In this document: positions 1 to 33,446 of the stretch, in pieces
How the letters are laid out: every line of letters starts with the position of its first letter
Position numbering within the stretch: position 1 is the first letter of the stretch
Source: Bacillota bacterium
GTDB lineage: Bacteria; Bacillota; Limnochordia; Darwinibacteriales; Darwinibacteriaceae
Direction: 5' to 3'
Assembly (NCBI GenBank): GCA_012518645.1
Contig: JAAYRS010000043.1
Span: forward strand, 1 to 33,446
Length of the DNA stretch: 33,446 nucleotides
The notes under the pieces: model-generated
Told to the model about the DNA's origin: nothing
The model's database searches: none
What the model saw: only the letters and a program-made list of their open reading frames with translations
Program-made: the position numbers and the translations under genes

Positions 1-122
1 ACCCAATCGTCAACACCACTTACCTAAACCAGACTCTACAAGATCAATCCTCGGATGGGAATTCGACCCCGCTCTAGCGGATTGCGGGTACAGGGCACCG
101 CTACTGCCCCGTCTAGCACGAC
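1..122 (-). ncRNA. ffs: Signal recognition particle RNA, large Firmicutes type (5' part; runs off left edge)
   Basis: Read on the minus strand, this begins with GTGCTAGACGGGG and continues with GTAGCGGTGCCCTGTACC and GCAATCCGCTCTAGC. These are the conserved 5' blocks of the Bacillus-type scRNA (Alu domain). It later holds GTAAGTGGTGTTGACG, also typical of the large SRP RNA. The RNA is the scaffold of the particle that targets nascent membrane and secreted proteins (Ffh partner). The S domain and 3' end lie beyond base 1. A consensus promoter sits just upstream. In Bacillus the next gene is dnaX, which I expect off the left edge. Confidence 0.93.
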
Positions 123-128
123 ACTGTA

Positions 129-157
129 ATTATATCGGATAGAGCCTTAAGTGTCAA
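129..157 (-). promoter_or_regulatory. Sigma-A promoter of the SRP RNA
   Basis: The minus strand carries TTGACA (157-152), a 17-base spacer and TATAAT (134-129). Both hexamers match the housekeeping consensus exactly. The predicted start near 121-123 coincides with the 5' end of the SRP RNA. Confidence 0.9.
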
Positions 158-209
158 CAGCAACAAGCCCTGCCCGCCTGAGGATCTCCGGGTTTAACAG
201 GGCTTTTAA

Positions 210-410
210 TTACCGAAACTGCGGTTCCTCATCTTTAACATGCCCTAGCCTACCTCGCAGGGTGGGTATTATTTCCTCAACCTGTTTTGCCATATTATTG
301 TACATGTCCTTGACAGCAGGGACATCCGTATCTAGGGCACATGATTTGAGTTGCCCTACCAAAGATTGGGCCCCCGCCACCGTTTGTTCAATTCTGGTCT
401 TGGTTGTCAT
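210..410 (-). CDS. DUF1657 domain protein
   Basis: A 66-residue, probably cytosolic helical protein that fits the DUF1657 family: KTRIEQTVAGAQSLVGQLKS, then the conserved AKQVEEIIPTLRGRL and an EEPQF end. The family's function is unknown. Members occur in spore-forming Firmicutes, often beside spoVA-type genes. The ATG at 410 follows AAGGAGGG at good spacing. It lies between a strong terminator (452-494) and the SRP RNA promoter, so it is probably a separate short transcription unit; I see no clear promoter for it. Family call is fairly firm, role unknown. Confidence 0.8.
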   Translation of the reverse strand: MTTKTRIEQTVAGAQSLVGQLKSCALDTDVPAVKDMYNNMAKQVEEIIPTLRGRLGHVKDEEPQFR

Positions 411-451
411 TTATAATCCCTCCTTCAATCTAGGTTATCCGTTTTTTCCAC

Positions 452-494
452 AAAAAAAACCATCCGGGGACAGAATTCTCTATCCTTGGACGGT
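452..494 (-). terminator. Intrinsic terminator after the tRNA-Ser pair
   Basis: Two stacked stems on the minus strand: ACCGTCC pairs with GGATGGT, and inside it GGATAGA pairs with TCTGTCC around a GAAT loop. A run of eight T follows. It lies just downstream of tRNA-Ser(GGA) and should end the tadA/tRNA transcript. Confidence 0.85.
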
Positions 495-505
495 ACTAAT
501 TAATA

Positions 506-598
506 TGGCGGAGAGAGAGGGATTCGAACCCTCGAGGGGCTCATCACCCCTACACGATTTCCAGTCGTGCCTGTTCAGCCGGACTCCAGCATCTCTCC
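506..598 (-). tRNA. tRNA-Ser (GGA)
   Basis: A 93-base cloverleaf including an encoded CCA. The acceptor stem is GGAGAGA/TCTCTCC. The anticodon loop in CGACTGGAAATCG gives anticodon GGA. The T arm reads GAGGGTTCGAATCCCTC, and a long variable arm (GGGGTGATGAGCCCC) is diagnostic of serine tRNA. The discriminator is G. Confidence 0.97.
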
Positions 599-615
599 CA
601 ATTATTCAACTTTCA

Positions 616-705
616 TGGCGGAGAGGGTGGGATTTGAACCCACGGGGCGCTTACACGCCCAACGGTTTTCGAGACCGCCACATTCGGCCGCTCTGTCACC
701 TCTCC
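616..705 (-). tRNA. tRNA-Ser (CGA)
   Basis: A 90-base cloverleaf including encoded CCA. The acceptor stem is GGAGAGG/CCTCTCC. The anticodon loop CTCGAAA gives CGA. The variable arm GGGCGTGTAAGCGCCC and T arm GTGGGTTCAAATCCCAC are of serine type. It starts three bases after the tadA stop, so tadA mRNA and tRNA are very likely co-transcribed and processed apart. The nearby GGA tRNA shares its body plan, consistent with an old tandem duplication. Confidence 0.97.
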
Positions 706-708
706 CCT

Positions 709-1158
709 TTAGCGCAATTGCTTAAAAAACTCCCGGAGCAGCCGAGCGCATTCTTCCCGGCAAACCCCCCGTATAACTTCCACGGAGTGGTTAAGACGCT
801 GGTCTTGGACTAGATTCATCAAAGAGAACACAGCCCCCGCTTTAGGATCGTCCGCTCCGTAGACGAGAGTTTTGAGACGAGCGTTAACTATCGCGCCGGC
901 ACACATCGGACAGGGTTCCAGGGTAACATACAGATCGGCATTGGTCAAGCGCCAATCCCCCAGGCGCCTAGAGGCCCTGCGGATGGCGATCATTTCCGCG
1001 TGGGCGGTGGGATCCTTTTCCCCTTCCCTGCGGTTATGACCGCGCCCTAGGATTTCGCCATCTAAAACTACCACAGCCCCTATGGGCACTTCCCCTTCAG
1101 CTAGGGCCCGCTTTGCTTCCTGAATGGCTTCCTGCATATATTTTTCATGCACGGTCAT
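709..1158 (-). CDS. tadA: tRNA-specific adenosine deaminase TadA
   Basis: A zinc deaminase that converts adenosine-34 of tRNA-Arg(ACG) to inosine. The 149-residue protein has the catalytic HAE (residues 53-55) and the zinc ligands in PCPMC (82-86), with the usual TLEPCPMCAGAI context. Length fits the family (about 150). I chose the ATG at 1158 because the product then starts MTVHEKYMQEAI, as in homologues; the frame stays open to a TTG at 1215. A GGAG lies very close to this ATG. A stronger AAGGGAGGTG further upstream instead serves a three-codon ORF (see findings). Gene order with tRNA-Ser and SRP RNA matches Bacillus. Confidence 0.96.
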   Translation of the reverse strand: MTVHEKYMQEAIQEAKRALAEGEVPIGAVVVLDGEILGRGHNRREGEKDPTAHAEMIAIRRASRRLGDWRLTNADLYVTLEPCPMCAGAIVNARLKTLVYGADDPKAGAVFSLMNLVQDQRLNHSVEVIRGVCREECARLLREFFKQLR

Positions 1159-1220
1159 CTCTCCACGCCTTCTGTTGCCAATTTTTAATATATCATAGAA
1201 CACCTCCCTTGACAAGATCG

Positions 1221-1243
1221 AAAAACCCCGCCCGGCGGCGGGG
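1221..1243 (-). terminator. Intrinsic terminator after SASP gene
   Basis: On the minus strand CCCCGCC pairs with GGCGGGG around a GCCG loop, followed by TTTTT. It starts five bases past the SASP stop codon and separates that gene from tadA. Confidence 0.88.
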
Positions 1244-1248
1244 TACTT

Positions 1249-1497
1249 TCAAACCTGGGTCCTTTGTTTAAACCCCCCTTCCTGTTCCCTGAGGGATTGT
1301 TCGGCTGAGGCTATCATGCCGCGGATCATCTGTCCGCCTGCATCACCGCATTGGCGGCAGGAAACATTCCCCCAATAGCCTCTTTTATAGGCCTTGTGTA
1401 CACCCAGCTCAGAAGCAATTTCAAATTTAAAATCATCCACAGCTCCGGCGGCTTCGGGAGCCGTAATTTTATTTTTTCTTTTGCGTCTTCGAGCCAC
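1249..1497 (-). CDS. Alpha/beta-type small acid-soluble spore protein
   Basis: A DNA-binding spore protein that coats and protects the chromosome in the dormant spore. The 82-residue protein has the family blocks DDFKFEIASELGV (around the site cut by germination protease GPR) and GYWGNVSCRQCG followed by GGQMIRGMIASAEQSL. The start is very basic (ARRRKRKNK), unusual for this family. Two cysteines sit in the central CRQCG, where Bacillus SASPs have none. GTG at 1497 follows GGGGAGGTG. It probably has its own late sporulation promoter, which I cannot place firmly. It is a divergent paralogue of the next gene. Confidence 0.9.
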   Translation of the reverse strand: MARRRKRKNKITAPEAAGAVDDFKFEIASELGVHKAYKRGYWGNVSCRQCGDAGGQMIRGMIASAEQSLREQEGGFKQRTQV

Positions 1498-1558
1498 GCC
1501 AGCTCACCTCCCCGGTTTTAGTATTCCCTCCAAATCAAGGGCAACACCTGGAAATAGC

Positions 1559-1586
1559 AGTAGGGGATGCCCCCGCATCCCCTACT
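1559..1586 (-). terminator. Perfect 12-bp hairpin downstream of second SASP gene
   Basis: AGTAGGGGATGC and GCATCCCCTACT pair perfectly around a four-base loop. Only a weak T stretch follows (GCTATTTCC), so it may be a terminator, a processing stop or an mRNA 3' stabiliser between the two spore genes. Confidence 0.6.
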
Positions 1587-1606
1587 CCGAACATCTAACT
1601 ATTCAT

Positions 1607-1876
1607 TTATTGAGATGGTTCCTGCGGGAAATTCCCTCTAAAACCCGTAGTGCCCTGACCCTGGTTTAAGAGGGACTGCTGGGCGGCGGCGACCATTCGC
1701 CTAACCATATGTCCCCCAACAGCACCACATTCCCGTGACGGAATGTTGCCCCAATACCCTGTTTTGTACTCGGGGTTGATCCCCAATTCAGTTGCCACCT
1801 CATATTTAAACTGATTCATTGCTTGAAACGCTTCCGGAACAACTTTTACGTTCTTACTGGAAGAACCTAGTGCCAT
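1607..1876 (-). CDS. Alpha/beta-type small acid-soluble spore protein
   Basis: An 89-residue SASP: NQFKYEVATELGI holds the GPR cleavage region, and GYWGNIPSRECG followed by GGHMVRRMVAAAQQSL is the second conserved DNA-binding block. Its role is coating spore DNA in the forespore. The ATG at 1876 follows a GGGGGGTG ribosome site eight bases away; the frame is open to 1903 but that start has no comparable site. One cysteine occupies the position shared with the neighbouring SASP (RECG versus RQCG). Upstream, GTGTA and GGGTAAAGTA at about 15 bases apart loosely resemble a forespore sigma-F/G promoter. This is weak evidence. Confidence 0.92.
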   Translation of the reverse strand: MALGSSSKNVKVVPEAFQAMNQFKYEVATELGINPEYKTGYWGNIPSRECGAVGGHMVRRMVAAAQQSLLNQGQGTTGFRGNFPQEPSQ

Positions 1877-1960
1877 AGATTTCACCCCCCCTCGTCCTGG
1901 CAAGCTTACTTTACCCGCTAAAGAACCAACTTACACAGGTGAACTGCTGGGGATTTTGGA

Positions 1961-1995
1961 AAAAAACAAAACCAGCCTTAGAAAACGGCTGGTTT
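1961..1995 (-). terminator. Intrinsic terminator after ferredoxin
   Basis: AAACCAGCC pairs with GGCTGGTTT (minus strand) around a nine-base loop, followed by TGTTTTTTT. It begins nine bases after the ferredoxin stop. Confidence 0.85.
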
Positions 1996-2003
1996 CTTTA
2001 CAA

Positions 2004-2186
2004 TTAAAAGGTGATGGCTTCAGTGGGGCAGGAATCCGCGGCTTCTTGGCAGCAGCCCGCTTCCTCGCAATTTCCTCCCTCTATAACGTGGGCCAGGCCG
2101 TCGTCGCCCATCTCAAAAACCTCCGGGCAAATTTCGGCGCATAAGGCGCAGCCAATACACAGATCTGGATCGATTTTGGGGTTCAT
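2004..2186 (-). CDS. Ferredoxin, single [4Fe-4S] type
   Basis: A 60-residue cytosolic electron carrier. CIGCALCAEICP (residues 10-21) gives three cluster ligands in CxxCxxC, and the CP near residue 53 gives the fourth. The layout resembles the monocluster Thermotoga ferredoxin, where C20 and a mid-protein cysteine form a disulfide. Here the middle segment carries three cysteines (NCEEAGCCQ), more than usual. Likely partners in this window are PFOR (nifJ) and rubredoxin. ATG at 2186 follows AGGAGGAAGA. The gene sits 21 bases after rubredoxin, probably in one transcript. Confidence 0.93.
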   Translation of the reverse strand: MNPKIDPDLCIGCALCAEICPEVFEMGDDGLAHVIEGGNCEEAGCCQEAADSCPTEAITF

Positions 2187-2207
2187 CTAGTCTTCCTCCT
2201 CAGAAAT

Positions 2208-2366
2208 CTACAATTCTTCAAACATATCAGCAGGCACGCCGCATTCCGGGCAAAGCCAATCATCCGGCAAATCATTGAAATCGGTCCCAGGCTCGATACC
2301 TTGAGTAGGGTCCCCTAGTTCAGGATCATAGACATACCCGCAAACAGTGCATTCCCATTTAGACAT
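2208..2366 (-). CDS. Rubredoxin
   Basis: A 52-residue one-iron electron carrier with the two family motifs, [10 protein letters not shown] near the N-terminus and [15 protein letters not shown] at the C-terminus, which provide the four cysteine ligands of the Fe(SCys)4 site. Length is the classic 52-54. ATG at 2366 follows GAGGTG at about seven bases. It is probably co-transcribed with the ferredoxin downstream. In anaerobes rubredoxin often feeds oxygen or peroxide-reducing enzymes; none of those partners lies in this window. Confidence 0.96.
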
Positions 2367-2435
2367 ACATTCACCTCTTCGAAATTTTATTTCCTGTACT
2401 CTTCTACTCAAGGCACTAAAATCCTACAGCTTTTT

Positions 2436-2897
2436 TTACATAATTTCTCTTAAAGATGACGGGACAGAAATGCCGTAAGATTTGTACATTGCTTCGATGA
2501 CATCATTAGTGAGATCAATGCCGCCGTAGATGATAGAATTCTCCGGAAGAACCACGGAAACAGGAATACCTTCCGCTACTTCCTCAATAATCTTAAGAAT
2601 AAAAGAAATAAGAATGACGCGCACCTCTTGTTCCAATTCCTCAAACTTCTCTTCATATTCTGACCCTAGCTTATCTACCTCTTCGGAAGTTTCTAAGGAT
2701 GCTGCCGCTTTTTGAATTTCCTCGTATAACTTTTCAGCAGCTTCCTGCAATTCCCTATTCTTCACATCGTATTCGGGATGAGCATAAAATAGCAGCTCAA
2801 AATCGACATAACCGATCTGGCTACCGCTGGCAAGGGCCGGCACCGCCACTAGCCCTGCTGCGAATAGAAGAACAATCCCTAATGCAATTTTTTTCAA
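2436..2897 (-). CDS. Secreted OmpH/Skp-like protein
   Basis: A 153-residue exported protein. The N-terminus MKKIALGIVLLFAAGLVAVPALAS is a clear Sec signal peptide. Next come IGYVDFELLFYAHPEY, a charged coiled-coil stretch (about residues 50-95), and IIYGGIDLTNDVIEAM near the end, the typical OmpH/Skp closing block. In diderms Skp holds unfolded outer-membrane proteins in the periplasm; the role in a spore-former is unclear. I chose the TTG at 2897 for its AAAGGAG site and clean signal peptide; an ATG at 2927 is also possible. Confidence 0.78.
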   Translation of the reverse strand: MKKIALGIVLLFAAGLVAVPALASGSQIGYVDFELLFYAHPEYDVKNRELQEAAEKLYEEIQKAAASLETSEEVDKLGSEYEEKFEELEQEVRVILISFILKIIEEVAEGIPVSVVLPENSIIYGGIDLTNDVIEAMYKSYGISVPSSLREIM

Positions 2898-2972
2898 GCT
2901 GGACACTCCTTTGATCTTCGCTGTCATAAACTATTCCACCCCCGACATATATTTCCTGCCCGGCTTCGGGTT

Positions 2973-3371
2973 TTAGGGGGTGTGATTCGCTAAATCAGCA
3001 ATTGTAGTCTGGTTAAGCACGGCCAGAAACGCAGATTGCGCTCTGTTCCAAACTGGTTTCAAAGGACAGCTGTAAGAACGGGAACACTCGCCGGAAAGAC
3101 AAGGCGAAATAGCAATTTTTCCCTGTGTTAATTCCATAACATTTTCAATAGTAATTGTGGCGGGATCGACCTTTAAGCGAATGCCCCCTCCGGGGCCGCG
3201 CCGACCGGCGACCCAGCCTTGGGAACCTAAAAGAGCAACAATTTGAGGCAGGAAGTTTACCGGAATTTCCTGCTTTTCCGCAATAATTTTTGAAGACGTA
3301 TATCCTTCGGGATGCATGGCTAATTCAACTAAAGCTCTAACCGCATACCCTGTTTTTCTCGTAATTTCCAC
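2973..3371 (-). CDS. Rrf2-family transcription regulator, IscR-like
   Basis: A 132-residue winged-helix regulator. The start (EITRKTGYAVRALVELA) and GWVAGRRGPGGGIRL (wing) are typical of Rrf2. Three cysteines, PCLSGECSRSYSCPL (about residues 93-107), match the Fe-S cluster ligands of IscR/NsrR-type members, so it may sense Fe-S supply, redox state or NO. It is followed by genes for a secreted protein, rubredoxin and ferredoxin on the same strand. A consensus promoter lies upstream, and autoregulation is common in the family. The start appears to be GTG at 3371. Confidence 0.88.
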   Translation of the reverse strand: MEITRKTGYAVRALVELAMHPEGYTSSKIIAEKQEIPVNFLPQIVALLGSQGWVAGRRGPGGGIRLKVDPATITIENVMELTQGKIAISPCLSGECSRSYSCPLKPVWNRAQSAFLAVLNQTTIADLANHTP

Positions 3372-3401
3372 TCCTTCACCCCATCAAGTAACTATACCAA
3401 A

Positions 3402-3430
3402 ATTATACTAAGGCCGAAAAACTATGTCAA
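3402..3430 (-). promoter_or_regulatory. Sigma-A promoter of the Rrf2 gene
   Basis: TTGACA (3430-3425), a 17-base spacer and TATAAT (3407-3402) on the minus strand, both exact consensus. The start would be near 3395, about 25 bases before the Rrf2 start codon. Such a strong promoter suggests it is normally held down, possibly by Rrf2 itself. Confidence 0.85.
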
Positions 3431-3463
3431 GAAATGAACAGCACCATATTTACCCGGTTTTAC

Positions 3464-3493
3464 TTGTAGGTTCCCGCTAATTTTTGTTACAAT
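3464..3493 (+). promoter_or_regulatory. Possible promoter of the Ppx/GppA gene
   Basis: TTGTAG (3464-3469), an 18-base spacer and TACAAT (3488-3493), 31 bases ahead of the ATG. It matches the -10 consensus well and the -35 partly. It is divergent from the Rrf2 promoter. Confidence 0.45.
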
Positions 3494-3524
3494 ATGGGTA
3501 GCTTGGCAATTAGGAGGTTAAACA

Positions 3525-5030
3525 ATGGAGAGAATCGGCATCATTGATCTGGAATCAAGTTCGATCCACCTTGTTATCATCGATATTAAAGATAATCAAG
3601 CCCACCACCAAATTGAAAACCTAAAAGAAACCGTCCGTTTAGGCAGCGGAATTGATCCCCAGGGCAATCTATCGGATCAAGCCGTAGATCATCTAGCGGA
3701 AACAATTTCCCTTTTCGCCAACTTTTGCAAAGTAAGAAAAGTAAAACATATTTCGGCCGTTGCAACAACGGCAATACGCCAAGCACCGAACCGAAAAGAA
3801 ATTGTGGATTATATTTACAAAAAAACGGGAATTAAAATCAAGGTCTTGACTGAAGAAGAAGAAGCCACTTTAGGCTATATAGGGTTAGTTAACACTGCCG
3901 CCCAAACCAGCGGCCTTTTAGTGGATCTAGGCGGCGGTTCCCTTAAACTGGTTGATTTTAAAAACCGGCTTCTTCAGCACACCCTAACCTTAGACTTTGG
4001 TTCTGTCTCTCTAATGGAAAAATTTAATCTAAAAGACCTGCCCCAAGCAGAAGATATCAAGGCCTTACAGGCCTTCCTGGCAGAAAGTTTTGCCGGGATC
4101 CCGTGGTTACAAGGCCAAACGAACGTAGTGGGTGTCGGCGGGACCCTGCGCTCTTTAGCCAGGGTCTACAGAGGCAGGATTAAATATTTACCGGACATTA
4201 CCGACGGCCTTGAGATTCCCGTAGAAAAGGTGGAGGAAATCTTGGCATCCTTGGCCCAAATGAACTTAGAACAGCGCCGCAACGTGCCCGGCCTGGAAAA
4301 GGCCCGGGCCGATCTAAGTGTCGCCGGAATTGTCATCATCAGGGAATTGTTAAAGGCCACCGCAAGCAAGCAGCTCACCGTTGCGACCAGCAGCATTCGC
4401 GACGGCCTTTTTTACAAATACCTCCATCCCCGGGATCCCATTGTCTTTAATGTCCTCACCCACCACACCAAAAATCTGATAGATTATCACAACTTGGATG
4501 AAAACCACCTCCGGCGGGTTTCAAACTTGGCTGTTACCCTTTTTGATCAACTGCAGGCGCTGCACCGCTTGAATAGTTACGAACGGAGGCTGCTCCTAAT
4601 TGCGGGCCTGCTCCACGAACTAGGCGTGGTAATCAGCGTGGAAAGCCTGGAAAAGCATACCCTTTACACCATCTTGAATTCGCCGCTGCACGGTTTAACC
4701 CACCGGGAAAGAGTGTTAATAGCCTATTTGGCGGCCTCCCACGAGCAGCTATTTCTCATCGGCCTCAAGGATTATATGGGCCAGGGGCCGATCACCCTGG
4801 AAGATATCCGCCGGATCAAAAAATTGGCGCCGCTGCTGCAGATAGCCCACAGCCTGGACCGTTCCCGCACCGGAGTGGTGACCCAAGTACGGTGTAAATT
4901 AACCCCGGAAATCTGCGAAATCAAAGTATCGGGCCCGGGTAAAACCGATCTGGAGGTTCGGGATGCCAACCGCCGGGCAGAAGCATTCCTCAAAGAATAC
5001 GATACCAAATTGGTTGTAACCCAAGATTAA
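3525..5030 (+). CDS. ppx: Ppx/GppA phosphatase with C-terminal HD-like domain
   Basis: A 501-residue cytosolic phosphatase of the ASKHA fold, expected to hydrolyse polyphosphate and/or convert pppGpp to ppGpp. The first phosphate loop is IGIIDLESSS (residues 4-13); AVATTAIRQAPN and the second loop VDLGGGSLKLV (about 138-148) are family signatures. Residues from about 300 on form the HD-like helical domain with LLHELG, having HE in place of HD. The ATG follows TAGGAGGTTAAAC. It stands alone and divergent from the Rrf2 gene. Sequence alone does not decide between polyphosphate and pppGpp. Confidence 0.9.
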   Translation: MERIGIIDLESSSIHLVIIDIKDNQAHHQIENLKETVRLGSGIDPQGNLSDQAVDHLAETISLFANFCKVRKVKHISAVATTAIRQAPNRKEIVDYIYKKTGIKIKVLTEEEEATLGYIGLVNTAAQTSGLLVDLGGGSLKLVDFKNRLLQHTLTLDFGSVSLMEKFNLKDLPQAEDIKALQAFLAESFAGIPWLQGQTNVVGVGGTLRSLARVYRGRIKYLPDITDGLEIPVEKVEEILASLAQMNLEQRRNVPGLEKARADLSVAGIVIIRELLKATASKQLTVATSSIRDGLFYKYLHPRDPIVFNVLTHHTKNLIDYHNLDENHLRRVSNLAVTLFDQLQALHRLNSYERRLLLIAGLLHELGVVISVESLEKHTLYTILNSPLHGLTHRERVLIAYLAASHEQLFLIGLKDYMGQGPITLEDIRRIKKLAPLLQIAHSLDRSRTGVVTQVRCKLTPEICEIKVSGPGKTDLEVRDANRRAEAFLKEYDTKLVVTQD

Positions 5031-5048
5031 AATGTCAAGGAACCGAAG

Positions 5049-5103
5049 GCCGCCCGCTCATTCCCCGGGCAGTAATAGCATACCCGGAATTGCAGCGGGC
5101 GGC
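5049..5103. repeat. Large inverted repeat between ppx and the convergent GAF gene
   Basis: GCCGCCCGCT (5049-5058) and AGCGGGCGGC (5094-5103) are perfect 10-base arms. Between them, CCCCGGG and CCCGG can extend the hairpin. No T-run follows on either side. It lies in a convergent gap and may slow transcription from both sides or stabilise 3' ends. Confidence 0.6.
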
Positions 5104-5133
5104 GACTAATTCTGCTATGCCCTTAGTATGCCC

Positions 5134-5247
5134 TCAAGCAAAAGGCTGCGCTGCAGCAATCTTTTTTTGGCCGTCATTACCATTTGGCTCCCGGTACAGT
5201 TCCGCGATGCGCCGGGTGGCCCAATCCCCAGGGCTTGTCCAATTCAC
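5134..5247 (-). CDS. Candidate 37-residue ORF overlapping the GAF gene stop
   Basis: An open frame that starts with GTG inside the stop region of the upstream reductase gene (GTGA overlap), so it could be translated by coupling. The product, beginning VNWTSPGDWATRRIAELY, is charged and reads like real protein, but I recognise no family. It could also be a chance frame, or a decayed C-terminal extension in another frame of the upstream gene. GGGAAAGG just ahead could serve as a ribosome site. Confidence 0.3.
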   Translation of the reverse strand: MNWTSPGDWATRRIAELYREPNGNDGQKKIAAAQPFA

Positions 5248-5711
5248 CTTTCCCAATCGCATTTTTCCATCAGGGTATTAACAATTGCCGTCAAGCCCCT
5301 TTCCTCTTCGGGCCCGAAGCGCTGCAAAGAGGGGCTGTCCACATCCAAAACGCCGATTAACTCGCCCTCCTTGGTAATCATGGGAAGGACAATCTCTGAT
5401 CGGGAAGCCGCGTCACAAGCAATATGGCCGGGAAATTGACGGACATCGGGAACAAGAATGCTCCTCCCGGCCTGGGCGGATGTGCCGCAGACCCCCCGGC
5501 CCAGGGCAATTCTTACACAAGCAGGTTTGCCCTGGAAAGGTCCTAAAACCAATTCATCCCCTTCCAAGAGATAAAACCCAACCCAATTAATATCTTCTAA
5601 TCTTTGCCAGAGTAAGGCGGATGTATTGGCCAAATTAGCCAACCAGTTAGTCTCCGGACCCAAAAGCAGCCTTAATTCCCTCTCCAACTTCTCGTATGCT
5701 TCCTTTCGCAC
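5244..5711 (-). CDS. Free methionine-(R)-sulfoxide reductase (GAF domain)
   Basis: A 155-residue single GAF-domain enzyme that reduces free L-methionine-(R)-sulfoxide, a repair and antioxidant role in the cytosol. The three catalytic/resolving cysteines of the fRMsr family are present at C65 (GKPACVRI), C75 (GRGVCGT) and C99 (GHIACDAASRSEIV). Length fits the family. The start is taken as GTG at 5711 after GGGAGGGG; the frame stays open to a TTG at 5732. Electrons would come from thioredoxin. It follows the glucan phosphorylase by 79 bases on the same strand. Confidence 0.92.
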   Translation of the reverse strand: MRKEAYEKLERELRLLLGPETNWLANLANTSALLWQRLEDINWVGFYLLEGDELVLGPFQGKPACVRIALGRGVCGTSAQAGRSILVPDVRQFPGHIACDAASRSEIVLPMITKEGELIGVLDVDSPSLQRFGPEEERGLTAIVNTLMEKCDWER

Positions 5712-5790
5712 TTGCACCCCTCCCTTGCCCAAATTATACTCTATGCAGGAAGAAATCGCCAGTGCGCAACGCCGGCCTACATATTCTATT

Positions 5791-7449
5791 CTATTGAATA
5801 GACATTGCCTTAGCGATATCGTGTTTAATCCGGCGCAAAGTAGCAGGCGGCTGGTAAAGCAGATTGTAATACTCCAGAAGAAGCCGGTCCGTGGAAAAAC
5901 GATTTTCGGCCATGGAAATACTGGCCCTCATCATCTCCACCCAGCGGTTCCGATCTTCGTAAAAAGTAGGGATAACTTCCTCTAAAAGCACCTCATATAA
6001 GGAAACGGCATCGACCATGATTTGTTCCGGGCCTTCGTACCCCCCGCCGAACTGCCAGCCTGTAACCCCGTGCAGGCAGCCTTCCGGCCACCAACCGTCC
6101 AAAACACTTAAGTTTAAGACACCGTTTAAAGCAGCCTTCATACCAGAGGTTGCCGAGGCTTCTAAGGGACGCTGGGGGGTGCTCAGCCACAGATCGCAGC
6201 CGGAGGTTAGGATCCGCCCTAATTCCATATTGTAATTTTCCAGAAACACCACGCTGTCAGGAAAACGATAGGCCATCTCGGCAATATTGGAAACAATTTG
6301 TTTGCCCCAGGCATCTTCCGGATGGGCTTTTCCCGAAAAGACCAATTGGATAGTTTTATCCCGCAGCAAAGGTTCGATCACATGGGGCCTGTGAAAAATC
6401 AACCCGCTGCGTTTATAGGCGGCGGCCCTCCGGGCAAACCCGATAGTAAGAGAATCCAAATCAAAATTTACCCCCGTACGCGTCGCGATCAACTCTAACA
6501 GCTTTTTTTTAATTTGGAGGTGTGTTTTCCAAAGATTGCCCTGGACATGATGGGTTTGTTTGATTTGGGGATTCTGCCAGGTCTTGGTATGGACACCGTT
6601 GGTAATACTGATAATTGGCGATGTACCGGGATAGCCGCGCCACATGGAACGGGCCGTGAGACCGTGTAGTTGAGAAACACCGTTGGCAATGCAGCTAAGG
6701 CGCAAACCGGCCACGGTCATATTAAAGGGATTGCCGCCGATTTGTTCAACCTGATCATACTCCAACCCGGTCCAAGCCCCCATATGGTTGAGCAAGTTGT
6801 GATCGTGCTCTTCGTTGCCGGCCATAACCGGAGTATGAGTGGTAAAAACTATTTCTTGGCGAGTCTCCTCCCAGGCATTATAGAAATCTTTACCTTCCGA
6901 CATTTTTTCCCGGATCAATTCCAGGCCGGCAAAAGCCGCGTGCCCTTCGTTGAGATGGTAGATATCCGGTTTAAAACCCAAACGGCGGATCAAACGAACC
7001 CCCCCGATACCCAAAACCATCTCTGATGCCACTCTTTCCTGTCCCCTGCTGGCATACAGCTGACGGGTAATCCAACCGTGAGCCGAGCCGGGAAGATTGG
7101 CGTCCAGCAAATAGAGGGGGGCATTCTCAAAAGCCTCCGTCTTCCAGACTTTGCAGGTTACCTCCTCGCCGCGCAGCCAAAGGTTTACACTCAGGCCGGT
7201 ATCCTCCAGATGATCCCGATCATAGTTTTGACGGCAGTGATGGGGGTAACCGTTTTCGTCTAAGAACTGGTCGGAATAACCTTCGTTCCAAAGAATACCG
7301 ATGCCGATAAAAGGAAGTTTTAAATCCCGGGCACTTTTCAAGATATCTCCTGCTAAAACCCCTAAACCACCCGAATAAATGGGAAACGTTTCATCCAGAC
7401 CGTATTCCATGCAGAAAAAAGCAACTTTAGGCCGGGGTATTGCCACCAT
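5791..7449 (-). CDS. glgP: Alpha-glucan phosphorylase (GT35, short form)
   Basis: Releases glucose 1-phosphate from storage glucan using phosphate and pyridoxal phosphate. The 552-residue protein is the short bacterial/archaeal type without the N-terminal extension. It begins VAFFCMEYGLDETFPIYSGG, has IYHLNEGHAAFA, TTHTPVMAGNEEHD and GFARRAAAYKR, and EASATSGMKAALNG carries the lysine that binds PLP; homologues usually read EASGTSNMKA. The ATG at 7449 follows AAGGAGAG. It lies three bases after the pyrophosphorylase gene and downstream of a GT4 synthase, so synthesis and breakdown genes share one operon. Confidence 0.94.
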   Translation of the reverse strand: MVAIPRPKVAFFCMEYGLDETFPIYSGGLGVLAGDILKSARDLKLPFIGIGILWNEGYSDQFLDENGYPHHCRQNYDRDHLEDTGLSVNLWLRGEEVTCKVWKTEAFENAPLYLLDANLPGSAHGWITRQLYASRGQERVASEMVLGIGGVRLIRRLGFKPDIYHLNEGHAAFAGLELIREKMSEGKDFYNAWEETRQEIVFTTHTPVMAGNEEHDHNLLNHMGAWTGLEYDQVEQIGGNPFNMTVAGLRLSCIANGVSQLHGLTARSMWRGYPGTSPIISITNGVHTKTWQNPQIKQTHHVQGNLWKTHLQIKKKLLELIATRTGVNFDLDSLTIGFARRAAAYKRSGLIFHRPHVIEPLLRDKTIQLVFSGKAHPEDAWGKQIVSNIAEMAYRFPDSVVFLENYNMELGRILTSGCDLWLSTPQRPLEASATSGMKAALNGVLNLSVLDGWWPEGCLHGVTGWQFGGGYEGPEQIMVDAVSLYEVLLEEVIPTFYEDRNRWVEMMRASISMAENRFSTDRLLLEYYNLLYQPPATLRRIKHDIAKAMSIQ

Positions 7450-7452
7450 TGT

Positions 7453-9822
7453 TTATCTCTCCTTGTTTTCGTAACTCTTAATCAAATCCACATAATGTTC
7501 CAAAAAACTCTCCGCTTCTTCCGCGCTCTCCGCCTCACTATAGATTTTAAAGACCGGTTCATCCCCATCAGGCATTATCAAAGTCCAACCGCCCTTTTGA
7601 TATTCTTTAACACCATCTAGATAGATAGTGTTCTCCGGATCGGAATTTTCTATTAACTCCCGCATGACGCGCCCTTTATCTTCCCAGGGGCAGAGGACCC
7701 GCGCCGTTTTTTGATGCGTGGTTTCCTGCCAAAAACTCAGCGGTTCATCGGCGGTGCTTAAAAAACGAAGTATTTCCCCGATACTGGCAATGGGTTCGAT
7801 ATAGGGGAAGACTTCAATGGAACTGCCTGTGGTGTTGCCCAATTCGGAAGCGGTTTCCATCCAGAAAAGAGGTTCTGATTTCGTCCAGTGTACCTTTAAA
7901 CCTTGTTTTTCCGCTTCCCTGGATACTATCTGGGAGAGGTGGACTGGAACGGCTACATCAGTTTGCCTGCGCCCGCTGAGGGCTTTTACAAAAACCCGCC
8001 ACCATCCGCTGTCGGACAGTTGGCGCCCTTTTTCATCCCGAATAAACCAGTTTTTACCAGAGATGACAATAGTGGGCAGGCCAACATCCTCCTTATGGGC
8101 AACCGCATAACCCGCCAAGGTCAAGAAGTCTTTGACCATGGTGAACAAGAGGTTTTCCTCCTTGTGATCAAGGCTAAGCAAACCGATCCTAAAATCGCTT
8201 GATCCGTTTGCATAATGCTGGGCCAGTTTTTCCAAATAAGCGTCCCTTAAATCCGGGGCTTGGCGAACCGTCCCCAGCTCCTCCATTCCCATCCGGGGAA
8301 AATCCTCCCTTAAATAAATGTTTTCTATTTTCCGCTGATCGGCCTTGGAGAGCAAACGCCCGTTTTTATCCCAGCACTCGATGACAACCCGGTTTTGTTC
8401 GGAATGGCAGTGCAGGGCCCCTTCCAAACCCAGTTTTTGTACGGAAAAGCGGGTTAAGTTGCCTGCAACTTCCCCTCCTAGGTGGACGTGGACCCCACCG
8501 CTTAGCAAACCGATTGTTAGGGCTTGCTTGGCGATTGAAGCTGCTTTTCCGGAATCGGTGCTTAAGAGGGCTCTTTGACCCCGCCCCAAAAAAGCCGCAT
8601 AACTCAGACCAACCTGGATCATTATTTCCGGTGTTAGACTGCCCCTTAAATCGCCCACTATCCCCCGCTTGGAAAAAAGTGGGGCCCGCTCTTGATTCCC
8701 CCAAACAAGGGAATGGCGAAGTTTAGTACCGCTGGGGATCTTTTTCTCGGGCCAGACTTTTTTATCCGTAGCCAAAGTAGACAGCGCCCCAACCGTGACC
8801 TTTTCGCCTAAAACAACACCTTCGGCCAAAGAGACCCTATCCTCCAGGCGCACGTTTTTAGCACAAACACAGCCCCGAAGCTGGGAATAAGGCCCAACTT
8901 GGACCCCGGGCCAGCGAGTGCTTTGTTTTATCCTGACCCCCCTTTCGATTTGGGCATAAGGGCCCAAAACAGTGTAAGGGCCCAAAACAGCCCCAGCCGC
9001 CACACTGGCCCCCCGGCCCATATAAAGAGGGCCCTCAACTTGGGCTTGCGGGGAGATAACGGCCCCTTCTTCTAGGTAAATGCCGGGTTGAGCAGGCGGG
9101 GGTAAGAGCAGCCGAACTTTGCCATCCAAAGAATCCCGCTGGGCCCGGCGGTAGATTTCTAAATTGCCAATGTCCGACCAATAGCCCCCGGCGGTGTAGC
9201 CGTAGAGGGGGGCACCCCTCTTTAATAATTCCGGAAAGACGTCCCGGCTGAAATCCACCGGCTGTTCTAAGGTAAACAGTTCCAGCACTTCCGGCTCTAA
9301 AACATAGATCCCCGTATTGACCGTATCACTAAAGACTTGGCTCCAGCTGGGCTTTTCCAAAAATTGAACAATCTTTCCTTCCGGGTTAGTGATGACTACA
9401 CCGTAATTAAGGGGATTGGAAACACGGCTAAGCACAATTGTGGCCACGGCCCGTTTTTTGCGATGAAATTCGATGGCTGCCCCAAGATCAATGTCTGTCA
9501 GTGCATCCCCGCTCATAACCACAAAGGTCTGATCTAGAAAAGCGGAGGCATTTTTCACACTTCCGGCGGTGCCTAAAGGCTCCCGCTCCACATAGTATTC
9601 CATTTTCACCCCCAAACGCGAACCGTCCCCGAAATAGGAAATCACATCCTGGGGCAGATACCACAGGGTACTGGCGATCTGGGTAATATTGTGTTTTTTC
9701 AACAGCTGCACTATATGCTCCATCATGGGTTTGTTTAAGATGGGGACCATTGGTTTTGGCAAATTGCAGGTCAGGGGCCTTAATCTTGTTCCTTCACCGC
9801 CGGCCATGATTACTGCTTTCAC
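7453..9822 (-). CDS. NDP-sugar pyrophosphorylase fused to a degenerate phosphomutase domain
   Basis: A 789-residue multidomain protein. Residues 1-230 are a nucleotidyltransferase ([33 protein letters not shown]); about 245-350 are left-handed beta-helix hexapeptide repeats; about 370-780 resemble a phosphogluco/mannomutase. The mutase part keeps [15 protein letters not shown] but I see neither a TxSHNP phosphoserine loop nor a DGDxDR metal loop, so it is probably not catalytic. It likely makes an activated sugar for the GT4 synthase upstream. I prefer GTG at 9822 (AGGAGG eight bases away) to the ATG at 9828, which is too close to that site. Confidence 0.9.
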
Positions 9823-11062
9823 GGACATGCCCTCCTTTATCTAATAGATCAGCGGTGACAGCGGTAACCCCATAGCTGTTGCCCTTAACCTTCGGGCCAA
9901 CTGGCGTGCTGCGGTAGCTTTCCGCGGTCTGCCGGGCAATTTGTTTCCAATCGTATTTTTCCAAAACATCAGAGTAGGCTTGTTTACTTAAAGAGCGGGC
10001 CAGGATTTTATTGGCCAAAAGCTTAATGACGTTATCTGCCAAAGAATTGGCATTGCCGGAATAAAAAGTGAGCCCGTTCACTTCATGGCGGACAGTTTCC
10101 CGAAAGCCTCCCACATCACTTACAACTACCGGCGCCTGTGCAGCCATAGCCTCCAAGGCCACAATCCCGAAAGGTTCATAACGGCTGGGGAAGACTGCAG
10201 CCGAAGCCAAGCGGTATAGGCTGTTTCTGGTTTTATCATCAATAAACCCGGCAAAGAGGACTTTTGCTTCCAAGCCCAAAGAAGAGGACTTTTGTTTTAA
10301 TTCCTCGGTGCAGGGCCCCCTGCCCGCCAGAATAAATTTAGCCTGAGGATGGTTTTCCAAAATCTTAGGAGCCGCCTCCAAAAGCAGATCAATTCCTTTT
10401 TCGTAGACATGCCGCCCCACATAAAAAATAATGTCTTCTTCCGGCAGAGCCCAATTTCGCCGCCATTGGTCCAAATCGGGGTGGACTTGGGAGAATTCCC
10501 GGACTTGAACCCCGTTGGGGATTACATTCAATTTATCCTCAGGCACCTGAAAAATCCGGCGTAATTCGGCCCGCATATATTCACTGCAGCAGATTACTTG
10601 GTAAGCCTCGTAAGTTAGCCACCACTCCAGATCACTGATATGGCGTTGAAAATCGTTATGTAGCCCGTTGTTGCGCCCCCATTCCGTAGCATGAATGGTG
10701 GCCGCCAGCGGTTTTTGGAAAGCATGTTTTAGTACTTTAGCGCTTGGTGCAGTCAGCCAATCATGGGCGTGGATTAGATCCACATCGCCGTTTTGGAGCA
10801 GCTCCATTCCTTTTTGGCAGAAATGATAGTTCATAAAATGAACCTCTTCTAAAAAATCCATTGGCTTGGGGAAAAACTGGTTGACACGATAAACCTTGAC
10901 CCCGGAAGCATATTCCGTCGGTTTGCTCTCCGGCCAATCCCCGGTCACAACCGCGACTTGATGCCCCTCCTTTGCCAATGCCTCGGAAAGATCCGCCACG
11001 GCCCTGGCTAAACCCCCAATTACCTTCGGCGGGTATTCCCAAGATAACATCATTATTTTCAA
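9794..11062 (-). CDS. GT4 glycosyltransferase, probable glycogen synthase
   Basis: A 422-residue GT-B enzyme. [19 protein letters not shown] is the N-terminal loop that holds the acceptor; [12 protein letters not shown] and [18 protein letters not shown] follow, and [16 protein letters not shown] carries the ExxxxxxxE motif of GT4. It is expected to extend alpha-glucan from a nucleotide sugar; neighbours (phosphorylase, pyrophosphorylase) support glycogen over other polysaccharides. Start is TTG at 11062, seven bases after AGGTGGTG; it restores the canonical beginning. The end overlaps the next gene by 29 bases, suggesting coupled translation. Confidence 0.88.
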
Positions 11063-11286
11063 TCTAAACCACCACCTAAAAATCTCTTTGAACACAGGAT
11101 ACCCCTAAATCGGGGGGATTATAAATTATTACCAAAAAAACTCAGTTTTTATTTTAAAAGAAATTGAAGGGCCTTTTCCCCCGGTGAAGGGGCGTTAGGA
11201 CCTCAAAGCAAAACGCCCTTCGCATTGGGAAACAAATCCCGGTGGAAAAAAAGACGGACTTGTGTTATGATTAAAAAAAGTTTAAG

Positions 11287-11330
11287 GAGGAGTTTAGCAG
11301 AGATGAGACGAGACGAGTTGAGTATTAGAG
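11287..11330 (+). promoter_or_regulatory. TRAP binding site over the trpP ribosome site and start codon
   Basis: (G/T)AG triplets start at 11290 (GAG), 11295 (TAG), 11300, 11305, 11310, 11315 and 11320 (all GAG), and 11326 (TAG). Spacers are two bases six times and then three. A further GAG at 11287 is adjacent to the first. The array spans the GGAGG and the ATG (11303). This is the arrangement known for the tryptophan-activated TRAP protein (MtrB) on Bacillus trpP mRNA, where binding blocks ribosome access. The mtrB gene is not in this window. Confidence 0.88.
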
Positions 11331-11848
11331 ATCTGGTATTAGCCGGGCTGCTGATGGGGATGGGGTTAGTCCTGCATGCCGTTTTCCCTGGAATTCTAGG
11401 CGGCATGAAACCTGATTTTTCCCTCTTGATGCTGTTTGTAGTTATGATGGTCATCCCCGATCGCAGGATTGCTATCATTGCCGGAGTTGTAACCGGGGTC
11501 CTGACAGCTTTAACCACCACCTTTCCCCTGGGGCAAATCCCCAATATTGTGGATAAAGGTGTGACCACGGCAGCTGTTTTAGGAATGCTGGCGGTTACGC
11601 CTAAAAACCTCAAGGTCCCCGTTATAGGCGTTTTGGGCACTATAGTGAGCGGTACTGCCTTTTTGACCACGGCACTGGTTTTAACCGGGTTACCGGCACC
11701 TTTCACCGCTTTATTCATCGCGGTGGTCTTACCCGCCACGGTAGGCAATACCCTGGGTCTTGCTGTCTTTTACCCCATTGTGGCCAAACTCTACGATTTG
11801 CAGAGTCAGAAGGCACCCAGCGGTTCACTGCAAAGACCGGTAAAGTAA
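11303..11848 (+). CDS. trpP: Tryptophan transporter TrpP (YhaG)
   Basis: A 181-residue integral membrane protein with about five or six hydrophobic helices. Family blocks seen: ILGGMKPDFSLLMLF, GVLTALTTTFPLGQIPNIVDK, LGTIVSGTAFLTTALVL, LPATVGNTLGLAVFYPIV. These match Bacillus TrpP closely, so it most likely imports tryptophan. ATG at 11303 is chosen because the frame's beginning (RRDELSIRDLVLAGLL) and GGAGG fit; another ATG at 11267 is possible. The start lies inside a TRAP-like (G/U)AG array. The leader also has an imperfect hairpin (11186-11196 with 11212-11221). It is monocistronic, ending in a terminator. Confidence 0.93.
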   Translation: MRRDELSIRDLVLAGLLMGMGLVLHAVFPGILGGMKPDFSLLMLFVVMMVIPDRRIAIIAGVVTGVLTALTTTFPLGQIPNIVDKGVTTAAVLGMLAVTPKNLKVPVIGVLGTIVSGTAFLTTALVLTGLPAPFTALFIAVVLPATVGNTLGLAVFYPIVAKLYDLQSQKAPSGSLQRPVK

Positions 11849-11860
11849 AGAATGTAACCA

Positions 11861-11889
11861 AAAACCCCGCCGAGCCGCGGGGTTTTTTT
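11861..11889. terminator. Bidirectional intrinsic terminator between trpP and the M42 gene
   Basis: AACCCCGC pairs with GCGGGGTT around a six-base loop. T-tract GGTTTTTTTA follows on the plus strand, and a shorter T run follows on the minus strand. It serves two convergent genes. Confidence 0.9.
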
Positions 11890-11909
11890 ACCTTTCTCCT
11901 AAGACCTCT

Positions 11910-12959
11910 CTAGCACAGAGGGGAGAAAAGGTATTTATAGACTAATTTCGAGGTGTGTAAAACGGAATCCACATGGGTCCGTTCAAAAGCATGTGAAGCA
12001 TCTATCCCCGGCCCAATCAAGCCGTGGACAAGATCATGGCCGGCCCGCAAGGCAGCGCTGGCATCGGAACCGTAGTAAGGGTAAATATCAACCCGATAAT
12101 CAATATTATTCTCCCGGGCCAATTTGATCAGATGGTTCCGCAGCTTGAGGCTATAAGGGCCCGATGAATCTTTGGCGCAGATTGAAACCGAAAACTCATC
12201 ACTGCTCTGGCCTTCCCCAATCGCTCCCATATCAACGGCTAAATACTCAACAACCTCTTCCGGTATATTGGAATTACCTCCAAAACCGATTTCTTCGTAA
12301 TTAGAAAACATAAAATGGGTACTATAGGGCAGTTTTAGCCCCTGCTCTTGGATTTGCTGCAGCAGGTATAAAAGAATGCCTACTCCCGCTTTATCATCCA
12401 AGTAGCGCGATTTAATAAAACCGCTGGGCAAAATCTCCAAACGGGGATCGAAGGCCACAAAGTCCCCAACAGAGATCCCTAAATCCTCCAGATCCTGCTG
12501 AGAAGCAACGCGTTCATCCAAACGCACTTCCATATTTTCTTCATTCCGTTTTTTTAGCTCAGCATCCTTATAAACATGGACGGAGGTTTCCTGCATTAAA
12601 AGCGTCCCCTGGTAGGTTTGGCCCCCGGAAGCGAACACTTGGCAGTATTCCCCTTCCACGTGAGGCCACTGCAGGCCCCCTATTGTTGTAATCTTCAGGC
12701 GTCCGTCACTTTTTAATTCTTTCACCATGGCCCCCAGAGTATCCACATGAGCGGTAATCAAGCGCTGCTGCTGGGAATTTTCTCCCTCCAGAGCAGCAAT
12801 TAAGCCCCCTTTATAATTAGTGACGCTAGGGACGCCGATTTCCTCCAAAAAGGAGGCTATGTGGGTTATAATTTCCTCCGTATAACCCGAGGGGCTGGGA
12901 ATAGAAACCAGCTCAGTAATTAACTGCAGGATTTCTTTACCCTTAAAAACCAAAGACAT
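11910..12959 (-). CDS. M42-family metallo-aminopeptidase
   Basis: A 349-residue cytosolic dinuclear-metal aminopeptidase of the TET/glutamyl-aminopeptidase type. Metal and catalytic regions: ITAHVDTLG (His and Asp), RYLDDKAGVG (bridging Asp), FSNYEEIGFGGN (catalytic Glu-Glu), VDMGAIGEGQ, and ASHAFERTHVDS near the end (last His ligand). ATG at 12959 follows AAAGGATG; the frame continues to 13010 but would overlap the ATPase gene. It starts 22 bases after that gene, probably the same transcript. Peptide trimming would feed amino-acid fermentation; substrate specificity cannot be read here. Confidence 0.9.
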   Translation of the reverse strand: MSLVFKGKEILQLITELVSIPSPSGYTEEIITHIASFLEEIGVPSVTNYKGGLIAALEGENSQQQRLITAHVDTLGAMVKELKSDGRLKITTIGGLQWPHVEGEYCQVFASGGQTYQGTLLMQETSVHVYKDAELKKRNEENMEVRLDERVASQQDLEDLGISVGDFVAFDPRLEILPSGFIKSRYLDDKAGVGILLYLLQQIQEQGLKLPYSTHFMFSNYEEIGFGGNSNIPEEVVEYLAVDMGAIGEGQSSDEFSVSICAKDSSGPYSLKLRNHLIKLARENNIDYRVDIYPYYGSDASAALRAGHDLVHGLIGPGIDASHAFERTHVDSVLHTSKLVYKYLFSPLC

Positions 12960-12981
12960 AAAACCCCATCCTTTCCATCTA

Positions 12982-15717
12982 CTATAGTAATTCTCCATAC
13001 CTGCGGACATAAATATTTTTAAACCACTGGGCCAAAGCCATGTAAAGGATAACCGTGAGGGCCAGCCAGAAAAAGTAAATGGGCGGAAGAGGTGCTAACC
13101 CGATGGTTGCCCCAAAGGCAGTAAAGGGAATCAAAGTTAAAGTAATAATTCCCGCAAAGGTTAAAAGCACTACCGGAAGAGAGGCATTGCTCTGTAAAAA
13201 GGGGATCTTGGGTGTTCTGATCATATGGATGACCAGGGTCTGGGACCACATAGATTCCACAAACCAGCCGGCTTGGAAAACGGCAATGAAATAAGCCTGC
13301 AGGGTGGGGTCCGTCAGTTGAGTGTAAAGCTGCCCCCCCACCATGGCCGGTGCTATGAAAAAATACATTAGAGCGAAGGTGGTGATATCGAAAATAGAAC
13401 TAGTCGGACCGATCCACAGCATAAAGGTGGCAATGGAAGAGGCATCCCACTGCCTCGGCACTTGAAGAAATTCTTCATCCACGTTATCCCAAGGGATGGA
13501 GATACAGGAAATATCGTAAATCATATTCAACAGTACTAAGTGGATCGCTGCCATGGGTAGAAAAGGCAGAAAGGCGCTAGCAATTAAGACAGAGAAGACA
13601 TTGCCAAAGTTAGAACTGGCAGTCATTTTGATGTACTTAATCATATTCCCGTAAGTCCGCCTGCCTTCAATAATCCCCTCTTCCAAAACAGTAAGATCTT
13701 TTTCCAAAAGGATGACATCTGCGGATTCTTTAGCAATATCTACGGCATTGTTCACGGAAATACCTACATCGGAAGCACGCATGGCGGCTGCGTCGTTAAT
13801 GCCGTCCCCCAAAAAGCCCACGGAGTGGCCATTATCCCTAAGGGCTGCAACCACCCGCACTTTTTGCTGGGGCGAAAGTTTAGCGAAGACAGTAGTTTCC
13901 TCCACAGCCCGGGCTAAGACGGCATCGTCCATTTTTTCCAGTTCCGCCCCTAAGAGCAGGTTTTCCACCGGCAGCCCCACCTGCCGGCAGATCGTTCTGG
14001 TCACCCCTTCATTGTCCCCTGTTAAAACCTTGACGTTGACACCATAACTGCTAAGCCCGCTGATAGCTTCAGCTGTTGTTTCTTTAGGCGGATCCAGAAA
14101 AGCCAGATAGCCGATTAGCACCATCTCGCTCTCATCTTCAACGGAAAAATCACCCACCGGCGAAGGATTCGTCTTTTGGGCCACGGCAATAACCCGCATG
14201 CCCTGTTCATTTAAACGGCCTACCGTAAAGGTAATGTCTTCCTTAATCTCTTCTGTTAGTTCTCCTACCGCCCCCCGGTATTCCACGTGGGAGCAAATCG
14301 ACAAAAGCTCTTCCACTGCCCCTTTGGTGACCATTTGAGTTTTACCGTTTTGATCTTCCACCACAACACTCATCCGCCGGCGTTCAAAATCAAAGGGGAT
14401 TTCATCTACTTTATGGTAAAATTCGGTTAAGCCCTGAAGCGAGGGCTCCTCTGCCCCGCTTTGCTCTGTCCGTTCAATAATCGCAACATCGATTAGGTTT
14501 TTAAGCCCTGTTTGAAAGTAGCTGTTTAAAAACCCATGGCGCAAAACCCGCGTGCTTGATTCACCATGCACATCTAAATAGTATTCCAAAACCACCCGAT
14601 CTTCTGTTAAAGTGCCGGTTTTATCTGTACAAAGCACGTCGATGGAACCCAAATTTTGGATCGAATTCAGGTTTTTAATGATGGTTTTTTTCTTGGACAT
14701 GGCCACGGCACCTTTGGAAAGGCTGGCCGTGACGATCATGGGCAGCATCTCCGGTGTTAAGCCCACTGCGATGGAAATGGCAAAAAGAGTTGCCCCCAGC
14801 CAATTGCCCTTTGTTAAGCCGTTAATTAAAAGAACAAGGGGGACCATCCCCAACATAAACTTGATTAAAACCCAGGAAACGGCGCTAACTCCCTCTTCAA
14901 AACTTGTTTTCACTTCAATCTCGGTGATATCTTGGGCCATATCTCCAAAAACTGTATCATCACCGTTGGCGGCCACAATGCCTATCGCTGTTCCGCTGAC
15001 CACGTTCGTTCCCATAAAAGCTAAATTAGGAATTTCCGTAATGGTCATTTCCCCGTAATTTTTTACAGGGAAGGGCAGTTTTTCCACCGGTTCACTTTCA
15101 CCCGTCAAGGCCGATTGGCTCACAAACAAGTCTTTGGCGCTCAGAATCCGCAGATCGGCCGGAATCATATCCCCCGCTGCCAAATGGACTAAATCACCAA
15201 CCACTACCTCCTGAAGATCAATTTCCCGGACCCCCTCTCCCGCCCGTTCCACGGCAGTGGTGATTTTAATCATTTCCTGCAAACGGGCCGCTGCATTACC
15301 CGATCTGGCTTCTTGCACAAACTGTAAGACCCCGCTGATAACCACTAGAATCAGGATAATGATTACAGTCATGGGATCCTTTTCACCAACAGGTTCCAAA
15401 GAAACATCCGTAACAAAAGAAACCGCAGCTAAGAAAAGCAAAATAATGGTGAAAGGGTTCACAAAAGCATTAATCAATTCTTTTAACCAGGATTTTCTCT
15501 CCCCGCTGGTGACCACATTGGTCCCATAGCGCTCCCGGCTGGTGATTACTTCCTGTTCCGTTAAGCCTTGAGAAGAAGAAGCCAGAGCCTCCAGCACCGC
15601 TTCTTTTTTCAAGCCGGCTACGGCATGTAAACGCCCGGCGGCTTCTTTTCTACTCACTGGGCGGCCGGATGAAGAGATATTTCTTAATCTGGAGAAGGCC
15701 CCTTTGTTCTCTGCCAT
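12982..15717 (-). CDS. mgtA: Magnesium-transporting P-type ATPase (P3B, MgtA/MgtB type)
   Basis: A 911-residue membrane pump. The actuator loop has [13 protein letters not shown] (about residue 200); the phosphorylation site is [11 protein letters not shown] (Asp near 364); the hinge is [19 protein letters not shown]. Membrane helices in the N-terminal third and near the C-terminus, and the late block [18 protein letters not shown], are characteristic of MgtA/MgtB rather than Ca2+ or K+ pumps. It probably imports Mg2+. ATG at 15717 is six bases from a GGGGG site. A long leader with an intrinsic terminator suggests control by attenuation. Confidence 0.94.
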
Positions 15718-15763
15718 AACCAATTCCCCCAATTGGATTCAAGTGCGATATCTTTTAAATAAG

Positions 15764-15797
15764 AAAAAACCATGCCAAAGCGCAGACAATGACATGG
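15764..15797 (-). terminator. Intrinsic terminator inside the mgtA leader
   Basis: CCATGTCA pairs with TGGCATGG (one G-U pair) around a 12-base loop, followed by TTTTTT, 47 bases before the mgtA start codon. Because it lies between the promoter and the gene, it is most likely an attenuator. Confidence 0.75.
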
Positions 15798-15922
15798 ATG
15801 ATGTCCACCTTTCCGGTTTTTAACTAGCTCTGGACACCCCACCGTTTGAGCCTGTTTTTTAAGGCTTTGGCTAGAATGCCAATGGCCCCGGGTGCTTATC
15901 CTAACGGGATGTTCAATCCCGT
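15764..15922 (-). promoter_or_regulatory. Structured mgtA leader, candidate metal-responsive attenuator
   Basis: The leader can fold GCACCC with GGGTGT to enclose two hairpins (TTGGC/GCCAA and AGCCT/AGGCT). Further 3', GGTGTCC can instead pair with GGACATC, and GACAT with ATGTC, which takes one arm of the terminator hairpin. These mutually exclusive pairings are what a riboswitch or attenuator needs. The core lacks the CUGCUGCCC and GCCAAUGGGU blocks I know from the M-box, so the class is unassigned. Folding was done by eye. Confidence 0.5.
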
Positions 15923-15923
15923 T
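15903..15923. repeat. Perfect 8-5-8 inverted repeat at the mgtA transcription start
   Basis: AACGGGAT and ATCCCGTT flank a five-base centre. It overlaps the predicted +1, so it may be a repressor operator or a hairpin at the extreme 5' end of the transcript. Confidence 0.6.
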
Positions 15924-15924
15924 T

Positions 15925-15953
15925 AGTCTACACTTCATTGCGGTCCTTGTCAA
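15925..15953 (-). promoter_or_regulatory. Sigma-A promoter of mgtA
   Basis: TTGACA (15953-15948), a 17-base spacer and TAGACT (15930-15925) on the minus strand. The start near 15918 gives a leader of about 200 bases before the mgtA ATG. Confidence 0.75.
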
Positions 15954-16044
15954 CTTTTTCCTGCTGCCTAAAGCGCGCCCGGCAGCGGTTTTTGTGATAG
16001 ATTGGGCCCTTCTTCCTCAAAATAGGAAGGAGAGGAGGGAAAGC

Positions 16045-16236
16045 ATGCTTCATTTCAAAGAAAACCCAAAAGGCGTTAAACTGGGTAAAAAGACATTCCG
16101 GCAAACACCCCTGGAAAGACACTCCACTGCCGCTTGGGCTAACCGGGCAGCTCGCAAAGACATTTCACAAGTCCCCCTGCCCAGTGCTCTAGATGTGGAA
16201 TTAGCCCGAGAATGGGTCAATCAGAATCAGAAATAG
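16045..16236 (+). CDS. DUF3787 family spore-surface-type protein
   Basis: A 63-residue protein. ERHSTAAWANRA in the middle and the ending ALDVELAREWVNQNQK match DUF3787, a short family of clostridial spore-formers, one member of which is annotated as a spore surface protein. No signal peptide or membrane segment is visible; it is basic at the start and acidic at the end. The ATG follows GAGAGGAGGGAAAGC, a strong ribosome site. It stands alone, divergent from mgtA, and ends at a terminator shared with nifJ. The biochemical role is unknown. Confidence 0.82.
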   Translation: MLHFKENPKGVKLGKKTFRQTPLERHSTAAWANRAARKDISQVPLPSALDVELAREWVNQNQK

Positions 16237-16264
16237 GTAAAAGCAGGGCTGGCCCTGCTTTTAC
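16237..16264. terminator. Bidirectional terminator between DUF3787 gene and nifJ
   Basis: A 13-bp perfect stem (GTAAAAGCAGGGC with GCCCTGCTTTTAC) and a two-base loop, giving a T-rich end in both directions. It starts directly after the DUF3787 stop codon and includes the nifJ stop codon. Confidence 0.85.
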
Positions 16265-19200
16265 TCTTTGGCCAGTCTTTTATATTCTTCATAGCGTTCT
16301 TGGGCGTGGATTTCCGCTTGGGCAAATAATTCCTGAGCTAATTCGGGAAACGAGTTTTCCAAAGAGGAATAACGAAATTCACTCTTTAGAAATTGACTAA
16401 ACGAAGCGCTGGGCTCCTTAGAATCCAGGCTAAAGGGATTTTTTCCCTCCTTCTTAAGCAGGGGATTATAACGGTAGAGATGCCAATATCCGGCTTCCAC
16501 CGCCCTTTTTTCCTGAAGAATACTGGTCCCCATCCCGGTTCTGATTCCGTGGTTAATACAGGGGGAATAAGCAATAAGTAAGGACGGCCCGGGGTAACTC
16601 TCCGCTTCCAGGATGGTGCGGATACAGTGGTTCATATTGGCACCGAGAGCAATTTGGGCCACATAAACCGAACCATAAACCATGGCCATTCGGCCTAAAT
16701 CCTTTTTGCGAAACCGTTTCCCGGCCGCAGCAAACTTAGCAACTGCGGCGGTGGGTGTAGCCTTAGAGGATTGGCCCCCTGTATTGGAGTAGACCTCTGT
16801 GTCTAAAACTAAAATATTTAAATCTTCCTCCAGCGATAAAACATGATCCAGACCCCCAAAGCCGATATCATAGGCCCAACCGTCGCCGCCCACAACCCAA
16901 AGAGATTTTTTTGTGAAATGATCTTTTAAATTCAAGATCTCTGTTCTCAAAACATCCTCGGATTTACTTCCCGCACTTAAAATGCGTACAATTTCCCTTC
17001 CCGCCTGCTGGGAGATCTGGGGATCCCCGCTCTGCGCCAACCATTGCCGGCAGAATTCTTTTAGCTCTTCCTGTTCAGAGCTTTCTAAAAGGTTTTGCAC
17101 CAACGCCTTCAGCCTTTGCCTTCGTTGATTGATCCCCACAAGCATCCCCAAGCCGTATTCGGCATTATCCTCAAAGAGGGAGTTAGCCCAGGCCGGCCCT
17201 AAACCTTCTTCGTTAACAGTATAGGGGAAAGAAGGGGCACTGGCGCTATAAATTGAAGAGCATCCCGTAGCATTGGCTATCAGCATCCGTTCCCCGAATA
17301 GCTGGCTGATTAAACGCAGGTAAGGAGTTTCCCCGCAGCCTGGGCAGGCTCCGTGAAATTCAAAGAGGGGGGTTTTAAATTGACTCCCCTTTAAAGTCCG
17401 CCAGTTTATGGCCTCTGCTTTTGAGGCAACAGTTAGGGCAAATTCCCAGTTTTCACCCTGGGCCTTAATCTCTTCTTCCGCGGGTTTCATTATCAAGGCC
17501 TTTCCCGCCGCGGGGCAGACGTCTGCGCAGTTACCGCAGCCGGTACAATCTAAAGCGCTTACTTGAATCCGATAATTCAAACCCTGCAGCTCTTTTCCCA
17601 AGGCCTTTTTAGTTAGAAAACCCTCGGGGGCCGCGGATAGTTCCTCCTCATCCAGCAAAAAGGGGCGAATCACAGCGTGGGGACAGACAAAAGAGCACTG
17701 GTTGCACTGGATACACTTTTCCAATTGCCACTGGGGCACTAAAACTGCAATGCCCCGTTTTTCATAGGCTGTGGTGCCGTTGGGGAAAACACCATCTTCT
17801 CTGCCCTTAAAAGCGCTCACAGGTAAATTATCACCCTCCAGGCGCGCCATGGGCAGCTGAATATTTTCCACAAAAGGAGGCAGCTCATCCTGCTCTTGAG
17901 AAGCCGGTTCCCGGAGATTTTTCCACTCCGGGGGGACCTCAACTTCCACCAATGCAGAAACCCCCTGATCGATGGCAGCTTCGTTCATTTCCACAATCCG
18001 GCGGCCTTTTCTGCCATAAAGTTCCTGCACCGATTGCTTAAGGTAGCGCAGTGCATCATCAATGGGAATGACCTTTGCCAGTTGAAAAAAGGCCGCCTGC
18101 ATAATCATATTGATGCGGTTACCCAGGCCCAGTTTTTCCGCAATGGAAACAGCATCAATGATATAAAAACGGGCGGCCTTTTCCCCCAGGTTCCTGCGGA
18201 GAGAAATAGGGAGATGATCCTCCAGCTGATCCAAGCCCCAAGTACAGTTTAAAACAAAAGTGCCGCCGGGCTTAAGCCCCTTTAAAAGATCATAGCTGTT
18301 GACAAAAGCTTGATTATGGCAGGCGATATAATCGGCTTCTTCTACTAAATAAGGGGCCTTGATCGGACGCGGGCCAAAGCGGAGGTGAGAGACTGTAGTC
18401 CCCCCGGATTTTTTACTGTCGTAGGAAAAATAGGCTTGGGCATATAAATCAGTATTCTCCCCTATAATCCGCACCGCGCCCTGGTTAGCCCCTACGGTGC
18501 CGTCAGAGCCAAGGCCCCAGAATTTACAGCTGATAGTGCCCTCCTCCATTATATCCAGCGCTTCCCCTGCAGGCAGGGAATGGTAAGTAAGATCATCAAC
18601 GATTCCAATCGTAAAACCATCGCGGGGATCATCTTCCTGCAGATTGCGGAAGACGGAGCGAATATGGGCCGGCCTCGTATCTTTAGAACCTAGGCCATAC
18701 CTCCCCCCCACAATTAAGGGGCGCCTGGTTAAAGATTGGCAGGATTTAATCACATCCAAATAAAGGGGTTCTCCCGGGGAACCAGGTTCTTTAGTACGAT
18801 CTAAAACAGCGATTTTTTCCACCGAATCGGGAAGCACTGCCAAAAAATGCTTCCCAGAAAAGGGCCGGTACAAGCGGACTTTTATCAAGCCGACCTTTTC
18901 CCCCTGTTCCAGAAGATAATCCACGGTCTTTTCGATAGTGTCACAAACAGAACCCATGGCCACAACCACTTCCTCCCCCCGGGGATGCCCGTGGTAATCA
19001 AAAAGGCCGTAGGAACGGTTTGTTAATTGAGCTAATCGGTTCAAATAATCTTGAACAATTGCCGGCACCCTTTCATAAAAGGGATTAGCTGCTTCCCGTC
19101 CTTGAAAATAGATATCGGGGTTTTGAGCGCTCCCTTTGGTAAAAGGCCGTTCCGGGTTAAGGCCGCGCCGGCGAAAATCCCGGAGGGCTTCTAAATCCAA

Positions 19201-19779
19201 AAGGCCCTTCATGTCTTCATATTGAAGGGGTTCAATTTTCTGATATTCGTGAGAGGTGCGAAATCCATCAAAAAAATGGAGAAAAGGAATGCGGGCTTTA
19301 ATTGAGGCCAAATGGCTGATGCAAGCAAAATCCATAACTTCTTGGACATTAGACGAAGCGAGCAGGGCAAAACCCGTTTGCCGGCAGGCCATCACATCCT
19401 GATGGTCGCCAAAGATTGATAAAGCGTGGGCTGCAATAGCCCTGGCGCTTACATGAAAAACACAGGGCAGGAGTTCACCGGCAATTTTATACATATTGGG
19501 GATCATTAAAAGAAGGCCCTGGGAAGCGGTAAAGGTGGAAGTTAAGACACCTACCGCCGCTAACCCGTGAACTGCCCCGGCCGCGCCTGCTTCCGACTGC
19601 ATTTCCACCACCCGCACCTGGTCTCCGAAAAGGTTTTTTCTGCCCTGGGCGCTCCATTCGTCAGCTAATTCCGCCATAGGGGTGGAGGGGGTAATTGGAT
19701 AAATGGCGCTTGCTTCCGTAAAAGCATAAGCCGCGCGGGCGGCTGCCTCATTCCCATTAACTGTGATATACCTGCTCAT
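16261..19779 (-). CDS. nifJ: Pyruvate:ferredoxin (flavodoxin) oxidoreductase
   Basis: A 1172-residue single-chain PFOR that splits pyruvate with CoA to acetyl-CoA, CO2 and reduced ferredoxin. Domains in order: pyruvate-binding TPP partner (YAFTEASAIYPITPSTPMAE at the start), the GXGSDGTVGANQ gamma segment, two [4Fe-4S] motifs (CIQCNQCSFVCP near 686 and CTGCGNCADVCP near 743), then the TPP domain with HGACPGCGETPY (near 813, additional cluster cysteines) and GGDGWAYDIGFGG (near 963). ATG at 19779 follows GGAGGTTAGATC. It is monocistronic. The likely acceptor is the ferredoxin at 2004-2186. Confidence 0.97.
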   Translation of the reverse strand: MSRYITVNGNEAAARAAYAFTEASAIYPITPSTPMAELADEWSAQGRKNLFGDQVRVVEMQSEAGAAGAVHGLAAVGVLTSTFTASQGLLLMIPNMYKIAGELLPCVFHVSARAIAAHALSIFGDHQDVMACRQTGFALLASSNVQEVMDFACISHLASIKARIPFLHFFDGFRTSHEYQKIEPLQYEDMKGLLDLEALRDFRRRGLNPERPFTKGSAQNPDIYFQGREAANPFYERVPAIVQDYLNRLAQLTNRSYGLFDYHGHPRGEEVVVAMGSVCDTIEKTVDYLLEQGEKVGLIKVRLYRPFSGKHFLAVLPDSVEKIAVLDRTKEPGSPGEPLYLDVIKSCQSLTRRPLIVGGRYGLGSKDTRPAHIRSVFRNLQEDDPRDGFTIGIVDDLTYHSLPAGEALDIMEEGTISCKFWGLGSDGTVGANQGAVRIIGENTDLYAQAYFSYDSKKSGGTTVSHLRFGPRPIKAPYLVEEADYIACHNQAFVNSYDLLKGLKPGGTFVLNCTWGLDQLEDHLPISLRRNLGEKAARFYIIDAVSIAEKLGLGNRINMIMQAAFFQLAKVIPIDDALRYLKQSVQELYGRKGRRIVEMNEAAIDQGVSALVEVEVPPEWKNLREPASQEQDELPPFVENIQLPMARLEGDNLPVSAFKGREDGVFPNGTTAYEKRGIAVLVPQWQLEKCIQCNQCSFVCPHAVIRPFLLDEEELSAAPEGFLTKKALGKELQGLNYRIQVSALDCTGCGNCADVCPAAGKALIMKPAEEEIKAQGENWEFALTVASKAEAINWRTLKGSQFKTPLFEFHGACPGCGETPYLRLISQLFGERMLIANATGCSSIYSASAPSFPYTVNEEGLGPAWANSLFEDNAEYGLGMLVGINQRRQRLKALVQNLLESSEQEELKEFCRQWLAQSGDPQISQQAGREIVRILSAGSKSEDVLRTEILNLKDHFTKKSLWVVGGDGWAYDIGFGGLDHVLSLEEDLNILVLDTEVYSNTGGQSSKATPTAAVAKFAAAGKRFRKKDLGRMAMVYGSVYVAQIALGANMNHCIRTILEAESYPGPSLLIAYSPCINHGIRTGMGTSILQEKRAVEAGYWHLYRYNPLLKKEGKNPFSLDSKEPSASFSQFLKSEFRYSSLENSFPELAQELFAQAEIHAQERYEEYKRLAKE

Positions 19780-19838
19780 GATCTAACCTCCGATTCTTTC
19801 TCTCTCCCCTATTATTAGGAAAAAAATTGTTCTCATAC

Positions 19839-19866
19839 AAAAAAAGACTATGGGTTATCCATAGCC
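19839..19866 (-). terminator. Intrinsic terminator of the ABC/DUF4097 operon
   Basis: GGCTATGG pairs with CCATAGTC (one G-U pair) around a five-base loop, followed by seven T on the minus strand, 15 bases after the last gene. Confidence 0.88.
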
Positions 19867-19880
19867 TTTTAAGTAAATTT

Positions 19881-20717
19881 TCAGTCTTTCAAGCTAAGAG
19901 TAAGGGTGCTGAATTCGCCCTTGATCTTAACCGGGTTGGCGCCGGCTCCCACCCGGCCCCTCAACTTTTTACGCTCCCCTGTTTCTTCAAGCTCCAGAGA
20001 AGAAGGCAAAAGTCCGCTCAAATCCCCTCGATTTAAATTGAGATCAAAGTCATAGCCCGCCGCGCTGTTTATTAAATCCAAACTGAGGGTGGAATGGGCA
20101 TCTTCAACTATAACTGCTCCCTCTATGTTCTTCAAGTCCAAATGGGAAAAGTTGCTCTTGATTGCCAACGAACCTGCAAAATCAGTTACAAAAATTTCGG
20201 CATGCTGCCCTTCCAGCCGGAGATCGCCTTCCCAGCCGCTCACATTGACCATTCCGTGCTTTTGTTCTAAAAGCAACTTCATCCCCGGCGGCGCTTGGAT
20301 CTGGTAAATTACTTTTAGATTCCCCTTAGAGGGCCCCTGGCCAGCTAGTTCGTAGCTAACCTGATTCTTCTCGGCCCGCTCCAATACCTCCCACTCCTCT
20401 AAAAGCTGCTCCGCCCGGCTTGCGCTGGCTGCTTTAGCGATAAGGTGGGTCCCGATCAAAATTTGATCGCCCTCTGTGCCCGCAACCCTTATTTCTCCGC
20501 CCCAATGATCGCTAATTCGGAGCGCTGAAACTTGTTCCCGGTCCCAAGCAAAATGCTGGGTTTTCTGGGCATTTGGCCCGGAAAGATCCATCTCCAAAGA
20601 GATGCCTTTCTTGCTTGGATCCCTAAAAAGCGCAGAAAGGCCGCTAAATTTAAGATCCAAGAAAAAAAGAAGGGTGAGAGCAAGCAAAACCAGAACTGTA
20701 ATTCTCCTTATTTTCAT
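19881..20717 (-). CDS. Membrane-anchored DUF4097-like protein
   Basis: A 278-residue protein with an N-terminal hydrophobic anchor or signal (ITVLVLLALTLLFFLDL) and a long beta-rich outer part. Repeating short strands such as VSGWEGDLRLEGQHAEIFV and AIKSNFSHLDLKNIEG look like the DUF4097 beta-helix (putative adhesin) fold. No cysteine lipobox is seen. It is the last gene of a GntR / ATPase / permease operon, 11 bases after the permease, so it may help the transporter sense or bind an envelope ligand. The family link is by pattern only. Confidence 0.65.
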   Translation of the reverse strand: MKIRRITVLVLLALTLLFFLDLKFSGLSALFRDPSKKGISLEMDLSGPNAQKTQHFAWDREQVSALRISDHWGGEIRVAGTEGDQILIGTHLIAKAASASRAEQLLEEWEVLERAEKNQVSYELAGQGPSKGNLKVIYQIQAPPGMKLLLEQKHGMVNVSGWEGDLRLEGQHAEIFVTDFAGSLAIKSNFSHLDLKNIEGAVIVEDAHSTLSLDLINSAAGYDFDLNLNRGDLSGLLPSSLELEETGERKKLRGRVGAGANPVKIKGEFSTLTLSLKD

Positions 20718-20728
20718 CTTCTCCCCAC

Positions 20729-21484
20729 CTATCCATTAACTTCCACATAATTTTCCAAACAATAACCTGTCAGCCAAAAGAATCCAAAAATAATCAGCCC
20801 TTGGCTGATCTTAGGGGCAGCATCCCAATAAGAAACAATGGGCCTGCCGATTAGATCTAGCCGAAAGAGGCGATGCAGAGGAACAGCCGGGATCCAGCGG
20901 AAAAGGGGTTCCAAAAGTCCGCCCATCCTCCCGGTTACCCAAAATGCTAAAAAAAAGGTCCACAAGGAAACCAAACCCTGGAGGCGGCCCACCATTTTAC
21001 TGACCACAAAAGCCAATTGGATGAAAATAACAGAGGAGACCACCTGGGACAGACCGATTAAGTAAAACAGAAACCCGTTTCTTAAAAGCCAAGAAGCTGG
21101 AAACGAAGCCAGAATTTCCCCCGCAAAGGGATTGAAAAGAGCGTTGGCGGCTGCCACCACCCCTAAATAGACTGTGTATTCTGCAGCAATGGTGCAGAGC
21201 TTAGAGAGGGTGAGCTGCCAGCCGGGAACTGGTAAGCACAACAGGGTGTAAACTGTATCTTCCCGCCATTCAGTGCGCAGGCTTTGAAAACTCTGCCAAA
21301 AAAGCCAAAAAGGCAGGAACATCAGGGGCGCCGCCATTAAAATACCCACCAGATCTTCATGCCAGCCGCCGGCCAGCTTAAAGCGCAAAAAGACTATTAA
21401 CCCTGCGCTGAGCCCGGAAATAATGCCTAAAGGCCAGCGGATTGACTCTAAATCTTTTCTTAATAAGCGGAGAAATGGTAACAT
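20729..21484 (-). CDS. ABC transporter membrane subunit (YtrC/ABC-2-like)
   Basis: A 251-residue protein with about six hydrophobic helices, consistent with an ABC-2-type permease. No binding-protein or substrate motif can be seen. The ATG overlaps the stop of the ATPase gene (TAATG), so the two are translationally coupled. With the YtrA-type repressor first in the operon it resembles the Bacillus ytr and bcr-like systems that react to cell-wall antibiotics, but the substrate is unknown. Confidence 0.82.
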   Translation of the reverse strand: MLPFLRLLRKDLESIRWPLGIISGLSAGLIVFLRFKLAGGWHEDLVGILMAAPLMFLPFWLFWQSFQSLRTEWREDTVYTLLCLPVPGWQLTLSKLCTIAAEYTVYLGVVAAANALFNPFAGEILASFPASWLLRNGFLFYLIGLSQVVSSVIFIQLAFVVSKMVGRLQGLVSLWTFFLAFWVTGRMGGLLEPLFRWIPAVPLHRLFRLDLIGRPIVSYWDAAPKISQGLIIFGFFWLTGYCLENYVEVNG

Positions 21485-22194
21485 TAAACAAAGACCTCCT
21501 TGAAAATGTCATTAATGGATTGGCCGTGCTCGGTGCGCAGGTCTTCTGCATTGCCTTGAAGGTAGACCTCGCCCTGATCCAAAAAAATCACCCCATCAAA
21601 AAGCTGCTCCGTACTTCCGACGGCATGAGTGGAGATAATCATTGTCTGTTCCTCGCTTTTAAACTGCCGAATAATACCTTCCACGATCCGTTCCCTGGAA
21701 GAGGGGTCAATACCGCTAAAAGGCTCATCCAAAAGAATCAAAGGGGCCTTCCGGGCTAAAGCCAGGATTAATTTCAGCCTGGCGCGCATTCCGCGGGAGA
21801 GGGCGCCCACTTTTTGCTCTCCTTTTAAGCGCATAAAATCTAAGAGTTCTTCGGCCCGCCCTGCTTGCCAATCCTGATAAAAGCCGGCCGTAAAATCTAA
21901 AGTTCCTTGAACAGTCATCCAACGATAAAGATGATCAAGTTCGGGCATAAACGCAATCAGCTTCCTAGCTTGGCGCCCGGGCTCCTGATTATAAATTTTA
22001 ATTAGGCCCCCGTCCGGTTGGGCCAAACCAACTAAGCACTTCAGGAAGGTAGATTTACCGCTGCCGTTGGGACCCAGAAGCCCCCAAATTTGGCCCCGCT
22101 CCAGCTGCAAATTAATTCCCCTGAGGGCTTCCGCCCCGGGATAACGTTTCCTTAAACCTTCTACAAACACAGCTTGATCGGCGTAGTTCATCAT
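21484..22194 (-). CDS. ABC transporter ATP-binding protein
   Basis: A 236-residue ATPase with Walker A GPNGSGKST, Q-loop region (AFMPELD), signature LSRGMRARL (a divergent LSGGQ), Walker B LILLDEPFSGID and switch His in STHAVGS. It powers the membrane protein encoded next. Both ends overlap neighbours through TAATG junctions, with GGAGGTGAGG as ribosome site. The LSRGM signature is typical of YtrB/CcmA-like export ATPases. Confidence 0.93.
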   Translation of the reverse strand: MMNYADQAVFVEGLRKRYPGAEALRGINLQLERGQIWGLLGPNGSGKSTFLKCLVGLAQPDGGLIKIYNQEPGRQARKLIAFMPELDHLYRWMTVQGTLDFTAGFYQDWQAGRAEELLDFMRLKGEQKVGALSRGMRARLKLILALARKAPLILLDEPFSGIDPSSRERIVEGIIRQFKSEEQTMIISTHAVGSTEQLFDGVIFLDQGEVYLQGNAEDLRTEHGQSINDIFKEVFV

Positions 22195-22577
22195 TACCTC
22201 ACCTCACCTCCGTTTTTTTGCCGCATTCCGGTGCGGACCAATTCCAGAATATCTTCATCTCCATAACCCAAAGCTGCCATGGCAGCCAGAAAATCATTTA
22301 CAACGTTTTTTAACATCTCTGTACGCAGCTGCCCTACAAGGCTCTCATCTTCGGTCATATAAGTCCCCTGCCCCCTTAATGTTCGCACTAAACCAAGGTT
22401 TTCCATTTCCCGGTAGGCCCTCTGCACCGTATTCACGTTAACTTTTAATTCTGCCGCTAATTCCCGCTGAGAGGGAATCTTTTGGCCGGGTACCAGCTCC
22501 CCTACGGCAGCCTTGCGCTTAAACCCGTTGATGATCTGCAGGTAAATTGGAAATGATGTGCTAAAATCAATTTTCAA
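22194..22577 (-). CDS. GntR-family regulator, YtrA subfamily
   Basis: A 127-residue regulator. The N-terminal winged helix (KIPSQRELAAELKVNVNTVQ, AYREMENLGLVRTLRGQGTY) is GntR type. The short C-terminal part, about 50 residues, lacks a large ligand domain, which defines YtrA. These usually repress their own operon. A palindrome (22605-22618) lies between its promoter and start. ATG at 22577 follows GGAGGTGAGACC. Confidence 0.92.
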   Translation of the reverse strand: MKIDFSTSFPIYLQIINGFKRKAAVGELVPGQKIPSQRELAAELKVNVNTVQRAYREMENLGLVRTLRGQGTYMTEDESLVGQLRTEMLKNVVNDFLAAMAALGYGDEDILELVRTGMRQKNGGEVR

Positions 22578-22604
22578 ATTGGTCTCACCTCCTGCCTCTA
22601 GTGA

Positions 22605-22656
22605 CCTAGTGTACTAGGCTACTGTTACTATAATACACAATTACCACTTTTGTCAA
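22605..22656. promoter_or_regulatory. Divergent promoter region with palindromic operator
   Basis: On the minus strand TTGACA (22656-22651) is followed by a TATTATAG region (22635-22628), giving the operon promoter. CCTAGT-GT-ACTAGG (22605-22618) is a near-perfect palindrome just past the start point, a probable YtrA-type operator. On the plus strand an exact TATAAT (22629-22634) could serve the divergent gene at 22704, with the same palindrome over its -35 zone. Confidence 0.65.
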
Positions 22657-22703
22657 CTGCTATTTTTATTTTTTCCGTGCAGACTAAAGAAGAGGGAAAG
22701 GAT

Positions 22704-23015
22704 ATGCTGCTTACCAGGTTGATTATGACTGCTTGGGCCAGCTTACTAACGTTAGCCTTATTCGATGATAATGCGTGGTGGCTGGTGTTGATTTTTTCTG
22801 CATTTACCGCTTTAATCAATTCCCAATTCGATTTACCCCTGCCGCGGGAAGGCTGGAAGCCCCTGGGCAAAGGATTTCTTGGGGCCGGGCTTGCCCTTTT
22901 GGCGGGGGCCCTCCCTATTTTCCGCACTACCCCGGGGACTTTAATCGGTTTTGCCTTACTGCTGGCCTGGGGAGAATTTCTTATCAAAAAGATAAATATT
23001 AAAAGGGGGAGTTAA
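22704..23015 (+). CDS. Small four-helix membrane protein, unknown function
   Basis: A 103-residue protein with about four hydrophobic stretches (residues 3-20, 24-40, 55-72, 80-92) and a basic end (KKINIKRGS). It is loosely like the DUF2512/YndM family in size and layout but I cannot confirm that. ATG at 22704 follows AGAGGGAAAGG. Two bases after its stop comes the YkuS-family gene, so the two are very probably one operon divergent from the GntR operon. Confidence 0.7.
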   Translation: MLLTRLIMTAWASLLTLALFDDNAWWLVLIFSAFTALINSQFDLPLPREGWKPLGKGFLGAGLALLAGALPIFRTTPGTLIGFALLLAWGEFLIKKINIKRGS

Positions 23016-23017
23016 AC

Positions 23018-23257
23018 ATGTCAAAAACTATTGCTGTAGATGACGAACTAACAAATATTCGTCAATATCTAGAAGAGCGGGGATTTCGGGTTGTGAGCCC
23101 GGCCCAAGGTTTTAAGGAGGTTGAGGCCCTTGTAGTCGCGGGGCTAGACACCAATTACTTGGGGGATCAAACTTTAGCCGCTGCTGCACCTGTCATAGAA
23201 GCGAAAGGGCTTACAGCGGAAGAAGTTTGGCGAAAAATAGAGGAGAGAAGCGTTTAA
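23018..23257 (+). CDS. YkuS/UPF0180 family protein
   Basis: A 79-residue cytosolic protein of the UPF0180 (YkuS) family. It begins KTIAVDDELTNIRQYLEERG, and has VVAGLDTNYLGDQ and APVIEAKGLTAEEVWRKIEE, matching the family's VVxGxDxNxxG and INAxGMTAxEI pattern. Function unknown; the family is found in spore-forming Firmicutes. ATG follows AAAAGGGGGAGTTAAAC. Its stop codon overlaps the stop of the convergent MFS gene by four bases. Confidence 0.88.
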   Translation: MSKTIAVDDELTNIRQYLEERGFRVVSPAQGFKEVEALVVAGLDTNYLGDQTLAAAAPVIEAKGLTAEEVWRKIEERSV

Positions 23258-24555
23258 ATTGCGGCTTGTCCCTCCCCGTACAATTCCTTAATGCTGGGCG
23301 ACATGGCCAAGCCCAGACCGAGAAGGGCAATAACCAGCCCAATGGAAACCAGCAGGCCCGAGGGGGTAAAAGTATCCACCAAAACACCGGAAAGTGCCGT
23401 GGAAATGGGAACCAGCATTTGAACCATACTGTCCAAAAGCCCAAACACCCTGCCCCGATAGCTGTCCGGCACCGTTTCCTGCAGCATCACTTGGAAAGGA
23501 ACATTTACTAAGGTATTGAACACACCCGCTGCCACCATGGAAAAGGACATTGAAGTCAAAACAGCGGGAAGAGACATGATTCCAAATACAGCAGGCAAGG
23601 CTAAAACGCCGATAAACACGCTAATTAAACCTTGCGCCCCGATCCCTAGGGCTAAGAGTGCTCCTTTTTTGTATCTTTTCGTCAAGGCGCCGATAACGGC
23701 GGTCCCAAGCAAAAAGCCAACCGGAAGGCCGGCCTGGACGGTCCCAAAATGTTGGGCTTCCAGCAGGAAAATCTCTTTGCCTAAGTACGGTAGAATTACA
23801 CCAAAAACTGGCGCCGCCAGAAAATTAATGGCAACGGCAAAAAAAATTAGGGTTTTAAGCCCCGTGCTTTCCCAGATGTAGGTAAAGCCATTTTTTAAAC
23901 TGCTTAAAAACTGATGGACTGCGCCTTGTTCCCCCACACCCGCATCTTCCCGGGCCATTTTCGGAAAACGGATAAAAAGCTCCGAAAGAGCGGAAAGAAG
24001 GAATGCTGTCCCATTAATTAAAAAGACACCGAAATAACCCGCGGCGCCCACGAGGAAAGCCCCTAAAACCGGGCCTGCAATCATGGTGGCCCCCCGGGAT
24101 AAGTTGTTTAAGGAATTGGCCTTTACCAGTTCTTCCTTCTCAACTAAACCGGGAATAGCTGCGGAAATGGCGGGCCCAAAAAGAACCCCGCAGAGGGACG
24201 AGAGGACTGTGGCTGCATAAAGGACCGAAATAGTCAAATAACCGCTCTTGAAAATAAGGGCCAGGGTTAATAGAATCAACCCCCGCAGCACATCCATGGA
24301 GACCACAATGGCTTTGCGATTCCAAAGATCAGCGAGGACGCCGCTAAAAGGGGCCAAGATCACCGCCGGAACAGATGAAGCAAAAAGCATAGTTCCTAGG
24401 GCCGTCCCCGATCCGGTCAAATCCAACACAAGCCAAGCAAGCGCAAAATAATGAATTCCGTCACCTATTTGGGAAACCAGCCTCCCCAAAAAAAGAAGGC
24501 CGAAATCGCGATTAATCAATAGGCGGCTTCCCAATCCTTGAGTTTGCTCCCCCAT
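23254..24555 (-). CDS. MFS transporter (EntS/MFS_3-like exporter)
   Basis: A 433-residue permease with about 12 hydrophobic helices. It begins INRDFGLLFLGRLVSQIGDG, and ADLWNRKAIVVSMDVLRG matches the loop 2-3 motif of the MFS_3 group, which includes EntS and macrolide efflux (Mef) proteins. It probably exports a small lipophilic compound or siderophore; the substrate is not evident. ATG at 24555 follows GGAG ten bases away; the frame opens further to 24597. Confidence 0.9.
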   Translation of the reverse strand: MGEQTQGLGSRLLINRDFGLLFLGRLVSQIGDGIHYFALAWLVLDLTGSGTALGTMLFASSVPAVILAPFSGVLADLWNRKAIVVSMDVLRGLILLTLALIFKSGYLTISVLYAATVLSSLCGVLFGPAISAAIPGLVEKEELVKANSLNNLSRGATMIAGPVLGAFLVGAAGYFGVFLINGTAFLLSALSELFIRFPKMAREDAGVGEQGAVHQFLSSLKNGFTYIWESTGLKTLIFFAVAINFLAAPVFGVILPYLGKEIFLLEAQHFGTVQAGLPVGFLLGTAVIGALTKRYKKGALLALGIGAQGLISVFIGVLALPAVFGIMSLPAVLTSMSFSMVAAGVFNTLVNVPFQVMLQETVPDSYRGRVFGLLDSMVQMLVPISTALSGVLVDTFTPSGLLVSIGLVIALLGLGLAMSPSIKELYGEGQAAI

Positions 24556-24826
24556 TGTAATCAACTCCGTTAAAGTACCTTTATTCCACCTTAACAACTC
24601 TCATCCCTTCTCAATAGCGGCCGGGGATGGGTTATTGCCTCCGCCTCCGGTCTGATTTCCCAATGTTAAATTTTAATAAAGTTTGGAGTTCAAAAAAACG
24701 AAAATATCTTAATTCGTCGCTTTTTAAGGTGTTTTTTGCCTTTATTCGTTAGCGGTCAGGCTCTATTATTTCTAAAACCAAAAAGCAATCGCAATATTTA
24801 CGAATTGGGAAAGATTACTAAGAAGG
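24556..24826. other. Intergenic stretch without recognised gene
   Basis: Between the MFS start and the divergent riboswitch promoter. It is AT-rich in its right half. I see no ORF with a ribosome site, no clear terminator and no repeat. It probably holds the MFS promoter and 5' leader, but no hexamer pair stands out. Confidence 0.5.
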
Positions 24827-24855
24827 TTGACATTTTGTGGCTTAAATGTTATTAT
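24827..24855 (+). promoter_or_regulatory. Sigma-A promoter of the riboswitch transcript
   Basis: TTGACA (24827-24832), a 17-base spacer and TATTAT (24850-24855). The start near 24862 coincides with the start of the riboswitch. Confidence 0.85.
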
Positions 24856-24865
24856 TAACATGAAA

Positions 24866-25027
24866 TCTCCGAAGACCGTTTAGGGCGCGGGGGACCCGAT
24901 TTTCTGGGGTGAATCTTGTTTTCAAGAGGGGCGACTTGGGCGTCCTAACCCGTCAGCTAACCCCGCAGGAGTACACCAAGCGTGATGCCTTGCAAGTTTT
25001 TGCATTAGCAGATACGCTTTTTGTTTT
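24866..25027 (+). promoter_or_regulatory. c-di-AMP riboswitch (ydaO/yuaA class) with terminator
   Basis: Conserved blocks of the ydaO class are present: GCGGGGGACC (about 24887), GGGGTGAATCTT (24906-24917), and CCCGTCAGCTAACCCCGCAGG (24949-24969). The 3' end can form a terminator: AAGCGT (24978) with ACGCTT (25014-25019), inner ATGC/GCAT, then TTTTTGTTTT. In known members c-di-AMP binding promotes termination. The downstream gene is a short unrecognised ORF. Confidence 0.92.
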
Positions 25028-25059
25028 CCTCACTTGTGTCAAAACGAAAGGAGATTGCC

Positions 25060-25230
25060 ATGAAAAAACTTTTTGCTCGTCACTATAATCCTTTGTTTGC
25101 TCCAAAAGGACATTATTCCGAACAGAATCAAGTCGAAAAGTTTCTGGCCTTGGAGAGCCACCCTCGTCAGAAGGAACGCACTTTATCCACTCTTAGTCAC
25201 CTTTCCGCTACTTCGTCTTGGATCATCTAA
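25060..25230 (+). CDS. 56-residue protein of unknown function under c-di-AMP riboswitch
   Basis: A 56-residue basic protein beginning MKKLFARHYNPLFAPKG, with no signal peptide, membrane helix or cysteine. It ends in a Ser/Thr/Leu-rich tail and SSWII. ATG at 25060 has a strong AAAGGAG site. It is the only ORF between the riboswitch and a terminator (25254-25287). I recognise no family. Riboswitches of this class usually control cell-wall hydrolases or ion transporters, so this is unusual. It could be a real small protein or the remnant of a longer gene. Confidence 0.6.
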   Translation: MKKLFARHYNPLFAPKGHYSEQNQVEKFLALESHPRQKERTLSTLSHLSATSSWII

Positions 25231-25253
25231 CAATATCGGCGATTCTTATTAGG

Positions 25254-25287
25254 AAATCCCGAAGTTTATTCTTCGGGATTTTTTATT
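25254..25287 (+). terminator. Intrinsic terminator after the 56-codon ORF
   Basis: AAATCCCGAAG pairs with CTTCGGGATTT around a six-base loop, followed by a T-run. It isolates the riboswitch unit from the MATE gene. Confidence 0.92.
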
Positions 25288-25291
25288 ACTA

Positions 25292-25300
25292 TGGTATAAT
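25292..25300 (+). promoter_or_regulatory. Extended -10 promoter of the MATE gene
   Basis: TGG followed by TATAAT (25295-25300) forms an extended -10 element. No convincing -35 is visible because the terminator occupies that place. The start would be about 30 bases before the GTG. Confidence 0.6.
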
Positions 25301-25338
25301 AAGGGGACAGTCTAAACCGGGTTAAAAGGAGAGCGAAC

Positions 25339-26736
25339 GTGTCAAAACAGAATAAAACGGAAATGATCCTTAACGGCAGCATTTACAGGGTGCTTCTTGT
25401 ACTTTCCGGCCCCATTATTATCAACAGCCTGATTCAAACGCTGTACAACTTGGTTGATGGGATCTGGGTCAGCAAACTTTCCTCCGTCCACTTCGCGGCC
25501 ACTGCCTTCGTTTGGCCGGTAAACTTTCTTTTTATCTCCTTGGGAATGGGCCTTTCCATTGCAGGTACTTCCCTCTTATCCCAGTTAACCGGTGCCGGGG
25601 ACATGCAAACAGCACAGGAATATTCCGCTCAGCTAATAGTAGTTACTTTACTTAGTTCTCTCGTCTTTACATTTCTGGGTTATCTTTTCAGCCCCATAGT
25701 TATCGGATTAATGGGAGCCCGCGGTGATCTGGCTTCATTGGGGAACATCTACTTAAGGATCACTTTTTTAGATCTTCCTTTCATGTTTCTTTTCTTTAAT
25801 ATTAACTCCATAATGCATGCTCAGGGCGATACGATCACCCCCATGGTTCTCAGCGGGGCTTCCGCAATTTTAAATGTTGTTTTAGATCCGCTCTTCATTT
25901 TTACCTTTAACTTAGGTATTGCCGGTGCCGCCTGGGCCACTCTGGCCTCTAGAGCAGCCTTGGCAGCCTTCGGTTCGCTGATGCTCTTTAGTGAGAAAAA
26001 CAAAATTAAGCCTAACTTAGCGGGTTTCCGGTTTAAAAAAGATGTCCTTAAGGATATCTTCACTGTGGGCCTGCCCTCAAGCATCGGACAATCAGGCGCC
26101 TCCCTGGGATTTATTGTCCTCAATGGTTTTATCGGCTCCTACGGGACCGCTACCATCGCAGCTTACGCCATGGTTAACAGGATTACTTCTTTGGTGATGC
26201 AGCCGGCCATGGGCATCGGCGCCGCTTTAACCGCTGTAGTGGGGCAGAATATAGGGGCCGGCCGGATGGATAGGGTCAAAGAGTCCTTTTATAAGGCACT
26301 TCTGCTTACAAGCGTTATTGGGGTTGTTGGCTTTGTTTTGCTTAAAATATTCGACCACCCTATTATCACTTTCTTTATGCAGGCCAAAGATGACCCCTCT
26401 GTTATTGATCTGGCTCTCAATTATTTGTTTTACATTTCTTTATCCATGCCCTTGATGGGCATTTTCAGTGTGTTTCAGGGATTATTCCAAGGAAGCGGTA
26501 ATACTAAGTATTCTATGGCCATGGAAGTAGGCCGGCTGTGGCTGGTGCGCCTGCCTTTAATTCTCTTTTTTAAACATTTTTCCACGCGGGGCCCCTCCGG
26601 AATTTGGTTCTCCATGAGTTTTAGCAATTTAATTGTTTGTTTGTACGGTTATTGGGTTTACCAGGGGGCCGGCTGGCAAAAACGGGTAATCCAATCCAAA
26701 AAAGAACCCCAAGAAACTTGGGGTTTAGCGAAATGA
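25339..26736 (+). CDS. MATE family efflux transporter
   Basis: A 465-residue membrane protein with about 12 helices. ILNGSIYRVLLVLSGPIIIN at the start and NIGAGRMDRVKESF after helix 8 are typical MATE (NorM/DinF group) elements. It is predicted to export drugs or other organic cations using Na+ or H+. GTG at 25339 follows AAAAGGAGAGCGAAC. The last 40 bases of the CDS also encode the terminator of the convergent grd operon. Substrate cannot be told from sequence. Confidence 0.93.
   Translation: MSKQNKTEMILNGSIYRVLLVLSGPIIINSLIQTLYNLVDGIWVSKLSSVHFAATAFVWPVNFLFISLGMGLSIAGTSLLSQLTGAGDMQTAQEYSAQLIVVTLLSSLVFTFLGYLFSPIVIGLMGARGDLASLGNIYLRITFLDLPFMFLFFNINSIMHAQGDTITPMVLSGASAILNVVLDPLFIFTFNLGIAGAAWATLASRAALAAFGSLMLFSEKNKIKPNLAGFRFKKDVLKDIFTVGLPSSIGQSGASLGFIVLNGFIGSYGTATIAAYAMVNRITSLVMQPAMGIGAALTAVVGQNIGAGRMDRVKESFYKALLLTSVIGVVGFVLLKIFDHPIITFFMQAKDDPSVIDLALNYLFYISLSMPLMGIFSVFQGLFQGSGNTKYSMAMEVGRLWLVRLPLILFFKHFSTRGPSGIWFSMSFSNLIVCLYGYWVYQGAGWQKRVIQSKKEPQETWGLAK
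26697..26727 (-). terminator. Terminator of the glycine reductase operon, inside the MATE coding end
   Basis: AACCCCAAG pairs with CTTGGGGTT around a TTT loop, followed by CTTTTTT on the minus strand. The hairpin lies within the final codons of the MATE gene, 18 bases after the grdD stop. Confidence 0.85.
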
Positions 26737-26744
26737 AAGAATCC

Positions 26745-27890
26745 TTAATCGAGGAGCCCTTCTTTTTTTAAAACAATCCGTGCAGTTTCGAAATCTTCCG
26801 GAGCTGTAAGGATTATCGGCCCGGTGCATCCCATACCGCTACGGGCGAAAATCCCCTCTTTCCACAATGCCTGCTGAGCGGTTTCTAATTCTAAAATATC
26901 CAACCCGGTTATTTCTTCGGTCACTATCTTTTCCGGAGGTGCGCTTACCGTATCCACCCGGGTTTTTTCTGCACCCCTCTTCAAAAGATCATCCAAGCCT
27001 GCTTTTCCGGCCGCGGCCAATTCTGCTTTGACCGCCTTAACAAGCCCGCCCCGGGCAACTTCTTCTGCAAATTTTAAGGCTTCGGCCGCAACAGGCGCCC
27101 CGGAAGCACGGGAGATAATTAAAATTATCTTTTCGCCGGCAGCACCTACACCGGGGCCGTAGCCGGAACCTAAAGTTTCGTAATTACCCCCGCTGTTAAA
27201 GGCGGAAAAGACCTTCATGAGCACGTTGCCTGTGAGTGTATCTGTGACCAAAACATCCGGGCTGCCCATTAAAAGATCGTTACCCCGCATTAGAGGGCCT
27301 CCCCCGCGGACACTTTCGGCAAAAGTAAGTTTATAGCCGTTAGCGGCCAGCTGTTTTAAATTTCGTTCCACAGCCCGGGCTGAATCCACATTAAGAATGC
27401 CTAAAGTGGGGTTGGCAAGGCCTTGGGCTTTGGCCACGGCTAGGCCATAAATGGAGTTTTTGACCATTGCTGCTTCCCGTTGGGAATCAGAGGCACCGGT
27501 TGTAGTAGCCACAAGCATTTTCCTGCCGGTGGCCGGGGCAATAATGCGCCCAACCGTGGAAACCCCAATAGGAAAATTATAATTCATTGTAACACAGGCG
27601 GCCAAATCCCCTTTTTCTAAAGCTTCCTCCATTATTTTATGCTGTTCTTCTTCGTCTGCAGCCCTAAGCTGGGCTAGATTGCTTTTAACCCGGGGTCCGA
27701 TCAAAACAACTTCTAGACCGGGATAGGCCCGCTGGGCAATTTCGGCACCGCGGACAATCTCTTCCGGCCCGTGTTCACTACCTAAAACAGTGATGCCTAA
27801 GCGGAGGGCACTGCCTAATGCGCCCTGCTCAAGAGACTCCCCTATTTCCCGAAAGGTTTCGGCTGCCAGCTTTTTTATGGAATCCGACAA
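26745..27890 (-). CDS. grdD: Glycine reductase component C, alpha subunit GrdD
   Basis: With GrdC, releases acetyl phosphate from the carboxymethyl (selenoether) group on GrdA. The 381-residue protein is PlsX-like (LRLGITVLGSEHGPEEIVRG near the start) and has SGMGCTGPII with Cys355, the cysteine expected to form the acetyl thioester. Start is taken as TTG at 27890, after AAGGAGGTG, giving the family beginning SDSIKKLAAETF. An ATG at 27908 overlapping the grdC stop (ATGA) is the alternative. Last gene of the operon. Confidence 0.95.
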   Translation of the reverse strand: MSDSIKKLAAETFREIGESLEQGALGSALRLGITVLGSEHGPEEIVRGAEIAQRAYPGLEVVLIGPRVKSNLAQLRAADEEEQHKIMEEALEKGDLAACVTMNYNFPIGVSTVGRIIAPATGRKMLVATTTGASDSQREAAMVKNSIYGLAVAKAQGLANPTLGILNVDSARAVERNLKQLAANGYKLTFAESVRGGGPLMRGNDLLMGSPDVLVTDTLTGNVLMKVFSAFNSGGNYETLGSGYGPGVGAAGEKIILIISRASGAPVAAEALKFAEEVARGGLVKAVKAELAAAGKAGLDDLLKRGAEKTRVDTVSAPPEKIVTEEITGLDILELETAQQALWKEGIFARSGMGCTGPIILTAPEDFETARIVLKKEGLLD

Positions 27891-27904
27891 GCAATCCACC
27901 TCCT

Positions 27905-29437
27905 TCATTGATCCAGAATTGCGGCTAAATCTTGCATAGCCTCGGCAATAATGCGGCGCACTTCATCCTTAGGGGCGGTCCCGGCCGAGGCCTTCAGCCC
28001 GGGATTCTTTTCCACCAGAAAGGAAATCCCGTCAAAAAGATTGGTAAGGCGGGCTAAAAAGAGAGAACCTTTGCCAATGATCATGAAGTTCTTGATTTCA
28101 CCCTCTAAAATTAGGTCCCGCCCTGCGCCTAAAAAGGGTACGCCGGAGGGAATGTGCCCTTGAGTCGGAGCATACCCGGGCATGCCGTGCCGGGAGGCAA
28201 AATCCGCAAGTTCGCTGCGTTCTAAATCCCCCCGCTTGACCCCTAGGGCGGCAATCATTTTAAAATTAGCTTCGGCTACATTACCTGCGCCTGCCGGCAC
28301 AGTTATTTCAGGGTTTTGCAGTTCCGGAGCAAACAGATCCACATCCCTAATACTTAAACCGGCGCGCTCCAAAGGATCGGTAACAACCGCGGTGAGCACG
28401 GCCTGCGGCGAGGAACCTGAACCAATAGTGTGCCTGCCTACGGTATCCGTGCGGATTTGAGGGTTAATGCCGTCATTGCTGCTGATTAGGACGGCAAAAG
28501 CACCCAGCAAATCTTCCAAGATGGGCATCCCTTTTTTAAGGTGTTCCCTTCCGTTCATACCCAGTTTAGCGGTGGCTCCGCCGGCCACGACAACCACGTT
28601 TTTAAAGACACCGGCCTGGACCAGGGCCGCTGCGGAAACCAAAGCATGGACCGGGCCGGAGCAAAAGCTGCGTAAATCACTTCCCGTTGCGTTTTTAAGC
28701 CCGCACATCTCACCTATAGCCTTAGCAAAATTGCCGCCGCCCCGCTGGTTCATATCCCCGGCGGCTTCTTCAGAACACTCAATAATATAATCTACATCTA
28801 AAGGATCGATCCCGTTTTCCCGGAAAAGATGCCGCAGAACCAAAACAGCTGATGCTTTCGCCGCCAAATTCTCAAACATAATTGAAGCTGATAGGGCCTG
28901 ATCAAGATCATGGGCGGGTGCAACAGCACCAATTAAATCAGAACCAATCTTCATGGGGCTGGCATCGGCCTTTAGCATTTTTTGAAGATCCTCCAGATCC
29001 GCACCTGGCCCTAAAAGGGCTAAATCGTCCTGATCGAAAAGAGGGTGTTTTTCCAGTTTAGCCTGAATTTCAGCCCTAAAGCCCTTTTCCAATTTGATTA
29101 GATCAAAGACATCCACAATTTTCATTAAGGCATAGAATTCATCTTCGGGCATAATTTCCCCGTAAGGCCCAAAACGGGAGGCGCTCTCTAATTTTTGTTC
29201 ATACCAAGGCTGAGCAATTTGCTCCAAATCCTTGGGCTTTATGGCCCCAATATAAGCCTGGTTGGGAGGATAGGCCGCTGCTTGATCAAAGCTCCGGAGA
29301 GCAGAGGGAAGTTCCTTTAAATATTGGGATTGTTCGTTTTTAGCCCCTTCCAACAACTGCGTTGTACCGTGGGTAAGCAGGATATTCGGTGCGTGCACCA
29401 AGGCATAAGCAGCTGCCTTCAAAACAGGAAAATTCAT
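27905..29437 (-). CDS. grdC: Glycine reductase component C, beta subunit GrdC
   Basis: A 510-residue FabH/thiolase-like partner of GrdD in the acetyl-phosphate-forming step. It begins MNFPVLKAAAYALVHAPNIL, a family start; RSFCSGPVHALVSAAALVQAG (about residues 255-275) is the thiolase-like active-site block, and VVVVAGGATAKLGMNG follows. ATG at 29437 follows TTGGAGGTGG. It is 26 bases after grdB. Confidence 0.95.
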   Translation of the reverse strand: MNFPVLKAAAYALVHAPNILLTHGTTQLLEGAKNEQSQYLKELPSALRSFDQAAAYPPNQAYIGAIKPKDLEQIAQPWYEQKLESASRFGPYGEIMPEDEFYALMKIVDVFDLIKLEKGFRAEIQAKLEKHPLFDQDDLALLGPGADLEDLQKMLKADASPMKIGSDLIGAVAPAHDLDQALSASIMFENLAAKASAVLVLRHLFRENGIDPLDVDYIIECSEEAAGDMNQRGGGNFAKAIGEMCGLKNATGSDLRSFCSGPVHALVSAAALVQAGVFKNVVVVAGGATAKLGMNGREHLKKGMPILEDLLGAFAVLISSNDGINPQIRTDTVGRHTIGSGSSPQAVLTAVVTDPLERAGLSIRDVDLFAPELQNPEITVPAGAGNVAEANFKMIAALGVKRGDLERSELADFASRHGMPGYAPTQGHIPSGVPFLGAGRDLILEGEIKNFMIIGKGSLFLARLTNLFDGISFLVEKNPGLKASAGTAPKDEVRRIIAEAMQDLAAILDQ

Positions 29438-29463
29438 TTTTCCACCTCCAAATTGAATTTTGC

Positions 29464-30780
29464 TTAGTCCCTTGAAAACACAGTTTGTTCTTGAACCGGG
29501 GTTTCTAAAGCCTGCAGAGCTTGTTTAACAAGCTTCAGCCGTAATTCTTTTTCCTTTTCCGGCCCTAAGGCCGGATCCCCTAAAGGATAAGGAATCGCTA
29601 CAGTGGGAACAATGCGGTTGGCCCCAACTGTAAGGGAAATAGGCACCACAGTGCAAAGATGGACCACGGGAAGCCCTTTGCGTTCGATTTCTTTTACCAT
29701 CGTTGCGCCGCAACGAGTACAGGTGCCTCAGGTACTGGTTAGAATTACTGCATGGACGCCTTCATTAACTAATTCCCCGGCGATTTCCGCAGCGAAAGCG
29801 GCAGCGTTAGCAACGGAGGTCCCATTTCCGGTAGTAGAGTAAAAATAAGAATGCAGCTGCCCAATTTCGCCCTCTGCCTCCAACTGGCGCAGAACATCGA
29901 CAGGGAGCACCCGATCACTGTCTTGGTTGGCATAAGTGGGATCGTAACCGCCGTGGGCTGTTTCATAGCTAGCCGCGCTAAGATCGTCAACCCCAGCTAA
30001 GTTATACCTGCCGTACTTGGTAGCGCTGGAGGATTCAATTCGATCCGGATTGCCTTTAGGTACGATTCCGCCGGACGTAACTAGGGCTATCTTGCTTTGT
30101 TTTACAGCCTCAACTGCCGGTGCAGGCTCAACCCGATCAAAGGTGGGCAGAGGGTATTCGGTTTCAAAAGGCCGCTTGTTTAACTTAGCCGCCAACATAT
30201 CCAAAGCCCGCTCGGATCCGCGCTTAGCAACGAAAATATTTTGGCGCACCCCCCGCTGCAGATAGCCCTCCGCCTCCGCCGGCCCCATTTCTTCTTTTCT
30301 GCCCAGTTTAAGAGCGAGCTTGGCAATTTTCGGCAGAGCCTGCCTCATAGAAGCGGCGGAATTACCCGTTTCCACAATATAGGCGAATTTTCGGTAAAGA
30401 TCTACTCCGGGGTTTTCTGCAAACATCCCCGAGACGGTGGGAATACCGATTTCCTCTAAGACAACTTTAGCAACAGCACCGCAGGCAACTCCGTACCTAC
30501 CGGCATTAAAAGCGGGACCCGCCACCACTAAATCGGGCTTATGCTTGGCAATCATTTTAACCACTGTTTTGCTTGCTTCTGCTAAGTTCTCGTTGAAATA
30601 ACCGTCACCGCAGATCACTGTGGCCACAACTTCCCCTTTTTGGCCTAAGGCCGCCTTTAAACCAATACCGGGGCCCAGGGCACCTTCCCGTTCCGCCGGG
30701 GGTAAATCCGCCTTTTCTTCCCCCCCGATTCCGGCAAAAAACTGATTCAAATAATGAACAAGGCGCACTTTTTGAGTCAT
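29464..30780 (-). CDS. grdB: Glycine reductase component B, selenoprotein GrdB (UGA = Sec)
   Basis: Substrate-specific selenoprotein that activates glycine. The frame has an internal TGA at 29730-29728, Sec351, in the motif U-GT-C-TR-C (UxxCxxC), the known GrdB active site. The protein reads LTST-U-GTCTRCGATMVKEI, then the family end VGANRIVPTVAIPYPLGDP. Total length 438 residues, as in homologues. ATG at 30780 follows GGAGGGG. A hairpin after the TGA may be the SECIS. Position between grdA and grdC favours glycine over sarcosine or betaine. Confidence 0.95.
29701..29715 (-). promoter_or_regulatory. Candidate bacterial SECIS hairpin of grdB
   Basis: CGTTGC and GCAACG pair around a GGC loop, starting 12 bases after the Sec UGA. 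Bacterial SelB-binding hairpins lie at this distance, within the coding region. Confidence 0.65.
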
Positions 30781-30812
30781 TTTCACCCCTCCTATATCCA
30801 GATTACCCCCAC

Positions 30813-31271
30813 TTAGCCCGAAGAAGGCCGGTCCCGGAAGGAAGCCACTTCTTTGATGATTTCATCTACATCGAGCACCATTTCCATCATACTAATCTGC
30901 TCTTCCCAGACAGCTTCGTCAACAATCTGCTTAAGGTCGAAAATGTGATAAACAGGGAGTCCCAACGAGACTCCTGCCAAAGGACCTGCGTAAGTCGGAT
31001 CTCCGGCGGTTACTGTTTCCGCGGCAAGCCCAGAGGCTTCCGCTTCCCCGCCGCCCAGAACGACTACTACATTTTCAGCACCGTGTTTTTCCGCGATTTC
31101 TTTGATTCGACGCTGATTTTCCAGATCCATGGCCCCCGCCGCGGTTCAAACAAAGCATTCCGTGGCACTAAATACAATTTCCAGATCTAAGGGCCGCAGG
31201 CATTCTTCAATGGAAGGCCCCGGAATACCATCGCGATCGCCTAATATTACAACCTTTTTACCTTTAATCAT
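30813..31271 (-). CDS. grdA: Glycine reductase component A, selenoprotein GrdA (UGA = Sec)
   Basis: Small carrier whose selenol takes the carboxymethyl group from GrdB and passes it to component C. The 152-residue frame has an internal TGA at 31148-31146, Sec42, in the family motif [16 protein letters not shown]. The part before it, [20 protein letters not shown], and after it, [23 protein letters not shown], match GrdA. ATG at 31271 lies just after GTGGAG. Gene callers that treat UGA as stop would report only the last 105 residues. Confidence 0.97.
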
Positions 31272-31304
31272 TACTCCACTTCCTTTCTAATTTTCTGATA
31301 CTGA

Positions 31305-32594
31305 CTACAGCATTCGGGCGGAAATCTTGTTAAAACCGAGCTCATTAGTGGCGCCGATAATCATCTGGATTTCAGCGCGAATAGAACCGTCTGCTCTTAA
31401 ACTGCCCGCAAATCCGCCGGCAACTACATCAACAACCCCGGCACTGCCGTCCCCGATAATTTTTTCCATGGGCGGCAGCATAATGATTTCGTTGGCATTG
31501 CCCGCAGTAACCAGAGCATTTACTAAGGGGCTGGAATCCGCCAAAGATTGAGAGGCTCCGTCCCGGCCGGCATATTCATCAGTTAAACAAACGGTTTTAA
31601 TCCCTTTTTTCTCTAGCTTGGTACAGCTCATAATCAGGTCAGTATCGGGATTCCCAAAACCTTCTTCGGAAATAACAACACCTTCGGCGCCCAGCCATTC
31701 AACTAATTTGGCAGTGTAGTTGGAAGAGCGTTCTTTATCGGTAAGGGTAACGTTTTCATTGGTAACAACCACTCCGATAAAGTTAAAATCACGTCCGTGG
31801 CGATCTAAAAGATCGTAGATAATTGGATTGTTGAGGTGATGGTAAGTAGTGTTTTTATCGCAGGCAGAAACGCAATTGCCGCTGACTATGGCACCATCCA
31901 TTACTTCGGTGGGGTAGATCAAGGTAGGCAGAATTTTTTTCACATCCAGGCCGTACAGGTAAGTGTCGTGAAGAAGGCCCTGGCTTTGCAGCATATAAAC
32001 GTAAGCTACTTTAGGCAGCTCAGGATACTGTTGCAGTGCCTGGGGCAGGGGAGGGCAGTTGTAGCTGATTGTTTTATCCGGCTTAACATTCCGCCCGGCT
32101 GCACCAAGGTAGGCCGCGGCTTTTAAACCCAAGAGCCGCAGGGCTTCTTCATGGCTATGCCGCTCCAGCCCCTTCACCGGTTCAGCTACAAGAACAATAT
32201 TCTGGGTTTTAGAAAAAGGCGTATATTTTGCCCCGGGGCCGCTCATATCGATCAGCCCCTCTTGAAAACCCACTACTTGGCCCACAGTGAGAACACAGGC
32301 GCCTTTTAAAACGTGGGTGCGCCCGCTGCCAACCGTATCAACCGTATGGACAAAGCCTGGGAAAAGCCCCCCGGGCCCTTCAACCTTAACCCGGGGCTCA
32401 ATAGCATCCTTGACAGGAATAATGCGTGTGGCTTCACCGGGCTTGGCTAACTTCAGATCAATAAAAGCCAAACGCTCATCCTGCAGTTTGGCTAAAAGCT
32501 CATCTTTGTCAATAAAAAGAATTCCCTCTTTAACTTGGGTTTTCTTCCCTAATTGGACATCTTTAATGAAAATCTGACCTAATTCTAAGTGCAT
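31305..32594 (-). CDS. grdE: Glycine reductase component B, proprotein GrdE
   Basis: A 429-residue proprotein that is cut into two subunits; cleavage at VSGN-CVSAC converts Cys241 into a pyruvoyl group that binds the amino group of glycine as a Schiff base. It begins MHLELGQIFIKDVQLG, a family start. GSGRTHVLKGACVLTVG and MLPPMEKIIGDGSAG are further family blocks. ATG at 32594 follows GGGAGGTG. It works with GrdB. Confidence 0.96.
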   Translation of the reverse strand: MHLELGQIFIKDVQLGKKTQVKEGILFIDKDELLAKLQDERLAFIDLKLAKPGEATRIIPVKDAIEPRVKVEGPGGLFPGFVHTVDTVGSGRTHVLKGACVLTVGQVVGFQEGLIDMSGPGAKYTPFSKTQNIVLVAEPVKGLERHSHEEALRLLGLKAAAYLGAAGRNVKPDKTISYNCPPLPQALQQYPELPKVAYVYMLQSQGLLHDTYLYGLDVKKILPTLIYPTEVMDGAIVSGNCVSACDKNTTYHHLNNPIIYDLLDRHGRDFNFIGVVVTNENVTLTDKERSSNYTAKLVEWLGAEGVVISEEGFGNPDTDLIMSCTKLEKKGIKTVCLTDEYAGRDGASQSLADSSPLVNALVTAGNANEIIMLPPMEKIIGDGSAGVVDVVAGGFAGSLRADGSIRAEIQMIIGATNELGFNKISARML

Positions 32595-32619
32595 CAAGTT
32601 CACCTCCCTAAGGCGGGGC

Positions 32620-32940
32620 TTAAGGCAGCAAGCTGCAGAGCTTAGCCTCTATATCCGCTTTATTGACCTCATCTGCAGTTAATTCAGCAATCTTTTTCCC
32701 CTTTTCGTAAAAAGCTACCGCAGGCAGCCCCAAAACTTGTTGGGAGATAGCCAGCCGGCGGTTTCCCGTAATATTGAGACTGCAAAACTTGGCCCGCTCA
32801 GCATACTTTGCCGCTAGATCCTCCAGATCATCCATAACGGCCAAGCATTCCTCACACTTAGGGCCCCAAAAATCAACGACAACCAAACCGTCCGCCCGCA
32901 GTACTTCCTCTTCAAAATTATCTTTGTCCACAGAGAGCAT
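32620..32940 (-). CDS. trxA: Thioredoxin of the glycine reductase operon
   Basis: A 106-residue thioredoxin with active site WGPKCEECL (Cys29 and Cys32). CEEC replaces the usual CGPC, as is common in grd-associated thioredoxins. LGLPAVAFYEKGKK has the cis-proline (LP). It delivers electrons to oxidised GrdA. ATG at 32940 follows GAAAGGAGGAAAAGG. It is 25 bases after the gene for its reductase. Confidence 0.95.
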   Translation of the reverse strand: MLSVDKDNFEEEVLRADGLVVVDFWGPKCEECLAVMDDLEDLAAKYAERAKFCSLNITGNRRLAISQQVLGLPAVAFYEKGKKIAELTADEVNKADIEAKLCSLLP

Positions 32941-32965
32941 CCTTTTCCTCCTTTCTCAAATGGGT

Positions 32966-33446
32966 TTAATTGCAGTGCAGCTTAGAAAGAGTCTGACGAA
33001 TCGCATCCTCGCTGATAGCATCCTTAACTAGTTTGGCTACGGGCCGGCCCTGTTTAAAGAAAACAAGGCTGGGATTTTCCGTAATCCCGTAACGCTGGGC
33101 AAGGCGCCGGCTGCGATAAGTGTCCGTTTTCACTAACTTGGCCCACCCTTGGCAGGAAGCAAAAACCGGATCAATAACCGGCATCAACTCCAGAGACTTT
33201 GGAGCTAAAGGCGACCAGAATAAAACAGCTACTGGGCCGGCTTCCTTTAAGACCGAATCTTGAAAACCCTCTTCCTCTATAATGTATTTTTCGGCAGCAT
33301 AAGCGGCAATAGCACCGTCTGCTGCAGCTGTCACCACTTGGCGCAGATATTTGGCCCGTGCATCCCCAGCGGCATAAACACCTTCAAAATTTGTTTCCAT
33401 TTTTTCGTTAGCGATAATATAACCTTGGGAATCCAGCCTTAAACCG
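32966..33446 (-). CDS. trxB: Thioredoxin reductase C-terminus fused to a thioredoxin-like domain (partial)
   Basis: Only the last 160 residues are in the window; the 5' part runs off the right edge. [20 protein letters not shown] and [20 protein letters not shown] are the NAD(P)H/FAD end of TrxB. The protein then continues for about 90 more residues as a thioredoxin fold ([32 protein letters not shown]), in which the CxxC place reads SPLAPKS, so it cannot do dithiol exchange. It provides electrons to the thioredoxin encoded next. Confidence 0.9.

Follow-up and report, generated by a model that had tools for sequence, protein, structure and literature searches.

The window, which is the whole stretch of DNA that was analysed (33,446 nt), comprises a tryptophan transporter gene, trpP, whose ribosome-binding region and first codons are occupied by an array of (G/T)AG triplets of the TRAP (MtrB) type. 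The features of this locus were the following:

11243..11271, plus strand: likely sigma-70 promoter, TGGAAA, 17 nt and TGtTATGAT (extended -10), from a consensus scan
11285..11290, plus strand: Shine-Dalgarno sequence AGGAGG, read from the sequence, 12 nt 5' of the ATG and overlapped by the first triplet(s)
11290..11328, plus strand: TRAP-type array with GAG at 11290, TAG at 11295, GAG at 11300, 11305, 11310, 11315 and 11320, and TAG at 11326, from the triplet count, a genome pattern search and conservation
11303..11305, plus strand: trpP start codon, lying inside the array as GAG-AT-GAG, with its A and T serving as spacer and its G opening the next triplet
11303..11848, plus strand: trpP, tryptophan transporter of 181 aa (PF17099, E = 6e-42), codons 1-9 of which hold the second half of the array
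11860..11887, plus strand: intrinsic terminator with an 11 bp stem and a T tail, 3' of trpP

The eight triplets spanned positions 11290-11328 in steps of 5, 5, 5, 5, 5, 5 and 6, leaving spacers of 2, 2, 2, 2, 2, 2 and 3 nt, so that every number given in the first-pass annotation (seven triplets 5 bases apart and one 6 bases further on) was correct. Two additional triplets were out of register, namely a GAG at 11287, which overlaps the Shine-Dalgarno sequence and leaves no spacer to the triplet at 11290, and a TAG at 11340, and the count of eight therefore stands. The same annotation placed the array over GGAGG, the ATG and the first codons, and the positions agreed: GGAGG lies at 11286-11290, and the array covers the 3' end of AGGAGG, the start codon and codons 1-9, overlapping the region where ribosomes bind on a Trp gene. 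Bacillus TRAP targets are quoted as having 9-11 NAG repeats (PMC4347634), and eight triplets with spacers of 2-3 nt are at or just under the usual number of about 9-11. Counting against the TRAP reading, eight in-register triplets are fewer than the 11 positions of the ring, and a gap of 12 nt between the Shine-Dalgarno sequence and the ATG is long.

Regarding the transcript, the score of the promoter scan alone was no better than the shuffle expectation, and a TATAAT-like box was found about 20 nt 5' of the array, recurring at about the same distance in the aligned relatives. The trpP mRNA would accordingly be placed with its start near 11278 and the array about 10 nt from its 5' end, a predicted position at the very 5' end which leaves no room for an attenuator. 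As the terminator lies directly behind trpP, the gene is probably monocistronic. An upstream ATG at 11267 was considered as the trpP start and rejected for overlapping the -10 box and not being conserved. Moreover, the T-box family RF00230 (Rfam) had no match in the window or in the trpP and trpB loci of this genome.

The array exceeded what was expected by chance. When 300 copies of the window were generated with an order-2 Markov model, their longest chains with 5/6 spacing on both strands had 2-5 triplets, compared with 8 in the real sequence, whose minus strand reached only 3. Base shuffles preserving the composition of the segment itself reached eight in 0 of 20,000 cases, while an order-1 Markov model fitted to the purine-rich segment, and inheriting its richness in GAG, did so in 0.17%. 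A control with the reversed pattern carries no information, since GAG is the same read backwards, and the Markov copies, the genomes lacking mtrB and the operon trpB paralogues were used as controls instead. Within the 2.06 Mb genome, a perfect array of six triplets with 2-nt spacers was found in just two places, trpP and trpB, and the same two were recovered with a pattern of five triplets allowing two 3-nt spacers.

Conservation of the array was evaluated in the close TrpP genes of the class (this one and 11 others). All 12 presented the array over the start with variable spacers, so that the check proposed for related trpP leaders came out in favour of the TRAP reading, and in their alignment on the start codon the mean frequency of the top base was 0.92 in triplet columns vs. 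0.67 in spacer columns. The start codon was embedded as GAG(A/T)TGAG in 11 of these genes and as TAGTTGAG in the twelfth. Furthermore, synonymous re-coding of codons 2-9 (5,000 draws with the codon usage of the genes themselves) gave a summed chain with a mean of 43 and a maximum of 58, compared with the 81 observed, although gene by gene the test was weak for 4 of the 12 (P about 0.17). Since the observed sum lies beyond all re-codings, the codons bearing the array are held for reasons of RNA beyond the amino acids alone; the idea that the array constrains the N-terminus of the protein was thus supported, synonymous re-coding destroying the array.

The genome encodes the cognate protein. Its mtrB gene was found with an E value of 4.6e-36, lying between genes named from their translations as DNA polymerase III alpha-like and phosphofructokinase-like, and the earlier proposal that this anaerobe has MtrB is therefore supported. 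The product aligned without gaps with the solved TRAP structures, being close kin to them. In TRAP structures, K37, K56 and R58 contact the RNA, while the pocket positions tested contact tryptophan. The equivalents of K37, K56, R58, T25, G27, T30, H33, H34, T49, T52 and S53 (in B. subtilis MtrB numbering) were invariant in 31 of 31 MtrBs of the class, so both the RNA-contact and the tryptophan-pocket residues are kept in the TRAP of this genome. At a broader scale, mtrB was present in 54 of 73 genomes of the class and in 200 of 399 sampled genomes of the phylum.

The genome search for arrays at trp genes, also proposed in the first-pass annotation, yielded one further site, a second perfect array (C67:2218-2260, minus strand), which overlies both the ribosome site and the start codon of a lone trpB, identified by TIGR00263 with 579.6 bits vs. 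a cut-off of 392. Neither trpF nor trpC gave a match in this genome, and the latter was missing in 22 of the 23 genomes of the family, which makes an assembly gap an unlikely cause; with the patterns applied, no TRAP site of the trpG type was found here either. TrpB by itself is able to form tryptophan from indole plus serine. Judging from the undetected trpC and trpF, TRAP would most likely control here the uptake of tryptophan and the salvage of indole in an organism auxotrophic for tryptophan.

Across the class, the 5-triplet pattern matched in 42 of 73 genomes, and the genes lying behind the arrays in this set included trpE, trpB, trpB2, trpG, trpD and trpP. Arrays at trp genes appeared in 37 of the 54 genomes with mtrB vs. 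3 of the 19 without it (Fisher's exact test, P = 1e-4), a value to be taken as indicative because the test ignores shared ancestry and the arrays were called by hand. The three exceptions (G015, G045 and G055), having arrays without a detected mtrB, count against the TRAP reading, and possibly reflect assembly gaps. Several matches were not next to a Trp gene (L108, L109, L110, L120, L138, L140 and L149) or were found at solute-binding proteins (L117 and L125), and they were taken as chance or unexplained; this minority of the class matches is probably due to chance. Two divergent arrays of 5/6 triplets were also observed, covering the start of a LivG-like and of a LivK-like ABC transporter gene (L145; G059:C1:287036-287063, minus strand, and 287557-287579, plus strand). 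They were equally taken as chance or unexplained, and the transporter possibly carries tryptophan or aromatic amino acids.

The trpB genes, split by hand into stand-alone and operon types, presented chains of mostly 3-10 triplets (one of 1) when standing alone in genomes with mtrB, and of 1-3 triplets when of the operon type, often within one genome. In the mtrB-less genome G024, the chain in the leader of the solo trpB was just 2. Moreover, in g9, an mtrB-less genus belonging to the family of this organism, each of the five genomes in which trpB was matched in full had a T-box, and no array, 5' of that gene (L207, L213, L214, L215 and L216). One of these T-boxes scored over and four under the Rfam gathering score, all with E < 1e-16, and UGG stood at the specifier position in the alignments; TRAP thus appears to have been replaced by a T-box in this genus. 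Regarding trpP, nine genes of the Clostridia type had a T-box and no array, while array-like chains were found in relatives of Bacillus and in a Halanaerobium. With T-boxes occurring where arrays are absent, TRAP arrays and T-boxes look like alternative solutions on shared genes. A conserved ATGTTGTGAA word was also noticed between the T-box and trpP in Clostridia lacking TRAP (L051, L052, L053, L054, L055, L059 and L060), which may represent a leader ORF of two codons (Met-Leu-stop).

The array was seen to run past the ATG in the solo trpB genes L130, L131, L132, L134 and L136 as an N-terminal tail rich in R, V, E, L and S, such as MSKVELSRVEGRSAEEAGRGFFGDFGG in L131 and MSKAELNRVELSGVEQSGVDGVKDQQRPGYFGEFGG in L130. 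The operon and T-box copies of trpB began few residues ahead of the core (MSTVVKAGRFGMFGG in L190 and MSKGRFGKHGG in L214), and this difference between array-bearing and other copies supports a role of the array in shaping the N-terminus. Furthermore, arrays were located just 5' of or over the starts of three tryptophanase/tyrosine-phenol-lyase-like genes:

L154 (G071:C70, 6126-6153): six triplets at a tryptophanase/tyrosine-phenol-lyase-like gene
L166 (G066): four triplets at a homologue 83% identical to that of L154
L128 (G022:C1:681-703): five triplets at a tryptophanase/tyrosine-phenol-lyase-like gene

Repression at high tryptophan of an enzyme that breaks it down is unexpected, and ordinary repression logic offers no explanation for such a target. 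In the open-access literature, to which the search was confined, no TRAP arrays were described at lone trpB genes, in auxotrophs or at tryptophanase genes. Overall, the balance tips modestly towards a TRAP which has lost its classical trp-operon job and would act as a scavenging switch on the importer and a lone TrpB in an auxotroph, with the arrays writing N-terminal tails (e.g. MSKVELSRVE...) onto TrpB and TrpP, and with some relatives adding a tryptophanase/tyrosine-phenol-lyase-like target.

The closest known system is that of B. subtilis trpP (yhaG), at which TRAP blocks ribosome binding (Sarsero 2000 and Yakhnin 2004, cited in PMC4347634 and PMC11255114). The two sites share the gene family, (G/U)AG triplets separated for the most part by 2 nt, the placement in the initiation region and the ring protein. 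They differ in that the host here is an uncultured anaerobe of another class, with eight in-register triplets, an array extending to codon 9, and a genome in which neither trpC nor trpF was found. TRAP is also known to occlude the initiation region directly, as predicted here, at its sites on B. subtilis trpG/pabA and ycbK (PMC11255114), which are other genes; trpG-type sites were found in the class relatives L127 and L141. The protein and the triplet code are likewise those of the B. subtilis trpEDCFBA leader attenuator, and trpE leaders with upstream arrays were found in other families of the class (L147, L148, L151, L156 and L158), whereas the site at trpP has neither attenuator nor operon and is purely one of the initiation region. 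On the other hand, the Trp T-box (RF00230) at trpP or trpB of Clostridia and genus g9 governs the same genes according to tryptophan status, but it reads the charging of tRNA-Trp, while TRAP reads free tryptophan, and it appears where arrays are absent.

Taken together, the trpP array very probably represents a tryptophan-activated TRAP (MtrB) site that blocks ribosomes, the same ring most likely repressing the lone trpB via the second array. When tryptophan is plentiful, TRAP would wrap the 5' end of the trpP mRNA over the Shine-Dalgarno sequence, the AUG and the first codons, ribosome binding would be blocked and synthesis of the importer would stop; when it is scarce, the ring would release the mRNA. 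Through an array of like design, it would also repress the lone trpB, whose product would supply tryptophan from salvaged indole. We infer from the sequence the binding, its tryptophan dependence and the repression, as well as the transcription start and the auxotrophy.

It seems extremely improbable that the array simply results from a ribosome site rich in purines next to an Arg/Glu-rich N-terminus, with TRAP uninvolved: GAG repeats do naturally overlap Shine-Dalgarno sequences, and the N-terminus MRRDELS is rich in R and E, but the Markov, shuffle and synonymous re-coding tests argue against it, as do the exact 5-nt register with variable spacers across 12 genes, the location of both arrays of the genome on Trp genes, and the shorter N-termini of operon trpB copies without arrays. 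It is also very improbable that the array is a relic of past TRAP control, with trpP now regulated otherwise (e.g. by a T-box or the promoter), since the genome's own mtrB is intact, no T-box was found at the trpP locus, and the eight-triplet array is perfect, compared with the chain of 2 at the solo trpB of mtrB-less G024; in favour of such a relic are the three class genomes with arrays and no detected mtrB, and the replacement of TRAP by a T-box that seems to have occurred in the sister genus g9. An action of TRAP on trpP mainly via mRNA decay or transcription would be compatible with TRAP binding and, given that an array about 10 nt from the predicted mRNA 5' end could let the ring affect access to that end, is less remote, though still unlikely. 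Nevertheless, the stretch from the predicted start to the array is too short for an attenuator hairpin, and the array lies over the ribosome site in the manner of B. subtilis trpP, at which ribosome binding is blocked by TRAP (cited in PMC4347634 and PMC11255114). Direct block of initiation is therefore the best reading for an array so placed.

TRAP itself, the triplet code and the repression of trpP by such a geometry are already known, and mtrB is common in the phylum, while a regulon limited to salvage, arrays that write N-terminal tails and arrays at tryptophanase-like genes were less to be expected. TRAP, a textbook example of an RNA-binding regulator, has been studied almost exclusively in Bacillus; judging from these genomes, it would be an ordinary regulator in uncultured anaerobes, with a target list readable directly from sequence. 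The putative salvage-only regulon, the apparent swap of TRAP for a T-box in a sister genus and the arrays within coding sequence would constitute natural experiments on the rewiring of regulons and on N-termini shaped by a code.

Elsewhere in the window, the following features were observed:

1-121, minus strand: large SRP RNA, truncated at the end of the contig, with two tRNA genes next to it (509-705, minus strand)
24857-24987, plus strand: c-di-AMP riboswitch, lying ahead of the gene for a MATE-type efflux transporter (25339-26733)
29467-30786, minus strand: sarcosine/glycine reductase selenoprotein B, with Sec353 encoded by an in-frame UGA and a SECIS element of the bacterial type (29690-29727); the neighbouring genes encode component C of the reductase (26748-29437) and the alpha subunit of component B (31308-32603)
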